Origin: Hydrogenovibrio kuenenii DSM 12350
Lineage (GTDB): Bacteria; Pseudomonadota; Gammaproteobacteria; Thiomicrospirales; Thiomicrospiraceae
Assembly: GCF_000526715.1 (NCBI RefSeq)
Contig: NZ_JAGP01000001.1
Coordinates: 1,426,001 to 1,490,000, forward strand
Direction: 5' to 3'
Length of the DNA stretch: 64,000 nucleotides
Positions 1-64,000 of this stretch are shown one piece after another. The stretch's first letter is position 1. The number at the start of each line of letters is the position of its first letter. Under the pieces are notes generated by a model. It worked only from the letters and a program-made list of their open reading frames with translations, had not been told where the DNA came from and did not search any database. Made by a program: the position numbers and the translations under genes.

Positions 1-823
1 CCAAATCAACACAGCACAAACTTGTGGTTACAGCCTGAAAAGGGTCAAGAATCACGTCTGGAAAATGATGTTTTAACAACTGCCAAGTCGGATTACTTTC
101 TAGATTAACCGCTTCTTTAGGATGAGGGCGATAAAGCAATTTGAATGGCCTCTTCCATTTTTTCAATTCCTGGCAAAAAGTCTCAACAGTTTGTTGATAA
201 CACTCCAAGTTGCCAAGAGGCTGACCATAGAATCCCAGCAAAACATGTTCCATATCATCCATAAACCTCACACGATGCAAATCTCTAATACCGCTGGGAG
301 ACAATTCTGCAAACTTTGCGTGCTGTAAAGAACCTATTGCAATAGATTTCATCTGAGGATAACGCTGTTTATTGATGTCGACTGCAGCTTCATCTAATAC
401 AAAAGCAACCTTGGGCATCACTCCTGTTTCGTGGTTAATACTCCCCCAAGAACTCTGGATAGAGAATGTAGGGATATTCAAATGATTGGCAGCTGCTAAC
501 ATCATTTCATCAACACCAAAACCAGGACCAGAAATACCTGTCAGAACAGCTATAACTTTATTTTCAATTTTACTTTGAGTCCATTTCTTAGTTTTCAGCC
601 AACTTAAAGCTTCCAAGGTTCCTTGGTCAAAGTCTTTAATAATAGGGAATGCAATTGCCAAATTTCCAACACTGGTTAATTCGTCTGATAATAAGCTCAA
701 TGCTGGCTCTTGTAGAATAGCGACCAAATCGTATGCTTGATTTAAAGAAGGGATAAGCGGTAGAAGAGCATGAGCGCTAGCTGGATCGCGTGCGGTGACA
801 ATTAAAAGTGGCTTTTCGTTCAT
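1..823 (-). CDS. Partial gene of the nonulosonate operon, possible glycosyltransferase
   Basis: An open frame runs from an ATG at 823 on the minus strand off the window edge, so the C-terminus is missing (about 274 residues visible). It starts 14 bases after the legG stop, so it is very likely in the same operon. I translated it by hand: the N-terminus is MNEKPLLIVTARDPASAHAL, and a RPHPKEA motif lies near residue 237. RPHP-type motifs occur in GT-B-like polysaccharide enzymes (polysialyltransferase and CDP-glycerol transferase style families). From its position it could transfer or process the nonulosonic acid made by the upstream genes. The gene is well supported; the function is inference, and I do not recognise a specific family. 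Confidence 0.75.
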   Translation of the reverse strand, partial: MNEKPLLIVTARDPASAHALLPLIPSLNQAYDLVAILQEPALSLLSDELTSVGNLAIAFPIIKDFDQGTLEALSWLKTKKWTQSKIENKVIAVLTGISGPGFGVDEMMLAAANHLNIPTFSIQSSWGSINHETGVMPKVAFVLDEAAVDINKQRYPQMKSIAIGSLQHAKFAELSPSGIRDLHRVRFMDDMEHVLLGFYGQPLGNLECYQQTVETFCQELKKWKRPFKLLYRPHPKEAVNLESNPTWQLLKHHFPDVILDPFQAVTTSLCCVDL

Positions 824-837
824 TATCACCCTAAATC

Positions 838-2046
838 TTATTCCGGTAAATTATCGAGTGAAAAGCTAATATCGAAAAACCGCTTCGGCAATAACTGATT
901 AAAATCCGTTTTCTCTAGTATCTCGACGATACTTTTAGCCGTATTACCTTGACCATAAATACTGGTAATTTGTGAGCGGTCTTTATTCAATGCGTTTTTG
1001 ATTGATAAAACAATGGTTTCAGTGCTTTCTTCAGATTGAATAATCGAATCTGCCATCAACCGTCCTTTTTGACGCTCACCGATATTCACTGTAGGCACCC
1101 CCTGTGCAGGCGCTTCAATAACACCACTAGAGGAATTACCGACGACAACATCGCACAGTTTCATCAAACTTAAATAACGTTGTGATCCGAGTGAAGTCAC
1201 AAATTCTGCATTAATTTCTGTTTCCACCACCCATTGTTGAATTCGGTTGTTTAACTCATGCCCCCCCACATCTGTATTCGCTGCCGTCCAAATCACGGAC
1301 ATATTGGGGTAATCGATACTTAGTGCTTCAAATGCTTGAAATAAGTTCTCCAAAGCTTGTTCACCTTGGGTTTCTCCCCAGGAAACGGGATGATAGGTGA
1401 CTAAAAATAGTGGTGATGAGAGCGACATTTCCAAAAAAGCTTCTAGTTCTTTCAGTGAAAGCATCTGTATTTGTTGAATAACATCCAATCCCGGCGCCCC
1501 GACATTGAATACCGTAACAGGCTGCTCGCCCATTTGAATAACACGTTGGCGATAAGGTTCTGCCGCCACAAAATGCAAAGACGCCATTTTGGTGACGGCA
1601 TGACGAATTGCATCATCCACCGCACCTTCGGTCACTTCTCCACCATGCAAATGAAAGATCGGGATATTTGCCAATAAGGCTGCCGAACAAATACCAAGCA
1701 ATTCATAGCGATCACCCAATACAAAAACGGCATGAGGACGATGTTTTGCAAACGCTTCGGCAAAGCCCTCTAAGGCTTTAGCGGTAGTTTGAGAAATAGC
1801 CAGTTCCGTGTCGGCATCTTTTTTGTGGGATAAAATGGGAATTTCTTCAGTAATCAGGTGACCATCTTGGCGAATAGTTTCGACGGTATAACCTTGCTCA
1901 TCGGACAAGTGTCCACCGGTGACATAGAGTTGCAAATCAAAGTCAGGATGATCTTCTAGCAGTCGAATCAACCTCGATAACAAGCCATACTCTGCACGAG
2001 TTGCCGTTACCACCGCAATATTTCGTTTTATTTGATTAGTCGTCAT
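838..2046 (-). CDS. legG: UDP-sugar 2-epimerase (hydrolysing), NeuC/LegG family
   Basis: This enzyme hydrolyses a UDP-2,4-diacetamido sugar (or UDP-GlcNAc in NeuC relatives) with inversion at C2, giving the free mannose-type sugar condensed by LegI. The N-terminus (NIAVVTATRAEYG then YVTGGHLS) is typical of hydrolysing 2-epimerases. HGGEVTEGAVDDAIRHA near residue 140 and GNSSSGVIEAP near residue 310 are the UDP-sugar and phosphate-binding signatures. Length (about 400 residues) is normal. Three in-frame ATGs lie at 2064, 2061 and 2046. I chose 2046 because the family begins close to the NIAVV strand and this gives a short overlap with legI. The presence of legB, legC and legH favours the legionaminic rather than the sialic acid pathway. 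Confidence 0.88.
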   Translation of the reverse strand: MTTNQIKRNIAVVTATRAEYGLLSRLIRLLEDHPDFDLQLYVTGGHLSDEQGYTVETIRQDGHLITEEIPILSHKKDADTELAISQTTAKALEGFAEAFAKHRPHAVFVLGDRYELLGICSAALLANIPIFHLHGGEVTEGAVDDAIRHAVTKMASLHFVAAEPYRQRVIQMGEQPVTVFNVGAPGLDVIQQIQMLSLKELEAFLEMSLSSPLFLVTYHPVSWGETQGEQALENLFQAFEALSIDYPNMSVIWTAANTDVGGHELNNRIQQWVVETEINAEFVTSLGSQRYLSLMKLCDVVVGNSSSGVIEAPAQGVPTVNIGERQKGRLMADSIIQSEESTETIVLSIKNALNKDRSQITSIYGQGNTAKSIVEILEKTDFNQLLPKRFFDISFSLDNLPE

Positions 2047-3049
2047 CGAGCTCAATGCCATCATCCACTTGATAGTCCAGCTGTGCTATTTGTCCGATAA
2101 TTCTATCCCACTCTGTTGCCAACGCGCCATTTTCAGAGCGCTTGAGTGTAACATTGTCTTCGCTCAATATCATGCCTGCTTCTATAGGTTCTTTAGCGAC
2201 AATTCGCTTGCGCACTAAAGATTTATGCTCACTTTCAGAAGCAGAAACAACTTTTTCACCCGATCCCAGCGCCAGTTCTATATGCCTTATTGCTGTTACC
2301 ATTGCTGCCAATTCATTAGGTTCAAGACTGGCTTGATGATCTGGTCCAGGCAGCGTTTTATCCAACGTAAAATGCTTTTCAATTACGGATGCGCCTAACG
2401 CTGTCGCCGCAATCGGCACTTCAATACCCAAAGAGTGATCAGATAAACCGACCGCTACTTGAAAGTTTTCCTCTAACGTCAGCATGGCTTTTAGGTTTAC
2501 ATCTGCATAAGGCGTTGGGTAAGCGGTATTGGCGTGCAAAATCGTCAGATTTTTTTTACTTAATCCTGCCTTTAACAAGGTATCAACGGCTAACGTTACT
2601 TCGGCTATATTCCCCATACCGGTGGAAAGAATGGTTGGTTCGTCAAACGCAGCTATCTTGCGGAGATAAGGAATTGACAAGAGTTCACCTGATGGAATCT
2701 TCCAGCGACGCACACCAAGTGCTTTCAAAAAATCGATACTGTCATCATCAAACGGTGTGGACATAAATTCAATGTCATGGACGTTACAGTAATCAAACAC
2801 CTTTTGGTGATCTGCTTCTGAAAGCTCTAACGATTTAAGCAATTCATACTGAGTTTGGGTGTTTCCGGTATTTTTTTCTTGGTAAGCCGCTTGAGCCAGC
2901 TTCTTTGATACTAAGTTACCTGCCTTAAAGGTTTGAAACTTAACCGCATCTGCACCAGCATCTACCGCTGCATCTACCAATGCTAAGGCTCTATCCAAAT
3001 CTCCATTATGGTTCACACCAGCTTCAGCAATAACAAAGACAGGAGACAT
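2036..3049 (-). CDS. legI: N-acetylneuraminate / legionaminate synthase
   Basis: NeuB-family enzyme that condenses phosphoenolpyruvate with the LegG product to give the nine-carbon acid. The N-terminal TIM barrel is clear: FVIAEAGVNHNGD at the start, DAVKFQTFK, the metal and substrate loop GLSDHSLG near residue 215, and EKHFTLDKTLPGPDH near residue 245. A C-terminal SAF (antifreeze-like) domain follows from about residue 275. The ATG at 3049 overlaps the legH stop in a TAATG junction, which implies translational coupling and rules out the longer upstream frame. Length (337 residues) is normal. Which nonulosonate is made is inferred from the neighbouring genes. Confidence 0.92.
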   Translation of the reverse strand: MSPVFVIAEAGVNHNGDLDRALALVDAAVDAGADAVKFQTFKAGNLVSKKLAQAAYQEKNTGNTQTQYELLKSLELSEADHQKVFDYCNVHDIEFMSTPFDDDSIDFLKALGVRRWKIPSGELLSIPYLRKIAAFDEPTILSTGMGNIAEVTLAVDTLLKAGLSKKNLTILHANTAYPTPYADVNLKAMLTLEENFQVAVGLSDHSLGIEVPIAATALGASVIEKHFTLDKTLPGPDHQASLEPNELAAMVTAIRHIELALGSGEKVVSASESEHKSLVRKRIVAKEPIEAGMILSEDNVTLKRSENGALATEWDRIIGQIAQLDYQVDDGIELDDD

Positions 3050-3732
3050 TAGACATCTTCCTCTTGATATGGATTTTCGTCTCGATAGTCCACACGGGAT
3101 TTTTTTAGCACTGCAGGACAACCGACATAAACGCCTGGTTTCGATAAATGATGTGTTACCACCGCACCCGCACCAATTAATGAGTTTTCGGCCACCCTCA
3201 CACCTTGGATTAATACGGAACCGCTACCAAGAAAACAACCCTCACCCACTTGAGCATCACCATTAATTGTTGCATTGGTTGAGATATGACAGTTCCTGCC
3301 AATGACAGAACCGTGCTCAACCAGTGCCTTATGGTTAATGATTGTATTATCACCAATGCGAGCAAAATGGTTCACAATGGCATGATGCATCACCACCACG
3401 CCTTCATTCAGCACAGCACTTCTCGCCACTCTCGCTAGAGGAGAGATAATGGTTGGTAACTTACCACCGAGTTTTTTAACCTTCGCAAAAAGCGATTTCC
3501 TAATGATTGCATGTTGAATTTGCCCTACAGTAATTACGCAGTTCGGCGTCGATTTAAGCAACTCTTGTAAATTGTCATCTGTACCGATGACAGAATAGCC
3601 TAAAAGTGATTTTTCATCTGAACCTGGCGCTTCGACAATACCGACAATTTCATAATCACCCGTAGCTTCAATGACATCAATGACTGATGCGCAATGACCG
3701 CCCCCACCAATAAGAAGTAATGGCGTTTTCAT
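3049..3732 (-). CDS. legH: NeuD/PglD-type sugar O/N-acyltransferase
   Basis: Left-handed beta-helix acetyltransferase of the NeuD/PglD family. It has an N-terminal Rossmann-like sugar-binding half (LLLIGGGGHCASVIDVIE) and a C-terminal hexapeptide-repeat helix (GDNTIINHKALVEHGSVIG, then GEGCFLGSGSVLIQGVRV). The His in INHKALVEH is the expected catalytic base. In the legionaminate pathway this step acetylates the 4-amino group placed by LegC. The ATG at 3732 forms a TAATG overlap with the legC stop, which decides the start over an upstream in-frame ATG. Length is 227 residues. The acyl donor and exact acceptor are inferred from pathway context. Confidence 0.85.
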   Translation of the reverse strand: MKTPLLLIGGGGHCASVIDVIEATGDYEIVGIVEAPGSDEKSLLGYSVIGTDDNLQELLKSTPNCVITVGQIQHAIIRKSLFAKVKKLGGKLPTIISPLARVARSAVLNEGVVVMHHAIVNHFARIGDNTIINHKALVEHGSVIGRNCHISTNATINGDAQVGEGCFLGSGSVLIQGVRVAENSLIGAGAVVTHHLSKPGVYVGCPAVLKKSRVDYRDENPYQEEDV

Positions 3733-4976
3733 TACGCCTCCTCTACTGACTTGTTGCAAACAATACCGCTTGGCACATTCACAATTCGCCCTGCAAAAAA
3801 CTCTGTATGCTTCATCTCACCACGCAGTTCGTTTTGATATATTTCTAATTGATGCATCGGTGTCCAAAGCGGCCGAGTTTGTAGGTTACGTGAGTTGAAT
3901 TCAGACAAAAATTCATCTCTTTCAACTTGCGAATCCAAAACACAGGCATTCAGCCAATAATTAGGTTGATTGTTTGGAAAGGTTTGACGGTACGACTCGC
4001 CAAAATCTACCAGACTGGGGTACAAAGGTGTTTGAACTTCCGAAATCCAACTTTGATACTTCAACGCCAATTGATGTTTTTCCGATAGAAAATCTGGCAG
4101 CTTTTTCATCTGAGCCACGCCTAAAGCTGCATTCAGGTTTGGCATTCTTAAGTTGTAACCAATTTCATCATGCTCAAACAGCCATTGGTGAGGTATTTTG
4201 GCCGTTGTGCTTAAATGCTTGGCATGTGATGCATAAGTGTCGTTTTGAGTGATCAACATACCACCACCGCCTGTAGTGATGACTTTGTTGCCATTAAAAC
4301 TAAACACGCCTACATCACCAAACGTGCCTGTATGTTGACCATCAACAAATGAGCCAAGGCTTTCTGCGGCATCTTCAACCACCTTAATGCCATATTGATG
4401 GCAAAGCGAAACTATGCGCTTGATTTCAAGCGGAAAACCAAGCGTGTGCATCGGCACACAAGCGCTGATTTTTCTATGGGTAGATTGATGAAAACATTCA
4501 CCATTTCTTTGGTAAGTTTGTGTGGTTAAAAAGCTTTCCAAAGCCTCGGCACTTAACCCCATGGTTTGAGAAGAAACATCTAGAAAAACAGGATCAGCAC
4601 CCAGCATTTTGATCGCATTCGCGGTGGCAACAAATGTCAGGGACTGCGTCAACACCAAGTCTTTTGATTCAACACCGACCACTTTCAACCCTAAGAATAA
4701 CCCCATGGTTCCATTCACAATGGCTACGGCGTGATTTGCGCCAGTAAAGTCAGCTATCTGGTTTTCAAACTCACTAACATACTCACCTACCGATGAAACA
4801 AATGTTGAATCAATACAGGCATTAAGCAACTGTTTTTCCGTGTTATCAAAACAAGGTGCATGTAAAGGAATAAAATCATTTTCGGAGGCGTGATAATGCG
4901 AACGAATGGCATCAGCAAGCAATTGCCAGCTATGGTTTTTTGTAGATGTAACGCTATTCAAACCTTGAGCCGTCAT
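3732..4976 (-). CDS. legC: LegC-family PLP-dependent sugar aminotransferase
   Basis: DegT/DnrJ/EryC1-type aminotransferase (414 residues) that aminates C4 of the 4-keto-6-deoxy sugar produced by LegB. The PLP-binding lysine is in SFNGNKVITTGGGGML near residue 230, and VVEDAAESLGS supplies the PLP-contacting Asp. The N-terminal motif IPLHAPCFDNTEKQLL and the long C-terminal arm are typical of the LegC subfamily rather than general WecE/ArnB enzymes. It is coupled to legH by a TAATG overlap and lies 43 bases after legB. The coding sequence contains a copy of the dispersed CCAG-N-CTGG repeat at 4002-4022. Confidence 0.9.
   Translation of the reverse strand: MTAQGLNSVTSTKNHSWQLLADAIRSHYHASENDFIPLHAPCFDNTEKQLLNACIDSTFVSSVGEYVSEFENQIADFTGANHAVAIVNGTMGLFLGLKVVGVESKDLVLTQSLTFVATANAIKMLGADPVFLDVSSQTMGLSAEALESFLTTQTYQRNGECFHQSTHRKISACVPMHTLGFPLEIKRIVSLCHQYGIKVVEDAAESLGSFVDGQHTGTFGDVGVFSFNGNKVITTGGGGMLITQNDTYASHAKHLSTTAKIPHQWLFEHDEIGYNLRMPNLNAALGVAQMKKLPDFLSEKHQLALKYQSWISEVQTPLYPSLVDFGESYRQTFPNNQPNYWLNACVLDSQVERDEFLSEFNSRNLQTRPLWTPMHQLEIYQNELRGEMKHTEFFAGRIVNVPSGIVCNKSVEEA
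4002..4022 (+). repeat. Dispersed CCAG-N-CTGG repeat, copy inside legC
   Basis: AAAATCTACCAGACTGGG is identical over 18 bases to the copy at 52145 and is followed by GTA, as in the copy at 29702. It is read through in frame by legC on the other strand (codons for PSLVDF), so it is not a simple intergenic insertion. Confidence 0.6.
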
Positions 4977-5019
4977 CTTTGTGGTCGCATCCTTTGGTCT
5001 ATTGGTTCGACATCACAAC

Positions 5020-6018
5020 TTACACGTTGTAAATGTCAGCTTTATAGCGTTTTAAGTTGCTTGGGTCAGTAAACCAGTCAATAGTTTGTTGCAACCCTGC
5101 ACGAATATCTGTTTGTGGCTCAAAACCAGTCAGCTCACAAATTCTCGTGTTATCGCACCACAAGCGAAACACTTCAGAGTCTTTAGGGCGAATACGCTGT
5201 TCATCTTGCACAAACACAACATCACTACTCATCAGTTCTTTAATCAGCTCCAAGGTATCCTGCACGGATATTTCAAAATTAGAACCAATATTAACGGTTT
5301 CGCCAATGGTTTTCTCCGATTGAGCAATCGCCATCATGCCCCTACAAGTATCAGCCACGTAATTGAAATCACGGGTTGGCGAAGTATCTCCTAGCTTGAT
5401 TTCTTTCATACCATTAGCTATCTGCGTGATGATAGTTGGAATCACTGCTCGTGCTGATTGACGCGGGCCATAGGTGTTAAAAGGCCGAGCAATAGATACC
5501 GGAAACTCAAATGCATTGAAATAAGACATCACCATTGCATCCGCACCGATTTTACTCGCACTATAAGGTGACTGAGGCTGTAATGGGTGTTTTTCATCGA
5601 TAGGTACATACTGCGCAGTACCGTACACTTCGGAAGTGGAGGTATGCATAAAACGCTGCACACCATTGTCCATAGAAGCCTGTACCATGTTCAACGAGCC
5701 GTTTACATTGGTTTCCACGTAGGAATTAGGTGCTACATAAGAATATGGAATCGCAATCAATGCTGCCAAATGAAAAACTGTATGACAATCTTTGGTAATT
5801 TGTTTGCAAAGAAACGGGTCACGAACATCGCCACTGACGACTTCTATTTGATCTAAAACAGAAGACTGCTCCAACCAACCCCAGTCATTGAAAGAGTTAT
5901 ATAAAGCCAGTGCTCTGACTTTAGCTCCAGCTTCTACCAGAGATTCAACCAAGTGAGAACCGATAAAACCATCCGCTCCCGTTACCAAAACCTGTTTGCC
6001 CTGCCAATATGGCTGCAT
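5020..6018 (-). CDS. legB: NAD-dependent sugar-nucleotide 4,6-dehydratase
   Basis: Extended short-chain dehydrogenase that converts a nucleotide-GlcNAc to the 4-keto-6-deoxy sugar, the first committed step of the legionaminate pathway. The NAD-binding motif VLVTGADGFIGSHLVE is at the N-terminus. HTSTSEVYGTAQYVP gives the catalytic Thr/Ser region, and the YSASK motif near residue 150 holds the Tyr/Lys pair. RPFNTYGPRQS and RDFNYVADT are typical of dehydratases. Length is 332 residues. I chose the ATG at 6018 because AAGGA lies nine bases upstream; the longer frame from 6054 has no such site. It is preceded by the mltC-like gene after a 42-base gap, so it probably shares its transcript. Confidence 0.9.
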   Translation of the reverse strand: MQPYWQGKQVLVTGADGFIGSHLVESLVEAGAKVRALALYNSFNDWGWLEQSSVLDQIEVVSGDVRDPFLCKQITKDCHTVFHLAALIAIPYSYVAPNSYVETNVNGSLNMVQASMDNGVQRFMHTSTSEVYGTAQYVPIDEKHPLQPQSPYSASKIGADAMVMSYFNAFEFPVSIARPFNTYGPRQSARAVIPTIITQIANGMKEIKLGDTSPTRDFNYVADTCRGMMAIAQSEKTIGETVNIGSNFEISVQDTLELIKELMSSDVVFVQDEQRIRPKDSEVFRLWCDNTRICELTGFEPQTDIRAGLQQTIDWFTDPSNLKRYKADIYNV

Positions 6019-6060
6019 TTTCAATTCCTTTTTTCTTCTCAACAACTTCGGCAAAGGATG

Positions 6061-7425
6061 TTAAGCATCATCCAATAATGCCTGATATCGACTTTCGGCG
6101 CGCAACACTTTGTCCAAATAACGACGCGTCTCATCCGACTGGTGCTGATAACGCAACGTGCGGTAAACCTGATGAGGGCTGAGTCTATTTAAGCGCGAAA
6201 TTGCTTTTCCTGGCGTAGTGCCAAACAACCCTAATACCGTTTTAATGCCCCCATTATAAGAAGAAATGGTGACCATTTGCTTGATTTTATCGTTGTGAAT
6301 ATCAGATAGATAGTCATGTTTTAATAGACTTAAATACGCAACACCCATGCGAATGTTTTTTTCCGAATCAAACAAATCGCCTTTAGAGGGTTGTCCAGAT
6401 TTCTGATCAACATATTGGTAAACATCTTTACCTGCTGTATCCGGTTTAAGCTGCATCAGTCCAATTGCGTTTGATGAACTCACAGCTTTAGGGTTAAAAC
6501 CGCTTTCAGTTTCCATTACTGCATAAACTAATGCTGGATTGATATCGAACTTATTGGCATAGTTATTCACCCAGGCTTGATATGTTTTTGCAGGGCCTTT
6601 CAAGCCACTTTCATGCAATGGAATATGAATCTCTATAAACTCTCCATCACCATCTTTAACCTCTTCAACCGCATTATTCATTAAATAATTAACGTAATCA
6701 TAAGCTTGTTTCGGATAACGTATTGGCTGTTTATTTTCATCTAAAACCTTTCGATAAAAATAGGGACGGTTTTGATAATTCAATCGATCAGTTGATAATA
6801 AATTTCCATCACGCACCAAATGATGAGATAACAAAAGTCGGGTCACGGCTTTTTTGATGTTTTGTGTCGTCGCAATGTCCTTAGGAAACTCCACTACCAA
6901 TTCATCTTCATAAATCACAAAGGACGGTTCATGAGACGTTGTTTTTGTATGTTTAGCAGTCGTTGGTAAAGCTTGCTGTTGACGATACACTGCAGGCATT
7001 GCTGAAAATGCTTTTGAATCTGTCTGAGAAGCTTGCGAGCTTTTTTCTGATTGTGTCGTTTCAAATTCTTGTTGCGCTACAGGTGGCGAATCAAAATGAT
7101 CGAAAACTCGGTTTGGCATACTGGATACACGAGTAGAAACATTAGTCGTGACTTGTGTTTTAACATTTGAAGGTGATTTTGAAACCTTATTTTCTTTTTC
7201 CCAACGGGTGCTCAACATAATGCGTTGCGTCGTTGAACTAGCAAACGAGGTTGTAGATTGGCTGTTTTCTGGTTTTGAGCTCGGCAACATGGCTTCAACT
7301 GCCGTCAAGGTTGATGAAGAGTCATTAATGACCCAATGCTGAAGAGACATAAACAGGCTGCCACTCACCACCATCAACATGGATGAAGCTATTATCAAAT
7401 ATACCCAAACTCTGCTCTGTAACAT
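6061..7425 (-). CDS. mltC: MltC-like membrane-anchored lytic transglycosylase
   Basis: This protein cleaves peptidoglycan glycan strands. Residues about 8-28 form a hydrophobic anchor rather than a lipobox, unlike the E. coli MltC lipoprotein. A Ser/Thr/Gln-rich periplasmic linker follows to about residue 165, then the MltC N-terminal domain (FVIYEDELVVEFPKD) and a C-terminal SLT domain. The catalytic Glu is in VMETESGFNP near residue 308; SNAIGLMQLKPDTAGKDVY and SSYNGG are also typical of the family. A sigma-54 element lies 60 bases upstream and legB 42 bases downstream. It follows flgL, and the flgJ in this window lacks a muramidase domain, so a role in letting the flagellar rod through the cell wall is plausible but inferred. 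Confidence 0.85.
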   Translation of the reverse strand: MLQSRVWVYLIIASSMLMVVSGSLFMSLQHWVINDSSSTLTAVEAMLPSSKPENSQSTTSFASSTTQRIMLSTRWEKENKVSKSPSNVKTQVTTNVSTRVSSMPNRVFDHFDSPPVAQQEFETTQSEKSSQASQTDSKAFSAMPAVYRQQQALPTTAKHTKTTSHEPSFVIYEDELVVEFPKDIATTQNIKKAVTRLLLSHHLVRDGNLLSTDRLNYQNRPYFYRKVLDENKQPIRYPKQAYDYVNYLMNNAVEEVKDGDGEFIEIHIPLHESGLKGPAKTYQAWVNNYANKFDINPALVYAVMETESGFNPKAVSSSNAIGLMQLKPDTAGKDVYQYVDQKSGQPSKGDLFDSEKNIRMGVAYLSLLKHDYLSDIHNDKIKQMVTISSYNGGIKTVLGLFGTTPGKAISRLNRLSPHQVYRTLRYQHQSDETRRYLDKVLRAESRYQALLDDA

Positions 7426-7485
7426 GGCTTACTCTGTCAAAATTCCATCATTATTTATCAAACGAAAAGCTATACAAAACCAATT

Positions 7486-7501
7486 AGCAATATGGAAGCC
7501 A
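7486..7501 (-). promoter_or_regulatory. Sigma-54 promoter for mltC and the leg operon
   Basis: Read on the minus strand, TGGCTTCCATATTGCT carries the -24 TGGC and -12 TTGCT boxes at the standard 16-base span. The expected start is about 50 bases before the mltC ATG. It matches the spacing of the sigma-54 sites in front of the flg operons. Confidence 0.75.
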
Positions 7502-7554
7502 TATCGAATACTATTGAGGATTTTATTACGAAAGCTTACACAAAAGTAGTTTAA

Positions 7555-7591
7555 GAAAAAAGCCCACTCTCCGATACAAGAGAATGGGCTT
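7555..7591 (-). terminator. Intrinsic terminator after flgL
   Basis: Stem AAGCCCATTCTC / GAGAGTGGGCTT (one G-T pair) on the minus strand, followed by a run of T. It ends the flgIJKL transcript, so mltC needs its own promoter. Confidence 0.85.
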
Positions 7592-7631
7592 ACAGAATAA
7601 AAATTAATTTTTGATTAGTGGTAATTATTGG

Positions 7632-8654
7632 CTATTTAATATAGTCAAATAATGACATTCCTTGCACCTTAGCAAAAACTTGTTGTGCTATTTGCAAAGA
7701 GTTTTGTTTGGTCGTCAGATCGGTAATACCTTTCACCATATCCATATCTTGTAAGTTAGATAACCTCTGCTTTAAAGCAATACTAAAAGAATCCCCCGCT
7801 GTTCTTTGTGCATCTATACGGTTTTGACGTCCACCAATTTCCGCCAATGCTCGTGACATCTTTTTAATACCTGCGTCTAAATCTGTCGCAATACTAGCAG
7901 CAGGAGCTTGTCCACTATCCAAAGTATCTTTTAATTTAACAAGGAGGTTTAACATATTAGGGTCAACACCTGGTGGAAATGTTGTCTGTACACTTCCAGA
8001 AGGGAGATCGAAAATAGTGCCGTTATCGGTAATACGTACACGACTATAGTCACCCTTGTCATTCGCATTTAATTTATTATCTGAATCAAAGCTAATCTGC
8101 AAAAAACGTGAGCCATAATTTGCTTGAGGGTCTTGAGAAGCGCCCGCAGTCGCACTACCAATGTAGCCATAGTACTTATTGCCGTTTGCTGTGGCAGGGT
8201 TGTTATCCGCCACAAAAGCTGCTGGTTTATCGACACTATTCCCGGCAAACATCAACTCTCCTTGAGAGTTCTTAGAGTTCAACAAGCTTTTCATTTGATC
8301 AACAAGCTGACCAATTTCTTTGGAGGTCGCTTGTCTATCGCTTGGTGAATAGGTGCCGTTCCCCATTTGAATCGTAAGCTCACGCGCTCTTTGCATTACA
8401 TTAACGACAGAATTCAATTGTGTTTCTTCCACCGCTAACTGCGAAGACGCAAATTGCCCATTTTTCTTGTATTGATCCAAGTTGCTAATCGTTTTGTTCA
8501 ATAAATTGATTTGCGTAGTAACCGTCGGATCATCACTCGGCTTATTAACCCTTTTACCGGATGCAATCTTATCTTGTAAATCCAACACTGCATTTTGGTT
8601 ATTTTGAATAGCTGAATAACTTTGCATATAAAACTGTGTTGTTGAAACCCGCAT
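7632..8654 (-). CDS. flgL: Flagellar hook-filament junction protein FlgL (HAP3)
   Basis: FlgL caps the hook and connects it to the filament. The flagellin-like N-terminus is clear: MRVSTTQFYMQSYSAIQNNQ, then LQDKIASGKRVNKPSDDPT, matching the conserved flagellin/FlgL coiled coil. The C-terminus has the matching helical segment (LQDMDMVKGITDLTTKQNSL). The 340 residues are slightly longer than E. coli FlgL, with the extra length in the variable middle. It is the last gene of flgIJKL, 15 bases after flgK, and ends in an intrinsic terminator. Confidence 0.95.
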   Translation of the reverse strand: MRVSTTQFYMQSYSAIQNNQNAVLDLQDKIASGKRVNKPSDDPTVTTQINLLNKTISNLDQYKKNGQFASSQLAVEETQLNSVVNVMQRARELTIQMGNGTYSPSDRQATSKEIGQLVDQMKSLLNSKNSQGELMFAGNSVDKPAAFVADNNPATANGNKYYGYIGSATAGASQDPQANYGSRFLQISFDSDNKLNANDKGDYSRVRITDNGTIFDLPSGSVQTTFPPGVDPNMLNLLVKLKDTLDSGQAPAASIATDLDAGIKKMSRALAEIGGRQNRIDAQRTAGDSFSIALKQRLSNLQDMDMVKGITDLTTKQNSLQIAQQVFAKVQGMSLFDYIK

Positions 8655-8669
8655 AACTTTCCCCTTTAC

Positions 8670-10517
8670 CTATCGAATTGCGCCGATTAAGGTGTCAAAC
8701 ATCGTTTTTGACGCTTGGATAATTTGTGCTGAGGCTTGATAAGCCTGCTGGAATTTCACCAAATTAGAGGCTTCTTCATCCAAATTTACGCCAGATAAGC
8801 TTTCACGTCGATCCGAGATTTGTTTTAACACATTAGTTTGTGCTATAGATTGCGACTGTGATGCCTGAACATAGTTACCTATATGGGTTGCCATTAAAGA
8901 ATAACCTCCCAAAATAGTTTGATCAGCTTTTCCATTAGCATCATTTAAAAGCAGTTTCTTATCTGATAAGTTCGCCAAATTGGCAATATTGGTATTGTCA
9001 CCAATTGCAGCTGCTGCTGGTACTTCATCACCAAGGTTACCATCGTTATTGGTATCTATTGGGCTTTGTCCTCTAGTGGCTAACTTATTTGTATCATTAA
9101 TCACTGTTTGAAAATTATCAACGATTGCTTGTTGCGGCTGAACCAAAAAAGAATCGCCCGTTTGCACGGTTCCAGCACCGACAGCACTAAAGTCAAAATT
9201 CAACCCATCAACTTCTCCAGAACCTCCTGAAGGAACAGTACCTAAAACTGTTGAAGGGTTTGCACGATCATAAACATCAAAATTACCACCCGAGTTAACT
9301 TTAATGACATATTCTCTTGCTTTTAAATCACCGATTGATTGATTCGCTTTATTTAAAATCGCTTCTTTGTCAGCCATTGTTGAGGGCTGCGTTGCAGGAG
9401 TATAAGGTGGTGAACCATTGTAACCAGTCATGGTTGCTATATTAGGTGAAAAAGAGACCTTAATATTTGTTCCATCTTCAGCACCTGGAATGCTTGCATT
9501 CTTTGAGCTCGCATCAGCTGTCGTTGACATAGGTTGGAAAATGTTTCCACCCGCATCACCGTTATTATCATAACCTTGATAATGTTGCCAGTTAACGCCT
9601 GCGACCAAACCATTAAGCGTCAACCCTAATTCACTAGTGGTTTTATCAAGCATATTTTTACGGAAATTAAGCACAGCACCTAACTGGCCTTGCTGAATTT
9701 GGTCAGAAATCATGGTCTTCTGACCACTAATATCCATATACACTTCTGTACGATTTTCATCGGTAAACTCGGATTTATCAGCTTTCAAATGATTCACCGT
9801 GTTACTCGACACTAAAGGGTATTTTCCATTACCTGTGTAAACAACCATCTCGCCGTCTGACTGCTTAAATGTTTTTATATCCATATACTTACTCAACTCC
9901 ATGATAGCTTGATCACGTTGGTCTAGTAAGTCATTTGGCATCTGACCACCACTATTCGTAGCAATTGAAACTTGGTGATTGATTTGATAAATAGAGTCAA
10001 GCTGAGTATTGATCTTCTCTGTCAAACTGGTAATTTGATCATTAGCCTGATTTTTTGTGTCTGTCAATACAGTCGATAAATTACCCGCCATTGTTTGCAA
10101 ATTGTCTGCCTGGTTAATAACTTCCTGACGACTACTGGCACTTGTCGGGTTATTTGCAAGATCCTGAAAAGAGTTCAACATATTTTGTAAGAAAGTTTGC
10201 ACACCACCATCATTACTCGCCACAACACCTTCTACCTGCTGAGCAAGAGAAAGTTGCTCATCATAACGAGACTTCATGCTATTAGTGTTTACTAACTGAT
10301 TTTGAATATAACTGGCATAAATACGTTGAACAGATTGAACGGTTGAACCTCCACCAGTGTACCCTGCCGAAACCATGCCCGCTGAATTACTGACAATATC
10401 AGCTCTCTGACGGTTGTATCCATCTGTTGATACGTTGGCAACGTTGTTACTGGTAACTTCAATCGCTCTTTGAAACGCACTTGTCGCACTTGAACCGATA
10501 CTAAGTAAATCCGCCAT
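8670..10517 (-). CDS. flgK: Flagellar hook-filament junction protein FlgK (HAP1)
   Basis: First junction protein on the hook, exported by the flagellar type III system. The N-terminal rod/hook motif is present (LLSIGSSATSAFQRAIEVTSNNVANVSTDGYNRQ), as is the C-terminal helix SGVNLDEEASNLVKFQQAYQASAQIIQ. At 615 residues it is longer than the enterobacterial protein (about 547), with extra residues in the surface-exposed middle domain. It lies 20 bases after flgJ and 15 before flgL on the minus strand. Confidence 0.96.
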   Translation of the reverse strand: MADLLSIGSSATSAFQRAIEVTSNNVANVSTDGYNRQRADIVSNSAGMVSAGYTGGGSTVQSVQRIYASYIQNQLVNTNSMKSRYDEQLSLAQQVEGVVASNDGGVQTFLQNMLNSFQDLANNPTSASSRQEVINQADNLQTMAGNLSTVLTDTKNQANDQITSLTEKINTQLDSIYQINHQVSIATNSGGQMPNDLLDQRDQAIMELSKYMDIKTFKQSDGEMVVYTGNGKYPLVSSNTVNHLKADKSEFTDENRTEVYMDISGQKTMISDQIQQGQLGAVLNFRKNMLDKTTSELGLTLNGLVAGVNWQHYQGYDNNGDAGGNIFQPMSTTADASSKNASIPGAEDGTNIKVSFSPNIATMTGYNGSPPYTPATQPSTMADKEAILNKANQSIGDLKAREYVIKVNSGGNFDVYDRANPSTVLGTVPSGGSGEVDGLNFDFSAVGAGTVQTGDSFLVQPQQAIVDNFQTVINDTNKLATRGQSPIDTNNDGNLGDEVPAAAAIGDNTNIANLANLSDKKLLLNDANGKADQTILGGYSLMATHIGNYVQASQSQSIAQTNVLKQISDRRESLSGVNLDEEASNLVKFQQAYQASAQIIQASKTMFDTLIGAIR

Positions 10518-10537
10518 GATCTATTTCCTTTCTGGTC

Positions 10538-11017
10538 TTAATCAGCACTAACGTTATTTTTATTGCCTGGTCTTAATGCCAGATTATTAGCTGTCGTCAT
10601 TGTTTTGACAGCTTGGCCATCATTATTCCCTTGAACTCTAGAGGAAGCTTCTTGATGAAAATTCGCCTTAAGATTCGTTGGATGTAATGAAGGATTCTTA
10701 GGTGTTAGTTGCTTTACTATCATATCGGCCAATCCAAGGCTTCCTTTAGAAGAAAGATCCTGAGCCAACTGCTGGTTATACCAATCTTTATAAAAATCCA
10801 TTTGCTTACCATCAAGCCAGCCATTATCAAACTTAACTTTATTAGCTTCTTTCAATATTTGCGATAAAAACAGCGCTTCAAATTGCTGTGCAACAGGCTT
10901 TAGTGCCGCTTGCTGGTTTGTCTTCGCTTCTTGTTTCAGTTCATTCAAGTTATTTGGACTCGAATAAATCTGCTGATAAGCTTTCAAATCTGTAGAAGGT
11001 GCAATTAAATCTGACAT
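10538..11017 (-). CDS. flgJ: Short FlgJ: rod-binding domain only
   Basis: Rod-cap/scaffold protein. Only the N-terminal rod-binding domain is present: AQQFEALFLSQILKEANKVKF, then DFYKDWYNQQLAQDLSSKGSLGLADMIVKQL. The sequence ends after an Asn/Gln-rich low-complexity tail at residue 159. E. coli FlgJ (about 313 residues) also carries a C-terminal glucosaminidase; none is present here, and flgK follows 20 bases later, so this is a genuine short form rather than an obvious frameshift. In bacteria with short FlgJ a separate lytic transglycosylase usually opens the wall; the mltC-like gene downstream is a candidate. Confidence 0.92.
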   Translation of the reverse strand: MSDLIAPSTDLKAYQQIYSSPNNLNELKQEAKTNQQAALKPVAQQFEALFLSQILKEANKVKFDNGWLDGKQMDFYKDWYNQQLAQDLSSKGSLGLADMIVKQLTPKNPSLHPTNLKANFHQEASSRVQGNNDGQAVKTMTTANNLALRPGNKNNVSAD

Positions 11018-11043
11018 ACTGCTTTCCTCACAATTCTGGTAAA

Positions 11044-12144
11044 TTAAATGACCATCAAGTCAGCTTGTAATGCACCGGCTTGCTTCAAAGCTTCTAAAAT
11101 CGCTATAAGATCACCTGGTGCTGCGCCTACTTTATTCACCGCTTGAACAATATCATCCAACGTAACGCCTTTTGGAAACTTCATCATTTGATTTGTTCCC
11201 AAGTTTTGAATACTTAATTGTGATGACGGTGTCACTTGTGTTGTACCGCCAGCAAGGGCATTCGGTTGAGAAACTTTCGGCGCTTCAGATACTTTAACCA
11301 CCAAGTTACCGTGTGTGACTGCTGCTGCAGAAACTTTAACATCAGCACCAATCACCACTGTTCCTGTACGCGAATTAATAATGACACGAGCAGCTTCAAC
11401 ACCTGGTTTGACTTGAATATTCTCAATCATTGATAAAAATGCAACGCGTTGATTAGGCATTCTTGGCGCCATCACCTCAACAGAGTCACCATCTACCGCT
11501 GAAGCCGTACCTGGCCCCAACTTACTATTGATTGCATTGACCAGATTAGTCGCCGTTGTGAAATCAGAGTTTTTAAGATTCAATGTAATGGTATTGCCTA
11601 AGTCAAAACCGGTATTTACTGTCTTCTCAACCATCGCACCGTTTGGAATACGCCCAACACTTGGAATATTAATGGTAATTTTTGAACCGTCTGCACCAGT
11701 AGCATTTAAACCGCCAACAACCAAACTACCTTGTGCCAAGGCATAAACATTACCATCCACCCCTTTTAATGGCGTTAATAGAAGTGTTCCACCGCGAAGA
11801 CTTTTAGCATTCCCCAAAGAAGAAACAGTCACATCTATTTTTTGGCCCGATTTAGAAAAGGCTGGTAAATCTGCATGTACCGCAACGGCTGCAATATTTT
11901 TTGAGTTGGTTTTTGTACCCGAAGGTAAGTTAATACCAAATTTATTCAACATACTCATCAAGCTTTGATCTGCATAGGCAGTCTTATCACCTGTGCCATC
12001 TAAACCGACAACCAAGCCATAACCTATCAACTGGTTACTTCGCACACCAGCGATATTTGCCAAATCTTTGACTCGAGCTGCTTGTGCAAAGCTACTCCAA
12101 ATCATTAAAGCCGTCATAATAATGGCTATTTTTCTGGTTAACAT
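11044..12144 (-). CDS. flgI: Flagellar P-ring protein FlgI
   Basis: Forms the periplasmic peptidoglycan-associated P ring around the rod. A Sec signal peptide ([22 protein letters not shown]) precedes the conserved mature start [31 protein letters not shown]. The conserved C-terminal region, including [36 protein letters not shown], is intact. The 366 residues are normal. It is the first gene of flgIJKL and has its own sigma-54 element 51 bases upstream. A terminator separates it from flgH. Confidence 0.96.
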
Positions 12145-12194
12145 GGTCTAACTCCTGTTTTTCAAGGTTATATTCTTATATATAGAAGTTACAA

Positions 12195-12210
12195 AGCATC
12201 AGATATGCCA
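12195..12210 (-). promoter_or_regulatory. Sigma-54 promoter for flgIJKL
   Basis: Minus strand TGGCATATCTGATGCT shows the -24 TGGCA and a -12 ATGCT at the 16-base span. It lies 51 bases before the flgI ATG. Confidence 0.75.
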
Positions 12211-12236
12211 CAACACCATTTTTTTGCGAAAAAAAT

Positions 12237-12263
12237 TAAAGATATGTAATTAATTGCCGATAA
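12237..12263 (+). promoter_or_regulatory. Sigma-28-like promoter pointing antisense to flgH
   Basis: TAAA, 15 bases, then GCCGATAA: a full match to the FliA consensus halves with standard spacing, on the plus strand. No plus-strand gene follows. A transcript starting near 12270 would run through hairpins (12297-12313 and 12385-12416) toward the 3' end of flgH. A small or antisense RNA is possible; the motif is seen, its activity is not. Confidence 0.5.
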
Positions 12264-12289
12264 AGATATGTTTTTATTTTTTGAGAATA

Positions 12290-12313
12290 AAAAAATGGGG
12301 CGCAAAACGCCCC
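12290..12313 (-). terminator. Intrinsic terminator after flgH
   Basis: A six-base GGGGCG/CGCCCC stem with a five-base loop, followed on the minus strand by seven T. It ends the flgFGH transcript, in agreement with the separate sigma-54 promoter in front of flgI. The remainder of the 315-base gap holds the two promoter motifs and a repeat copy. Confidence 0.8.
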
Positions 12314-12379
12314 CAAAGACCAGAAAAAAACCGGTAGAAATTCTAGAGACCTATGTCTAGGCCATGAAAATATTTTTTA

Positions 12380-12416
12380 AAAATCTGTCAGGCTGGGGTT
12401 ACCCCCAACTAGACAG
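12380..12416 (+). repeat. Dispersed CCAG-N-CTGG repeat variant within a stem-loop
   Basis: AAATCTGTCAGGCTGGGGTT is a one-base core variant (GTCAG for GCCAG) of the dispersed repeat. Here it forms one arm of an imperfect hairpin with CCCCCAACTAGACAG (CTGTC pairs GACAG, TGGGG pairs CCCCA), just 3' of flgH. Confidence 0.55.
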
Positions 12417-12459
12417 TGAGACACTAACTAATTTAAAAGAATAAAATAATTGTTTCAGA

Positions 12460-13221
12460 TTAAAGTGGCCAATATTTATGCAACCACTGTGTCACCGCAC
12501 TTGGTTTAGTCATATCACCGGCTATTCCCGTATCTTTATAAATCAAACGCACATCAGCGACTTTAGTTGAATCAATGGTGTTATCAGGTCGAATATCTTG
12601 AGGGCGAATAATCCCTGCAAAACGAATCACTTCTTCACCATCGTGAATGGTTAACCATTTTTCACCACGAATGACCAAGTTACCATTTGGAATGACCTCT
12701 ACAACCGTTACCGCAATCGCCCCCGTTAAACTGGAGTTTTGCTTAACATCAGATTTACCGTTAAATGAGCCATCCGAACCATAACCAATACCGACACCAC
12801 TGCCGCCGCCCAATCCAGGAGGAGAGACTTTACTACCAAAAATAGTAGCACTACTTCCTGCTGTTGCTGAGCCGTTTAAGCCAAAATTTTGTTTATTGGT
12901 TTTGTTGTATTTAGCTTCATCTTTTTTCTTGGCATCAAACTTTTCGTCCAACTGAATAGTAATAATATCTCCGACTTTATGTGCTCGAGAATCGTCAAAC
13001 AGAGACATGCTATCCCCAGTTTGATAAAGTGAACCATTTGTCGGGATATTTTTAGTCGGAATATTCGTTGGAAAATTAGGTTCATAACTGAACTTATCCA
13101 TACGCTCTGGCGTAGCAGAACAGCCAGTCAAAACAGCTGGAACAACAGCCGCTGCAACAGCTAATTTTGCTAAGCTTTTTAAATTTATTTTTATTTTGTA
13201 TGTTTTTCTGGTCATATTCAT
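12460..13221 (-). CDS. flgH: Flagellar L-ring lipoprotein FlgH
   Basis: Outer-membrane L-ring subunit. The N-terminal signal ends in the lipobox LTGC (lipidated Cys34), followed by a Pro/Asn-rich linker. The core motifs are SLFDDSRAHKVGDIITIQLDE and the C-terminal NGNLVIRGEKWLTIHDGEEVIRFAGIIRPQDI. An AAGGAGG lies just before two nearby ATGs (13221 and 13215). The second has the better spacing, so two residues at the N-terminus are uncertain. It is the last gene of flgFGH and is followed by an intrinsic terminator. Confidence 0.95.
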   Translation of the reverse strand: MNMTRKTYKIKINLKSLAKLAVAAAVVPAVLTGCSATPERMDKFSYEPNFPTNIPTKNIPTNGSLYQTGDSMSLFDDSRAHKVGDIITIQLDEKFDAKKKDEAKYNKTNKQNFGLNGSATAGSSATIFGSKVSPPGLGGGSGVGIGYGSDGSFNGKSDVKQNSSLTGAIAVTVVEVIPNGNLVIRGEKWLTIHDGEEVIRFAGIIRPQDIRPDNTIDSTKVADVRLIYKDTGIAGDMTKPSAVTQWLHKYWPL

Positions 13222-13257
13222 ACCCTCCTTTTTAGGAGATGAATTTTTTATTTAAAC

Positions 13258-14049
13258 TTAAACATTATTATTCAGGTACTTCATCATGCCGTCAGCCGCG
13301 CTCACAACCTTAGAGTTCATCTCATAAGTACGTTGTGCTTCGATCATACTAACCAGCTGTTCAACCGTATTAACGTTTGACGCTTCTAAAGAACCTTGCA
13401 AAATACTTCCCGCTTCATCGGTTTCTGGGTTTTTATCTTGTGGCGTACCACTGGCAAGCGTCTCTTTATAGAAGTTTTGTCCTACAGATTCCAAACCGGC
13501 AGGGTTAATAAAAGTAGACAACTCAAGCTGTCCTAAAACCGTAGGTGCAATATTCCCAGGCTGTTTCCCTGATACTTGCCCATCACTAGAAATGGTCACC
13601 TCTGTGACGTTTTGAGGAATATTAATATTTGGGTCAATCAAATAACCTGACGATGTCACCAAGTCACCATTTTGGTTAACTTGCAAAGAACCATCTCGCG
13701 TATAAAGCACGTTACCGTTTTGATCTAACGCTCTCAAAAAACCTTTACCTTGAATCATGACATCCAATTGGTTATTGGTAATCATGGCGTTACCTTGGGT
13801 AAAAATCTTTTGAACGCCTATGGCCTTTGTTCCTGTACCTAACTGCAACCCAGATGGAAGCGTATTTTCTTCGTTCTGAGTGGCTTGCGCACCTGGTTGA
13901 CGAACATTTTGATACATCAAATCTTCAAATTCAGCACGCCCAGATTTAAATCCATAAGTATTAGCATTGGCAATATTGTTAGAAATAGCAGCTAACCGGA
14001 ATGATTGGCCTTCTAACCCTGTTTTGGCTACGTAAAGTGCTCTTTCCAT
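13258..14049 (-). CDS. flgG: Flagellar distal rod protein FlgG
   Basis: Main distal rod subunit. MERALYVAKTGLEGQSFRLAAISNNIANANTYGFKSGRAEFEDLMYQ matches the conserved FlgG start, including the short rod-specific insertion region (about residues 45-65). The C-terminus, EASNVNTVEQLVSMIEAQRTYEMNSKVVSAADGMMKYLNN, is diagnostic. Length is 263 residues. It sits 15 bases after flgF and 36 before flgH on the minus strand. Confidence 0.97.
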   Translation of the reverse strand: MERALYVAKTGLEGQSFRLAAISNNIANANTYGFKSGRAEFEDLMYQNVRQPGAQATQNEENTLPSGLQLGTGTKAIGVQKIFTQGNAMITNNQLDVMIQGKGFLRALDQNGNVLYTRDGSLQVNQNGDLVTSSGYLIDPNINIPQNVTEVTISSDGQVSGKQPGNIAPTVLGQLELSTFINPAGLESVGQNFYKETLASGTPQDKNPETDEAGSILQGSLEASNVNTVEQLVSMIEAQRTYEMNSKVVSAADGMMKYLNNNV

Positions 14050-14064
14050 TGTTTTCTCCTATTT

Positions 14065-14802
14065 CTAGTTCAAGCTCAACAAGCTATCAGATTTTTGAGC
14101 GTGTGCTTTTGAGGTGCTCATCATTTTGATTTGCATTTCGTATTTTCTAGATAATTCGATCATATTTGTTAGCGCTTCGACCGTATTAACGTTACTAGAC
14201 TCAAGCGCACCACTAGTCACTTTGATATTTGCTTGATCTAAATTCGCACCCGTATTACGGACATAGCCATCCAAGCCTTTTTGCAAGTTTTTAATGTCCG
14301 GTTCCACCAACCTCAATTGGTCTAAAGTGACCATGATGTTAGTTTTTGAATCAGCCGGTAAAAATGAAATCGTACCATCTGAACCTATAGCAACTGACTT
14401 GGCCGGTGGAATATTGACAGGTGATCCTCCCTCATTAAGGATAGGATCACCTTTGGTATCAACTAAATCACCTTGAGGCGTAATATGCAGCGAAGCAGAG
14501 CGAGTTAACGCTTCGGAACCATCAGGAGCTCGAACAGCAAAAAAACCATTCTCTTTTGTCACTACATCAAGATCACGACCTGTAACCTTAATAGGACCAG
14601 GAGTAAAGTCTGTACCTGAACGTTCATCCAGAGCATAAGCTCTTGAATTCCAACCAGGGCCTTCAACATGCATTGCACGAAATTCGTTGAAATCTTGTTT
14701 GAACCCATCTGTATTGGCGTTAGCCAGATTGTTTGCGTTGTTGGCTTGTGAAAGAGCTACCTCTTTCGCACCACTCATCGCAATATATAACATACGGTCC
14801 AT
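14065..14802 (-). CDS. flgF: Flagellar proximal rod protein FlgF
   Basis: Proximal rod subunit (245 residues). It has the rod/hook N-terminal motif MLYIAMSGAKEVALSQANNANNLANANTDGFKQDF and the C-terminal ALESSNVNTVEALTNMIELSRKYEMQIKMMSTSK. The start at 14802 gives a normal-length protein. It is the first gene of flgFGH. A sigma-54 element lies about 185 bases upstream, and a terminator separates it from flgE. Confidence 0.95.
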   Translation of the reverse strand: MDRMLYIAMSGAKEVALSQANNANNLANANTDGFKQDFNEFRAMHVEGPGWNSRAYALDERSGTDFTPGPIKVTGRDLDVVTKENGFFAVRAPDGSEALTRSASLHITPQGDLVDTKGDPILNEGGSPVNIPPAKSVAIGSDGTISFLPADSKTNIMVTLDQLRLVEPDIKNLQKGLDGYVRNTGANLDQANIKVTSGALESSNVNTVEALTNMIELSRKYEMQIKMMSTSKAHAQKSDSLLSLN

Positions 14803-14987
14803 CTGACAGTTCCTTGCATTTCTTATCTAGTCAAAAAAATTAGAACTAAGACCGGATCATTCTGACCTTGGTCTTAGCCTAAAGATGAAACACTTATAAA
14901 TTGACTCTAACGGTCTCGGTTTCATTTCCTTGTGTGTTAACGTTCTATTGCCAAAAAGCTGACGTCTTCTTTTAACAACTTAGTACT

Positions 14988-15003
14988 AGCATTCTGTATG
15001 CCA
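14988..15003 (-). promoter_or_regulatory. Sigma-54 promoter for flgFGH
   Basis: Minus strand TGGCATACAGAATGCT has the same TGGCA -24 box and ATGCT -12 box, with the same span, as the flgI promoter. The predicted leader to flgF is long (about 170 bases). Confidence 0.65.
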
Positions 15004-15023
15004 ACATTAGATAAAAAAACAAT

Positions 15024-15049
15024 TAAAGCTTTTAGAAAACGGCCGATAA
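15024..15049 (+). promoter_or_regulatory. Sigma-28-like promoter antisense to flgE
   Basis: TAAA, 14 bases, then GCCGATAA on the plus strand; flgM has the same 14-base spacing. No plus gene follows, but a strong bidirectional terminator lies at 15073-15101, so the predicted transcript would be only about 45 bases. Confidence 0.45.
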
Positions 15050-15072
15050 CTTGTTTAGCGGCAGAAGAAACA

Positions 15073-15101
15073 AAAAAGCCGGCAATTTTTGCCGGCTTTT
15101 T
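15073..15101. terminator. Bidirectional terminator between flgE and flgF
   Basis: AAAAAGCCGGCAA / TTGCCGGCTTTTT hairpin with A/T tracts on both sides. It lies 21 bases past the flgE stop on the minus strand and could also stop plus-strand transcription from the sigma-28-like motif. It and the two promoters are all that I see in this 320-base gap. Confidence 0.85.
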
Positions 15102-15122
15102 GCAGTCTTAATGTTTAATAAA

Positions 15123-16805
15123 TTATAGTTGAAGGATCTTTTGCATCAAGGTTTGTGATGTAGACAATACTTGAGCACTCGCCTGATAGGTTCTTTGCGT
15201 TTGAATCATCTTCACTAGCTCTCCCGCTGTATCCACGTTTGAGTATTCTAGAGAACCGGCATTTACTGTCCCAAAGCCGTTATTGTTTGCAGTTCCCACC
15301 TGAACGGTACCTGAACCAAACGACTCCGCATAAGTTTGTCCACCAAGCTTAGTCAATGCATTTTTATCGGTAAAGTTACCCAAAGCAACTTGCGCAACAG
15401 GTACTGCTCGCCCGTTTGAGTAGTTGGCTTCGATAACACCATCTAGACCCGTTTTTAGACCAACCAAATCACCGATTTTATAACCGTTTTGCGAAACCCC
15501 GCGCAAGTTGTTAGAACCAGAGAATTGTGTCATATCAGTAAAATCAACATTGATGTTTACAGCAGAGCTCGTAGGGTTTCCTAAAGGATCATTAGAACCC
15601 GTTAGAGGTGAATCAACTACCCAGTTTAATGATGCACTCTTATTGTTTGCGGTTGGCGTCCAATTTAAAGGTCCATTCGGAGTATTGGTCCCTACTGGAG
15701 CGTTCAAATTAGTTGTTGCATTAAGAGGGTTTGGCTGCAATACATTAATCAGATTACCATTTGTGTCAAAACGCAACTCAAAGACTTGCCCGTCCAACAG
15801 GTCACTACCACTCGTGTCAGGCACTTGATTACTTACAAGATTCCCTGTCGCAGGGTCAATACCCAATACATTACCAGCGTTGGTCGGATCACCCACATGC
15901 CCGCTTGTTATCCAGTTGCCGTTCGCATCTTGGTCTTCCATCGTATATTGTACAATCCAACTGGTATACTTGGTATCACCTGAACCTGTAGCGCCGACGG
16001 TGTAAGAACCATCACTATTTTTTGTCATATCAGAGTTTGCCACTGAAACAACATCTCGCTTATAGTAGTTTGCCGTTAAACGGTGCTCTCCACCTAGTGA
16101 GTCATAAACACTTTTCGTGGTAGAAAAATCTGGTGATCCGGAATAAGGGTCCTTAGAACCGCCAGCTACATTATTAAAATCAACCAAACGTTCAAGGTTT
16201 GTTCTCGGATTATTTGAACCCGTAGGATACCCCGATGTTCCAGTTCCCGTTGCTGTACCTACGCTGCCTCCGTTCTGATCAACACTATTGCTAGTATCAC
16301 CATTCAGGTTAACGTTATAGGTCATTTGATCGGTAGCTTTTGGCGTTTTATTAAGCTCGTTTAAGTTAATAGAATCCAAAGTTGTTTGAAACACAGGAGT
16401 TGTTTCAGTTGAAAGCGTTGTATTTAAAGCATACCCTTGCAACTTATTACCATTTTGATCTGTAATAAAACCATTCTGATCCAATTTAAATGAACCGTTT
16501 CGAGTGTAAATATTCGGATATTTACCCGTTTGGTCATCCAAAACAAAGAAGCCTTCACCATCAACAGCCATATCCAAATCTCTACCGGTACTGTTTAAGG
16601 TACCCTGTGTAAAGTCTTGTGTGATTTCATTAACACGTGCACCACTACCTGGCGAAGTTTGAGCACCAGTAAATAGATCAGCAAACTCAGCACGAGAGGA
16701 TTTAAACCCTACGGTTTCGGAGTTTGCCAGGTTGTTAGAAATAACTGACAAGCCAGTTGATGAAGCATTAATTCCACTTAATGCATTTAAATCATAAGAT
16801 GACAT
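15123..16805 (-). CDS. flgE: Flagellar hook protein FlgE
   Basis: Hook subunit. The start DLNALSGINASSTGLSVISNNLANSETVGFKSSRAEFADLF and the end SLEYSNVDTAGELVKMIQTQRTYQASAQVLSTSQTLMQKILQL are the conserved terminal D0 regions. DMAVDGEGFFVLDDQTG marks the FlgE/F/G central fold. At 560 residues it is much longer than E. coli FlgE (about 402), with Gly/Ser/Asn-rich variable domains at residues about 150-450. Long hook proteins of this kind are common in marine gammaproteobacteria. It is the last gene of flgBCDE. Confidence 0.96.
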   Translation of the reverse strand: MSSYDLNALSGINASSTGLSVISNNLANSETVGFKSSRAEFADLFTGAQTSPGSGARVNEITQDFTQGTLNSTGRDLDMAVDGEGFFVLDDQTGKYPNIYTRNGSFKLDQNGFITDQNGNKLQGYALNTTLSTETTPVFQTTLDSINLNELNKTPKATDQMTYNVNLNGDTSNSVDQNGGSVGTATGTGTSGYPTGSNNPRTNLERLVDFNNVAGGSKDPYSGSPDFSTTKSVYDSLGGEHRLTANYYKRDVVSVANSDMTKNSDGSYTVGATGSGDTKYTSWIVQYTMEDQDANGNWITSGHVGDPTNAGNVLGIDPATGNLVSNQVPDTSGSDLLDGQVFELRFDTNGNLINVLQPNPLNATTNLNAPVGTNTPNGPLNWTPTANNKSASLNWVVDSPLTGSNDPLGNPTSSAVNINVDFTDMTQFSGSNNLRGVSQNGYKIGDLVGLKTGLDGVIEANYSNGRAVPVAQVALGNFTDKNALTKLGGQTYAESFGSGTVQVGTANNNGFGTVNAGSLEYSNVDTAGELVKMIQTQRTYQASAQVLSTSQTLMQKILQL

Positions 16806-16819
16806 AATCCTACCCTCTC

Positions 16820-17503
16820 CTATTGACTAATTTCACGCACTGCATCCATAGAGACTTGTTCTCCGGTTGCAAGAGTCAGTTTCATCGTTCCATCATTAGC
16901 GATGGCTACGCTATTTACTTTAGTACCTACTACTGTGTTTATCTGCTTAATATCCCCATTAGAATCTGTTCCATAAGCAGTCAATTTATAAGTACCATCA
17001 CCAAGTGTCGTACCACTATCATCGGTTCCATTCCAATTCAAGGTTTTATCACCAGACAAATCCCCGACTGAAATGTTTTTGACAACACCACCATCATTAG
17101 AAATAACGACTTTTACATCTGTTAAATTTTGGCCTGCTTGTGGTGACAACCGGAACTGAGAATCCTGTCCCTGAGTAAAGGTCACATCTTGACCATTCGC
17201 TTGAACAGACTTACCAATAATTCCCGCAGCTTGTAATGTTTGCAACCCTTGAAAGCCCGTCACCATTGATTGCATTGACGTATTCAGGTTATTGGTTGAT
17301 TGCAATTGACTCATCTGAGTCAAATTAGTGACAAAATCTTTTGGATCAACCGGCTTATTCGGATCTTGATTCTGTAACTGCGTTGTTAGCAAACGCAAAA
17401 AATCTGCCTGCCCCATTTGCTTATTAGGCGCCGATGCAGACGGGTTAGATGCTTGCTGTAGCGCCTTAACATAGTCATTTGAAGTCGATGCTGAAACAGT
17501 CAT
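16820..17503 (-). CDS. flgD: Flagellar hook cap / assembly protein FlgD
   Basis: Hook-capping scaffold needed for FlgE polymerisation. MGQADFLRLLTTQLQNQDPNKPVDPKDFVTNLTQMSQLQS is the conserved N-terminal signature. A C-terminal Ig/Tudor-like half (LNWNGTDDSGTTLGDGTYKLTAYG) follows. Length is 227 residues. It lies 10 bases after flgC and 14 before flgE. Confidence 0.95.
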   Translation of the reverse strand: MTVSASTSNDYVKALQQASNPSASAPNKQMGQADFLRLLTTQLQNQDPNKPVDPKDFVTNLTQMSQLQSTNNLNTSMQSMVTGFQGLQTLQAAGIIGKSVQANGQDVTFTQGQDSQFRLSPQAGQNLTDVKVVISNDGGVVKNISVGDLSGDKTLNWNGTDDSGTTLGDGTYKLTAYGTDSNGDIKQINTVVGTKVNSVAIANDGTMKLTLATGEQVSMDAVREISQ

Positions 17504-17513
17504 AGCCTACTCC

Positions 17514-17924
17514 TTATTTACCCAGTTGAATCGTTTTAAGCAACAATTGCTTAGACGTGTTCATGACTTGGATATTAGTTTCATAAGAACGAGAGGCATC
17601 CAACATGTTAGCCATCTCTTCCACCGGATTGACATTAGGACGGAAAATATATCCGTCTTTATTAGCCATCGGGTTATTTGGTGCATATTCCATTTTCAAA
17701 GGAGCTTTACTCTCGACTATCTTGTCGATCTTAACGCCGCCTTCCGGTAACCCTGTTTGATTATCCATAATCGTTTTAAAAACAGGCTGTTTAGAACGAT
17801 AAGTTTCAGCTGCATTTGAGCTAATACTGTCGACGTTTGCCATGTTAGACGCAATCGTATTTAAACGAATTGTCTGAGCACTCATCCCTGTTGCGGAAAT
17901 ATCTAAAGTCGGAAACATTGACAT
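17514..17924 (-). CDS. flgC: Flagellar proximal rod protein FlgC
   Basis: Rod subunit (136 residues). MFPTLDISATGMSAQTIRLNTIASNMANVDS is the conserved N-terminal helix, GYIFRPNVNPVEEMANMLDASRSYETNIQVMNTSKQLLLKTIQLGK the C-terminal helix. Second gene of flgBCDE, 11 bases from flgB. Confidence 0.96.
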   Translation of the reverse strand: MSMFPTLDISATGMSAQTIRLNTIASNMANVDSISSNAAETYRSKQPVFKTIMDNQTGLPEGGVKIDKIVESKAPLKMEYAPNNPMANKDGYIFRPNVNPVEEMANMLDASRSYETNIQVMNTSKQLLLKTIQLGK

Positions 17925-17935
17925 CTCTTATCCCC

Positions 17936-18337
17936 TTAGTTACCTGTTAAAGCGGCACGAATGCCGGAAATTCTGCCATTAATAAACTCAAGTGAAGCTT
18001 GGTACTGAATTGCATTCTCCATGAACTTCGCCTTCTCAACATGAGCCTCTACCGTATTACCATCCAGAGACGGCTGAGAGGGAACGCGATACTTCAAATA
18101 ATCATCCGTAGATAAATCAGCAAAAGCTTCGATATGACGACTATTTGTCATTTCCAAATCAGGTTTAAATTTTTTGGCATCCATCTGATCTTGAGCATGT
18201 TTAATTTCTTTTCGCCAATCCAAATCTCTAGCTTTAAAATTCGGCGTGTCCGCATTAGCAAGGTTATTTGCCAAAACACTTTCACGTTCTTTGCGAATCA
18301 ACAAAGCCTGTTCATGTATTCCAAAAATAGAGTCCAT
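17936..18337 (-). CDS. flgB: Flagellar proximal rod protein FlgB
   Basis: Innermost rod subunit (133 residues). Conserved segments are RKERESVLANNLANADTPNFKARDLDW and the C-terminal DGNTVEAHVEKAKFMENAIQYQASLEFINGRISGIRAAL. First gene of flgBCDE. Both a sigma-54 and a sigma-28-like promoter lie in the upstream gap. The order flgB-C-D-E then F-G-H then I-J-K-L is the standard gammaproteobacterial one, here split into three units by terminators. Confidence 0.96.
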   Translation of the reverse strand: MDSIFGIHEQALLIRKERESVLANNLANADTPNFKARDLDWRKEIKHAQDQMDAKKFKPDLEMTNSRHIEAFADLSTDDYLKYRVPSQPSLDGNTVEAHVEKAKFMENAIQYQASLEFINGRISGIRAALTGN

Positions 18338-18421
18338 AGCCTTATTCCTTAATTTATCTGGTCTTGACGATTTGATCTAAGTGTCAATTTTTTATATATA
18401 TTTTTTCGTCACTAGGCATTT

Positions 18422-18437
18422 AGCAACTAAGATGCCA
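18422..18437 (-). promoter_or_regulatory. Sigma-54 promoter for flgBCDE
   Basis: Minus strand TGGCATCTTAGTTGCT: TGGCA at -24 and TTGCT at -12, standard span, about 85 bases before the flgB ATG. Best consensus match among the flagellar sites. Confidence 0.8.
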
Positions 18438-18477
18438 AAATTTACAAAAAACGCTAAAGTTGTCGAAAAGCGGACGT

Positions 18478-18504
18478 ATATCGGCAGATAAAAGAAAAGC
18501 TTTA
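18478..18504 (-). promoter_or_regulatory. Sigma-28-like promoter upstream of flgBCDE
   Basis: Minus strand TAAA, 15 bases, then GCCGATAT, directed toward flgB and lying upstream of the sigma-54 site. It could give a second, late-class transcript. Confidence 0.5.
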
Positions 18505-18554
18505 ATCAAAAAACAATAAAAAATTGTAAAAAATTGTAAAAAAAATCAAACTTC

Positions 18555-18567
18555 GGCAAATTTTGCC
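18555..18567. promoter_or_regulatory. GGCAAA-T-TTTGCC dyad, candidate activator site
   Basis: A perfect 13-base dyad about 115 bases upstream of the sigma-54 element, where an enhancer for a FleQ/FlrC-type activator would be expected. Function is inferred from position only. Between it and the promoters the gap contains only A-rich sequence with a short tandem AAAAATTGTAA duplication. Confidence 0.3.
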
Positions 18568-18596
18568 TATGTTAAAAACGAGAGAGAAAAGAAATT

Positions 18597-18616
18597 AAAA
18601 TCTACCAGGTTGGGTA
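18597..18616 (+). repeat. Dispersed CCAG-N-CTGG repeat, divergent copy
   Basis: AAAATCTACCAGGTTGGGTA differs from the consensus at one core position (GTTGG for GCTGG). It lies in the flgB-flgT gap, 18 bases from the flgT terminator. Confidence 0.55.
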
Positions 18617-18633
18617 GTCAGTAAAAGAAGATT

Positions 18634-18661
18634 AAAAGCCGTTTGAATCCAACGGCTTTTT
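18634..18661 (-). terminator. Intrinsic terminator after flgT
   Basis: AAAAGCCGTTGGATTCAAACGGCTTTT on the minus strand in two arms (AAGCCGTT/AACGGCTT), ending in T. It lies five bases after the flgT stop. Confidence 0.85.
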
Positions 18662-18666
18662 AAGAG

Positions 18667-19995
18667 TTACCAAGAGCGGACTTCATCCCCAACTTGAATC
18701 AAGTCTTTTTTAGCAGAAACTTTCGCTACTGCAAATTTGGATTGGATTCGCTCTATTTTCAAGAAACCGGCCGGTACCGAATCAAACCCTAGATTCCGAC
18801 CTTGATATTGCACGCTGCTGCCAAACTGGTGATAAACGGCAAGTTCATCTCCGACTTTCGCTCCTGACTCTTCAGACAAGTACAAAATATATTCACCATT
18901 ACGAATATCAATAATGCGTGTTTTCAAAGGTTGGCAGTGCAAATATTGGTAGGCATCACGCGTTTGTTGTTGCAACATCGCATGAAATGCCATTCCTGTA
19001 TTGGTTGCAAAGAAAGCATTCGTTCCAAAAGGACGATCACGACCAACTGTCACATCCCCCTTAATGTCAAAACCATAACGCTTTTGAAAAACAATTTGAA
19101 AAGTCGTTAAATCAATTACATAAGAATCCGCTTCGATATAACGTGCGTTAGGCTTCACTTCGTTATTATAAAAACGTTTGATTTTATTCCAAGCACTTGG
19201 ATCCGTGTTATGACGAGACAATGAACGCAACACCGTCATTAACATATATTGGGCACCCGTTGTTTCTCGTATAGGAGCTAATACCTCTCTTGACATATTC
19301 GGTGCAACTGTACTGGCCGATTGAGTCAATTGACTACCTGTTTCCAGCATCTTCTCATTTAAATATCCCAAATTACGCAATCGTCGATTTAACTCCAACT
19401 GATAACCGGATAATAAATTAGAAATATCGGATGCGCCATAACTGTCTGTTGTCACCACTTGAGCTATGGCCAACTTAGGTTGATATTGATTACCTGGATA
19501 AGTAGTACAAGCCAAAGGATCTTCTGTTAAACAGACTTTTAATTTTACTTGATAGGTTTTGGACTTAGCGTCCTTTAGAGGTTTACCTTTTTTATCAAAC
19601 TGGTCATCAAAAGGTAGTTCTTTATACCCCTCCGTCAAAACCTTGAAACCAGAAACTCTGGAGTGTGTCGTAAAACGGGTAACATCGTTTGAAAGCGTGT
19701 AATCTTTAACTTCTTGAGCACTCGAAACCTGAAGATTACTTTGCATACTTGCCAGCTTTAAGGCATCTCTAATCGCCATTTTTCGGGCATAAGCTTCGGT
19801 AACACCTTCTGTAGAAGCCGAACCAGTAACAGTCACGCACTTAGAAGGGTAAGAATTAGATGCTGAGGTTTGAGGAGCCTGCTGCGATAAACTACGCTGC
19901 TGAAATGCTGGGTCTGCAAAAGTTTGAAGCGATACAATCAAACCTAACCCTAATAACAAATACTTCACTACAGAAGCAAACGCTGTATTCTGCAA
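18667..19995 (-). CDS. flgT: Flagellar assembly protein FlgT (H-ring)
   Basis: Periplasmic H-ring protein that stabilises the basal body in polar-flagellated bacteria such as Vibrio. A signal peptide ends near LIVSLQTFA. The N-terminal domain has CVTVTGSASTEGVTEAYARKMAIRDALKLAS, typical of FlgT-N. A middle domain (KLAIAQVVTTDSYGASDISNLLSGYQLELNRRL) and a C-terminal beta-rich domain (EYILYLSEESGAKVGDELAVYHQ) follow. Length is 442 residues. It sits next to cheV and flgA, as in Vibrio-type clusters. A 56-base gap separates it from cheV, so both may share a transcript. Confidence 0.85.
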   Translation of the reverse strand: MQNTAFASVVKYLLLGLGLIVSLQTFADPAFQQRSLSQQAPQTSASNSYPSKCVTVTGSASTEGVTEAYARKMAIRDALKLASMQSNLQVSSAQEVKDYTLSNDVTRFTTHSRVSGFKVLTEGYKELPFDDQFDKKGKPLKDAKSKTYQVKLKVCLTEDPLACTTYPGNQYQPKLAIAQVVTTDSYGASDISNLLSGYQLELNRRLRNLGYLNEKMLETGSQLTQSASTVAPNMSREVLAPIRETTGAQYMLMTVLRSLSRHNTDPSAWNKIKRFYNNEVKPNARYIEADSYVIDLTTFQIVFQKRYGFDIKGDVTVGRDRPFGTNAFFATNTGMAFHAMLQQQTRDAYQYLHCQPLKTRIIDIRNGEYILYLSEESGAKVGDELAVYHQFGSSVQYQGRNLGFDSVPAGFLKIERIQSKFAVAKVSAKKDLIQVGDEVRSW

Positions 19996-20051
19996 AATAA
20001 ACCCGCCTTTACCTACAACAATAATTAAGCTGAAATATATACTGCTTTTTC

Positions 20052-21023
20052 TTAAGCAGACTTTTCAATCTCATTTTTCACTTCATCGATTCGATCAATA
20101 ATCGCTTGCGCCAACTCTTCAGGGTGCCATTTCGACATAAACTTATTCGCGCCAACTTTTTCAGTCAACGACGCATTAAAGCCACCACTCAATGATGAGC
20201 TCAAGACAACATAAAGATCACTCATTCTAGGGTCTTTACGAATGTTAGTCGTCAAGGTATAACCATCCATCTCTGGCATTTCAATATCAGAAATAACCAT
20301 CAAAACACGTTGTCCTACAGGAGAAGAAATACCCTTATCTGCATCATCAGCCCACTTTTTCAAGAAATCCAGCGCAATACGGCCATTCGTAACAATTTTA
20401 TTCGCGATGCCCAACTTATCCAGCGTCACTTTCAGCTGATTACGCGCTACAGTCGAATCATCAGCACCCAATACAAAGAAATCATGCCCTTCAGTTTTAC
20501 CCTGATTGGCTTGCAAGAATTCATCAGACATTTCTTCTTGACGCCCAGACACTTCGGCTAGCACTTTTTCGACATCGACAATTTCAACGATTCGATCTTG
20601 AGCACGAGTAATCCCTGTCAGATAATTGACGTTCTGTAATGAATCCGGCGGCGGCAGAATATCTTCCCATCGCAAATGCACAATACGATCAACATCTTCA
20701 ACTAAAAACCCTTGAACAGAACTGTTAAATTCCGTCACGATGGTTAAGCTATCGCTATATTTATCAGCAGGAATAGAAGGAAGATCCAATGCTTTTGCCA
20801 AATCAATCATCGGCATGGTTTGCCCACGAATATCTGCGACCCCTACCACTCGAGGATCAGATTTTGGAACAGGGGAAACAAAAGGTGTTCGAATCACCTC
20901 GCGAACTTTAAATACGTTTATTCCAAATAACTGTTCACCCTGAATTTTAAACAACAGCAACTCCATGCGGTTCATTCCCGCTAGAGATGTTCTTTGGTCA
21001 ACCCCTTTTAGAAAACTAGACAT
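20052..21023 (-). CDS. cheV: Chemotaxis coupling protein CheV (CheW-REC fusion)
   Basis: Links chemoreceptors to CheA. The N-terminal CheW-like domain spans residues about 20-165 (LLLFKIQGEQLFGINVFKVREVIR, then VVGVADIRGQTMPMIDLAKAL). A receiver domain spans about 180-320, with the phospho-acceptor Asp in MVISDIEMPEMDGY and the conserved Lys in FMSKWHPEE. Length is 323 residues. It is divergent from flgA across a 163-base region with two perfect palindromes. In many polar-flagellated bacteria cheV and cheR precede flgB; no cheR is present here. Confidence 0.95.
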   Translation of the reverse strand: MSSFLKGVDQRTSLAGMNRMELLLFKIQGEQLFGINVFKVREVIRTPFVSPVPKSDPRVVGVADIRGQTMPMIDLAKALDLPSIPADKYSDSLTIVTEFNSSVQGFLVEDVDRIVHLRWEDILPPPDSLQNVNYLTGITRAQDRIVEIVDVEKVLAEVSGRQEEMSDEFLQANQGKTEGHDFFVLGADDSTVARNQLKVTLDKLGIANKIVTNGRIALDFLKKWADDADKGISSPVGQRVLMVISDIEMPEMDGYTLTTNIRKDPRMSDLYVVLSSSLSGGFNASLTEKVGANKFMSKWHPEELAQAIIDRIDEVKNEIEKSA

Positions 21024-21080
21024 TTAAAGCCACCTTTTTTCATCTGCTAAAATACAATTCTCTTAACATTAACACGCCGT

Positions 21081-21138
21081 TTCTTGCGCAAGAACGAAAA
21101 GCGAGAAAATTGATTTCAATTCAGTTAATATAACTGAA
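21081..21138. promoter_or_regulatory. Two palindromes in the cheV-flgA divergent region
   Basis: TTCTTGCGCAAGAA (21081-21094) is a perfect 14-base palindrome; TTCAGTTA-ATA-TAACTGAA (21120-21138) is a perfect 8-base inverted repeat. Both lie between divergent starts, as operators or activator sites would. No -24/-12 or sigma-28 match was seen in this gap. Confidence 0.4.
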
Positions 21139-21186
21139 AAATTCAGTGCAATCAAAGCAAAACCCAAGACCAACTCAGAGCCTATT

Positions 21187-21957
21187 TTGATAACACGAAA
21201 AATCCTTTCTTATCCATTCCAGTTTTTTAACTTAATTCCTGCTTTTTGCCGTTTACTGCAAGTACCGCTATTTTCATTAATACTTGCTACAACCCTTCCT
21301 GTTAACGCTTTTGCGTCTGAAGAAGTTCCTCACTATCAATCGTCAGAAAGTCTGGAAAAACTGGTACACGACTTCGTAAAGCAAAAAGTTGACCAACATT
21401 TAAAGAACCCGCAAATAGCGATTAACCCCATTAGTAATAGATTACAGCTGGGAAAATGCCTAACACCTATTGATCTAGAAGATAAAACGCCTGACAAATT
21501 TGCAGGCAGAATGAGTTTTAAACTCAGCTGTAGCAATCCTGAGTGGAAACTCTACGTAACGGCAAATATTGATGGCGAGGTGCCGGTTATTATTGCCGTT
21601 CGAGGCATCATCAGAGGAGCAACAATCAAATCCTCGGAAGTACAACTTACTTACGTTCCTTTCAAACAAGCTAGACGGGGTTCAATGAAACACCTTAAAG
21701 GCGTTATTGGCATGCGATCAAAAAGAGGAATTGCACCAAACTCCATTATTACTGTAAAAATGTTACAACCGCCCTATTTAGTTTTTAAAAATCAGCCGAT
21801 AAAGATTGTAACCTATGCTGGCACTGTTAAAGTTGAAACAGAAGGCGTTGCACTCGAAAGCGGAACGAATCAACAACAAATTCCCGTTCGCAACACATCT
21901 TCTAAAAAAATCATAAAAGGCATAGTTATTGCTCCCAACACAGTTTGGGTGCCATAA
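21187..21957 (+). CDS. flgA: Flagellar P-ring assembly chaperone FlgA
   Basis: Periplasmic chaperone for FlgI polymerisation. A long N-terminal hydrophobic signal (VPLFSLILATTLPVNAFA) precedes the mature protein. The C-terminal SAF domain is recognised by VRGIIRGATIKSSEVQLTYVPF and GIAPNSIITVKMLQPPYLVFKNQPIKIV, and the end IVIAPNTVWVP is usual. Length is 256 residues. The frame opens with TTG at 21187 and no clear ribosome site; the exact start is uncertain. Plus strand, divergent from cheV, with flgM 111 bases downstream of its stop. Confidence 0.92.
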   Translation: MITRKILSYPFQFFNLIPAFCRLLQVPLFSLILATTLPVNAFASEEVPHYQSSESLEKLVHDFVKQKVDQHLKNPQIAINPISNRLQLGKCLTPIDLEDKTPDKFAGRMSFKLSCSNPEWKLYVTANIDGEVPVIIAVRGIIRGATIKSSEVQLTYVPFKQARRGSMKHLKGVIGMRSKRGIAPNSIITVKMLQPPYLVFKNQPIKIVTYAGTVKVETEGVALESGTNQQQIPVRNTSSKKIIKGIVIAPNTVWVP

Positions 21958-21981
21958 AGCTTAAAAAAACAATGTTTTTAC

Positions 21982-22007
21982 TAAAGTTATTCTAAGTCTG
22001 CCGATAA
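21982..22007 (+). promoter_or_regulatory. Sigma-28 (FliA) promoter for flgMN
   Basis: TAAAGTTA, 10 bases, then GCCGATAA: both boxes essentially consensus. Predicted start near 22014, about 55 bases before the chosen flgM ATG. FliA control of its own anti-sigma gene is the classical arrangement. Confidence 0.85.
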
Positions 22008-22068
22008 AAAGACTAGAAAACTAAATATGTCTCATTTAAAATGGATTCAACTCGGTAGGGAAAAAGCT

Positions 22069-22380
22069 ATGGATATTAAAAGATTAGCAGCCGGTGGACT
22101 AAGCGGTCGTTTGACTGAAACTTCATCTGGTAATGCAGACAAAACAGCTACAAACAATGCGAAATCGGCACCCAAATCTGCTGATACAGTTACTTTATCG
22201 ACTTTAAAAGATATTAAAGCGCTTGAACAGCAAGCGAAATCATCTTCTGTTGACAATAGTGCACGAATTGCTGAGCTTAAACAAAAAATTAAAGACGGTA
22301 CTTTTCGTGTCAACCCAGATCAAGTTGCAGCCAAGTTGATTGAAACAGAAGTATTGCTAGGAAATAGTAATAAAGCCTAA
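22069..22380 (+). CDS. flgM: Anti-sigma-28 factor FlgM
   Basis: Binds and inhibits FliA until the hook is complete and FlgM is exported. It is a small (103 residue), disordered, Ser/Thr/Ala/Lys-rich protein. The FlgM C-terminal helices are visible: ADTVTLSTLKDIKALEQQ, then ARIAELKQKIKDGTFRVNPDQVAAKLIETEVLL. I chose the ATG at 22069 (MDIKRLAAGG, preceded by AGGGA) because the alternative at 22027 would begin only about 13 bases from the predicted sigma-28 transcript start. flgN follows after 19 bases. Confidence 0.9.
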   Translation: MDIKRLAAGGLSGRLTETSSGNADKTATNNAKSAPKSADTVTLSTLKDIKALEQQAKSSSVDNSARIAELKQKIKDGTFRVNPDQVAAKLIETEVLLGNSNKA

Positions 22381-22399
22381 ACATGACAGGTAAATTTAA

Positions 22400-22882
22400 A
22401 TGACATTTAAGACAGTTGATTTAGAAGTCCTTTCCCTACAACTAAATCATCTGTCTAAGTCATTGACTGACTTTGAATCTGTTCTAGACCAAGAAACTGA
22501 AACCCTTAAATCTACCGACATTTCCCCCCTTACCGACATTGTTAAGCAAAAACATAAACTATCCGAGCTCGTTTCTGAACAATTCAACACTTTAACTTCA
22601 TTACTTTCTGATGACCACATGTCTATTAAAGAACTTATGATGTTGGATAGCTTCAGCACCCTACCAAAAGCTTTGCAAGAACAATTTGAAACTCTAGATC
22701 AACAAATAATTACCTGCAATGATAAAAATACAGTCAATGGCTTAAGTGTCCAGGCGCTAAATTCACTCAATGAAACACTTATACAAATTTTTAAAGGTCA
22801 GGATTTAGAAAATAAAACCTATAATGCCTCAGGAAATGCCTCAACCCCGCCGACACCAACCAAACCTATTGGCAAAGCATAA
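22400..22882 (+). CDS. flgN: FlgN-type export chaperone for FlgK/FlgL
   Basis: Small (160 residue), acidic, helical protein directly after flgM, the usual place for FlgN. The sequence SDFESVLDQETETLKSTDISPLTDIVKQKHKLSELVSEQF fits the FlgN helical pattern (L-x-x-E-x-x-x-L then I-x-x-x-K). The family is weakly conserved, so position carries much of the weight. The C-terminal tail is Pro/Thr-rich. It cannot be confirmed without a profile search. Confidence 0.8.
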   Translation: MTFKTVDLEVLSLQLNHLSKSLTDFESVLDQETETLKSTDISPLTDIVKQKHKLSELVSEQFNTLTSLLSDDHMSIKELMMLDSFSTLPKALQEQFETLDQQIITCNDKNTVNGLSVQALNSLNETLIQIFKGQDLENKTYNASGNASTPPTPTKPIGKA

Positions 22883-22920
22883 GCTCCCATCACTTTTAAA
22901 ACGTCTATAAAAAAACCTTT

Positions 22921-22936
22921 TGGCGTAATTAATGCT
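22921..22936 (+). promoter_or_regulatory. Sigma-54 promoter for the PilZ gene
   Basis: TGGCGTAATTAATGCT on the plus strand shows the TGGC and ATGCT boxes at the 16-base span. Predicted start is about 45 bases before the PilZ ATG. This places the PilZ gene in the same sigma-54 flagellar class as the flg operons. Confidence 0.7.
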
Positions 22937-22993
22937 TTCATTTAAGTAATTAATTTGTAAACTTATTACAACCATTTGAATAGAGATTGAATT

Positions 22994-23581
22994 ATGAGTT
23001 CTCAAAACAACCGTTCCTTTTTTAGAATTGATGTCATGCTACCTTGTAGCTATCACATCATTTCTGAAGAAGAGAGTATCGAAAGTCCACTTCCTATATC
23101 TCCGGATGCGACTTATATTGAAAAATATTTCATGCAAGATCTGCAAGGATTGGACGAACAAATTGCGGAAATTATTGAGCAAATCAACCAAAAGAGTAAT
23201 TTGCTGGCTAAAGCATTAACTGCAATGAACAGTAAAATTAACTTCGTTTTACAAACCATAGACCAGAAACAACTTACTCGAACCATTCCTCATCGAATGG
23301 TCAATATTAGTGCTGGTGGATTGGCTTTTAAAGTAGAAGGACCAGTGAGCGAAACAGATAAAGTTGACGTGCTAATCCAACCTCTACCAGAAGAACCGCC
23401 TGTCTTAGCAAGATGTAACATTGTAAAAGTCATTCCTGAATCAGATGGGACTTTTACTGTTGCTTTAGAATACCAAGGGCTGAATGAAGACGATCGACGT
23501 AAACTGGTCTACTTCATCCAAACCAAGGAAATAGAGGCTGCCAATCAGCAACGCGGTACTGCTAAAACCAAGAATGCATAA
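22994..23581 (+). CDS. PilZ-domain protein with helical insertion
   Basis: Probable cyclic di-GMP receptor. The RxxxR motif is at residues 7-11 (RSFFR) and the (D/N)xSxxG motif at residues 104-109 (NISAGG), followed by typical PilZ strands (VDVLIQPLPEEPPVLARCNIVKV and GTFTVALEYQGL). The unusual point is the roughly 90 residues between the two motifs, which look helical (QDLQGLDEQIAEIIEQINQKSNLLAKAL); a canonical PilZ has about 20-30. The C-terminal tail is polar. With its sigma-54 promoter and position after flgMN, a motility-brake role is plausible; no partner is visible. Confidence 0.85.
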   Translation: MSSQNNRSFFRIDVMLPCSYHIISEEESIESPLPISPDATYIEKYFMQDLQGLDEQIAEIIEQINQKSNLLAKALTAMNSKINFVLQTIDQKQLTRTIPHRMVNISAGGLAFKVEGPVSETDKVDVLIQPLPEEPPVLARCNIVKVIPESDGTFTVALEYQGLNEDDRRKLVYFIQTKEIEAANQQRGTAKTKNA

Positions 23582-23588
23582 CCACTAT

Positions 23589-23620
23589 AACCATCTCTCT
23601 ATCAAAGCAGAGAGATGGTT
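23589..23620. terminator. Hairpin between convergent PilZ and umuD-like genes
   Basis: A perfect 12-base stem AACCATCTCTCT / AGAGAGATGGTT with an 8-base loop. It overlaps the last codons of the umuD-like gene. Neither side has a T run, so termination is likely but not typical. Confidence 0.5.
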
Positions 23621-24270
23621 GAGGTCACTACCCCCCAAATCACCACATCAGACTCTTCACGAATTAATATCGGTGGATAATGATCATTTTCTGGCACTAA
23701 CCAAGTACCCGTAGACTTAATTGAAAGACGTTTAACCGTCAACTCTCCATCCACGGCAGCAATAACGATTTTACCGTCTGTTGGCGTCAAACTCTTATCT
23801 ACGACTAAAATATCACCATCTTTGATGCCGATTTTTTTCATAGACTCGCCCTGAACGGTTAATAAAAAAGTGGCTGCCTTGTTTCGCACCAATTTCTCAT
23901 TAAGATCCAGTACCATTTCAACATAGTCGTCAGCTGGGCTAGGAAAGCCTGCAACAACTTTATGGCTATACAAAGGTAAAGGCACCGGTTCGCTTGCTGA
24001 AGGAATCTGAACACTCGCTGTACCTTTTGCTGCATCTTGGAACGCTGAAAGCACTTCCATCTGCTGCTCGCTATCCGTCAAACCTTCCAGCCAGTCTTTA
24101 ATCAAACTGACTTTAGACTCCGGCACCCGCATCACCTTGGTGGCTTCACCATAAACGCCACTACCCTTTTTACGCCCTGCACCTTCTCTAGCTCCGCCAT
24201 GCGTATTTTTAGAAGAATCACTTGTGGTCGCTTTTTGGTTTTTTGTAGATTTAGGAGTACGTGTTGCCAT
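23602..24270 (-). CDS. UmuD-like S24 peptidase with N-terminal extension
   Basis: SOS self-cleaving protein, related to UmuD/LexA. The S24 core occupies residues about 100-222. The cleavage site is A107-G108 (VVAGFPSPADDY), the catalytic Ser143 is in VQGESMKK, and Lys180 is in GELTVKRL. Unlike E. coli UmuD (139 residues, cleavage at 24-25), there is an extra N-terminal segment of about 80 residues containing a basic Gly-rich stretch (GGAREGAGRKKGSG, 25-38) and a helical part. This suggests DNA binding, like the regulatory UmuDAb of Acinetobacter, but no helix-turn-helix is certain. It is divergent from umuC rather than co-transcribed. Confidence 0.85.
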   Translation of the reverse strand: MATRTPKSTKNQKATTSDSSKNTHGGAREGAGRKKGSGVYGEATKVMRVPESKVSLIKDWLEGLTDSEQQMEVLSAFQDAAKGTASVQIPSASEPVPLPLYSHKVVAGFPSPADDYVEMVLDLNEKLVRNKAATFLLTVQGESMKKIGIKDGDILVVDKSLTPTDGKIVIAAVDGELTVKRLSIKSTGTWLVPENDHYPPILIREESDVVIWGVVTSTISLL

Positions 24271-24347
24271 ATCTAGTCCTTTGATGAGACCAATTATTAT
24301 TATTTTTTTAAATTATTTGCGCTTAAACAACTTCAATTTTTTAAAAT

Positions 24348-24372
24348 AGTGTAACATCTTTCAAGTTACTCT
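24348..24372. promoter_or_regulatory. Dyad operator candidate between umuD-like and umuC
   Basis: AGTGTAAC, nine bases, GTTACTCT: seven of eight positions are complementary. It lies in the shared divergent promoter region and has no E. coli-type CTGT-N8-ACAG LexA box. The UmuD-like protein or LexA are the obvious candidate binders. Confidence 0.5.
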
Positions 24373-24413
24373 TTTTTAAATTTTTATGAAACCCTACTTA
24401 GTTGTTAATCCTT

Positions 24414-25766
24414 ATGTCGATGTTTGCACTAATTGATGGCAATAATTTTTATGCGTCTTGTGAAATGGCGTTTAATCCGTCTTTATGGAAGCGTCCCGTC
24501 GTCGTACTATCTAACAACGACGGTTGTATCGTGTCGGCCAATGCACAAGCAAAGCAAATTGATTTTTCCACTTACGCTCATCACCAAGGTCTAGGTGTTC
24601 ATGGCTTTCGAGCTGCTAAGCCTAATAGCATGATGTTCCAACCTTACTTTAAAGTAAAAGACCTATTAGAAAAATATCATACTGCGGTTTTTAGCTCAAA
24701 TTATGAACTTTATGCGGATATGTCAAACCGCATGCATGCGGTCACTGCACAATTCGCACCTCAACAAGAAATATACTCCATCGACGAGAGTTTCTTAAAT
24801 CTCTCAGGCATGGATTCCTCCCATCTCACTGAACTGGCGCACGACATTAAACACACCGTCTTTCAATGGTTACATCTCCCCGTTGCCGTCGGTATAGCAC
24901 CAACAAAAACACTCGCCAAACTAACAAATCACTGGGCTAAACAATATACCTATTATCGAGGCGTATTAAACCTGTCTGACCTATCTGAAAGCACACAACG
25001 CCATCTATGCCAAAAAACCGATATTGGCAAAGTATGGGGTATTGGTAGTCGACTAACAAGCCAGCTAAAAAACAAAGGATTTCATACCGTCGAAGATTTA
25101 AGAAACATGCCATTACACCATGCTAGAAAAGCCTTTTCCATCACATTAGAACGTACCATCAGAGAGCTCAATGGTGAGTCATGCTTAAAAACCCGCGAAA
25201 CAGACAGTAAAAAACAGATTATTTCTTCTCGTTCTTTCGGGCAACTGGTCACTAACCGAAAAGACATGGAGCAAGCATTGATTTCTCATGTTGCCATCGC
25301 ATCACGTAAGCTACGCAAGCAACAGTCTGCCAGCCAACTTCTAACCATTTATTTTAAGACCAGCCCCTTTAATAAACAGGCACAATCTTATTGTCCATCC
25401 ATCACCCTACCTCTTGACTACCCAACCAACAATACCATTTTGCTGGCAAAAGCAGCAAAAGCAGGGTTACAAAAAATATGGCGCCCCGGATATGCTTACC
25501 ATAAAGCAGGAACCATCCTCTCGGAAATCACAAACAACCTTTCTTATCAGGCTGATTTATTCTTGCCTCAGATCGACACAGAATACCGACAAAAAATCAC
25601 CAAAATGGTCACGCTCTCGGATGAACTCAATCAAAAATTAGGCAAAACAAGCCTCTATCTACTCTCCGAAGGCATTAAAAACAAAACCACTTGGCAAATG
25701 AAGCGTCAACAGATGTCTTCGCGCTATACTACCCATTGGAATGAGCTTTTAACCCTATATGTCTAA
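24414..25766 (+). CDS. umuC: Y-family DNA polymerase V catalytic subunit UmuC
   Basis: Error-prone translesion polymerase. The active-site motifs are MFALIDGNNFYASCE (first Asp) and YSIDESFLNLSG (Asp-Glu pair); VVVLSNNDGCIVSAN, FSSNYELYADMS and VGIAPTKTLAKLTNHWAK are also strongly UmuC-like. The helix-hairpin-helix region KVWGIGSRLTSQLKNKGFHTVEDL follows, then the little finger. QADLFLP near the C-terminus fits a beta-clamp binding motif. Length is about 450 residues. ATGs at 24414 and 24420 are both possible; E. coli UmuC aligns from the second. No ribosome site is obvious. Confidence 0.96.
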   Translation: MSMFALIDGNNFYASCEMAFNPSLWKRPVVVLSNNDGCIVSANAQAKQIDFSTYAHHQGLGVHGFRAAKPNSMMFQPYFKVKDLLEKYHTAVFSSNYELYADMSNRMHAVTAQFAPQQEIYSIDESFLNLSGMDSSHLTELAHDIKHTVFQWLHLPVAVGIAPTKTLAKLTNHWAKQYTYYRGVLNLSDLSESTQRHLCQKTDIGKVWGIGSRLTSQLKNKGFHTVEDLRNMPLHHARKAFSITLERTIRELNGESCLKTRETDSKKQIISSRSFGQLVTNRKDMEQALISHVAIASRKLRKQQSASQLLTIYFKTSPFNKQAQSYCPSITLPLDYPTNNTILLAKAAKAGLQKIWRPGYAYHKAGTILSEITNNLSYQADLFLPQIDTEYRQKITKMVTLSDELNQKLGKTSLYLLSEGIKNKTTWQMKRQQMSSRYTTHWNELLTLYV

Positions 25767-25960
25767 TGTTTTGCCCATGGTTGTGACAAATTAAAGATAA
25801 TGAACTTTAAAGTCTTGATTTTTCGCCACCGGTTGTTTAATTTAAAGGTGAATATGTTTATTAGCTAGCTTATTCGGCACAATAACATTGTGATGACAAC
25901 AAGATTTCACAAAGTTCAGCGCTATCCCATGATCATACCAACGAAGATGGTTAAATTAAT

Positions 25961-26503
25961 ATGAAAGTAGAACCTCCCGCTCGCCAAACTTATATCGAAA
26001 ACCTTTGTTTCATTCAGCCTTTATCACCTTTACGCAGCACACCAAACGTCCAGTTCTTTAGCATCGACAATATATTAGATGGCTTATCGGGTATAGACCT
26101 TGTGGTACATGGCCCAAATGGTCGAAGCCCACTCATTGATGGCGATGATACCTGGTATTGGTACATGCACACCGACCAAGAGGATAAACTGGTCGTCCAC
26201 AATGGCAGGCGCCTTGTTGAGCTCTACTCACTCAAACACGGCCAAGTTGAAAAGTTTGAAGTCACAGCAAACGCCATTTACCACGATGGACAGAAAATAT
26301 ACGATGGTGCCGCCATTCTTGGCTGGGATCCATACGTTTTTCACCGTGTTCACTCACCGGAAGGCAGTGTTTCAACCAACTATGCCAGCCGCACGAAAGA
26401 CTTTGATTTAGATACCAACTTCAATATCTATCAATTAGATACGGAAACAGGTAGTTATGAAGTTGCTCGTATAGGCGCACTTGATCAGCCGCAGACATCA
26501 TAA
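25961..26503 (+). CDS. Unrecognised conserved-looking protein, possibly cupin-like
   Basis: 180 residues, no signal peptide, no membrane segment. I do not recognise the family. The sequence looks beta-rich with two conserved-looking blocks: WYWYMHTDQEDKLVVHNGRR near residue 65 and GWDPYVFHRVHSPEGSVS near residue 120. The His/Asp spacing in the two blocks resembles the two cupin motifs, so a small cupin fold is my best guess. It stands alone between umuC and the Bcr-type exporter on the plus strand. The 194 bases before it contain no strong promoter or structure that I could identify. Confidence 0.7.
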   Translation: MKVEPPARQTYIENLCFIQPLSPLRSTPNVQFFSIDNILDGLSGIDLVVHGPNGRSPLIDGDDTWYWYMHTDQEDKLVVHNGRRLVELYSLKHGQVEKFEVTANAIYHDGQKIYDGAAILGWDPYVFHRVHSPEGSVSTNYASRTKDFDLDTNFNIYQLDTETGSYEVARIGALDQPQTS

Positions 26504-26623
26504 TCCTCCTCGCTAGACTAGACGCGACATTCTAGTTGCACTAAACTGGCGACTTCTTTTCTCCCAGAAAGCTTGCTGGGCTGCCTGCCCATAACTCAGG
26601 AACATTAACTTAGGAAACGCTGA

Positions 26624-27835
26624 ATGTCGCATCTGACCGCAAAATACTTGGCACCACGTTTAGGTGCTTTGGTCGCATTAACCCCCTTCTCGGTCGACAC
26701 CTACTTACCCGCTATGCCCGCTATCGCTAGCCAAATGACAGCAACATTGAATGAAGTCAGCATAACCGTTCCATTGTTCTTGATCGGCTTTGCACTTGGG
26801 CAACTTATCGGCGGCCCTTTATCTGATCGATTTGGCAGAAAACCAATTGCCGTGATTGGTCTAAGCGTGTTTTTTATCGCCTCACTCTTAATGACTTTTG
26901 CCAATCATATAGACCAACTCTATTGGATTCGCGCCATGCAAGCCCTTGGTGGAGGTTTCGCCACCGTAGTCGCCTCCGCCATGGTTCGAGACTTGTTCTC
27001 AGGAAAAGACAGCGCACGAGTATTTTCAATGATTGCGCTCGTGATGCTCATCGCTCCTTTGATAGCCCCCGGCATAGGTTCTCTTATTCTGCATTTTAGC
27101 CAGTGGCACAGCATATTCTTATTCTTGGCGTTTTATGCCGCCCTACTATTTTTTCTAGTGAAAATTACATTACCCGAAACCGTTAGCAACGAGCGCAAAC
27201 AAGCCAATAAACAACAACCTTGGAACACCCTGCTAAGCAACTATAAAATCGTGCTCACCCATAAACGCGGTATCGGTTTTTTGCTAGCGCAAGGCTTCGC
27301 GAGCAGCATACTCTTCATCTATATTTCCGAGTCCCCATTCATCTATATGGAATTGTTCGACGTACGCCCTGAAGCTTTTCCGTTCTATTTCGGCTTGGTC
27401 GTTTTAGGGGTTATCTTCTTCAACCGAGTGAATATCGGCCTACTCAAACGCTATGAACCCAGACAAATCGTTTTAGGCGTTATCATTGCCCAATCAATTT
27501 TTTCATTGATCTTAATTGGTTATGAATCAGTGTTCACGCCGAATGTTTTTGTCGTTCTACTGTTAATGTTTTTCGTTATTGGTTTGCTGGGCGCCATCAC
27601 GCCGAATATTCTGGCAAGCTACATGGACTTCTTTCCTCATGTATCCGGCACGGCAAATGGATTGATCAGCTCCAGCATCTTTGGATTCGGCGGCATTATG
27701 GGTGTGGTCATGAGTGAATTGCATAACGGCACCTTACAAAGAATCTCAAGCTTTACGCTGTTGATGAGCTTAATCAGCTTATTCAGCCTATTGTTGCTGG
27801 CAAAAGTTCGGGAACCGATAAAGATTCCAGACTAA
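26624..27835 (+). CDS. Bcr/CflA-family drug exporter (MFS)
   Basis: Proton-driven multidrug efflux pump of the major facilitator superfamily, inner membrane, twelve predicted helices. The family signatures are ALTPFSVDTYLPAMPAIA in helix 1 and LIGGPLSDRFGRKPIAVIGL between helices 2 and 3. RAMQALGGGFATVVASAMVRDLF follows in helix 4 and the loop after it. Length (403 residues) fits Bcr/CflA. The substrate is unknown. It converges on mobA, and the two stop codons overlap. A start at 26624 places the first helix close to the N-terminus, as usual. Confidence 0.92.
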   Translation: MSHLTAKYLAPRLGALVALTPFSVDTYLPAMPAIASQMTATLNEVSITVPLFLIGFALGQLIGGPLSDRFGRKPIAVIGLSVFFIASLLMTFANHIDQLYWIRAMQALGGGFATVVASAMVRDLFSGKDSARVFSMIALVMLIAPLIAPGIGSLILHFSQWHSIFLFLAFYAALLFFLVKITLPETVSNERKQANKQQPWNTLLSNYKIVLTHKRGIGFLLAQGFASSILFIYISESPFIYMELFDVRPEAFPFYFGLVVLGVIFFNRVNIGLLKRYEPRQIVLGVIIAQSIFSLILIGYESVFTPNVFVVLLLMFFVIGLLGAITPNILASYMDFFPHVSGTANGLISSSIFGFGGIMGVVMSELHNGTLQRISSFTLLMSLISLFSLLLLAKVREPIKIPD

Positions 27836-28461
27836 GCCAAGTCCGATGGACTATTTAGATTCAAAAAACTGGAGGTTTGATCGTCACTCAACCCAGACAG
27901 TGACGAAACAAAATCTGTTTGTTGTGAGCGTGGTGTTAACCAACCCTTAATAGAACGATTACCAAAATTCAAATATTGCGTTATTTCCGGCAATACGCCA
28001 GATGGCAATGATAGGTTAACAAAGTGTGACCGACTGCCTGCTCGCCAAACACCGAACCTATCACTTTTGACCAATGCCATTCTCTCAAGGTAGTCTTGCG
28101 GAACGATTGGTGAGTCAACCGGGTAAGTTATCCAACGATCAATCTTTAGTGCTCGAACCTGCCCTGCATTGAAAACAGACTCTATGCCGGACAAAGGGCC
28201 ACAAAACCCTGGTCGTTTGTCGGAAATCACAGGGTAGTCCAACGCCTGATAATCCGACAGATTTCGATTAGCACTAATAAAAAATGGGCGGCTAGCATCT
28301 TCGCCATACAAGGATTGATATTGCGTTTCCAAAGCGCCCAACACTTGGACAATCATCGGTGTTTCTTGATATAAGCACCAGCCCTTATCAACACCGCCCA
28401 TACGCTTACCTTCTCCACCCGCAAGAATGATGATACCTATATTGGGTAAACTACTCGGCAC
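27832..28461 (-). CDS. mobA: Molybdenum cofactor guanylyltransferase MobA
   Basis: Attaches GMP to molybdopterin to make the MGD cofactor required by NasA. The nucleotide-binding motif IIILAGGEGKRMGGVDKGW is at the N-terminus, SDKRPGFCGPLSGIES and TYPVDSPIVPQD in the middle; all match MobA. I chose a GTG start at 28461 (overlapping moeA by 11 bases), because the longer frame from 28539 would add 26 residues not expected before the nucleotide-binding strand. Length is then 209 residues against 194 in E. coli. Last gene of the assimilation operon. Confidence 0.9.
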   Translation of the reverse strand: MPSSLPNIGIIILAGGEGKRMGGVDKGWCLYQETPMIVQVLGALETQYQSLYGEDASRPFFISANRNLSDYQALDYPVISDKRPGFCGPLSGIESVFNAGQVRALKIDRWITYPVDSPIVPQDYLERMALVKSDRFGVWRAGSRSHFVNLSLPSGVLPEITQYLNFGNRSIKGWLTPRSQQTDFVSSLSGLSDDQTSSFLNLNSPSDLA

Positions 28462-29671
28462 AACCGTACCCCCAGTAATCCACCCATACGCCTTCCCGAT
28501 AATCAATCTCTGGTTGTAATCGCACAAACCCAGTTGCACCGGATAAAACGGCTAACTGACTCGCAGAGACATTAGGGATTGGCACAACGCCATCTGGGGT
28601 TTTAACAACCTGAATCCACCTAACTCTATCTTTATCCGAAAACAAGGGGGACAACAACCTAACCTTTGACGGACTGTGCGCCCAACTCGCTTGCCCTGAA
28701 TGCTTTTTGATGACACCCAAAACAAATAGATGAAAACTCATAAACGCGGCCAGCGGATTTCCTGGCAATGCCAATACCCAAGCCGAATTTGAACTTTTAC
28801 GAGCCATGGCAAATGGCTTTGCCGGTTTCATCGCCAGTTTCCAAAACCAAGATTCATCATAAGATGACAACACCGTTTTAATAAAATCCTTCTGCCCAGC
28901 GGATGCACCGCCTAACGTTAAGACAATATCCACTTGCTCAGACCAATGCGACAAGGCCTGGGCAACCGTTTCAATATCGTCGGATACCCTGTCACAAGCA
29001 ACCACCTCAACGGGCAGAGTCGAACACAGAGCCGAAATTTGATCACTATTGGCATCGTAGGTTTTGCCCAAACTATATGGCTGGCCTGGTAGCAGCAATT
29101 CATCACCCGATGTCAGTATCGCGACTTTGAGCTTACGCACCACCTTCGCCTCGGTAAGACCGATCGAAGCCATCAAACCTATATCTCTCGCGGTGATTCT
29201 ATGCCCTTTTTTCAGTAAAGCCTGGCCGAACTGAACATCCGAACCAACTGGCTTGACGTGTCGTCCTACCTTCAAATGCTCGGGTCTTAAAAGCTGATCC
29301 ATTCCCTTATCGGTTTGGAGCATCGCTTCTTCAAAGGGAATGACCGTATCCAAGCCTTCGGGTAGTAATGCACCCGTCATAATTCTTACTGCGTTATTGG
29401 GAGAAACCATCTTAGGTTCTTGGCCGGCATAGAGGCAATCCACTACTGGCAACAAACAGCTATCAGCAAGGCTTGAGAAAGCATATCCATCCATTGCGCT
29501 TTGCGGCCAGCTAGGCAAGTTAAGCGGTGAAACCAATTCTTCAGCCAACACCCTGCCTACCAAAGCATGTAATGGCACTGCCTCACTTTGTTGAAGCGGT
29601 AAAATTTTGGAAAGCACCAATGTTTTCACCTCATCATAGGCACTCAAGCTATTCGGGTTTTTCTGCAACAT
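28451..29671 (-). CDS. moeA: Molybdopterin molybdenumtransferase MoeA
   Basis: Inserts molybdenum into adenylated molybdopterin. Typical motifs are VLAEELVSPLNLPSWPQSAMDGYAF, RIMTGALLPEGLDTVIPFE, KVAILTSGDELLLPG and TLGGASAGQKDFIKTVL, with WVLALPGNPLAAFMSFHLF near residue 305. Length is 406 residues. It lies between the trpD2-like gene and mobA. Cofactor genes inside a nitrate-reductase locus suggest dedicated supply of MGD to NasA; general copies could exist elsewhere. Confidence 0.95.
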   Translation of the reverse strand: MLQKNPNSLSAYDEVKTLVLSKILPLQQSEAVPLHALVGRVLAEELVSPLNLPSWPQSAMDGYAFSSLADSCLLPVVDCLYAGQEPKMVSPNNAVRIMTGALLPEGLDTVIPFEEAMLQTDKGMDQLLRPEHLKVGRHVKPVGSDVQFGQALLKKGHRITARDIGLMASIGLTEAKVVRKLKVAILTSGDELLLPGQPYSLGKTYDANSDQISALCSTLPVEVVACDRVSDDIETVAQALSHWSEQVDIVLTLGGASAGQKDFIKTVLSSYDESWFWKLAMKPAKPFAMARKSSNSAWVLALPGNPLAAFMSFHLFVLGVIKKHSGQASWAHSPSKVRLLSPLFSDKDRVRWIQVVKTPDGVVPIPNVSASQLAVLSGATGFVRLQPEIDYREGVWVDYWGYGCAE

Positions 29672-29701
29672 AACGCCACCTCACTTTCTTCCACCCCGCC
29701 A

Positions 29702-29722
29702 AAAATCTGCCAGGCTGGGGTA
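29702..29722 (+). repeat. Dispersed CCAG-N-CTGG repeat
   Basis: AAAATCTGCCAGGCTGGGGT, the best consensus form, fills most of the 60-base gap between the trpD2-like gene and moeA. Confidence 0.7.
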
Positions 29723-29731
29723 TTTATCTTG

Positions 29732-30724
29732 TTAATTCTGTCGGTTAAGCCAAAACACACGGGCTTGTGCAACCGCATCTTCAATCGGTAAATCCTTCAT
29801 CAACATCAATGCCGATGCCGTCGTGGCAATCACCGCGCCTTCGCCATAAATATCCTTGCCTTCACCACGCCATAGACGCATCACATCGCTCGGTTCCCAG
29901 CTTTTCGGTCTGGTTTGACGTTCGATAATGCCTTTGAAGGCAATAGATTCAGGCGCTTCAGTAGGTTGAGCATCTCGCGAAACAAACAAATTCGTCAAGG
30001 CATCCGGGCGGATTTCCGCTTCACCCCCTTCCCCCTTAAACACAAGGTTCTTCGGTGTTCCCAGTGCCAGCGCTGCCGAATGATGAAGGTTCTCAACGCC
30101 CTTGTGAAAAATACCTTGTATCGCACAAGGCGCGTTCAACGGATTCAACAGTTTCACTGCTGTGTTAAATACGGTACGTACCCCCAACTCCGACTTTAAA
30201 TGAAGAATATCCCGCAACTGAGGGGCATAGGCCGTCAACGGCAAGTACACCATCTCGCCATTAGCAAGATGTTGTTTGGCGGCATGAAGTGTCTTGGCTT
30301 CATAAGCCCCGAGATCCTCCAAAAAGGATTGCGCATAATGGCGATTATTAAACTGTCCATCATCACCATGTAAACAGATACGGAAGCCGTTCTGCACCAA
30401 CAGTTTGACGCTCAATAGATAATAAGGTGGATAACGCCATTTGCCCGCATAGGAGGACCAGTCGAGATCGACGCTCATGTCCTCCGTAGATTCCAACCCC
30501 AAGGTTTTACGTAGACCTTTAACAAAACCAATCAACTCCGACGGGGTTTCACCATTGGCTCGCATCAGCAAAAGAAACGCGCCCAATTGTTTATCCGTCA
30601 CATCTCCAGCCAAAATCATCGACAACGCATCCGAAGCTTCTTCCTCGGTCAAAGGACGACGGCTTTTCGGTCCCTTGCCCAAAATACGCAGATAGTGGCT
30701 GAATGGATGATCTGAAACGCTCAT
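29732..30724 (-). CDS. TrpD2/YbiB-like glycosyltransferase-family protein
   Basis: Member of the anthranilate phosphoribosyltransferase fold family, closer to YbiB/TrpD2 than to TrpD. The N-terminal helical domain is clear (RPLTEEEASDALSMILAGDVTDKQLGAFLLLMRANGETPSELIGFV). The PRPP-binding glycine-rich motif of true TrpD is not evident; KLLVQNGFRICLHGDDGQFNN takes its place, so anthranilate activity is unlikely. E. coli TrpD2 binds nucleic acids; its role in nitrate clusters is not known to me. It is four bases from cysG, so it is probably co-transcribed. Confidence 0.8.
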   Translation of the reverse strand: MSVSDHPFSHYLRILGKGPKSRRPLTEEEASDALSMILAGDVTDKQLGAFLLLMRANGETPSELIGFVKGLRKTLGLESTEDMSVDLDWSSYAGKWRYPPYYLLSVKLLVQNGFRICLHGDDGQFNNRHYAQSFLEDLGAYEAKTLHAAKQHLANGEMVYLPLTAYAPQLRDILHLKSELGVRTVFNTAVKLLNPLNAPCAIQGIFHKGVENLHHSAALALGTPKNLVFKGEGGEAEIRPDALTNLFVSRDAQPTEAPESIAFKGIIERQTRPKSWEPSDVMRLWRGEGKDIYGEGAVIATTASALMLMKDLPIEDAVAQARVFWLNRQN

Positions 30725-30727
30725 GTT

Positions 30728-32182
30728 TTAAACCGCCACTTTTCGCAATGACAGGGTTTGCTCTGCTTGCTGAACAAATTGTTTGGCGTTTTGGATGCGT
30801 TCACGCACCTTTATCACTTCACCCACCACCAATAATGCCGGTGGCTTAATCGCTTGCTTAGCGATGGTTTCGGTCAGTTTACCAAGCGAACTCACCGTCA
30901 CTTTCTGGTCGGCACAAGTTCCTCGCTCGATAATGGCCGCAGGCGTATGCGGATTCATGCCATGAGCAATCAACCCCGCTTGGATTTTCGGTGCATTCTT
31001 GATTCCCATATAGAAAACCATCGTATCACCAGAGTGCGCCAATCGACCATAGTCTATCGCTTGTCCACCCTCTTGCTGATGCCCTGTCACCAATGCAACA
31101 GACTGAGAAAACTCACGATGCGTCAACGGGAAATCGGCATAAGCTGCACACCCAGCTGCAGCAGTAATGCCGGGCACCACTTGATAGGCGACCCCTTCTT
31201 TTGCCAAAGCTTCAATCTCCTCTCCACCTCGCCCGAAGATATAAGGGTCTCCTCCCTTCAAACGCGCCACTTTTTTACCTTGCTTAGCATAAACGATCAT
31301 CATGCGACAAATGTCTTCTTGCGGTACTGCGTGGTGTTTGGATTTTTTGCCGACATAAACGCGTTCGGCTTCACGACGCGCCAATTCGACAATCTCTGGC
31401 GACACCAAACGGTCGTACAACACCACATCTGCTTGTTGTAATAAACGTTGTGCCTTAAAAGTCATCAATTCTGGATCACCTGGCCCTGCGCCTATCACAT
31501 AAACCTCGCCCGCCACCTCTTCTTCAAACGCACTATCTTGAGTCAGCTTCTTATCCAATAAAGCCTCTGCCTCACCCGCTGCACCATGTACGGCCTTGTC
31601 GATAAACAAGCCATCCAACAAGCTTTCCCAAAATGCCTTACGACCTTCAATGGAGGATATTGTTGCTTTGACCTTATCGCGATAACGCCCAACCAAATCC
31701 GTCAAGCGACCGAAACCATGCGGAATCATCGTTTCCAATTTCGCTTTCATCACTCTCGCCAACACAGGAGAACGACCTCCGGTTGAAATCGCAATCGTCA
31801 TTGGTGCTCTATCAACAATCGCTGGCAGAATAAAATCGCAATACTCGGTTTGGTCTGCCACATTCACTGGAATACCGGTCAACTGACAATATTCATACAC
31901 CGCAATATTCACCGCCTGATTGTCCGTTGCGGAAATCACCAGCTTCGGCAACTGCTCACCGAAAACTTCTGCCACCACCTTTGGGCTGAACACCCCTTGA
32001 TGCCAAGTCACTTTGTCTTGTTTCAAAAAAGATTGCATCTCGGACTTTAAGGCTGGCGCTATCACCGTCACCTGTGCACCGGATTGAATAAACAAATCCG
32101 CTTTACGTGCAGCAACCACACCACCGCCAACAATCAGGCAAGGTTGCTGTTTGATATTCATGAAAATCGGTAAGTAATCCAT
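30728..32182 (-). CDS. cysG: Trifunctional siroheme synthase CysG
   Basis: Makes siroheme, the nitrite reductase cofactor, from uroporphyrinogen III. The N-terminal precorrin-2 dehydrogenase/ferrochelatase half (PCLIVGGGVVAARKADLF, then CDFILPAIVDRAPMTIAISTGGRSP) is joined near residue 225 to a SUMT methyltransferase half (VYVIGAGPGDPELMTFKAQRLLQQADVVLYDRLVSPEI, then RLKGGDPYIFGRGGEE). Length (484) is normal for the fusion. It lies 18 bases after nasA in the minus-strand operon, consistent with supplying NirB. Confidence 0.97.
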   Translation of the reverse strand: MDYLPIFMNIKQQPCLIVGGGVVAARKADLFIQSGAQVTVIAPALKSEMQSFLKQDKVTWHQGVFSPKVVAEVFGEQLPKLVISATDNQAVNIAVYEYCQLTGIPVNVADQTEYCDFILPAIVDRAPMTIAISTGGRSPVLARVMKAKLETMIPHGFGRLTDLVGRYRDKVKATISSIEGRKAFWESLLDGLFIDKAVHGAAGEAEALLDKKLTQDSAFEEEVAGEVYVIGAGPGDPELMTFKAQRLLQQADVVLYDRLVSPEIVELARREAERVYVGKKSKHHAVPQEDICRMMIVYAKQGKKVARLKGGDPYIFGRGGEEIEALAKEGVAYQVVPGITAAAGCAAYADFPLTHREFSQSVALVTGHQQEGGQAIDYGRLAHSGDTMVFYMGIKNAPKIQAGLIAHGMNPHTPAAIIERGTCADQKVTVSSLGKLTETIAKQAIKPPALLVVGEVIKVRERIQNAKQFVQQAEQTLSLRKVAV

Positions 32183-32200
32183 ATCACACCTCCAAATCGT

Positions 32201-35032
32201 TCAGTCCACCAACTCGGTGACTTGAGTCAAAATTTCTTGTAGTTCCGGTACGCAACTGCCGCAATTGGTACCCGCTTTAAGTGCCTGACCAATGGCTTCC
32301 ACCGATGTCAGGTTATTGGTTTGAATCGCCTCGACAATGGTATTGAAGCCGACACTGAAACAAGAACAAATCATCTTGCCGACATCCTTGGCGCCACTTG
32401 CTTTGCCTGCCAACAAACTACGTCTTTCCATACCAAGCACTTCATTTTGGTCAAACATCATGCCCAACCAATCACGGCTTAATAAAGGCCAGGGCTTGCC
32501 ATCCATTGCCGTTTTGTCTTCTGGCGTTGGCGCAATAAACATCACAGCCTGTAAGCGATTGTCGGACAGACATGCCAAACGGATTTGCTTGCGGTTTGCA
32601 TCTTCATATTCCATCCAGTCCAAATCGTTTGTTTGCTTATCGCTGCTGAGTTCGGATTGCATCAACAGTGTTTGAAACGCCTGTAAATTATTTTGAAGCC
32701 CAAAACTGCCCGCCAATTCATAGCGAAAAAAACCTTGCCCCTTAATTTTCACCCAATAAAGCTCATCGGTGGTTTGGGTTCCAGCCATCAGCTGTGAACT
32801 GACTTGCGACATATCCAATGCCGTGCGGCTCAAAACCACTGCTTGCCAGCGCGACTCAAACGCTTCCACCTTCACCACCGAATGTTTGGACTCAGGCTGA
32901 CCTGAAAAAGGGTCAACATTTGGCGCAACCAAAATATCGACTTTACCGTGGCTGGTGTATTGATTCGTCCAGTGCATTGGCGCAAAGACTTCTTTTCGTC
33001 TTTGTGCGTCCGTTATTTCGACACGACCGATAAACACACCCAGTTCATTTGAAACCCTAACCAGTCCACCTGTTTGCAAACCAAGCGCTTCGGCATCTGC
33101 GGGGTGTAAAGACAAATAGGGTTCGTCACGGTGCGCCATCAATTTACCGGTCTTGGCGGTACGCGTCATGGTGTGCCATTGGTCACGGATTCGCCCCGTG
33201 TTAAAAACAAAAGGTTTCTCTGTCGTCGGCTGAGTTTTAGGCGGCATTGGCGTTATCGGAATAAATCGCGCTTTTCGATTTGGGGTAAAAAACAGCCCGT
33301 CCTCAAACATTCTTTTGGTGCCTTGAGGGTTGCCTTGCGCATCTTTCATTACCACAGGCCATTGAATAGGTTTCAGATTAAGGTAATCCTGCTCGGCCAA
33401 CCCTATCAATGCAGATAAGTTAAAATCACGTAATGCTTGGTCAGGACTTGTACCATTTTCAAAAGCCGATAAACGCGCATGCTCATCAAAAATTTCTGCT
33501 ACAGAGGCATAATCGAATGCTGACGCAAACCCCATTCGTTTCGCCACTTCACAAATCAGCCACCAGTCCGCTCTTGCCATTTCTGGTCCTTGCATGAATT
33601 GTCGTTGAAGCGAAATCGTACGATCGGAATTGGTAACCGAACCGGTCGTTTCCCCCCAAGTGAGCGCAGGCAGCAAAATATCCGCAACCTCGGTGGTATC
33701 GGTACTTTGCATACAGTCAGAAACCACCACACATTCACACGCCTGTAGCGCAGCTTTGACCGCATCGGCATCAGGCATGGAAACCGCAGGATTGGTGTTC
33801 ATAATCCAAATCGCTTTGATCTTGCCGTCTGCAACATCTTGAAACATATCAACTGCTTTCAAGCCTTCATGCTGAGCCATGTTTGATGCCTGCCAAAAGC
33901 GCTTAACCCGTTCGATATTCTCAGGCTGCGTAAAATCCATGTGCGCTGCCAACTGATTTGCCAGGCCGCCGACTTCACGCCCTCCCATCGCATTGGGTTG
34001 CCCGGTGATGGAAAAAGGACCTGCACCTTCATAACCGATTTTGCCTCCGGCCAAATGGCAGTTGATAATTGCATTGGATTTATCCACACCGCTGCTAGAT
34101 TGATTCACCCCTTGCGAATAGAGCGTCACCACTTTAGCTTGCTCTGCAAACCAGGCAAACCATTGTGCTAAATCGTCTTCGCTCACATCACATTGTTCAG
34201 CGACAGACTTGATGCTGTTTTGCCCGTCTGTCGCAGCCAAAGCATCCTCGAACCCTTCGGTAAACTGTTCGATATAGTCAGAATCCATCGCGTTGTTTGA
34301 GACCAAATGCTTCAACAAGCCATTAAACAAAGCCGCATCCATACCTGGACGCAATGCCAAATGAATATCGGCAAGATCGCAGGTTGCTGTGCGTCGTGGG
34401 TCAATGACCACCACTTTCATATTTGGACGCGCTTTTTTTGCCGCAGCTATGCGCTGATAGACAATCGGGTGTGCCCAAGCGGCATTGGAGCCGACCAACG
34501 TAATCAAATCGGCTTGTTCTAAGTCCTCATAGCTGCAAGGCACGGTATCTGAACCGAACGCGCGCTTGTAACCCACCACCGCAGAAGCCATACACAAACG
34601 TGAGTTGGTATCGATATTCGCTGTGCCGATAAACCCTTTGATCAACTTGTTGGCAACATAGTAGTCTTCGGTCAACAACTGCCCTGAAACATAAAACGCC
34701 ACGCTATCCGGCCCATGTTCGGCAATCGTTTGCTGAAAACGTTGCGCGACTTCTGTCAGCGCTGTTTCCCAATCCACCTGCTCACCGTTGATTTGTGGTG
34801 CCAACATCCTGCCCTCAAAATCAAGTGTCTCTCCGGTAGCCGAGCCTTTTACACACAGGCGCCCAAAGTTAGCCGGATGTGACTTATCACCGGCAACTTT
34901 CACTCTTACTTGTGCCGCACTATCACCATTGCTAGGCGTCACATCGATACCGCAACCCACACCACAATAGGGGCAAGTTGTTTTAACTGTGCTAGGTTGA
35001 TTCACCTGTTCAATTGCTTGTCTGAGTGACAT
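32201..35032 (-). CDS. nasA: Assimilatory nitrate reductase catalytic subunit NasA
   Basis: Cytoplasmic molybdenum enzyme that reduces nitrate to nitrite. No signal peptide. The N-terminal [4Fe-4S] motif is CPYCGVGCG ... RLCVKG. The molybdopterin domains follow (VTLYSQGVNQSSSGVDKSNAIINCHLAGGKIG, MGGREVGGLANQL). The C-terminal dinucleotide-binding domain has FVFNTGRIRDQWHTMTRTAKTG near residue 625. The extreme C-terminus carries a BFD-like [2Fe-2S] domain (MICSCFSVGFNTI ... GTNCGSCVPEL), as in Klebsiella NasA. Length is 943 residues. An attenuator lies in its 240-base upstream gap. Confidence 0.96.
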   Translation of the reverse strand: MSLRQAIEQVNQPSTVKTTCPYCGVGCGIDVTPSNGDSAAQVRVKVAGDKSHPANFGRLCVKGSATGETLDFEGRMLAPQINGEQVDWETALTEVAQRFQQTIAEHGPDSVAFYVSGQLLTEDYYVANKLIKGFIGTANIDTNSRLCMASAVVGYKRAFGSDTVPCSYEDLEQADLITLVGSNAAWAHPIVYQRIAAAKKARPNMKVVVIDPRRTATCDLADIHLALRPGMDAALFNGLLKHLVSNNAMDSDYIEQFTEGFEDALAATDGQNSIKSVAEQCDVSEDDLAQWFAWFAEQAKVVTLYSQGVNQSSSGVDKSNAIINCHLAGGKIGYEGAGPFSITGQPNAMGGREVGGLANQLAAHMDFTQPENIERVKRFWQASNMAQHEGLKAVDMFQDVADGKIKAIWIMNTNPAVSMPDADAVKAALQACECVVVSDCMQSTDTTEVADILLPALTWGETTGSVTNSDRTISLQRQFMQGPEMARADWWLICEVAKRMGFASAFDYASVAEIFDEHARLSAFENGTSPDQALRDFNLSALIGLAEQDYLNLKPIQWPVVMKDAQGNPQGTKRMFEDGLFFTPNRKARFIPITPMPPKTQPTTEKPFVFNTGRIRDQWHTMTRTAKTGKLMAHRDEPYLSLHPADAEALGLQTGGLVRVSNELGVFIGRVEITDAQRRKEVFAPMHWTNQYTSHGKVDILVAPNVDPFSGQPESKHSVVKVEAFESRWQAVVLSRTALDMSQVSSQLMAGTQTTDELYWVKIKGQGFFRYELAGSFGLQNNLQAFQTLLMQSELSSDKQTNDLDWMEYEDANRKQIRLACLSDNRLQAVMFIAPTPEDKTAMDGKPWPLLSRDWLGMMFDQNEVLGMERRSLLAGKASGAKDVGKMICSCFSVGFNTIVEAIQTNNLTSVEAIGQALKAGTNCGSCVPELQEILTQVTELVD

Positions 35033-35062
35033 ACTTTGTCCTTTTACAGCGCCTTAAAACGC

Positions 35063-35106
35063 AAAAAGGCCCACCTAGCCTTACGACTAAGTGAGCCTCA
35101 TAACTC
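35063..35106 (-). promoter_or_regulatory. NasT-type attenuator in front of nasA
   Basis: Minus strand: GAGT-TATGAG-GCTC (35106-35093) can form a 4-base hexaloop hairpin, and its GCTCAC side is also the 5' arm of a terminator (AGGCTCACTTAG pairing CTAGGTGGGCCT, then five T). Same plan as the nrtA, FNT and chemoreceptor leaders. The two pairings are mutually exclusive, as needed for ANTAR antitermination. The rest of the gap to nirD shows no gene. Confidence 0.7.
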
Positions 35107-35274
35107 TTAACTTAAACTTTCTACTAATAGAGCTGGTTTTATTCCAACACTGGAAATTCCTATTTATTTCAATTAAATAGGTTATTTTTCAGCCCAAAAA
35201 ACAGTCTCTTAGTGAACACAAAAATTCACCAAAATACAGCTTTTGCACCAAGTCAGCACCATTTTGGAAACACC

Positions 35275-35598
35275 CTAATCAAGTGCCACTTCAACCTTTT
35301 CACCGACAACGCGTGCTGGATATACCGGCAGAGAAATACCCTCTTTATCCAAACAGTCTCCGCTAATCAAGCTGTAATGCTCTTTATACAATGGAGAGGC
35401 AACCGTCAATACTCCCTGTCTGTCTCCAGTCATGCCTCGCGACATCACATTCGCCTTTCCTATTGGATCGAAGTTATCCGTGGCATACACCTGTCCGTCA
35501 ATATAAAACAATGCGATTTGCTTGTTATTGACCAAAGCAGCGACCCCAGCATCTTTGACAAGATCACTCACTAAACACACCTGTAAAAACTCACTCAT
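35275..35598 (-). CDS. nirD: Nitrite reductase [NAD(P)H] small subunit NirD
   Basis: Rieske-fold partner of NirB, 107 residues. ALVNNKQIALFYIDGQVYATDNFDPIGKANVMSRGMTGDRQG matches NirD; the Rieske Cys/His iron ligands are absent, as usual in this family. It is separated from nirB by 70 bases containing a 41-base perfect palindrome, and from nasA by an attenuator. It should form the cytoplasmic NirBD complex. Confidence 0.93.
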   Translation of the reverse strand: MSEFLQVCLVSDLVKDAGVAALVNNKQIALFYIDGQVYATDNFDPIGKANVMSRGMTGDRQGVLTVASPLYKEHYSLISGDCLDKEGISLPVYPARVVGEKVEVALD

Positions 35599-35622
35599 TG
35601 TCTTTTCCTACATTTAATTCCT

Positions 35623-35663
35623 TACCCAGCCTGGCAGATTTTTAAAATCTGCCAGGCTGGGTA
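35623..35663. repeat. Perfect head-to-head palindrome of the dispersed repeat
   Basis: Two copies in opposite orientation, 20-base arms around one T, fully complementary (arms read TACCCAGCCTGGCAGATTTT and its reverse). It lies between the nirB stop and the nirD start, so the operon transcript would contain a very stable hairpin, perhaps limiting nirD and nasA expression or protecting nirB mRNA. Confidence 0.85.
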
Positions 35664-35668
35664 TCACG

Positions 35669-38251
35669 TTAAACCAGTTCTTTAACCTCTACAGCTATGC
35701 CGCTAAGTTTTTCAGACTCATTCGCAGGGCGAACCTGCCCACGTTCCAATACAAATAACTGCTCTGCTTTCTCTTCACTGTTGACGAAAGAACGGAAGCG
35801 TTTGCGATACTCATCCGACTCAATGGCACGTTTCCAGTCACACTCATAGGTATCTCTAATGCCTGCCATTTGCGCTTCCAAGGCATCGCCAATACCCAAC
35901 GAGTCTTCTATCACGATTTGACGCAAGTAATCCAAACCACCTTCCAGGTTTTCCATCCAGACAGAGGTACGTTGCAGTTTGTCCGCAGTTTTGACGTAGA
36001 ACATCAACAAACGGTCGACATACTTAAAGACTTGATCTTTGGTCAAATCGGTAGCAAGCAAATCCGCATGGCGAGGTTTCATGCCACCGTTACCACACAC
36101 ATAAAGGTTCCAACCATTTTCGGTGGCAATTACGCCTATGTCTTTCGCTTGCGCCTCGGCGCACTCGCGCGTACAACCTGAAACGCCCATTTTGATTTTG
36201 TGCGGTGAGCGTAATCCCTTGTATCGGTTTTCCATATCAATCGCCATGGTGACAGAATCATCCACACCGAAACGACACCAAGTCGAACCGACACAGGACT
36301 TCACCGTACGCAAGGCTTTTGCATAGGCTTGCCCAGACTCAAACCCTGCATCAATCAGGGTTTTCCAAATATCCGGTAAATCATTCATCTGCGCACCGAA
36401 CAACACGATGCGTTGACCACCGTTGACCTTGGTGTAAAGCTTGTATTGCTTCGCAACTTCTCCCAAGACAATCAACTTGTCCGGTGTGATTTCCCCACCC
36501 GGCACACGAGGAATAACGGAATAGGTGCCGTCTTTCTGCATATTGCCCAGATAGTTGTCATTGGTGTCTTGCAAAGGAATCTTGTCAGACTCCAACGCGT
36601 AGCTATTCCATAAAGAAGCGAAAACACTACCGGCTGCCTGTTTACAAACGGCACAACCATGACCTTTGCCATGCTTAGCCAACAAGGTATCGAAACTATG
36701 GATTTCTTCGACCTGACACAAGTGGTAAAGTTCCTGACGGGTAAAAGAGAAATGTTCACAGATGTCAGTATTGACCTCAACACCACGCTTGATCAGCTCA
36801 CTATTCAAAACATTCGTCACCAATTGCGTACAGCCACCGCATCCGGTACAGGCTTGCGTTTCCGACTTAATATCTGCCAAGGTCTGGCATCCGGCATCAA
36901 CCGCCTGAATCACATCGCCTTTGCTGACATCGTAACAAGAGCATAATTGAGCGGTATCCGGCAAGGCATCAGGGCCGAACAATTCAGAGGCGCTGCCATC
37001 TCGATTCGGTAGAATCAAAGCATCAGGATGTTCCGGCAACGTCATATCATTCAACATCAATTGCAGCAGATTACCGAAGTCGTCGGCATCGCCTACCAAG
37101 ACTGCACCCAATAGTTTTTTGCCATCGGGCGAGACAACGATTTTCTTGTAGATTTCTTCAGGGCCGTTTTCATAAACGTAAGACAAAGCGTTTTCATCAT
37201 TGCCATGTGGGTCGCCAATCGAGGCGACATCCACGCCCATTAATTTCAATTTGGTGCTCATGTCAGCACCCGTAAAGGCATTTTGTTTGAGGTTCAATTG
37301 GTCGACCACCACTTGCGCCATGGCATAGCCCGGTGCCACCAATCCGTAAATCATGCCTTCATGCAACGCACACTCACCGATTGCATAAATCAACGGGTCA
37401 GACGTCTGGCAAAGGTCATTGATGACAATCCCACCACGCGCGCCCATTTCCAAGCCACATTGCTGCGCCAATTCATCACGCGGACGAATTCCAGCAGAAA
37501 ACAAGACAATGTCCGTTTCTAAAGATTCGCCATCGGCAAACTCCATGCGATTGAGATGTGTGTCGCCTTGGACAATACGCTGTGTTGCCTTATGCGTGTG
37601 CACCTTAACGCCAAGATTCTCTATCTTTCTTTTCAAAAGTGCGGCACCGCCTTCGTCCAATTGCACCGGCATCAATCGTGGCGCAAATTCGACGACGTGG
37701 GTTTGCAACCCTAAATCTTTAAGTGCCTTGGCCGCTTCCAAGCCAAGCAAGCCACCACCAACCACCACGCCTGAACGGCTATTGGCCGCCATTGACTGAA
37801 TCGCGTCTAAATCTTCAATGGTTCGATAGACTAAGCAGCCGTCGCGATCATTGCCTTCCATCGGTGGCACAAACGGATAGGAACCCGTTGCCAACACCAA
37901 GCGATCATAAGACAAGGTTTCCCCTTTTTCCGACGTGACCGTTTGATTTGCTCGGTCAATGCTAACCACTTTATCGCCCAGAATGATGCGCACACCGTTG
38001 TCTTCATAAAACCCTGGCGGCACTAAACACAAGTCTTCGGCCGTTTTGCCTGAAAAGTAGGAAGACAAATACACACGGTCATAGGCCAAACGGCTTTCTT
38101 CGCCAAAAACAGTGACATCATAACTCTGGTAAGCTTCACTCTTGACCAGTTTCTCAATAAAACTATGTCCAACCATGCCGTTACCAACCACAATAACCTT
38201 GGGTTTGTGAGCATTCATTTTATCTGCGTCCATTTGACTGTCCTCATTCAT
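35669..38251 (-). CDS. nirB: Nitrite reductase [NAD(P)H] large subunit NirB
   Basis: Six-electron reduction of nitrite to ammonium in the cytoplasm. The N-terminal FAD/NAD(P)H half has VIVVGNGMVGHSFIEKL and GVVVGGGLLGLEAAKALKDLG. A BFD-like [2Fe-2S] domain follows (CSCYDVSKGDVI ... CTGCGGC). The C-terminal siroheme/[4Fe-4S] half has CVGSTWCRFGV and SGCTRECAEAQAKDIGVI. Length is 860 residues. The frame from 38251 overlaps the upstream oxidoreductase by eight bases; an in-frame ATG at 38233 is also possible. Confidence 0.97.
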   Translation of the reverse strand: MNEDSQMDADKMNAHKPKVIVVGNGMVGHSFIEKLVKSEAYQSYDVTVFGEESRLAYDRVYLSSYFSGKTAEDLCLVPPGFYEDNGVRIILGDKVVSIDRANQTVTSEKGETLSYDRLVLATGSYPFVPPMEGNDRDGCLVYRTIEDLDAIQSMAANSRSGVVVGGGLLGLEAAKALKDLGLQTHVVEFAPRLMPVQLDEGGAALLKRKIENLGVKVHTHKATQRIVQGDTHLNRMEFADGESLETDIVLFSAGIRPRDELAQQCGLEMGARGGIVINDLCQTSDPLIYAIGECALHEGMIYGLVAPGYAMAQVVVDQLNLKQNAFTGADMSTKLKLMGVDVASIGDPHGNDENALSYVYENGPEEIYKKIVVSPDGKKLLGAVLVGDADDFGNLLQLMLNDMTLPEHPDALILPNRDGSASELFGPDALPDTAQLCSCYDVSKGDVIQAVDAGCQTLADIKSETQACTGCGGCTQLVTNVLNSELIKRGVEVNTDICEHFSFTRQELYHLCQVEEIHSFDTLLAKHGKGHGCAVCKQAAGSVFASLWNSYALESDKIPLQDTNDNYLGNMQKDGTYSVIPRVPGGEITPDKLIVLGEVAKQYKLYTKVNGGQRIVLFGAQMNDLPDIWKTLIDAGFESGQAYAKALRTVKSCVGSTWCRFGVDDSVTMAIDMENRYKGLRSPHKIKMGVSGCTRECAEAQAKDIGVIATENGWNLYVCGNGGMKPRHADLLATDLTKDQVFKYVDRLLMFYVKTADKLQRTSVWMENLEGGLDYLRQIVIEDSLGIGDALEAQMAGIRDTYECDWKRAIESDEYRKRFRSFVNSEEKAEQLFVLERGQVRPANESEKLSGIAVEVKELV

Positions 38252-39509
38252 AGCCCTGACCGAAAATCAGGGTATCTCTTAAATTGCTAATATCCACTTG
38301 GGCTTTAAGTTTGTCGAATAACCAGTTGGCGTCGGTGACATCACCAAATAGCAACGCCCCAATCAGCTTGTTGTTCTGCAACACCAGTTTTCGGTAGATT
38401 TGCTGCGCCCTATCTCGAAAAACGATAATTTCTTTTTCGCCTTCTCGGCTTGGCTCAGGGCTTCCCTTAAAATCACCAGCCGAAAACAGGTTGATGCCTG
38501 TCACTTTCAACATGGTTGATGTCAGAGAACCTTGATAATCTGAATCGAACCCCATCAGCACTTTGGCAAGCACCTGAGCTTGTTCATAAAGCGGTGCAAC
38601 CAATCCGTAGGTTTCTCCTCGGTGTTCCGTGCACTCTCCTAACGCATAGACATTAGGATTCGAAGTCTGTAATTGATCGTTGACGAGAATCCCTCTGTTT
38701 ACGTCCAATCCTGCATCGCTGCCTAATTGGGTATTAGGGCGAATGCCCACCGACATCACCACCAAATCCGCGGGGATTTGAGTGCCATCATCAAATCGAA
38801 TGGCCTCAACTTGATCTTGCCCAACAATAGCGACCGTATTCACCCCCATCTTGAAACGCATGGCAGGTATTTCATCATTACCAGCTTCCAATTTGCGCTT
38901 CAGCAACTGCCCTGCTTCTTCGTCCATCTGCATGTTCATCAGCACATTACTACGATGTACTACCGTGACTTTCATGCCGCGTTTCAACAGTCCATAGGCG
39001 GCTTCCAACCCTAATAAACCACCTCCTATCACCACGGCCTGCTGCTGTGTTTTGGCCGCAGAAATCATCGTTTCCACATCTCGCGTATCGCGAAAACTCA
39101 CCACGCCAGGTAAATCCCCTCCAGGAATCGGCAAGATGAATGGTTTTGACCCTGTGGCAATCACAAGCTTGTCGTAAAAATAGGTTTCACCGCAAAAAGT
39201 AGTTAAGCGTTTCGCTTTCACATCAATGCTAGAAATCTGCTTCCCAATATGAATATGAATGCCATGCCGTTCAAACCAAGCTTCATCATGAGTCATGATA
39301 TCGGACAACGTTTTTTCACCTGCCAACACGGGTGACAACATAATGCGGTTATAACCACCGACTGGCTCTTGATTAAACACTTCAATTTCATAGGCTGGTG
39401 CATCAGGAAAGCGTCCATCGATGGATGCCTCCTGTTCCAACTTGAGTAGGTGTTCAAGGAAACGCGTTCCCGCCATACCTGCTCCGATTAAAATTAATTT
39501 CTGTGTCAT
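38244..39509 (-). CDS. nasC: NAD(P)H/FAD reductase, likely electron donor to NasA
   Basis: Homologous to the N-terminal half of NirB but ends there, without the BFD and siroheme parts (421 residues). FAD motif: LILIGAGMAGTRFLEHLL; NAD(P)H motif: QAVVIGGGLLGLEAAYGLLKRG; FAD-closing motif: NPNVYALGECTEHRG. In Klebsiella, NasC is the reductase for NasA; here the enzyme probably plays that role. Its 8-base overlap with nirB supports co-translation. The name is by analogy, so the symbol is tentative. Confidence 0.8.
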   Translation of the reverse strand: MTQKLILIGAGMAGTRFLEHLLKLEQEASIDGRFPDAPAYEIEVFNQEPVGGYNRIMLSPVLAGEKTLSDIMTHDEAWFERHGIHIHIGKQISSIDVKAKRLTTFCGETYFYDKLVIATGSKPFILPIPGGDLPGVVSFRDTRDVETMISAAKTQQQAVVIGGGLLGLEAAYGLLKRGMKVTVVHRSNVLMNMQMDEEAGQLLKRKLEAGNDEIPAMRFKMGVNTVAIVGQDQVEAIRFDDGTQIPADLVVMSVGIRPNTQLGSDAGLDVNRGILVNDQLQTSNPNVYALGECTEHRGETYGLVAPLYEQAQVLAKVLMGFDSDYQGSLTSTMLKVTGINLFSAGDFKGSPEPSREGEKEIIVFRDRAQQIYRKLVLQNNKLIGALLFGDVTDANWLFDKLKAQVDISNLRDTLIFGQGYE

Positions 39510-39563
39510 GGTTTTAACCTTAATTTCCCAGCTTTGGTGAACTAAGCTATTGGCACTTTTTTC

Positions 39564-40358
39564 TTAATGCTCTACTTTGCGTTGTTTTTCATACAAGAAT
39601 CGAAGCACTTCCGAACGATAGTGGTTATATTGAGGATCATCCGCTAAGGCCAAACGATCACGAGGGTGATCCAACTCAACTTTCAAAATCTCACCAATTG
39701 TCGCCGCAGGACCATTGGTCATCATGATGATACGATCAGAGAGTAGAACCGCCTCATCTACATCGTGCGTAATCATAATCACCGTATTATTCAGGTCTTT
39801 CTGAATTTCCATCAAAGAGTCTTGAAGGTGCGCACGAGTTAATGCATCCAAAGCACCGAAGGGCTCATCCATCAGCATGATCTTTGGCTGCATCGCCAAC
39901 GCGCGCGCAATCCCAACACGTTGCTTCATCCCACCAGAAATTTCATCTGGGCGCTTGTGCATCGCATGATCCATATGCACCAACTTCAGGTTATGCTCTA
40001 TCCACTCTTTCTTTTCTGCTGAGCTTTTGCTCCTTTTAAACACTTGATCCACTGCCAATTCAACATTTTCATAAGCCGTTAACCAAGGTAATAAGGAATG
40101 GTTTTGAAACACCACCGCTCTTTCTGGCCCTGGGGAATTCACCTCTTTACCATCCAACAGCACTCCGCCCTCGGTGGCCTCATACAAACCAGCGACAATA
40201 TTCATTACGGTAGATTTACCACAACCTGAGTGACCGATAAGTGAGATAAACTCTCCCTGTTCAATTTTTAGGTTTACGCCTTGCAGGGCTCTAAATGCCC
40301 CTTTAGGCGTGGGAAACTCTATTCCTACATTGGTGAGTTCTAAGTGAACTTCTGACAT
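39564..40358 (-). CDS. nrtC: Nitrate ABC transporter ATPase (NrtD/NasD type)
   Basis: Single-domain ATPase (264 residues) that drives NrtB. Walker A: LIGHSGCGKSTVMN; signature: EISGGMKQRVGIARALAM; Walker B: KIMLMDEPFGALDALTRA; switch His: IMITHDVDEAVLLSDR. These are typical of the nitrate/sulfonate/taurine class. No solute-binding fusion as in cyanobacterial NrtC is present. It follows nrtB after 35 bases. Confidence 0.92.
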   Translation of the reverse strand: MSEVHLELTNVGIEFPTPKGAFRALQGVNLKIEQGEFISLIGHSGCGKSTVMNIVAGLYEATEGGVLLDGKEVNSPGPERAVVFQNHSLLPWLTAYENVELAVDQVFKRSKSSAEKKEWIEHNLKLVHMDHAMHKRPDEISGGMKQRVGIARALAMQPKIMLMDEPFGALDALTRAHLQDSLMEIQKDLNNTVIMITHDVDEAVLLSDRIIMMTNGPAATIGEILKVELDHPRDRLALADDPQYNHYRSEVLRFLYEKQRKVEH

Positions 40359-40393
40359 ATTTTTTCTCCTTTAAACTCAATTCAATTTAGCGC

Positions 40394-41398
40394 TTAGCGA
40401 AGTGCAACCGACTTATCCCACGAGACTGCTCGTTGTAACATCAACATGCCTCTATCAAGAATAAAACCGACAATACCGATGACAATCACTGCCACCATAA
40501 TGCGCCCCAAGGAGTTACTACTGCCATTTTGGAATTCATCCCAAACAAACTTGCCTAGGCCTGGGTTTTGCGCCAACATTTCTGCGGCAATCAATACCAT
40601 CCAAGCAATCCCTAAAGAAATACGTAGCCCAGTAAACATCATAGGAATTGAACAAGGTAAAACGATCTTGCGAACGTGCGTCCACCAACTCAGCTGCAAT
40701 ACCTGACTAACGTTTTTCAAGTCTTGCGTGACTGTTGCCACACCTGCTGCTGTATTGATAATGGTTGGCCATAGACAACAGAGCAAAACGGTAAACATAG
40801 AGTTCAAAAATGCTTTGTCGAACATAGGATCATCGGAAGTATAAACTGCAGATACCACCATCGTTACCAAAGGCAACCATGCCAGCGGAGAGACAGGTTT
40901 AAAAATTTGAATCAATGGGTTCATCGCAGAGTAAGCGTTTGAGCTCAGCCCTATAACAATACCAATTGGAATCGCGATCAACGAGGCCAAAATAAAACCA
41001 CTCATGACCGTAATCAAACTGCGACCGATTTGTTCGAAAAAGGTCGGTGGCCCAACATATTCTCTAATGCGTACTTTGGCATCAGGATTCTTCTCCAAAC
41101 GTTTTTCATTACGAACTTCTTGTCGCTTGTAAAAAGCCTGTTCCTTTTTTGCTGCAACCTTGGCTTCATCTTGCAAAGCTTCGAACTGCTGAAAAGTTTG
41201 AACCGGCCCGGGAAATTGACCTAAAGAGGTGTGAATGTGAGAAGAGGCTCCTTGCCAAATCAACAAGAAAATTAAAATACCGGCGAGAGGCAAACCGATA
41301 CTACGAATCATCGCATTGATTTGTCCCTTGCGATCCTCTCCGATAATGAGCTTGTAAACCGGCTCAATAAAAGACCATTTAAGTGGATTCATATGCAT
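40394..41398 (-). CDS. nrtB: Nitrate ABC transporter permease NrtB
   Basis: Inner-membrane permease, 334 residues, with about six membrane helices. The BPD_transp_1 core has the SPLAWLPLVTMVVSA region and the EAA-like loop LQLSWWTHVRKIVLPCSIPMMFTGLRISLGIAWMVLIAAEML. The extended cytoplasmic segment at about residues 75-115 (KKEQAFYKRQEVRNEKRLEKN), rich in charge, is not usual in short NrtB proteins. Preceded by a structured 172-base gap after nrtA. Confidence 0.92.
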   Translation of the reverse strand: MHMNPLKWSFIEPVYKLIIGEDRKGQINAMIRSIGLPLAGILIFLLIWQGASSHIHTSLGQFPGPVQTFQQFEALQDEAKVAAKKEQAFYKRQEVRNEKRLEKNPDAKVRIREYVGPPTFFEQIGRSLITVMSGFILASLIAIPIGIVIGLSSNAYSAMNPLIQIFKPVSPLAWLPLVTMVVSAVYTSDDPMFDKAFLNSMFTVLLCCLWPTIINTAAGVATVTQDLKNVSQVLQLSWWTHVRKIVLPCSIPMMFTGLRISLGIAWMVLIAAEMLAQNPGLGKFVWDEFQNGSSNSLGRIMVAVIVIGIVGFILDRGMLMLQRAVSWDKSVALR

Positions 41399-41415
41399 TC
41401 ACCTTTGAATAAGTT

Positions 41416-41536
41416 AATAAAAAAGACATTGTTCGGTCTAACACATCAAGAAGATTGTCCGATAGTAGTAGCGAGTCATCGGTTACCTATCTGTTAAGGA
41501 AGCTTAGGTGTTTTCGCAATGCTTCCGAACAATGTC
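41416..41536 (-). promoter_or_regulatory. Structured element between nrtA and nrtB
   Basis: GACATTGTTCGG (41536-41525 on the minus strand) and CCGAACAATGTC (41436-41425) are perfect 12-base complements enclosing 88 bases that hold a further GGAAGC/GCTTCC stem. The distal arm is followed by six T. This could be a partial terminator or processing element that makes more NrtA than NrtB and NrtC. Confidence 0.55.
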
Positions 41537-41570
41537 AAAACTGAGTACCTTGTTAAGTAAAAAATAGAGA

Positions 41571-42992
41571 TTAAGGTTTTTGTTTATCTTTCAAACCAAT
41601 CTTCAAACTGTCGATATAAGCATTTGGTTTTTTCGCATCGTATGGGATGTGATCCATAAAGTCGTTACGAACACCTCGATAGCCATCCGTCTTAAACACA
41701 GCTGGATCGAAGTCAGACTTCTTCATCTCACCATCTGCAATCAAAGATTCAACAGCTTTTTTATAGATGTCTGGACGATAAACCTTTTTCGCCATATCTT
41801 GATACCAACTATCTGGCTTATACTCTGGAATTTGTCCCCAGCGACGCATCTGCGTCATATACCAAATGGCATCTGAATAATAAGGGTAGGTTGCGTTGTA
41901 ACGGAAGAAGACGTTGAAGTCAGGCTCTGAACGCTTGTCTCCTTTCTCATACTCGAATGTGCCGGTCATCGAGTTGGCAATGACTTTGTAATCCGCACCA
42001 ACATAGTTCGGCTGAGACAAGATTTTTACTGCTGCTGGGCGGTTTTTGTTGTTATTTTCATCCAACCAATAGGCTGCACGAATCATTGCTTTAACGATAC
42101 GAATGGTGGTGTTTGGATATTTTTCATAAAAATCTTCTCTTAGACCAAAGACCTTTTCCGGGTTATTGGTTTCAATAGAGTTATCTGAAATCACAGGCAC
42201 CCCAATGCCCTTGAATACGGCTTGTTGGTTCCATGGTTCTCCCACACAGTATCCTTCAATCGTGCCGGCTTCCATGGTAGCTGGCATTTGAGGCGGAGGC
42301 GTGACCGATAGCAAAACGTCCGCGCCGATGGTTCCTGAGGTATCCCCTTTTTGAGGTGCATACAGACCAGGGTTCAAGCCACCGGCTGCCAACCAATAAC
42401 GCAACTCGTAGTTATGCGTCGAGACAGGGAATACCATCCCCATTTTGAAAGGTTTACCGGCATCTTTATAGGACTTCACCACAGGCTTCAACGCACTGGC
42501 GCTGATTGGGTGAACCGGCTTACCATCTTTCATTGGCACATGCTTTTTCATTGCTGCCCAGGTTTTGTTGGAAACTGTGATTGCATTACCATTCAAATCC
42601 ATTGAGATAGGCGTAATAATATGCGCTTTCGTACCATAACCGATGGTTGCCGCAATGGGTTGACCTGCCAACATGTGTGCACCGTCCAACTCACCATCAA
42701 TAACGCGATCTAGCAGTACTTTCCAGTTGGCTTGCGCCTCTAAACTGACATATAGACCTTCATCTTCAAAATAACCTTTCTCGTAGGCGATTGCTAAAGG
42801 TGCCATATCCGTTAGCTTGATGAAGCCGAACTTCAAATCTTCTTTTTCTGGTGGCCCTACTTTATCCGCAGCATAAGAAAGCGGTGCATATGCGATGCTA
42901 GATAAAGACATTGCTGCAGCGACAGCTAGAGTCGTTTTCTTAAAAAAGTTTCTGCGACTCAACATTTTCGATGTCATGTTCATTTTTGCCAT
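41571..42992 (-). CDS. nrtA: Nitrate ABC transporter substrate-binding protein NrtA
   Basis: Periplasmic nitrate-binding protein with a Tat signal: [20 protein letters not shown]. The CmpA/NrtA fold is shown by [45 protein letters not shown] and [22 protein letters not shown] chose the ATG at 42992 because AAGGA lies seven bases upstream; three other in-frame ATGs lie nearby. Length is about 473 residues. First gene of nrtABC-nasC-nirBD. Its leader contains a promoter motif and a NasT-type attenuator. Confidence 0.95.
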
Positions 42993-43110
42993 TTCCATTT
43001 CCTTTTGAGGTTGTTCCACATGTCTTGCCTGATTCGCCTATAAGACTTCGCTGCCTTTACGCTCGTCTAGTGATCGATTAATCCAGAGCAACAATCACTG
43101 AAAAAAAACC

Positions 43111-43173
43111 AAAAAAAAACGCCCACAGAATCCGTCCGTTTTTCATGACGAGATTCTGTGAGCGTCTATACTC
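43111..43173 (-). promoter_or_regulatory. NasT-type attenuator leader of nrtA
   Basis: Minus strand: GAGT-ATAGAC-GCTC hexaloop hairpin (43173-43160) overlapping a 15-base terminator stem (GACGCTCACAGAATC with GATTCTGTGGGCGTT) followed by nine T. The hexaloop has A at 1 and G at 4, the pattern known for ANTAR target RNAs. Confidence 0.85.
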
Positions 43174-43196
43174 TAAATTAATTTTGATATTTAATA

Positions 43197-43212
43197 AGAA
43201 ATCTCTAGGCCA
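43197..43212 (-). promoter_or_regulatory. TGG-N10-TTTCT promoter-like element of nrtA
   Basis: Minus strand TGGCCTAGAGATTTCT. Same 16-base frame as sigma-54 promoters but T replaces G in the -12 GC. Shared with FNT, nasT and the chemoreceptor gene at the same distance from their leaders. Beyond it, to 43354, I see only AT-rich sequence. Confidence 0.55.
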
Positions 43213-43354
43213 AACTAAATATATACAATATTTACAACAACTTAATAAAATTTAGCTCTAAAATCCTGTGCACTTTTCTTACCATATTTCAGCAATTGCA
43301 CTCAAATGTGCACCATAATAAATCACTGTTATTGAATTAAATAAGGGCAATTGA

Positions 43355-45082
43355 TTACTTTGCTAATAAAAACAGCACTAATAAAAGCAATATTAATGAA
43401 ATACTTTTCCAGAATAAAACAGGGTTGCGATCTATTAAGGGGGCTTGTGTCTTATTCAAATATGCTTGGTTGGGGTGACGTAGGTCATAGATAAATTCAG
43501 ATATTTCTCTGTATCTTTTTTGCGGCTCAGGCTGTAATGCTTTTCTCAAAGCTTCATCTATCCAGATAGGTGAATCCCGGTCTTCTTCAACAACTGAACG
43601 GTAGCGCAACTTTCGTTGGTCGGCTTTGGTGCGGGCTTTTGCAACCTGAATGCCATAAGGCAAACGGCCTGATAGCAATTGATAAGTAATCACCGCCAAA
43701 GAAAATTGATCGGAACGCGTGCTACCGACATCGCCCAAAAAATATTCTGGCGCAGTGTATTGAGCCGTACCTAACAAATCAGGTTGATTCAGCGGGCTGG
43801 TTATTTCTGCTAAGCCAGCGACCCTAGTTGAACCAAAATCAATAATTTTTACCGTGCCTTGCCGGTCGATCATAATATTATTCGGTCGAATGTCTTGATG
43901 CAGCATCTCCAAACGATGGAACGCGCGTAGCCCTTTTGCGATCTGCTCAACAATCTTTCTCACTGTTTCAACATCTGGTTTTGGGTTATCCAGCATCCAC
44001 TGCGCTAAAGTTTGACCTTCGATATATTCCGTCGTGATATAGAGATAATTTCTCTTTCGAGTCTGCACAATTGGTTTTAAAACATTTGCATGTTCAATAC
44101 GCCGAGCAATCCATTCTTCTAATAAAAATCTTTCCAGGTAGGCGGCATCATCACGTAAATCTATCGACGGTACTTTCAATATAACCTGCTGTTTGCTCTC
44201 CAAGTCTCTGGCCAGGAAAACATGGCTGCGACTGCTGTTATGAATATCTCGTAAAATTTCATAACCGTCAAACTGCATTCTTGCCTCTAATTGAGGTGGA
44301 AAAGGTAATGCCGTCATTTGCTGGTAGGCTTCACTCTCGTCATAATCGGGCAGATTATCTACCCGAACAATTTGAACAGTGAGGTTGTCATCACTCCCTT
44401 TTTGATACGCCTCATCGACAATCTTTTTTGCCGCAATATCCAAATCAACCTCATGCTGTCCAATCAGTTCAACCATTCGCTCATCACTTAAAAACTCATA
44501 AACGCCATCAGTGGTGAGAATGAATACGTCTCCTTTATCGAGTACATGAGTTTGATAGTCGATTTCCAACTGATCGTTCACCCCCAAAGCCCGGCTTAAA
44601 AAACTCTCTTCGCTTGACAGCCAAGTACGGTGATCTTCAGTTAATTGTTCAAGGGTATTTTGAGTAGCAGCAATACGATAGATACGGCTATCCCCGGCAT
44701 GGAATAGATGTGCTGTGGTCGATTTGAACACCACACTGCTAAAGGTACAAACAAAGCCTTTGTCCTTGTTATAACGATACTGGCTACGACGTGTTTGTGA
44801 AAATAGCCAGGAATTGATGGCTAGCAACACACTTTGTGCCGATGTCTTCACACGCCAGGCTTCTGACGTGCTGAAATAATCCATTAGAAAACCTTTTACG
44901 GCTGTTTCACTCGCTATCTGACTGACCTGACTGCTACTGATACCATCCGCCAAAGCGATAACGATGCCTTTGGAACTTAATAAGGGTTCTTCAGGAATAA
45001 GACTTCCATAAAAATCCTGATTAAGTGCCTTCCGACCTTTGTCCGAATATTGCCCGATTGAGACGTTGAGTTGCTTTGTCAT
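43355..45082 (-). CDS. PP2C phosphatase / Ser-Thr kinase fusion
   Basis: Bifunctional protein, 575 residues. PP2C domain (about 8-245): ALADGISSSQVSQIASE, HAGDSRIYRI, TTDGVYEFLSDE, GSDDNLTVQIV. Kinase domain (about 275-535): the lysine in VILKVPS, HQDIRPNNIM as the catalytic loop and DFGSTR as the metal loop. The glycine-rich loop is not recognisable (HNSSRSHVFLA). A hydrophobic segment at residues 551-573 anchors it to the membrane. Such fusions sit in nitrate assimilation loci of Pseudomonas (nirB / kinase / nasA), so a nitrate-related role is supported by context; the substrate is unknown. Confidence 0.9.
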   Translation of the reverse strand: MTKQLNVSIGQYSDKGRKALNQDFYGSLIPEEPLLSSKGIVIALADGISSSQVSQIASETAVKGFLMDYFSTSEAWRVKTSAQSVLLAINSWLFSQTRRSQYRYNKDKGFVCTFSSVVFKSTTAHLFHAGDSRIYRIAATQNTLEQLTEDHRTWLSSEESFLSRALGVNDQLEIDYQTHVLDKGDVFILTTDGVYEFLSDERMVELIGQHEVDLDIAAKKIVDEAYQKGSDDNLTVQIVRVDNLPDYDESEAYQQMTALPFPPQLEARMQFDGYEILRDIHNSSRSHVFLARDLESKQQVILKVPSIDLRDDAAYLERFLLEEWIARRIEHANVLKPIVQTRKRNYLYITTEYIEGQTLAQWMLDNPKPDVETVRKIVEQIAKGLRAFHRLEMLHQDIRPNNIMIDRQGTVKIIDFGSTRVAGLAEITSPLNQPDLLGTAQYTAPEYFLGDVGSTRSDQFSLAVITYQLLSGRLPYGIQVAKARTKADQRKLRYRSVVEEDRDSPIWIDEALRKALQPEPQKRYREISEFIYDLRHPNQAYLNKTQAPLIDRNPVLFWKSISLILLLLVLFLLAK

Positions 45083-45084
45083 AC

Positions 45085-45117
45085 AAATAAATAGACCACT
45101 CCATAGATGGAGTGGTC
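45085..45117 (-). terminator. Hairpin after the FNT gene
   Basis: GACCACTCCA / TGGAGTGGTC stem with a 4-base loop, followed on the minus strand by a T-rich TATTTATTT tail. It lies between the FNT gene and the kinase gene and may reduce read-through. Confidence 0.65.
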
Positions 45118-45134
45118 ATTTAAGCGCTAAACGC

Positions 45135-45947
45135 TTAGCCTAGATTACGTTCTGGGCTAGTTTTAACGTGCGTGTAGTACAAAGGAAGTGCTACAAACAA
45201 GAAACCACCAACCAAATTACCCAGTGCTGTTGGCAACTCGTTCCATAACAAGTAATCCGTTACTGTGAATCCACCGCCCATGATCATTGAGAAAGGGAAC
45301 AAGAACATGTTTACGATTGAGTGCTCGAAACCCATGAAGAAGAACAGCATGATTGGCATCCACATCGCAATAATCTTACTGGTTGCAGAAGTCGAGATCA
45401 TCGCGGCAACGACACCCATTGAAACCATCCAGTTACACAACATTCCTCTGATGAATATCGTCAACCAACCTTCTAAACCATGCTCTTTATAACCTAGGGT
45501 TCTAGCTTCACCGATATGCCCTACCTTTTGCCCAATTGCACCTGGATCAGTGCTGTAGCCATAGGTCAGAATAAAAGACATCATGAAAGCAACGGTCAAG
45601 GCACCACCAAGGTTACCTAAAAACACCAGCCCCCAGTTACGCAACAATTGTTGCATATCAGCACCGGGTCTTTTGTCCAATACCGCCAAAGGCACCAGCA
45701 TAAATACGCCAGTCAAAAGGTCAAACTTCATCAAATACAGCATGATAAAACCGACCGGGAAAAGCAAAGCACCGACCAATGGCGAGCCGGTTTTCATAGC
45801 AACGGTAATGGCGAACATCGCGGCCAATGCCAAAATGGCGCCCGCCATAAAGGCACGGATCAATGTATCTTTTGTCGACATGAAAATTTTTGACTCTCCC
45901 GAATCAACCATTTTCGTTACAAACTCATTTGGTTCTAAATAAGACAT
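45135..45947 (-). CDS. Formate/nitrite transporter family channel (NirC/FocA-like)
   Basis: Pentameric FNT channel for small anions, 270 residues with about six helices. Family motifs: AFMAGAILALAAMFAITVA in the first helices, WGLVFLGNLGGALTVAF, and MLCNWMVSMGVVAAM followed by FFFMGFEHSIVNMFLFP. In this locus nitrite or nitrate is the likely substrate, but the sequence alone does not separate them from formate. AGGAG lies just before the ATG at 45947. It has its own NasT-type leader. Confidence 0.9.
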   Translation of the reverse strand: MSYLEPNEFVTKMVDSGESKIFMSTKDTLIRAFMAGAILALAAMFAITVAMKTGSPLVGALLFPVGFIMLYLMKFDLLTGVFMLVPLAVLDKRPGADMQQLLRNWGLVFLGNLGGALTVAFMMSFILTYGYSTDPGAIGQKVGHIGEARTLGYKEHGLEGWLTIFIRGMLCNWMVSMGVVAAMISTSATSKIIAMWMPIMLFFFMGFEHSIVNMFLFPFSMIMGGGFTVTDYLLWNELPTALGNLVGGFLFVALPLYYTHVKTSPERNLG

Positions 45948-46071
45948 AGCAAGCTCCTCAGTAAACTATGTAATCATGAAATACACCTCAGCCTTGGGGA
46001 TTGGCTTCCTTACCTCACCCCTGACTTGGCTTAATCATTAGCTCTAAAATTGGAAGTCATCAAAAAATTCC

Positions 46072-46134
46072 AAAAAAAAACGCCCACAGAATCACCTCGA
46101 AAAAACTCGAGGTATTCTGTGAGCGTCTACACTC
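46072..46134 (-). promoter_or_regulatory. NasT-type attenuator leader of the FNT gene
   Basis: Minus strand: GAGT-GTAGAC-GCTC hairpin (46134-46121) overlapping a long terminator stem (GACGCTCACAGAATACCTCG with its partner), then nine T. The terminator stem is close to 23 base pairs with one mismatch region. Confidence 0.85.
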
Positions 46135-46155
46135 AAAACTAATTTAAAAGTATTA

Positions 46156-46171
46156 AGAAACTATTAAGCCA
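46156..46171 (-). promoter_or_regulatory. TGG-N10-TTTCT promoter-like element of the FNT gene
   Basis: Minus strand TGGCTTAATAGTTTCT, followed 21 bases later by the leader hairpin, as in nrtA. Confidence 0.55.
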
Positions 46172-46215
46172 ACGAATATTTACATTGATATTTCATTAAC
46201 TTAGCACTTCCTCCA

Positions 46216-46235
46216 ACCCCAGCCTGGCAGATTTT
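46216..46235 (-). repeat. Dispersed CCAG-N-CTGG repeat, minus orientation
   Basis: ACCCCAGCCTGGCAGATTTT lies 26 bases 3' of the nasS stop, inside the nasS-FNT gap. Confidence 0.7.
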
Positions 46236-46260
46236 TGCGCTGTAGCAGAGCAACTTCCCT

Positions 46261-47421
46261 TTAATTCTGCACCAAAATAAAACGATCTTCCCCGATTTCT
46301 ACACCATCCAATAACCAGGGTTCTGCATGCACGCCTTCTTCTTTTCTATTCACCGAAGGGAGCTGAACACCTTGCTTTGACAGCACTGAACGATAAACAT
46401 CCGTCAAATACACTTCCTGTGCCGTCTTTTCAATATCTACGTCTTCTGGAATCTGATGCCAGCGCTTCATCTGAGAAAGTATCCACTCGGCATGTGATTG
46501 CCAAGGAAAATTCGCCAGATGCTTAAAGGGCGAAAAGAAATTCGGGATGTTTCGACAAGTGGAACAACTTGGGTTACAGACTTCACCATAAAAAGCATTT
46601 TTAATCGATTCTCTCGGTGCACCGACATATTGTGGTGAAGACAAATAATCACTGAGTGTTTCTCTATTTTCAACCTTATCGATCCATTCGCTGGCACGAT
46701 AAAGTGCCAAAATGAGTTTTTCATGAATTTCTGGGTTTTGTTCCGCCCAATCCTTGCGCACCCCCAGCACTTTGTCCGGTGCGTTGTTCCAAATCTCATA
46801 CCCGGTGATCAAGGTCACTCCCACTTTGCGCTTCACCGCATGCGTATTCCAAGGTTCACCCACACAATAGGCATCAATCAGATTTTCTTCCAGTGCTTGT
46901 ACCATGCTTGGCGGTGGTACAACGGTGAGATGCACATCCTTATCGGCATCTATCCCCCCTTCCGCCAGCCAATAACGCAACAAATACTGATGCATGGAAA
47001 ATGGAAACACGACTGCAAAACGTAACTTGGGCAAGCCTTGTTCTGCTCTGGCATCAATCACCTTCTTCAGTACACAAGCGCTCTTCTCGGGTTTCAAGAC
47101 CAGTTGAGATTCGTATTCGCTCATTTCTTCATAGAGTGCATTCGACACGCTGATGGCATTACCATTAACCGCAAATGAATAAGCTGTTACCAATGGCCTT
47201 TTGATACCGCCAAGCCCTAGTGTAGAAGACATCAACATAGGTGCTAGCATATGCGCCGCTTCATAAGCACCAAATACCAGTTTGTCGCGAATATTGGACC
47301 AGGACACTTCACGGTGAAGTTCTACATTCAGCCCTTGCTCTTCAAAAAAACCCTGCTCTTTTGCAACAATCAATGAGGCACAATCGTTAAGGGGTATAAA
47401 CCCGATATTAACTTTATCCAT
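46261..47421 (-). CDS. nasS: Cytoplasmic nitrate sensor NasS (NrtA-like)
   Basis: Nitrate- and nitrite-binding regulator, a homologue of NrtA without any signal peptide (starts MDKVNIGFIPLNDCASLIV). The ligand fold is shown by AYEAAHMLAPMLMSSTLGLGG, VNGNAISVSNALYEEM and [23 protein letters not shown]. Length is 386 residues. In the characterised NasST systems NasS holds NasT inactive until nitrate or nitrite binds. It lies 18 bases after nasT; GAGGAAG precedes its ATG. NasS was paired by context and by lack of signal peptide. Confidence 0.92.
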   Translation of the reverse strand: MDKVNIGFIPLNDCASLIVAKEQGFFEEQGLNVELHREVSWSNIRDKLVFGAYEAAHMLAPMLMSSTLGLGGIKRPLVTAYSFAVNGNAISVSNALYEEMSEYESQLVLKPEKSACVLKKVIDARAEQGLPKLRFAVVFPFSMHQYLLRYWLAEGGIDADKDVHLTVVPPPSMVQALEENLIDAYCVGEPWNTHAVKRKVGVTLITGYEIWNNAPDKVLGVRKDWAEQNPEIHEKLILALYRASEWIDKVENRETLSDYLSSPQYVGAPRESIKNAFYGEVCNPSCSTCRNIPNFFSPFKHLANFPWQSHAEWILSQMKRWHQIPEDVDIEKTAQEVYLTDVYRSVLSKQGVQLPSVNRKEEGVHAEPWLLDGVEIGEDRFILVQN

Positions 47422-47439
47422 TCTTCTTCCTCATCATTT

Positions 47440-48027
47440 TTACTCCAGTACGCTGATAATCGTTTCAGCCACTTCATACAACTTCTGATTACTGTCCATA
47501 GAACGCTTACGGATAGCCTCGTACGCTTCCTGTTCACTAACACCCTTTTGTGCCATCAATAAGCGCTTGGCTTTCTCGATCAGTCTATTCTGATCCAGTT
47601 CTGACTTGGTCTGTTTCAACTCGTCTTTCAAAGCCTGATATTCTCTGAAACGTGCAATTGCCACACTCATAATCGGCTTTACGCGTTCCATATCCACACC
47701 CTTAACAATATAACCGCTCACGCCTGATTTTATGGCTTCCTGAATCACGGTTTCGTTATCTTCGTCTGCAAACATCACTACGGGCAGCGGATTATGCTCA
47801 TTCAACAAGTACATACTTTCAAGAATATCTCGATCCGGTGATTCTGTATCAATCACAATCATATCCGGCATAATTTGCGCTACCTTCGCCAACAAGTTCG
47901 GCCCAGGTTCTACACGTGAAATCACTTCATAGCCATGATCCAACAACGCCTGCGACAAAATAGCAGAACGCCCGGAATCATTATCCACTAGCATGACTTT
48001 TATGGTTTCGTACTTGGTCTTAGACAT
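47440..48027 (-). CDS. nasT: ANTAR-domain antiterminator NasT
   Basis: RNA-binding antitermination regulator, 195 residues. A receiver-like domain covers residues about 10-125 (VMLVDNDSGRSAILSQALLDHGYEV, MIVIDTESPDRDIL, GVSGYIVKGVDMERV); the conserved Asp in DTES is present. The C-terminal ANTAR helices follow, with QNRLIEKAKRLLMAQKGVSEQEAYEAIRKRSMDSNQKLYEVAETIISVL. AAGGGA lies just before the ATG. First gene of nasTS, with its own leader terminator, divergent from the chemoreceptor gene. Confidence 0.95.
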   Translation of the reverse strand: MSKTKYETIKVMLVDNDSGRSAILSQALLDHGYEVISRVEPGPNLLAKVAQIMPDMIVIDTESPDRDILESMYLLNEHNPLPVVMFADEDNETVIQEAIKSGVSGYIVKGVDMERVKPIMSVAIARFREYQALKDELKQTKSELDQNRLIEKAKRLLMAQKGVSEQEAYEAIRKRSMDSNQKLYEVAETIISVLE

Positions 48028-48103
48028 TCCCTTGTCGCCTGTTTAAGTCACTCACATTCATGTTCAACTCGTCTTATTGGTTTACGTTTGGCTTACCAAA
48101 AAC

Positions 48104-48154
48104 AAAAAATGCTCATCCCTTTCCTCAATATACAAGGAAACGGTATGAGCATTT
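48104..48154 (-). promoter_or_regulatory. Leader terminator upstream of nasT
   Basis: Minus strand: AAATGCTCATACCGTTTCCT pairs with AGGAAAGGGATGAGCATTT, followed by T. The preceding TATAGAAATGCTCA resembles TATAGACGCTCA in the nrtA leader, so autoregulation by NasT is possible, although the hexaloop is less clear here. Confidence 0.65.
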
Positions 48155-48185
48155 CTATACTTATTTCATATTTACCTTTGATAAT

Positions 48186-48201
48186 AGAAACAACCAAACC
48201 A
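48186..48201 (-). promoter_or_regulatory. TGG-N10-TTTCT promoter-like element of nasTS
   Basis: Minus strand TGGTTTGGTTGTTTCT, the same 16-base frame as the other three. Confidence 0.5.
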
Positions 48202-48390
48202 ACTTCAAATTTATGTTTCAAAAACAATAGATTAAAATAAGAACTGCATTTTTTAACTTTTTTCTATTGCCTTTTATCATCCCATCTTGTCTCATCTTGG
48301 TGCAACCTGCCCTTTCCTGCTCAAATGATTTGGCAAACAAATTAACCACCACTTATATAAGCACTTGATTTGTATATGGTTAACCTTCTC

Positions 48391-48406
48391 TGGTTTAGAT
48401 ATTTCT
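48391..48406 (+). promoter_or_regulatory. TGG-N10-TTTCT promoter-like element of the chemoreceptor gene
   Basis: Plus strand TGGTTTAGATATTTCT, 19 bases before the leader hairpin. The rest of the nasT-chemoreceptor gap (48202-48390) shows no gene or clear structure. Confidence 0.55.
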
Positions 48407-48425
48407 TATCTGGTGTTTATAGTTT

Positions 48426-48492
48426 GAGTAAAGACGCTCACAGAAATTCGTTTGATACTAAATTCAAATGAAAACTTTGTGGGCGTTTTTTA
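48426..48492 (+). promoter_or_regulatory. NasT-type attenuator leader of the chemoreceptor gene
   Basis: GAGT-AAAGAC-GCTC hexaloop hairpin (48426-48439) whose GCTCACAGA also pairs with TTTGTGGGC to form a terminator (inner stem TTCGTTTGA with TTCAAATGAA) followed by six T. A at loop position 1 and G at 4 match the ANTAR target pattern and the nrtA leader almost base for base. Confidence 0.85.
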
Positions 48493-48528
48493 TTGGCGCA
48501 GCAAAAGCAGAAAGGGGTTTCAAACGTT

Positions 48529-51159
48529 ATGGAAACGCTAGAACAAGAAAAAGATTTTGAACATCTCGGCACACTGGTTATAAAAATGGACGCTTCAGGT
48601 GCATTACTCGAAATGAACGATGCATTTATAGAAGCCTGCGAATACGATCGCTCTGCACTTTCAGCAAATAACTTCTCCCAACTTATACATCAAGATACGC
48701 CCAAACGCTTAATAACAGATATCTGGCAAACACTCAAAGAAGGAAAACCATGGGTTCAGGTCTTAAAAATACAATGCCACAACGACAAATATATTTGGAC
48801 AGAAGCCAATATCGCGCCAGTATTAGAAAATAACAAAATCGTTGCAGCCCTTGCCGTACTCAAACCTTTATCCGATCAAACTTTTGTCCGCACAACTGAA
48901 CAAGCCACATCACTTTATAAGAAAATACGCCATGGTCACATTAAAAACGGTGTGCTCCTTACCCCCATGCAAAACCTGTGCTTATTCCATAAACTTCATC
49001 CCATTAACCTAATGGTAAGCAGCATTGCCCTGCTCGGTATAGTCGGCACACTGGTGCAACTGAACATCATAAATCTACCAGTCTGGGGTATTCCGGCACT
49101 CAATGCATTTCTCTTTATTTATGCTTTAGCGGGTAGAAAATACGCCTTTAATCGTTTGGGGAAAGCCAAAGTCCTTATCGATAAAATGCGTCAAGCCGAT
49201 TTTAATGGCCAGGTGGATTACTATGGTAACCACTCTTTGAGCAAACTGGTTTCTGCGGTCAAAATGATGCAAGTTCAGCTCGGTGCAACGGTTGAAAACG
49301 CCAAGGCGGAGCTTAACCACAGCACACGCATCAAATCTGCTTTAGACAGTGCCTCTGCCAATCTCATGATGATCAACAATAAAGGCAAAGTGCTGTACTA
49401 CAACAACGAATCCAAGAACTTTTTTCTACGCCATGCAGCAGCATTCAAACAAGCTTACCCAGACTTTAATCTCGAAAACTTAATCGGCCAATCCTTAGCA
49501 GGTGTATTCAAAACCGATATGTTTAACAAGCTAAGCAATAGCACGGAAGAAGTCGAAATCGAACAATCTTTTGCCAACCTATTGCTCCACCTTAAAATCA
49601 AACCCGTTTTCGATGCACAGCAGCAAATCATTGGCTCCGTCGTGCAATGGGAAGACCTCACCCAACAACGCAAGATAGAAGAAAACCTCAAGTCCACGTT
49701 ACAAATGGCCTCGTTAGGCCATACCGCTTTAACAATAGATACACAAGATCTATCCGGTTTCTTCTTGGACACATCCAACAATATCAATGCGCTACTGAGT
49801 GAACTGAATCAAATTATCGAAAGCATGGTCTTTGTGATGACCAAACTCGCCACGGGTGATTTGCAAGGCCGCATAGAGAAAAGCTTGCAAGGATCTCTTG
49901 CTGCGATGAAAGGCTCTACACACGTTTCATTGGATAACCTAAGTGCCATTGTTTATTACATCAAACAATCCGCTGAAATGGTCAGCACAGCCGCAAGCGA
50001 ATCTGCAAGCACTTCTCTTGATTTGTCCGATAGAACACAAAAAGCAGCCGCAGCACTAGAGCAAATCAACACCACCATGCAAACCGTACACAGTCAGCAA
50101 ACTGAAAATACGCAAGAACTGATGCAAATCAATCAACTTGCAACCCAGACACTTGAGAAAAACGCTTTTGCCAAATCGGCACTCGAATCGACCGTTACCG
50201 CTATTGACGATATGCAATCCACCTCGGAAAGAATAGCCAACATTATCGGCATGATTGACGGCATAGCTTTTCAAACCAACTTGTTAGCATTAAATGCTGC
50301 CGTTGAAGCTGCCCGCGCAGGAGAACATGGCCGAGGATTTGCCGTGGTAGCAGGAGAAGTACGCACCCTTGCTCAAAAATCTGCTTCTGCTTCTGCCGAA
50401 ATCCGTCAACTCATTGAAGAGTCCATTGACAAGGTTCACCAAGGCGTCAACAAAGTTCAAGAAACTAACCAAGCATTTGACGAAGTTAACCAAAGTGTTT
50501 CCACCATCGGTAACTCTTTATCAGAAGTGGTTTCATCTATTGAACAACAGCAAACAGCCGTTGCCAGAATCGCCGAATCCATCAACTCTTTGGATGACAA
50601 TCTACAAAGTAACGCGGCATTGGTAGAAGAAACTTCCGCTGCAGCCGAATCACTAAAAGATCAAGCCGTGCTACTTAGACGAGAAACCGACAAGTTCACC
50701 ATAGACACACAAAGAGCCAAAGAGCTGATTCAAACCACACCAGATATTTCAGGCATACGCATCTCAGATGTGCGCCAATCCATGCGCATCTGGAAAGCCA
50801 ATACCCAAGCCTATCTGAACGGTGTCAATGTGCCTATCGACCTGGAACACATCTCCGACCACAAAGCCTCTGCCGTCGGCAAGGCCATGGCACAACTACT
50901 GCATTTCCAACCCAGTATCGCCAGTATGGTCGAATATCAGAAAATGGATAAACTACACGTGCATCAACATCAACTGATAGCTGAAATTCTTAAATTGATG
51001 GATCACAACAACGATGCCGAAAACCTCAAGCAAAAAGACGCTCTGCTCGATGAGTTCGTCGATACTTCCGATGCATTGGATGCCGCGTTAAAAGAGTTGG
51101 ATTTAGGCATCGCACATAACGCAGACGCTATACCCGTGCCCGCCCAACTCAGCGCATAA
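48529..51159 (+). CDS. PAS-containing methyl-accepting chemoreceptor, Aer-like
   Basis: Chemotaxis transducer, 876 residues. An N-terminal PAS domain (about 12-115, [22 protein letters not shown]), then two hydrophobic stretches (about 155-195) with no large periplasmic domain, as in Aer. A second PAS-like region spans about 268-385, and the signalling hairpin about 470-690 includes [43 protein letters not shown]-terminal CZB-like domain (720-800, [29 protein letters not shown]) seems to lack several zinc ligands. ATG 48529 has AAAGGGG upstream; the TTG at 48493 lies inside the terminator and is rejected. NasT control is indicated by the leader. Confidence 0.93.
49071..49090 (+). repeat. Dispersed CCAG-N-CTGG repeat, copy inside the chemoreceptor gene
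   Basis: AAATCTACCAGTCTGGGGTA differs from the legC copy only at the dyad centre (T for A). It encodes NLPVWG in a membrane segment. Confidence 0.5.
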
Positions 51160-51216
51160 AACCCGCATCACTTTCGCTTGTCATTTTGTTAAGATGACAA
51201 GCAAGCAAACCTTGTG

Positions 51217-52146
51217 ATGACGGCAACCATGTTTCTTTATCTCAGCTCAGCTATTTGTCAAAAACACAACAATAGCTGGGGGCACCCAGAAAGTCCCGAA
51301 CGCATTGTTCATATCGAACAAGCCCTTCAAGATAGCGGCATGATGCAATATGCCATTGCCCAACCTTTCTCTCCTGCTACTGATACCGATGTGTTGCGCG
51401 TGCACCACCCTAAAGTTTGGCAAACGCTCAAAGACAACCTGCCACAAAACGGCTTTGTCAAAATAGATGAAGATACCGGCATGAATCCATACAGCTTGGA
51501 TGCCGCGCTGATGGCCAGTGGTGCTATGCTCGCTGCCATTGATGGCGTGATGAACAATCAAGCCAAAACTGCCTTCTGCAATATCCGACCACCTGGTCAT
51601 CATGCAGAAATCAAACGGCCAATGGGGTTTTGCCTTATCAACCACATTGCCATCGGAGCCGCCTATGCTTTAGACAAATACAATCTAGAGCGCATTGCCA
51701 TTGTCGACTTTGATGTCCATCATGGTAACGGTACAGAAGACTACATCCGACAAGAACCCAGAGTCAGTTTCGTTTCCAGCTTTCAAGAAAATATCTTTCC
51801 CTTCACCAATCCGATTTCCGACATAGACAACATGCTCAAACTCCCTCTAAAAACGCAGAGCGATGGCAAAGTGTTTATGAATGGATGGCAAGAAGGCTTT
51901 GAATTTGTCAGAAACTTTAAACCGCAACTTATCCTCGTTTCAGCAGGTTTCGATGCTCACCAAAAAGACCCTCTCGCCAGTCTCAATCTAACTGAAGACG
52001 ACTTCTATCATTGGACACAACAGCTTGTAGAAATTGCAGATAATGTTTGTGAGGGCAAAATCGTTTCAACACTTGAAGGCGGCTATGATTTAGAAGCTTT
52101 AGCCAATTCAGCTACTGCACACGTCAAAGCCCTTTTAAAACAGTAA
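51217..52146 (+). CDS. Histone deacetylase family protein (acetoin utilisation/APAH type)
   Basis: Zinc-dependent deacetylase of the arginase/deacetylase fold; the substrate in bacteria is often acetylpolyamine or acetyl-lysine. Motifs: WGHPESPERIVHIEQAL, FCNIRPPGHHAE (active-site His pair), VDFDVHHGNGTEDYI (zinc ligands Asp and His), LVSAGFDAHQKDPLA (zinc Asp) and STLEGGYDLEALA. All catalytic residues look intact. Length is about 309 residues. Starts at GTG 51214, ATG 51217 and ATG 51229 are possible. It lies 57 bases after the chemoreceptor gene on the same strand, so it may be co-transcribed. Confidence 0.92.
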   Translation: MTATMFLYLSSAICQKHNNSWGHPESPERIVHIEQALQDSGMMQYAIAQPFSPATDTDVLRVHHPKVWQTLKDNLPQNGFVKIDEDTGMNPYSLDAALMASGAMLAAIDGVMNNQAKTAFCNIRPPGHHAEIKRPMGFCLINHIAIGAAYALDKYNLERIAIVDFDVHHGNGTEDYIRQEPRVSFVSSFQENIFPFTNPISDIDNMLKLPLKTQSDGKVFMNGWQEGFEFVRNFKPQLILVSAGFDAHQKDPLASLNLTEDDFYHWTQQLVEIADNVCEGKIVSTLEGGYDLEALANSATAHVKALLKQ

Positions 52147-52250
52147 AATCTACCAGACTGGGTTCAGCCTAAAACAACTAAAGCTTTTGATTCTCTAATC
52201 CAAATCCGATTAATTGAATCTTTATCCCTCACCCCAGCCTGGCAGATTTT
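52145..52250. repeat. Inverted pair of the dispersed repeat, 106 bases
   Basis: AAAATCTACCAGACTGGG (52145, overlapping the deacetylase stop codon) and CCCCAGCCTGGCAGATTTT (52232) face each other across 69 bases, between convergent genes. The arrangement resembles a BIME or a miniature inverted-repeat element. Confidence 0.65.
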
Positions 52251-52281
52251 AGTGTAATTTAACTCTGACCCAATTATTGTA

Positions 52282-53823
52282 TTAACCTTCTACTTTACTT
52301 TCAGGCAATTCCAAGGCGACATCTTTGAACGAGGCTAAGGCGGCTTCTAGGTGCTCAATAATTTCTTGTTGTAAAACATCTGGAGGAGGTAAGTTATCCA
52401 GGTTATCCAAACTATCATCTTTAAGCCAAAATACATCAAGGCTTGCCTTGTCGCGATTGATTAATTCATCATAACTATAGTATTTGAATCGTTCCGTTTC
52501 TTCTCTTACATGACGATTTTGAGGGTTATAGCACTGAATAAAATCTTTAAGATCACTTAGCGTCATTGGGCGTTGCTTTAATGTAAAGTGCTTGTTAGTT
52601 CTTAGGTCGTAGAACCAAATACCTTTGGTGTGTACTTTTTCATCACGAGCGGCATTGTCAAAAAACACAACATTGGCTTTAACACCATTAGCATAAAAAA
52701 TACCTGTAGGCAGTCTCAAAATAGTGTGAACATCGCAGTTATTTAACCATTTACGGCGAATACGCTCACCTGCCCCGCCTTCAAATAAAACATTGTCTGG
52801 CAATACAACGGCTGCTTTACCTGTGTCTTTTAAGCTTGCAACAATATGTTGTAAAAAATTAAGCTGTTTGTTTGTTGTTGTCGCCCAAAAATCTTGGCGT
52901 TCATAGGTTAATGCTTCTTTATCCTCTCCTCCATCAGCATTAGTAATCGTCATGCTGCTTTTCTTACCAAATGGAGGATTTGCTAAAACATAATCGACTT
53001 TTTCTGTTGGCTTATTTAGAAGTGCATCGGCTCTTTCTACTTCAGGCTCACCGTCGATACTACCGATATTATGTAAGAACAAGTTCATCAAGCACATACG
53101 GCGAGTGGAAGGAACGATTTCATTACCCCGAAATGTTTCGTCACGCAAAAACTTAACTTGGTCTTTGTTTAATTTCGATTTTGCGATGATGTTTTCATCA
53201 TGCTTAGATGGATTCCAATGGCTCATGCCTTTTTCAATCCATTGCTCATCACCGTATGTAATCCAATCACTTGCCGTTAAGAAAAATCCTCCCGTCCCGC
53301 ATGCTGGGTCAGCAATCGTCTTTTTCGGTTCAGGGCGAACACATGCGAGCATTGCATCGATTAGTGCGCGAGGTGTGAAGTACTGGCCGGCTCCACTTTT
53401 AGTGTCTTCCGCATTCTTTTGCAGCAAACCTTCGTATAAATCACCTTTAGCGTCAGAATCTAAACTAATCCAGTTTTCTTCATCAATCATTTTAACAATA
53501 CGTGCTAACTTTGCAGGATCAGGTATTTTGTTTTCAGATTTATAGAAAATAGCGCCAATCATGCCGCTTTCTTTAGCTAGGCTCTTTAAAACCTTTCTGT
53601 ATTGTTCTTCTAGCTTCTCACCCGTTAAGCCTTGCAAAGTTTCCCAGTTATAATCGGTAGGAACTTTAGTGTCTCTAGAGTATGGTGGTTGAGCATATTC
53701 ATATGCCATTTTTAAAAACAATAGATAAGTCAACTGCTCTAAGTAGTCGCCATAACCCACACCATCATCACGTAATGTATGACAGTAATTCCAAACTTTT
53801 TGTACTAACGCTGGTGCGTTCAT
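52282..53823 (-). CDS. hsdM: Type I restriction-modification DNA methyltransferase HsdM
   Basis: N6-adenine methyltransferase subunit, 513 residues. The HsdM N-terminal helical domain starts at VWNYCHTLRDDGVGYGDYLEQLTYLLFLKMAYEY; SAM motif I is TIADPACGTGGFFL near residue 170; the catalytic NPPF motif is in VLANPPFGKKS. It is the last gene of the operon, 43 bases after the HNH gene. hsdM placed at the 3' end, away from hsdS, is unusual. It converges on the deacetylase gene. Confidence 0.96.
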   Translation of the reverse strand: MNAPALVQKVWNYCHTLRDDGVGYGDYLEQLTYLLFLKMAYEYAQPPYSRDTKVPTDYNWETLQGLTGEKLEEQYRKVLKSLAKESGMIGAIFYKSENKIPDPAKLARIVKMIDEENWISLDSDAKGDLYEGLLQKNAEDTKSGAGQYFTPRALIDAMLACVRPEPKKTIADPACGTGGFFLTASDWITYGDEQWIEKGMSHWNPSKHDENIIAKSKLNKDQVKFLRDETFRGNEIVPSTRRMCLMNLFLHNIGSIDGEPEVERADALLNKPTEKVDYVLANPPFGKKSSMTITNADGGEDKEALTYERQDFWATTTNKQLNFLQHIVASLKDTGKAAVVLPDNVLFEGGAGERIRRKWLNNCDVHTILRLPTGIFYANGVKANVVFFDNAARDEKVHTKGIWFYDLRTNKHFTLKQRPMTLSDLKDFIQCYNPQNRHVREETERFKYYSYDELINRDKASLDVFWLKDDSLDNLDNLPPPDVLQQEIIEHLEAALASFKDVALELPESKVEG

Positions 53824-53866
53824 AATTTATCCATCAAATATACTATATTGTTTAATTTATAGTGAC

Positions 53867-54649
53867 TTATGCGCATTCTAAGATGTCTTCAACCCACTCT
53901 CTATTTTGATAGCCTTTTACCATTTTTTTGGCGAACACCGAAAATGGAGCATCAGCGACAATTAACCTTGCTAAAGAATCTACAACCGTTTCAAAACTTT
54001 TCCCTACTGAATCAATTCCAGAATTGAGGTCAGGGTATAATTCATCACCGGTTTCAATCAAATCCCTAATCTCTAAAGCCAACAACCTTCTTTCTTCATT
54101 TAAATCAGGGTGATCTAAATGATAATAACTTATTGAATCAATAACTCTTTGATTCTTAGTTTTTTCGTTAGGGTATTTAGGTCTTGGACGCCCATCATCA
54201 CAAAAATCTAATAAACTAGCATCTGTTGCTTTACATGGGTCCAGCAAAACAAAAGCCTCTGTATTTCTTTGAATGCGATTTGTTGCTCTACTACCTGAAA
54301 GTAAAGGAAAATGATCTCCTTTACCCTCGCTTTCTCCTGTTTCAGGATTCGTTCTAATACTGTTACAAAAGGTACAAGCGAATCTGAAGTTTTCATAATC
54401 TAGAGCAAACCACGGGTAAATGCTTTTAGGTCGAAAGTGGTCGACCGTATTGTCTGACCTATCTTCTCTTGATTCACAATACCAACACTTGTTATTAGAT
54501 AACTTTTTTAACGCTGGCTTCAACTCAGACCAAATAGACTGGCCCGTTTTAGCCTCACAAACTCCTTCATCAATATCTCTTTGTTTGATCTGCGCCTTTG
54601 TTCTCCAGCTTTGTGAAGGGTTTAGTTTACGAATATCAATCCATCTCAT
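53867..54649 (-). CDS. ptuB: HNH endonuclease, PtuB-like (Septu defence)
   Basis: Likely nuclease of a Septu-type anti-phage pair, 260 residues. It shows the TIGR02646-like HNH pattern: C55/C58 (KCWYCES), Asp70-His71 (NTVDHFRPK), C92/C95-N (FACTFCNS), so a structural zinc and an HNH active site are likely. It overlaps the ATPase gene by 14 bases, which suggests a stoichiometric complex. Related HNH/ATPase pairs also occur with retrons; no reverse transcriptase is present here. The symbol is by family resemblance. Confidence 0.85.
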   Translation of the reverse strand: MRWIDIRKLNPSQSWRTKAQIKQRDIDEGVCEAKTGQSIWSELKPALKKLSNNKCWYCESREDRSDNTVDHFRPKSIYPWFALDYENFRFACTFCNSIRTNPETGESEGKGDHFPLLSGSRATNRIQRNTEAFVLLDPCKATDASLLDFCDDGRPRPKYPNEKTKNQRVIDSISYYHLDHPDLNEERRLLALEIRDLIETGDELYPDLNSGIDSVGKSFETVVDSLARLIVADAPFSVFAKKMVKGYQNREWVEDILECA

Positions 54650-56396
54650 TCTGCCCTCCTTCTTGCTTTAACTTCAACATAACTTTCTTAATCAGATTTT
54701 TACTAGCCGCTCGCTTCTCTTCAGAAGGTAACGAGTCCATTTGTTGATTATCTTCAGCTTGTGAATCAAATTCATATCGAGCACGCAGATATTCTTCAAA
54801 TACTCTGTCACGGTTAGAAAACCTGAAACCTAGATTATCAAGCTCTAAGTTAATTTCGTTCAGTTTTGATTTCTCAATACTAGTTAATGCTTCATCTTTA
54901 GCCGTTATTTGTCTCTTACTTTCAAGCAGCTCCTCAGTATAACTATCTACTGAAGAGGCCAAACCAAACATATCGCTGGTAATAATTCCCGCATAGCCCA
55001 TACCTCTTGGATCAAAACTGGGTTTATGTGATTCAATTATCCTTGTTTCTTCATCCCTACTCAAGATTTGGACTTGATCACGGTTTAATTCAGCTATCGC
55101 GATAGGGTTATGAGTCGTTAGTACTATGTGGCTATTGTTCTCACCTTCTGAACCAGAAGTAACAAATTTATTAAGATAACCAATATAATCAACGCTCCAT
55201 TTAGGGTTTAAATGAGTGTCTGGTTCATCTAATAAAAATAAACTTTCTTCCTCTGCGGTAAATCTTAATAGCCCTAAAACTGTGAGTAACTGCTGCTCTC
55301 CTTCACTTAACTCACGGAAAGTAACGGTACCATCATTTTTTTTAAGCTTTACGCGAATGCGAACTTCACTGATTAACTCAGATACATAGGTACTTTCAAG
55401 GTCACGGAAAAAGTCTCTAGGCTCTTGATCTCCGACTAACTCATTCAGTTTGCCGATATCTTTGATAAACATGTAAAGGTATTCACGCTCTTTTTTATTC
55501 CATAAAGTCGCTTCATCTTTTCGTTTAATTTTGATGGGAGCCGTAGATACTTCATGAACTCGGTCTAAAAAACCACGAACAACACCTTCTGCCCCCCAAA
55601 ATATATCAGGCTTATCTTTACATGCGCCATGCATCCCTCTGGGAGTTTTACTCTTATTTAGATTCCATGACGGTTCATTGAGTTCAAGTAAAACAGAATC
55701 AATACTTTCAGCATTTTCATCAGTCTCCAACCCTAATTGCGTATCAAGAAACTGTCTGACTAAATCATCTTGTTTAAGAACAAACGCCAATAGAACAAAT
55801 TGGCTATGGACAGGTAGGGCGTAAAACAGACGTCTTAAACCTGGGTCTTCAGATTTAGCATTACGTAATTTACTATCATATTGCTGTAGATACGGGCGAA
55901 AAACAGATTCCATTCTGTCGCTATGACCAGAATAATAGCCGAAAATATATTTTGGTAAAAAGTTATCTTTGCGCTTTTTAAAGTCAGAAAATTTCATTGC
56001 TGATAATTCAGGATTCTCTGTTAATACACTCAGCAAGTCAGCTTGCACAGCTTGTTCAGCTTTATTTTCTCCCAAATCTTTATAGCTAATTTTATACGCA
56101 TCTTTTAAACGATCAGGGTCGGCATCAATTTCAATTTCTTTTTCATGGCAATAATAGCGAAGTGTATAAGCAAATGAAGGCTTATCACTTTCTTTTTTGT
56201 CGTTCTTACCCATAATTAAATCACGAAATAGTAAGGCCAACGCCTCAAGTACGTTTGATTTACCCGTTCCATTCCAACCAATGACTAAGGTGATCCACTC
56301 TTCTTCTTCAAAGTCGATAGTGACGTTTTTCAGGTTTTTAAACCTTTGACGTTCACCTTCTCGCTCTGAACCTATGGTAAATGAGGCTAACCGCAT
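54636..56396 (-). CDS. ptuA: AAA/ABC-type ATPase, PtuA-like (Septu defence)
   Basis: OLD/SMC-like ATPase, 586 residues. Walker A at residues 40-47 (GWNGTGKS), signature LSEGEQQLL near residue 370, Walker B LFLLDEPDTHLNP near residue 393, and HIVLTTHNPIAIAEL as the switch. A helical insertion separates the two halves. Paired with the HNH gene, this is the PtuAB (Septu) arrangement. The start is an ATG in a TAATG overlap with the hsdS stop, so it is translated together with the restriction system rather than being an independent insertion. Confidence 0.86.
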   Translation of the reverse strand: MRLASFTIGSEREGERQRFKNLKNVTIDFEEEEWITLVIGWNGTGKSNVLEALALLFRDLIMGKNDKKESDKPSFAYTLRYYCHEKEIEIDADPDRLKDAYKISYKDLGENKAEQAVQADLLSVLTENPELSAMKFSDFKKRKDNFLPKYIFGYYSGHSDRMESVFRPYLQQYDSKLRNAKSEDPGLRRLFYALPVHSQFVLLAFVLKQDDLVRQFLDTQLGLETDENAESIDSVLLELNEPSWNLNKSKTPRGMHGACKDKPDIFWGAEGVVRGFLDRVHEVSTAPIKIKRKDEATLWNKKEREYLYMFIKDIGKLNELVGDQEPRDFFRDLESTYVSELISEVRIRVKLKKNDGTVTFRELSEGEQQLLTVLGLLRFTAEEESLFLLDEPDTHLNPKWSVDYIGYLNKFVTSGSEGENNSHIVLTTHNPIAIAELNRDQVQILSRDEETRIIESHKPSFDPRGMGYAGIITSDMFGLASSVDSYTEELLESKRQITAKDEALTSIEKSKLNEINLELDNLGFRFSNRDRVFEEYLRARYEFDSQAEDNQQMDSLPSEEKRAASKNLIKKVMLKLKQEGGQNEMD

Positions 56397-58138
56397 TAGT
56401 CTTCCTTAACATCGTTCTTAATAAGTTTTAATTGATCAAAACCACCGGTACGCTCAATTTTGATTTTTCCTTCTTTTTCTAGCTGTCTTAATTCTGTATA
56501 AACTTCTTCTATGCGATCAGTTGATGTGCCATCAACTACGCCACATTTTTTAAAGGCTTCTTGCGCATCAATCCATCTATCTTCAGACGTTAAAACTTCT
56601 AATAAAGTATCCATTACATTAACTTTTTTTTTAGTTTGACGAGACTTTCTTGGTTTAACCTTTTTGGCTAACTCAACTCGTTCTTTTTTAATTTTTTCAA
56701 GTAACACTGATGCGTGCTCATCATTTGGGTTTTGTGGTACAAGCTGACCTGAAAAAGCTGATTTAAGAATATTCTTACGTTGAGCATCCGACTGCTTCAA
56801 ACCAAACGATGCAGCTTTGTCTTGCCTATCGACAGCATCCAATTCATTGGCCACTCTTTCTATCAATGCTTTTTGCTCGCCCAAAGAGGGAAGAGGGACC
56901 GCTAATGCACCCAATTTTGTCCCATTTACATTCGCTTGCCCTGCTGTTTGATTCATTACTTCAGCAATCCATTTTTTACCCAAAACGGAATTGATGTAAT
57001 GAGCAGCAATTTCAGGTAAAAAGTGTTCCGTAAATGTTACAGCGATCAGATAAGATGCATATGAAACAGGCTTACCAATATCTCTGTAAATAGCCGTCTT
57101 ACCTACAAGTTCAGCACTATTGGTTCGATTAAACAATAAATCTCCGTCATTCAGCAATAAACTTGGAAACTCATTATGGTCAACAGGCAAAAATTTTAGC
57201 TGATCATAATCTAGCTCTCCATTCTGAATATTCCCCATGCGCAACACTGGAACACCTGAGCTATCATCATTAGTTTTTGATGAAGAACCATAACGCTTAT
57301 TCACAGCCAATTGATCTATTGTCGCCCAAACCCAACCGTCAGGTAAAATAGGTAACCCTTTAGTGTCTGGTTTTACTGGTTCAGGATATTTCTCTTTCCA
57401 GCCTTTAGTTGGTTTTTTTTCTTTGGCTTTAAATTCTTCCAGCTTTTGTTGTTCCCATAGTGCGCGACGTTCTTTTAGAATTCGCTCTAAGAGTTTTGGG
57501 CCAGTTTCTTCAGTTTTATCGGAATTTGCTTCTCGCCATTGCTGAGTAAGAGTACCTTCAACAGCACTTTTTAACAATGATTGACGGTATTGTGTGAGCT
57601 TGAGTTGTGCAACTTTTAACTCAGAAATCCCTGAATCTAAGTCAGAAAATAACTCTTCAATTTTTTCAAAAATCCTTCCTTGTTCCTTCAGAGGAGGTAT
57701 AAATGTTTTATGGGCTAAAAAAGGGCCTCTATTAATATGCTTCATAGTACTACCATGCAAGTGTTCTGTATCAAGCATTTGTTTAATTGCAATTTTCATC
57801 CAATAGTAAAGTAAACCCGGATGAAATAGTCTAGTATCAGGAATGACTTTAAAAATATGTTGATTTAACCACGCCCTTTCACCACGCCAAATAAAAGCGT
57901 CTAGGGTAGCGGACCAACTAACAAGTAGATCCCCACTATTAACTTTATATACTTCAGGAAAGTCCATTTTGGTGTAATTAAATGGCTTATTTTGATTAGT
58001 TAAATTTTGAATCCTAATAATTGGAGTTCCAGCCTCACTTCTATGAGCAGGTTTGAAAGCAAATCCATTAATGTATTCAGCTAAATCTCCTATGCTCGCC
58101 TCAACCCAACCCTTCGGTAAATATTCAATTTCACTCAC
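56396..58138 (-). CDS. hsdS: Type I restriction specificity subunit HsdS
   Basis: Target-recognition subunit, 580 residues, with two TRDs: first about 7-200 (YLPKGWVEASIGDLAEYINGFAF), second about 275-440 (LPDGWVWATIDQLAVNKRYGSSSKTND). Conserved helical regions follow each (LKEQGRIFEKIEELFSDLDSGISELK; LGEQKALIERVANELDAV). A further 110-residue C-terminal extension is rich in Lys and looks like a winged helix (VYTELRQLEKEGKIKI). It begins with GTG in a GTGA overlap with the hsdR stop. Confidence 0.94.
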   Translation of the reverse strand: MSEIEYLPKGWVEASIGDLAEYINGFAFKPAHRSEAGTPIIRIQNLTNQNKPFNYTKMDFPEVYKVNSGDLLVSWSATLDAFIWRGERAWLNQHIFKVIPDTRLFHPGLLYYWMKIAIKQMLDTEHLHGSTMKHINRGPFLAHKTFIPPLKEQGRIFEKIEELFSDLDSGISELKVAQLKLTQYRQSLLKSAVEGTLTQQWREANSDKTEETGPKLLERILKERRALWEQQKLEEFKAKEKKPTKGWKEKYPEPVKPDTKGLPILPDGWVWATIDQLAVNKRYGSSSKTNDDSSGVPVLRMGNIQNGELDYDQLKFLPVDHNEFPSLLLNDGDLLFNRTNSAELVGKTAIYRDIGKPVSYASYLIAVTFTEHFLPEIAAHYINSVLGKKWIAEVMNQTAGQANVNGTKLGALAVPLPSLGEQKALIERVANELDAVDRQDKAASFGLKQSDAQRKNILKSAFSGQLVPQNPNDEHASVLLEKIKKERVELAKKVKPRKSRQTKKKVNVMDTLLEVLTSEDRWIDAQEAFKKCGVVDGTSTDRIEEVYTELRQLEKEGKIKIERTGGFDQLKLIKNDVKED

Positions 58139-60918
58139 GCAATTAATTCCTGATTCATTTCAGTCAAAAGACTGTCTAATTCATATTCAAACAAGCCCCA
58201 CGCTTTTTGTAGTCCACCATTATCTGAAAATGGGCTATAGTCAAAATCGTCTCGTTCAATAGAGCAGCTGGCAGCAATATGATCTTTAATTAATCTTAAC
58301 CATTGGGTTTGTTGCTCTGAGAAAGCGGTTGAACGTTGGGCATTATGGCGAAAAATCCATTTTTTAAATTTAGCATCAACCTGTTCAGCAAAGGGCTTTA
58401 ATTCAGCATCAAGACCGATCGCAAATCGAACGAGCGAGATTATATCGGCTATCTGCCTTTGATTGTTACTACTTTTACTATTTGTAGCGTTAATGCGCTC
58501 GTATGCATTCCACAATTTTTCTGTCGTCAATAGCAGAGGAGGTTTATTAAGCACTTGGTGCAGCTCCTCAACCATTTCGAATGTTAAACCTCTGCGTTGA
58601 TATGGCTGCTGATAAAAAAAGCTTAATGCTTGAATATCGTCTTTATGTTGTTCGATAAAGTCTTTAAAACTCTTAATCACTTGCTCAGCATTATCTGCCG
58701 CATGGCTGCTATAACCAGAATAGGTTACCGTATCTAAATTGATATGATCAATAAGCTGCTCACGCTCTCGACGTGCAGATTCAATCGTCTCCCGTGTTTC
58801 AGGGTTATCAAAGCATTCGCAAGCTTTATCAATCAGCTGTACTTTAGCAGTATCGCGCTCTTGGTCTGTTAAGGTTTCTTCTGTACGATCAACACCCAAA
58901 TTTTTAGCATTATCGATGGCTTGCTTATTAATGGTGTCTGGATCTATCGCCATAAGCAGCTCTCTTGCTAATTGAGGTAAAGGCTTACCAGCTAGCTTTG
59001 CTACTTTGTCTAAACCGCGCTTATCTAACTGCTTGCTTAAACGAGTGAGTCTATTGGCTAAACTTTGAATTGTATCGTCATCTCTATGACCCATTGCTAC
59101 GCCTTGCAATAGATCCTTCATTGCAAGATTAGGATTTCGCTCTAATGGACGACTTTCAGTTTTGAGAGATTTTTCTACGCCTACTGCATCAATCAGAACA
59201 AAGCGATCTTTATCGCATGTGGCGCTTTTACTGACATTATGAAGGTCTTCGTAACTTAAGCTTCTAACACCACGACCCTTCATTTGCTCATAATAACCTT
59301 TGCTTCGAACATCTCGCATGAATAACAGGATTTCTAATGGTTTAACGTCGGTACCTGTTGCGATCATATCTACGGTCACGGTAATACGTGGGAAAAAGTC
59401 ATTGCGAAAATCATTAAGAATGCCATCAGGATCTTTTGCACTGTAGGTAACTTTTTTACAGAACTCATTACCTTGCCCGTATTCTTCTCTCACTATTTGA
59501 ATAATGTCATCAGCATGGCTGTCTGTTTTGGCAAAAATCAACGTTTTAGGAACTTCTTTACGAGTAGGAAAGATTTCTGTTTCGACTGCTTTTTTCATTG
59601 CACGAATGACTTGTCGAATTTGACTGATATTTACAACTGATCGATCAAGTTCTTTGCTGGTATAAGCACTGTCTTCTTCAGCCTGCGCCCAGCGCTTTTT
59701 GCGTGTAAGTTTATCTCTATGATCTAACCACTCTTTGGCTTTAAGCTCTGCACCTTTATCACCAATTTCAGTTTCAATCTCATACACATCATATCCAACG
59801 TTTACCCCATCAAGCACAGAATCCTCATAACTATACTCAGCGACTATATTTTCATTAAAAAAACCAAATGTACGTTTATCAGGTGTTGCAGTTAAGCCTA
59901 TAGTGAAAGCATCAAAATAATCTAACACTTGTTTCCATAGGTTATAGATAGAACGATGACATTCATCAACAATAATAAAATCGAATGTTTCTATTGGAAC
60001 TGCCGGGTTATATTGGACAAACTTAGCTTGCTGTTGATTTTGCTTAACTTCATGCAAGGAAGTATCCTCGGCACTTTCGTCAATAGGACTACCGCTTAGG
60101 ATCGAATACATACGCTGGATAGTACAAATACAAACCTCAGCAGCACTATCTACGGTGTTACTACTTAACCGTTGCACGATATGGTTTTCATGAAAAAACG
60201 TTTGTTTACCCTGAGGCTTGAAAGCGTGAAACTCTTGCTGTGCTTGTTTTCCAAGATTACGCGTATCCACTAAAAACAAGATGCGCTTAGCTCCCCCATG
60301 ATTAAGTAATCGATAAACTGCATTGATCGCAGTAAAGGTTTTACCAGCCCCAGTGGCCATATGAATTAGTGAACGGGAACGATTTTCTGATAATGATTTT
60401 TCTAGGCCAGTTATAGCACTGACTTGGCATTCACGTAAATTTGCCTTTGGTAGGCTTGGCATATTCTCTTTTAAACGTGTGCGCAGAGTTGATTCTTGTT
60501 TAAACCACTCCTGTAGGGTTTCTGGTTTATAAAAGTGAAATATCTCTCGGGCTCTTGGAGCGGGATCTCTTAGATCGGTAAAATGAATAACTTGGCTAGT
60601 TGCTTCAAATAGAAAAGGAAGAGGCTCTTTATCTTTACGATATTTAATATTGCTTGTTGCATATCTGAGAGTCTGCTCTTCAACTTGATTTAAGATAGTT
60701 TGGTCTTTCTTTGCCTCGATAACACCAACTGCTGTACGATTTATGAATAAAAGGTAATCTGCAGGACCTGTATCTGTAGGATACTCTCGTACAACTACGC
60801 CCAAACCTTCGCCGAGGTTAACTTTAGGCCATGTTTGAACTTTCCAGCCAGCGAGATTAAGCTGCTCATCAATTAATACGCGTGCTTGAGTTTCTGGTTT
60901 TAAACCATAGATATCCAT
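58135..60918 (-). CDS. hsdR: Type I restriction endonuclease subunit HsdR
   Basis: ATP-dependent translocase and nuclease, 927 residues. The nuclease motif near residue 65 (ADYLLFINRTAVGVIEAKKD) carries the Asp...Glu-x-Lys triad. Helicase motif I is MATGAGKTFTAI near residue 187, the DEAH-type motif VDECHRSIYN near residue 315, followed by TATPDKRT and later GRGVRSL. It is closest in outline to EcoEI-type R subunits. First gene of the operon; the 380-base upstream region to the tRNA holds no clear promoter. Confidence 0.95.
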   Translation of the reverse strand: MDIYGLKPETQARVLIDEQLNLAGWKVQTWPKVNLGEGLGVVVREYPTDTGPADYLLFINRTAVGVIEAKKDQTILNQVEEQTLRYATSNIKYRKDKEPLPFLFEATSQVIHFTDLRDPAPRAREIFHFYKPETLQEWFKQESTLRTRLKENMPSLPKANLRECQVSAITGLEKSLSENRSRSLIHMATGAGKTFTAINAVYRLLNHGGAKRILFLVDTRNLGKQAQQEFHAFKPQGKQTFFHENHIVQRLSSNTVDSAAEVCICTIQRMYSILSGSPIDESAEDTSLHEVKQNQQQAKFVQYNPAVPIETFDFIIVDECHRSIYNLWKQVLDYFDAFTIGLTATPDKRTFGFFNENIVAEYSYEDSVLDGVNVGYDVYEIETEIGDKGAELKAKEWLDHRDKLTRKKRWAQAEEDSAYTSKELDRSVVNISQIRQVIRAMKKAVETEIFPTRKEVPKTLIFAKTDSHADDIIQIVREEYGQGNEFCKKVTYSAKDPDGILNDFRNDFFPRITVTVDMIATGTDVKPLEILLFMRDVRSKGYYEQMKGRGVRSLSYEDLHNVSKSATCDKDRFVLIDAVGVEKSLKTESRPLERNPNLAMKDLLQGVAMGHRDDDTIQSLANRLTRLSKQLDKRGLDKVAKLAGKPLPQLARELLMAIDPDTINKQAIDNAKNLGVDRTEETLTDQERDTAKVQLIDKACECFDNPETRETIESARREREQLIDHINLDTVTYSGYSSHAADNAEQVIKSFKDFIEQHKDDIQALSFFYQQPYQRRGLTFEMVEELHQVLNKPPLLLTTEKLWNAYERINATNSKSSNNQRQIADIISLVRFAIGLDAELKPFAEQVDAKFKKWIFRHNAQRSTAFSEQQTQWLRLIKDHIAASCSIERDDFDYSPFSDNGGLQKAWGLFEYELDSLLTEMNQELIA

Positions 60919-61264
60919 TCAGTTAGCCCAGCTTTTTACATATAGAAATTACTTATTAATTTATTCAGATTTTGAAATTGTTGATTATCAAATACCAACA
61001 GTTATATTAATGGCTAGAGAAATCGTTTTCTAGTTAATTTCTGCTTTATCTACCCCCTTTAAAAAGCTGCTTTCACACATAGCACTAAATCAGCACACGT
61101 AGATTTATAGAGTGTTCAGAGAGTTGATACTTGTTAAGAGTCCTTCCATAACTCTGAGAATATTCTGATTATAGTTAAGTGTTACGGACATTTAACCATC
61201 AAAATTACAACGATATGCAAATGTGAACCCAACTGCCAACTCTACAATGGAGAATTTTAGACAT
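60919..61264. other. Intergenic region without a recognised gene
   Basis: Between hsdR and the tRNA terminator. AT-rich, no open frame with a plausible start and ribosome site, no strong inverted repeat. It must hold the hsdR promoter; TTGATA near 60976-60981 on the minus strand is a weak -35 candidate without a good partner. Confidence 0.4.
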
Positions 61265-61293
61265 AAAAAAACCAGACATAAGTCTGGTTTTTT
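61265..61293 (-). terminator. Intrinsic terminator after tRNA-fMet
   Basis: AAACCAGAC / GTCTGGTTT stem with a 4-base loop and seven T on the minus strand, ending six bases past the tRNA 3' end. Confidence 0.85.
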
Positions 61294-61298
61294 GTATT

Positions 61299-61375
<77 letters not shown>

Positions 61376-61437
61376 TTAATGTTGTGCGTATTATAGGGTG
61401 TTACAGAATTATTGCAAGTCGAATTTGGGATTAATTC

Positions 61438-61466
61438 AAAAAGAGCGTATTACGCGCTCTTTTTTG
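61438..61466 (-). terminator. Intrinsic terminator of the nuo operon tail
   Basis: AAAAGAGCG / CGCTCTTTT stem overlapping the stop codon of the DUF2818 gene, followed by T on the minus strand. Confidence 0.8.
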
Positions 61467-61776
61467 AAGAATGAATAAACTGTTTGAGGTTGTATCTGTA
61501 GATAAAACCAGGAAAAGCGAAGATGGCGAACATAAACAAAGTGACTACATAAAACTGCCAATCTTGCTCTTTGACATGCCCCATTACTTTATTTTGTAGC
61601 AGGTAACTAAATCCACCCATTACAAGAAAGTAAAGGAACCATTCTGCTAGGTTAATCCAAACACTTTTGGTTGGTACTGTGATAAACACAAATAGCTTGT
61701 TTTGCAAAATCCATGGGACATTTGCTAATACGATAGCTGTAGAAAGTAGAATCCAAACAGCAGCATCTAATGACAT
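61450..61776 (-). CDS. DUF2818 membrane protein downstream of nuoN
   Basis: 108 residues with three hydrophobic helices: AAVWILLSTAIVLANVPWI, LAEWFLYFLVMGGFSYLL and FYVVTLFMFAIFAFPGFIYRY. This pattern matches DUF2818, commonly found after nuoN in beta- and gammaproteobacteria. Function is unknown; a role in complex I assembly is often supposed but I see no evidence here. A terminator separates it from nuoN. Confidence 0.82.
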   Translation of the reverse strand: MSLDAAVWILLSTAIVLANVPWILQNKLFVFITVPTKSVWINLAEWFLYFLVMGGFSYLLQNKVMGHVKEQDWQFYVVTLFMFAIFAFPGFIYRYNLKQFIHSSKKSA

Positions 61777-61794
61777 ATTTTTTACCCTTTTAAC

Positions 61795-61824
61795 AAAAAG
61801 CCCTAAGGTTAGTTAGGGCTTTTG
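61795..61824 (-). terminator. Terminator between nuoN and the DUF2818 gene
   Basis: AAAGCCCTAA / TTAGGGCTTTT stem with a short loop on the minus strand, ending in T. It would separate most nuo transcripts from the DUF2818 gene. Confidence 0.8.
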
Positions 61825-61829
61825 GAATC

Positions 61830-63275
61830 TTATAAGCTGTTATAGCAAAGCGAAATCAGCGATGAAGGCATTAAACCTAGTATCAACAGCGCAATAGAGA
61901 AAAAGCTTACTGCCCAATTTAATTGGTTACTAACTGGTTCTGCCTTAGCGTTGTCATCTGGTTCATCAAAATACATAGTTTTGACAACTTTCAGATAGTA
62001 AAACGCACTGATAACCGCGGTAACAACAGCGTAAACCGCTAGCCAAACAAAGCCTGACTTAACAGCCTCTTCAACAACGGTTACTTTTGCATAGAAACCG
62101 ATAAACGGTGGAATCCCTGCCATAGAGAACATAACAAACAACATCATTAGCGCTAGCCAAGGATTTCGTTTATTCATGCCTTTGAAGTCAGAAACTTTAT
62201 CAAAGGCATTGCCTGTTCTAGCAAGTGCTACGATCATACCGAAACCAGCAACACCAGTAATCGCATAAACAATGATGTAGAACATTGCTGCTGAATAACC
62301 ATCAGGTGTTGCAGCAATGATCCCTAACAACATGAATCCCACGTGCCCGATACCAGAGTATGCCAGAAGACGTTTTAAATTGTCTTGAACAAGTGTGACG
62401 ATTGCACCAACTGCCAAAGATAAAACGGAAATCATGACGATAAGCGTTTGCCAGTCGTGAACTAACCCTGGAAGCCCTTCTATCAAAATACGATATAGCA
62501 TGGCAAAACCAGCAAGCTTAGGTGCTGTACCCATAAATAAGGTTACGGCTGTCGGTGCTCCATGGTAAACGTCTGGCACCCACATGTGGAATGGGACGGC
62601 ACCCAGCTTGAATGCTAAACCAATCACAACAAAAACAACACCGAACGAAAGCACAACATCGTCTGCTTTGCCTGATGCGATGACTTCTGCCATTTTTGAG
62701 AACTGGATTTCGCCAGTAGCACCGTAAACCATCGAGAAGCCGTATAGCAACATACCTGTTGCCAAAGCACCTAGTACGAAGTATTTCATCGCGGCTTCTA
62801 GTGCAAACTGATTGTCTTTACGCATGGCAACCATTGCATAGATAGCCAAGGACATAATTTCCAAACCTAAATACATGGTAATTAGGTTGTAGGCAGAAAC
62901 CATAACAAACATACCTAGCACACCAAATAGACCCAGTGTGAAGTACTCGCCTTTATAGAATTTCTTTTGTAGTAAGTATTCTCTAGAGAAGAGGAAAACC
63001 CCTATCGAGATTAAAACAATAAACAGTTTTAACACATCACCAAAAGTGTCTCTTACAAAGCTTCCACTAAAGGTGATGATTTGTTCGGTTGCAAAGCTCT
63101 CTATGATGAGATAACCAACAACCACCAAAATAACTTGAGTTGCATAGTAGGTTGCGAACTCATAACGTTTTGACCAAATCGTATCGGCAACGAGAAGCAA
63201 TGACGCCAAAACCAGTAGTACGATTTCCGGCATTGCGGGTGCGAAACTTGGGATTACAAAATTCATCTGATTCAC
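61830..63275 (-). CDS. nuoN: NADH-quinone oxidoreductase subunit N
   Basis: Antiporter-like proton-pumping subunit of complex I, about 14 membrane helices, 481 residues. Key features: the helix 5 Glu in YLGLEIMSLAIYAMVA, lysine in FKLGAVPFHMWVPDVYHGAPTAVTLFMGTAPKLAGFAM, and LVQDNLKRLLAYSGIGHVGFMLLGI. It lies 11 bases after nuoM on the minus strand, the normal order. Confidence 0.97.
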   Translation of the reverse strand: MNQMNFVIPSFAPAMPEIVLLVLASLLLVADTIWSKRYEFATYYATQVILVVVGYLIIESFATEQIITFSGSFVRDTFGDVLKLFIVLISIGVFLFSREYLLQKKFYKGEYFTLGLFGVLGMFVMVSAYNLITMYLGLEIMSLAIYAMVAMRKDNQFALEAAMKYFVLGALATGMLLYGFSMVYGATGEIQFSKMAEVIASGKADDVVLSFGVVFVVIGLAFKLGAVPFHMWVPDVYHGAPTAVTLFMGTAPKLAGFAMLYRILIEGLPGLVHDWQTLIVMISVLSLAVGAIVTLVQDNLKRLLAYSGIGHVGFMLLGIIAATPDGYSAAMFYIIVYAITGVAGFGMIVALARTGNAFDKVSDFKGMNKRNPWLALMMLFVMFSMAGIPPFIGFYAKVTVVEEAVKSGFVWLAVYAVVTAVISAFYYLKVVKTMYFDEPDDNAKAEPVSNQLNWAVSFFSIALLILGLMPSSLISLCYNSL

Positions 63276-63286
63276 TCACCTATCTT

Positions 63287-64000
63287 TTATAGTTTTGACG
63301 TTGTCGCTTGAATCAATAGATTCTCGACAGAAGTATGCATTACATCAATGACTGGCGCTGGGTAAATACCTAGCAATATGACTGCAACAGCTAAAGTTGC
63401 CATGATTGCGAACTCGCGTGAGTTCAAATCATTCAATTTAGCAACGTTATCATTTGACACTGGACCAAAGAAGACACGTTTTACCATCCAGAGCGTATAT
63501 GCCGCACCGATAATTAAGGTGGAAGCCGCGATAATACCGTACCAAGCGTTGGCCTTAAAGGATGACAGGATAACCATGAATTCACCAACGAATCCTGATG
63601 TCCCTGGCAGACCTGCGTTTGCCATTGCAAACAGCACGGCAAAGAAACCAAACCAAGGCATTTTGTTAACAACACCACCATAAGCACTGATTTCACGCGT
63701 ATGCATACGGTCATAAAGCACACCAATCATCAAGAACATGGCGCCAGAGATGAAACCATGCGAAATCATCTGAATCATCGCACCTTCCATACCAATCATA
63801 GAACCTTGCGTTGATTGCGTGTTTTGTAGGATGTCAAACACTAGGAACATCCCCAATGTAACAAAGCCCATGTGTGAAATCGATGAGTAAGCAACCAGCT
63901 TTTTCATGTCCTTCTGAACCATTGCCACCAAGCCGATATAGAAGATGGCGATTAATGATAAGGTGATGACCAACCAATCTAATTCCATAGACGCATCAGG
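63287..64000 (-). CDS. nuoM: NADH-quinone oxidoreductase subunit M, 3' part
   Basis: Only the C-terminal 238 or so residues are in the window; the frame continues past position 64000 (codons for PDAS precede the internal Met at 63988), as expected for a protein of about 500 residues. Motifs: VQKDMKKLVAYSSISHMGFVTLGM, ISHGFISGAMFLMIGVLYDRMHTRE and ANAGLPGTSGFVGEFMVIL. The apparent ATG at 63988 is internal, not the start. Confidence 0.96.
   Translation of the reverse strand, partial: PDASMELDWLVITLSLIAIFYIGLVAMVQKDMKKLVAYSSISHMGFVTLGMFLVFDILQNTQSTQGSMIGMEGAMIQMISHGFISGAMFLMIGVLYDRMHTREISAYGGVVNKMPWFGFFAVLFAMANAGLPGTSGFVGEFMVILSSFKANAWYGIIAASTLIIGAAYTLWMVKRVFFGPVSNDNVAKLNDLNSREFAIMATLAVAVILLGIYPAPVIDVMHTSVENLLIQATTSKL

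Follow-up and report, generated by a model that had tools for sequence, protein, structure and literature searches.

The window analysed here is a stretch of 64,000 nucleotides from Hydrogenovibrio kuenenii DSM 12350, whose assembly comprises 2.45 Mb in two contigs with a completeness of 100. Its minus strand carries a nitrate cluster made up of a nitrate-reductase-like nasA, a nirD-like gene, nirB, a nirB-like reductase gene, nrtCBA, a kinase-phosphatase gene, a formate/nitrite transporter (FNT) gene, nasS, and nasT, and a chemoreceptor gene departs divergently on the plus strand (Table 1). Family searches cover nrtA, the kinase-phosphatase, FNT, nasS, nasT, and the receptor; the other gene names of the cluster were read from the sequence. 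The kinase-phosphatase, located between nrtA and the nitrite transporter gene (43355-45082), joins a PP2C phosphatase to a serine/threonine kinase in one fusion protein and recurs beside nitrate genes in relatives.

Table 1. Features of the nitrate cluster and of the divergent chemoreceptor gene, in window coordinates
Feature	Position	Strand	Remarks
nasA leader	35052-35152	-	same class as receptor leader, related spelling; covariance model E 6.4e-9 (leader in training set)
nrtA leader	43104-43218	-	same class as receptor leader; pattern and covariance model
FNT leader	46065-46177	-	same class; pattern and covariance model
nasS	46261-47421	-	nitrate/nitrite sensor, NMT1-like; named from homology and position
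nasT	47440-48027	-	receiver and ANTAR; family search
Weak leader before nasT	48094-48207	-	same class; E 0.0098, hold-out model E 8.8e-4
TTGGTGCA, possible NtrC half-site	48297-48304	+	upstream of receptor promoter
Sigma54-like promoter TGG-N10-TCTT	48391-48407	+	before receptor leader; base -13 = T
Receptor leader hairpin GAGT-AAAGAC-GCTC (GAGTAAAGACGCTC)	48426-48439	+	single hexaloop, 4-bp stem, loop A1 and G4; putative antiterminator
Intrinsic terminator of receptor leader	48434-48491	+	overlaps hexaloop hairpin; 5′ arm 48434-48444, 3′ arm 48476-48486, T run 48486-48491; stem covariation across 29 leaders
Chemoreceptor gene	48529-51159	+	876 aa; divergent from nasTS
PAS1, Aer-type	48559-48864	+	F, I, I, L in place of H53, R57, N85, R115; W70 retained
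Two membrane helices	49000-49143	+	short outside turn; hydrophobic stretches in sequence; model helices 158-177 and 187-221
PAS2, Aer2-like	49351-49668	+	phmmer 3vol E 2.6e-11; 6ceq Z 15.5, rmsd 1.8, 103 aligned
MCP signalling domain	50137-50598	+	PF00015 E 5.9e-40
CZB-like tail	50746-51108	+	PF13682 E 0.073, below Pfam cut-off

The 3′ strand of the receptor leader hairpin is also the start of the terminator, and the two structures are therefore mutually exclusive. Folding of the 70-nt leader yields the terminator, with -28.5 kcal/mol compared to a mean of -9.4 for shuffled sequences (z -7.6), and the nrtA and FNT leaders fold in the same manner; the U run comprises six residues in the receptor terminator and nine in that of nrtA. 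The original prediction had described a GAGT-hexaloop-GCTC hairpin with an overlapping terminator resembling that of nrtA, which the coordinates, the folding, and a hold-out covariance model (see below) all confirmed. The promoter-like element that it had proposed to be common to the receptor and nrtA was likewise recovered as TGG-N10-TCTT. A loose form of this sigma54-like element precedes 27 of 29 aligned leaders, 16 to 26 nt 5′ of GAGT (a raw count), and none of the 29 rows departs from the second G of TGG or from the T in the downstream part. At position -13, G is normal in sigma54 sites; T occupies this position here and also in the nrtA and FNT promoter-like elements of the same genome, which encodes both sigma54 and NtrC. 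Farther upstream, TTGGTGCA is found in all three receptor upstream regions linked to nasTS, i.e., those of the source genome (G000) and of the same-genus genomes G001 and G010, at -129, -127, and -129 from GAGT. This box is a possible NtrC half-site, and GGTGCA is also found before the nrtA, FNT, and nasA leaders of the source genome, at -141, -139, and -143. The box before FNT overlaps the end of nasS, and TTGGTGCA occurs nine times in the window compared to 3.5 expected. As for the receptor start, the ATG at 48529 is preferred to the TTG at 48493 because the two nearest orthologues have their ATG at the aligned position.

A longer leader motif, GAGTNNAGACGCTCNC, occurs at three sites in the genome, before nrtA, the nitrite transporter gene, and the receptor gene. 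Allowing up to one mismatch returned exactly three sites, all of them exact and within the nitrate cluster, with one match for the reversed control. The short motif GAGT-N6-GCTC alone gave four matches in the window versus 1.1 expected; since 6 of 100 shuffles also reached four, it is not decisive. Before nasT, the hexaloop of the weak leader is degenerate in the source genome, and the nasT leaders of relatives were matched by the covariance model at E values of 4.8e-4 and 0.00175. In three Hydrogenovibrio genomes, nasT thus seems to have a weak leader of this class, through which NasT would feed back on itself. An Rfam search of the whole window at gathering thresholds returned only a tRNA and no other catalogued family.

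Membership of the receptor leader in the class was evaluated with a covariance model built from 26 leaders, receptor leaders excluded, and used to search 15 sources totalling 288,692 bases. This hold-out model recovered the receptor leaders of G000, G001, and G010 with E values of 1.2e-7, 1.1e-6, and 1.6e-6, the source-genome leader scoring 60.7 bits. It gave no match at three loci from ANTAR-less genomes, which counts as weak support because five loci from ANTAR-carrying genomes (L079, L080, L081, L086, and L087) were likewise silent. In the 29-leader alignment, 99.1% of the terminator stem cells are paired, and 6 of the 11 pairs have changed on both sides, compared to 0 to 3 pairs in a slid-stem control; the five pairs that never vary are uninformative, as their letters were fixed by the search pattern. 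We also scanned 35 loci and the window (1.30 million strand-bases) for a hexaloop of any stem sequence with a purine at position 1 and G at position 4, whose 3′ strand overlaps a terminator. The scan returned 25 places: 13 before nrtA, 4 before FNT, 1 before a nasA-like gene, 1 before an nrtA/nasS-like gene in G024, 5 before receptor genes, and 1 without such a link. These 25 places do not represent a genome rate, given that genes of these kinds guided the choice of loci and that some of the clusters are homologous. Many genes are preceded by a terminator, and a constitutive one could simply hold the receptor at a low level, its match to the hairpin being incidental. We consider such a coincidence very improbable, as 24 of the 25 places precede nitrate-type genes or the receptor, and the reversed control gave none and three block shuffles one each.

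A pattern search of 62 genomes of the family produced 30 matches in 17 of them, before nrtA (16), nasA-like genes (7), FNT genes (5), one receptor gene, and one siroheme-synthase-like ORF; the loop length allowed by the family pattern is exceeded in the G001 and G010 receptor leaders, which were found separately. A covariance search extended this to 44 matches in 20 of the 62 genomes, 29 of the 44 having served to train the model. Thirty-seven precede nitrate/nitrite genes, i.e., nrtA (18), nasA-like genes directly or after a nirD-like gene (10), FNT genes (5), NarK-like transporter genes (2), and single NirB-like and siroheme-synthase-like genes. The rest precede receptor genes (3), nasT (3), and one EAL gene in G061, where the match is weak and lacks a clean hexaloop. 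Some gaps between the gene of a second ANTAR protein (ANTAR2) and its EAL neighbor fold into plain terminator-like hairpins. An ANTAR gene is present in all 20 genomes with a model match, and none of the 21 family genomes without an ANTAR gene has one; 21 of the 41 ANTAR-carrying genomes have no match either.

The source genome encodes ANTAR2 beside an EAL protein at another site, and orthologous receptor genes follow an ANTAR2-EAL pair in four relatives (G029, G021, G076, and G033), so that ANTAR2, and not NasT, might be the regulator of the receptor. We regard this as unlikely: the receptor leader is of the nrtA class, G057 and G079 carry this class with nasT as their only ANTAR match, which points to NasT and not to ANTAR2 as the reader of such leaders, and the receptor gene is divergent from nasT. 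In G060, G062, and G071, which encode a long, NasR-size ANTAR protein, all seven leaders read GAGC..GCTC, with the pair kept and A at loop position 1. The loci L097 (6574-9393), L176, and L178 from genomes with a NasR-size ANTAR protein have the same leader class before nrtA. Two sensor types, NasT and the NasR-size ANTAR protein, may thus read one RNA class.

A pattern search of 369 genomes of the taxonomic class matched the source genome only, with one control match elsewhere; this sample includes three other family members, which also lack the family-search pattern. A scan of 84,980 species with the exact long-loop pattern, which would miss other leaders, identified three contigs. One, from Hydrogenovibrio sp. 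JE_KL2, has three matches with the same spacing as the leaders of nrtA, FNT, and the receptor in G001. The second belongs to a Beggiatoa MAG, where the pattern precedes a transporter gene that we interpret as NarK-like, and the third to a Thiotrichales MAG, where it precedes nrtA. No further receptor was returned by this pattern in these species.

We then compared 15 full-length receptor orthologues, namely, the source protein and 14 others that are 49 to 78% identical to it, leaving out a partial copy in G011. A search of the collection with the receptor protein itself returned no relatives (near records were possibly omitted). Only G000, G001, and G010 have a receptor gene beside nasTS with its own GAGT leader, and all three belong to one genus. 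Among the 12 orthologues beyond these, two have their own leader, six lie in nasTS-nrtABC or ANTAR-EAL strings, and four have neither, operons being read from gene order. The two leaders, in G033 (after ANTAR2-EAL) and G078 (after an EAL gene remnant), combine a GAC-stem hexaloop with a terminator. The receptor gene sits within a nasTS-nrtABC string in G061, G056, and G013 and follows ANTAR2-EAL without a leader of its own in G029, G021, and G076. It stands alone in G012, G018, and G031, which are the only ANTAR-less genomes among the fifteen; the fourth orthologue with neither tie, in G006, follows an EAL gene only, and the NasR-size ANTAR gene of that genome lies elsewhere. Of the 12 genomes that have both an ANTAR gene and the receptor gene, consequently, only five show a leader directly before the latter. 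The structural scan of the 300 nt upstream of the 15 receptor genes gave places in the same five (G000, G001, G010, G033, and G078); its thresholds were not blind, as the G033 and G078 leaders had been noticed before the scan was designed. The receptor tree scatters these settings, indicating that the ties to ANTAR genes arose or changed several times. The original prediction expected the hairpin to be present in close relatives that keep the gene. This was largely borne out. Both same-genus species with a nasTS-linked gene have it, but G006, also of this genus, does not: its orthologue is 52% identical, lies at another site behind the EAL gene, and has no leader.

Two closely similar leaders are located at distances of 2.3 and 5.3 kb from the receptor leader, which could be a recombined copy of an nrtA or FNT promoter and leader, left by rearrangement of the cluster and useless to the receptor. 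However, three species have retained it even though their receptors share only 77 to 78% identity. The 14-nt hairpin is identical to that of the source in G001 and G010, while the terminator loop differs in length and sequence, and the terminator arms differ too yet still pair. Moreover, the G033 and G078 orthologues are immediately preceded by a leader that also combines hexaloop and terminator but is spelt differently. A useless copy therefore appears improbable, slightly more so than regulation by ANTAR2.

Published ANTAR target RNAs contain two hexaloop hairpins, as described in PMC3369931 (section 10) and PMC8164766. The leaders studied here resemble them in the G at hexaloop position 4 (with A at position 1 in the receptor leader), in the terminator overlap, and in the presence of an ANTAR gene in the genome, but differ from these dual-hairpin RNAs in that no second hairpin was found upstream. 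Within the 45 nt upstream of 29 leaders, a search for a second (P1) hexaloop hairpin gave four candidates (3-bp stem, A1/G4) compared to 3.55 expected by shuffle, and none in the three receptor leaders; the start site used is a predicted one, and an unusual first hairpin is possible. The canonical two-hairpin layout was accordingly dropped for the receptor leader, in which only one hexaloop hairpin was found. Transcription from sigma54 promoters starts about 12 nt after the promoter element, and the position of the sigma54-like element upstream of GAGT would thus leave little room for a first hairpin. The loop is AAAGAC in all three nasTS-linked receptor leaders, and position 1 is A, G, or T across the class; G4 was fixed by the search pattern, yet it is also present in 15 leaders found without it (18 nrtA/FNT upstream regions). 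A single hexaloop hairpin may thus suffice for NasT-type leaders of this family, contrary to the two-hairpin rule, with consequences for RNA recognition by ANTAR proteins. The nrtA leaders at L084 (near 9756-9863) and L085 (near 8702-8804) have a hexaloop and an alternative hairpin without a T run, and perhaps use a non-terminator mechanism.

The receptor was originally described as Aer-like, with PAS, a membrane hairpin, and no sensor domain outside, and this plan holds, as only a short turn between the two hydrophobic helices lies outside. The full order is an Aer-type PAS, the membrane hairpin, an Aer2-type PAS, the MCP signalling domain, and a CZB-like tail. The assignment of the tail to the CZB family was dropped because the match in the source protein falls short of the cut-off and is weaker or absent in three orthologues; two His residues are invariant in the tail, the Cys is found in 7 of 15 orthologues, and no His precedes the Trp. 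PAS1 matches the Aer PAS domain (8dik) with E 2.5e-15 and 59.7 bits, and structurally with Z 18.7 and rmsd 2.1 over 127 aligned residues; the G012 orthologue reaches 140.6 bits. Confidence in the full receptor model is moderate to low (mean pLDDT 69, pTM 0.33). The protein therefore resembles Aer (8dik; PMC9668731) in its PAS fold, membrane hairpin, and MCP domain, and differs from it in the loss of four FAD contacts, the second, Aer2-like PAS, and the CZB-like tail. In PAS2, the residues aligned to the HKNPAH segment of Aer2, whose PAS binds heme through a His, include no His.

The FAD contacts of Aer include H53, R57, N85, R115, W70, and M69 (PMC9668731), and the contact T27, whose number does not map onto the chain, was left out of our comparison. 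In all three nasTS-linked receptors, H53, R57, N85, and R115 are replaced by F, I or L, I, and L. All four are kept in 9 of the 12 other orthologues and at least two in every one of the 12; two are missing in G061, two in G056, and one in G031. The FAD-stacking W70 is kept in 15 of 15 orthologues, and M69 is I or L in the nasTS-linked receptors and varies elsewhere. The source PAS1 is 38 to 45% identical to that of the twelve others, and the PAS1 of G012 is 47 to 75% identical to the ten compared. The proposal that the receptor senses energy or redox state consequently found no support: PAS1 is of the Aer type by homology, yet four FAD contacts are replaced, although W70 is retained. Given these losses, FAD redox sensing by the three nasTS-linked receptors is unlikely to persist and has probably been lost. 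Since this argues against an FAD redox sensor, control over how much receptor is present may be more important than a PAS1 ligand, or act alongside one.

The original prediction placed the receptor gene under NasT-type antitermination. What can be read directly from the DNA bears out its structural part, that is, the leader and its terminator overlap, the sharing of this class with nrtA, FNT, and nasA, the compensating changes in relatives, and the restriction to ANTAR genomes among the 62. Together with the ANTAR ties of the receptor in other lineages, these features point to the chemoreceptor gene as an antitermination-controlled member of the NasT regulon, to which we assign a probability of roughly 0.8. 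Transcription of the receptor would start at the sigma54/NtrC-type promoter and stop by default at the leader terminator. Nitrate or nitrite would free NasT from NasS, and free NasT would bind the single hexaloop hairpin and block terminator formation, such that production of the receptor would then accompany that of the nitrate transporters and reductase. This suggests that nitrogen supply decides when the receptor is made. If so, a chemotaxis receptor would be under a nitrate-controlled RNA switch and swimming targets would change with nitrogen supply.

Release of NasT by nitrate and its binding to a nas leader were shown experimentally in Paracoccus (PMC3795266). The H. kuenenii locus shares with the NasS-NasT/nasA system of Paracoccus denitrificans the nasT-nasS pair, a leader hairpin with a terminator-like hairpin ahead of nitrate assimilation genes, and an NtrC layer (PMC3795266 and PMC5424462); the NasT targets described there are metabolic, whereas a chemoreceptor gene also carries the leader here. 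A chemotaxis transducer had been proposed as a novel kind of ANTAR target. This needs qualifying, as a putative ANTAR RNA over the start and ribosome site of a gene for a methyl-accepting chemotaxis protein already appears in the Figure S3 legend of Ramesh et al. 2012 (PMC3369931). In that case, a translational mechanism was proposed and left untested, while here the leader overlaps a terminator and is common to nitrate genes. The word chemotaxis is absent from the main text of the Bradyrhizobium NasT regulon paper (PMC6759348), and no NasT-controlled chemoreceptor is described among the literature matches listed, which cover titles and abstract openings with subscription journals mostly outside. 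Nitrate control by NasS-NasT (PMC3795266, PMC5424462) and one putative chemoreceptor ANTAR target (PMC3369931) are thus already known. New among the matches listed are the conserved terminator-type leader common to nitrate genes, its single hairpin, the recurrent association of one receptor family with ANTAR genes, and the flavin site loss that goes with it.

A broader scenario, which we put forward only tentatively and think more doubtful than not, is that the receptor lineage was drawn under ANTAR antitermination more than once, through a leader of its own, a nasTS-nrtABC string, or an ANTAR-EAL pair, and that the flavin site decayed in the nasTS-leader branch, the nitrate signal reaching taxis through receptor amount and not through a PAS ligand. 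If true, ANTAR-EAL-receptor strings would be compact modules through which nitrogen supply is coupled to c-di-GMP and swimming. Pairs of ANTAR2 and an EAL protein of the c-di-GMP phosphodiesterase type are found at L099 (7284-9268), L079 (1550-6090), L080, L081, and L082. In these ANTAR2-EAL pairs the EAL and DDFG motifs are present, and the receptor gene follows in four genomes.
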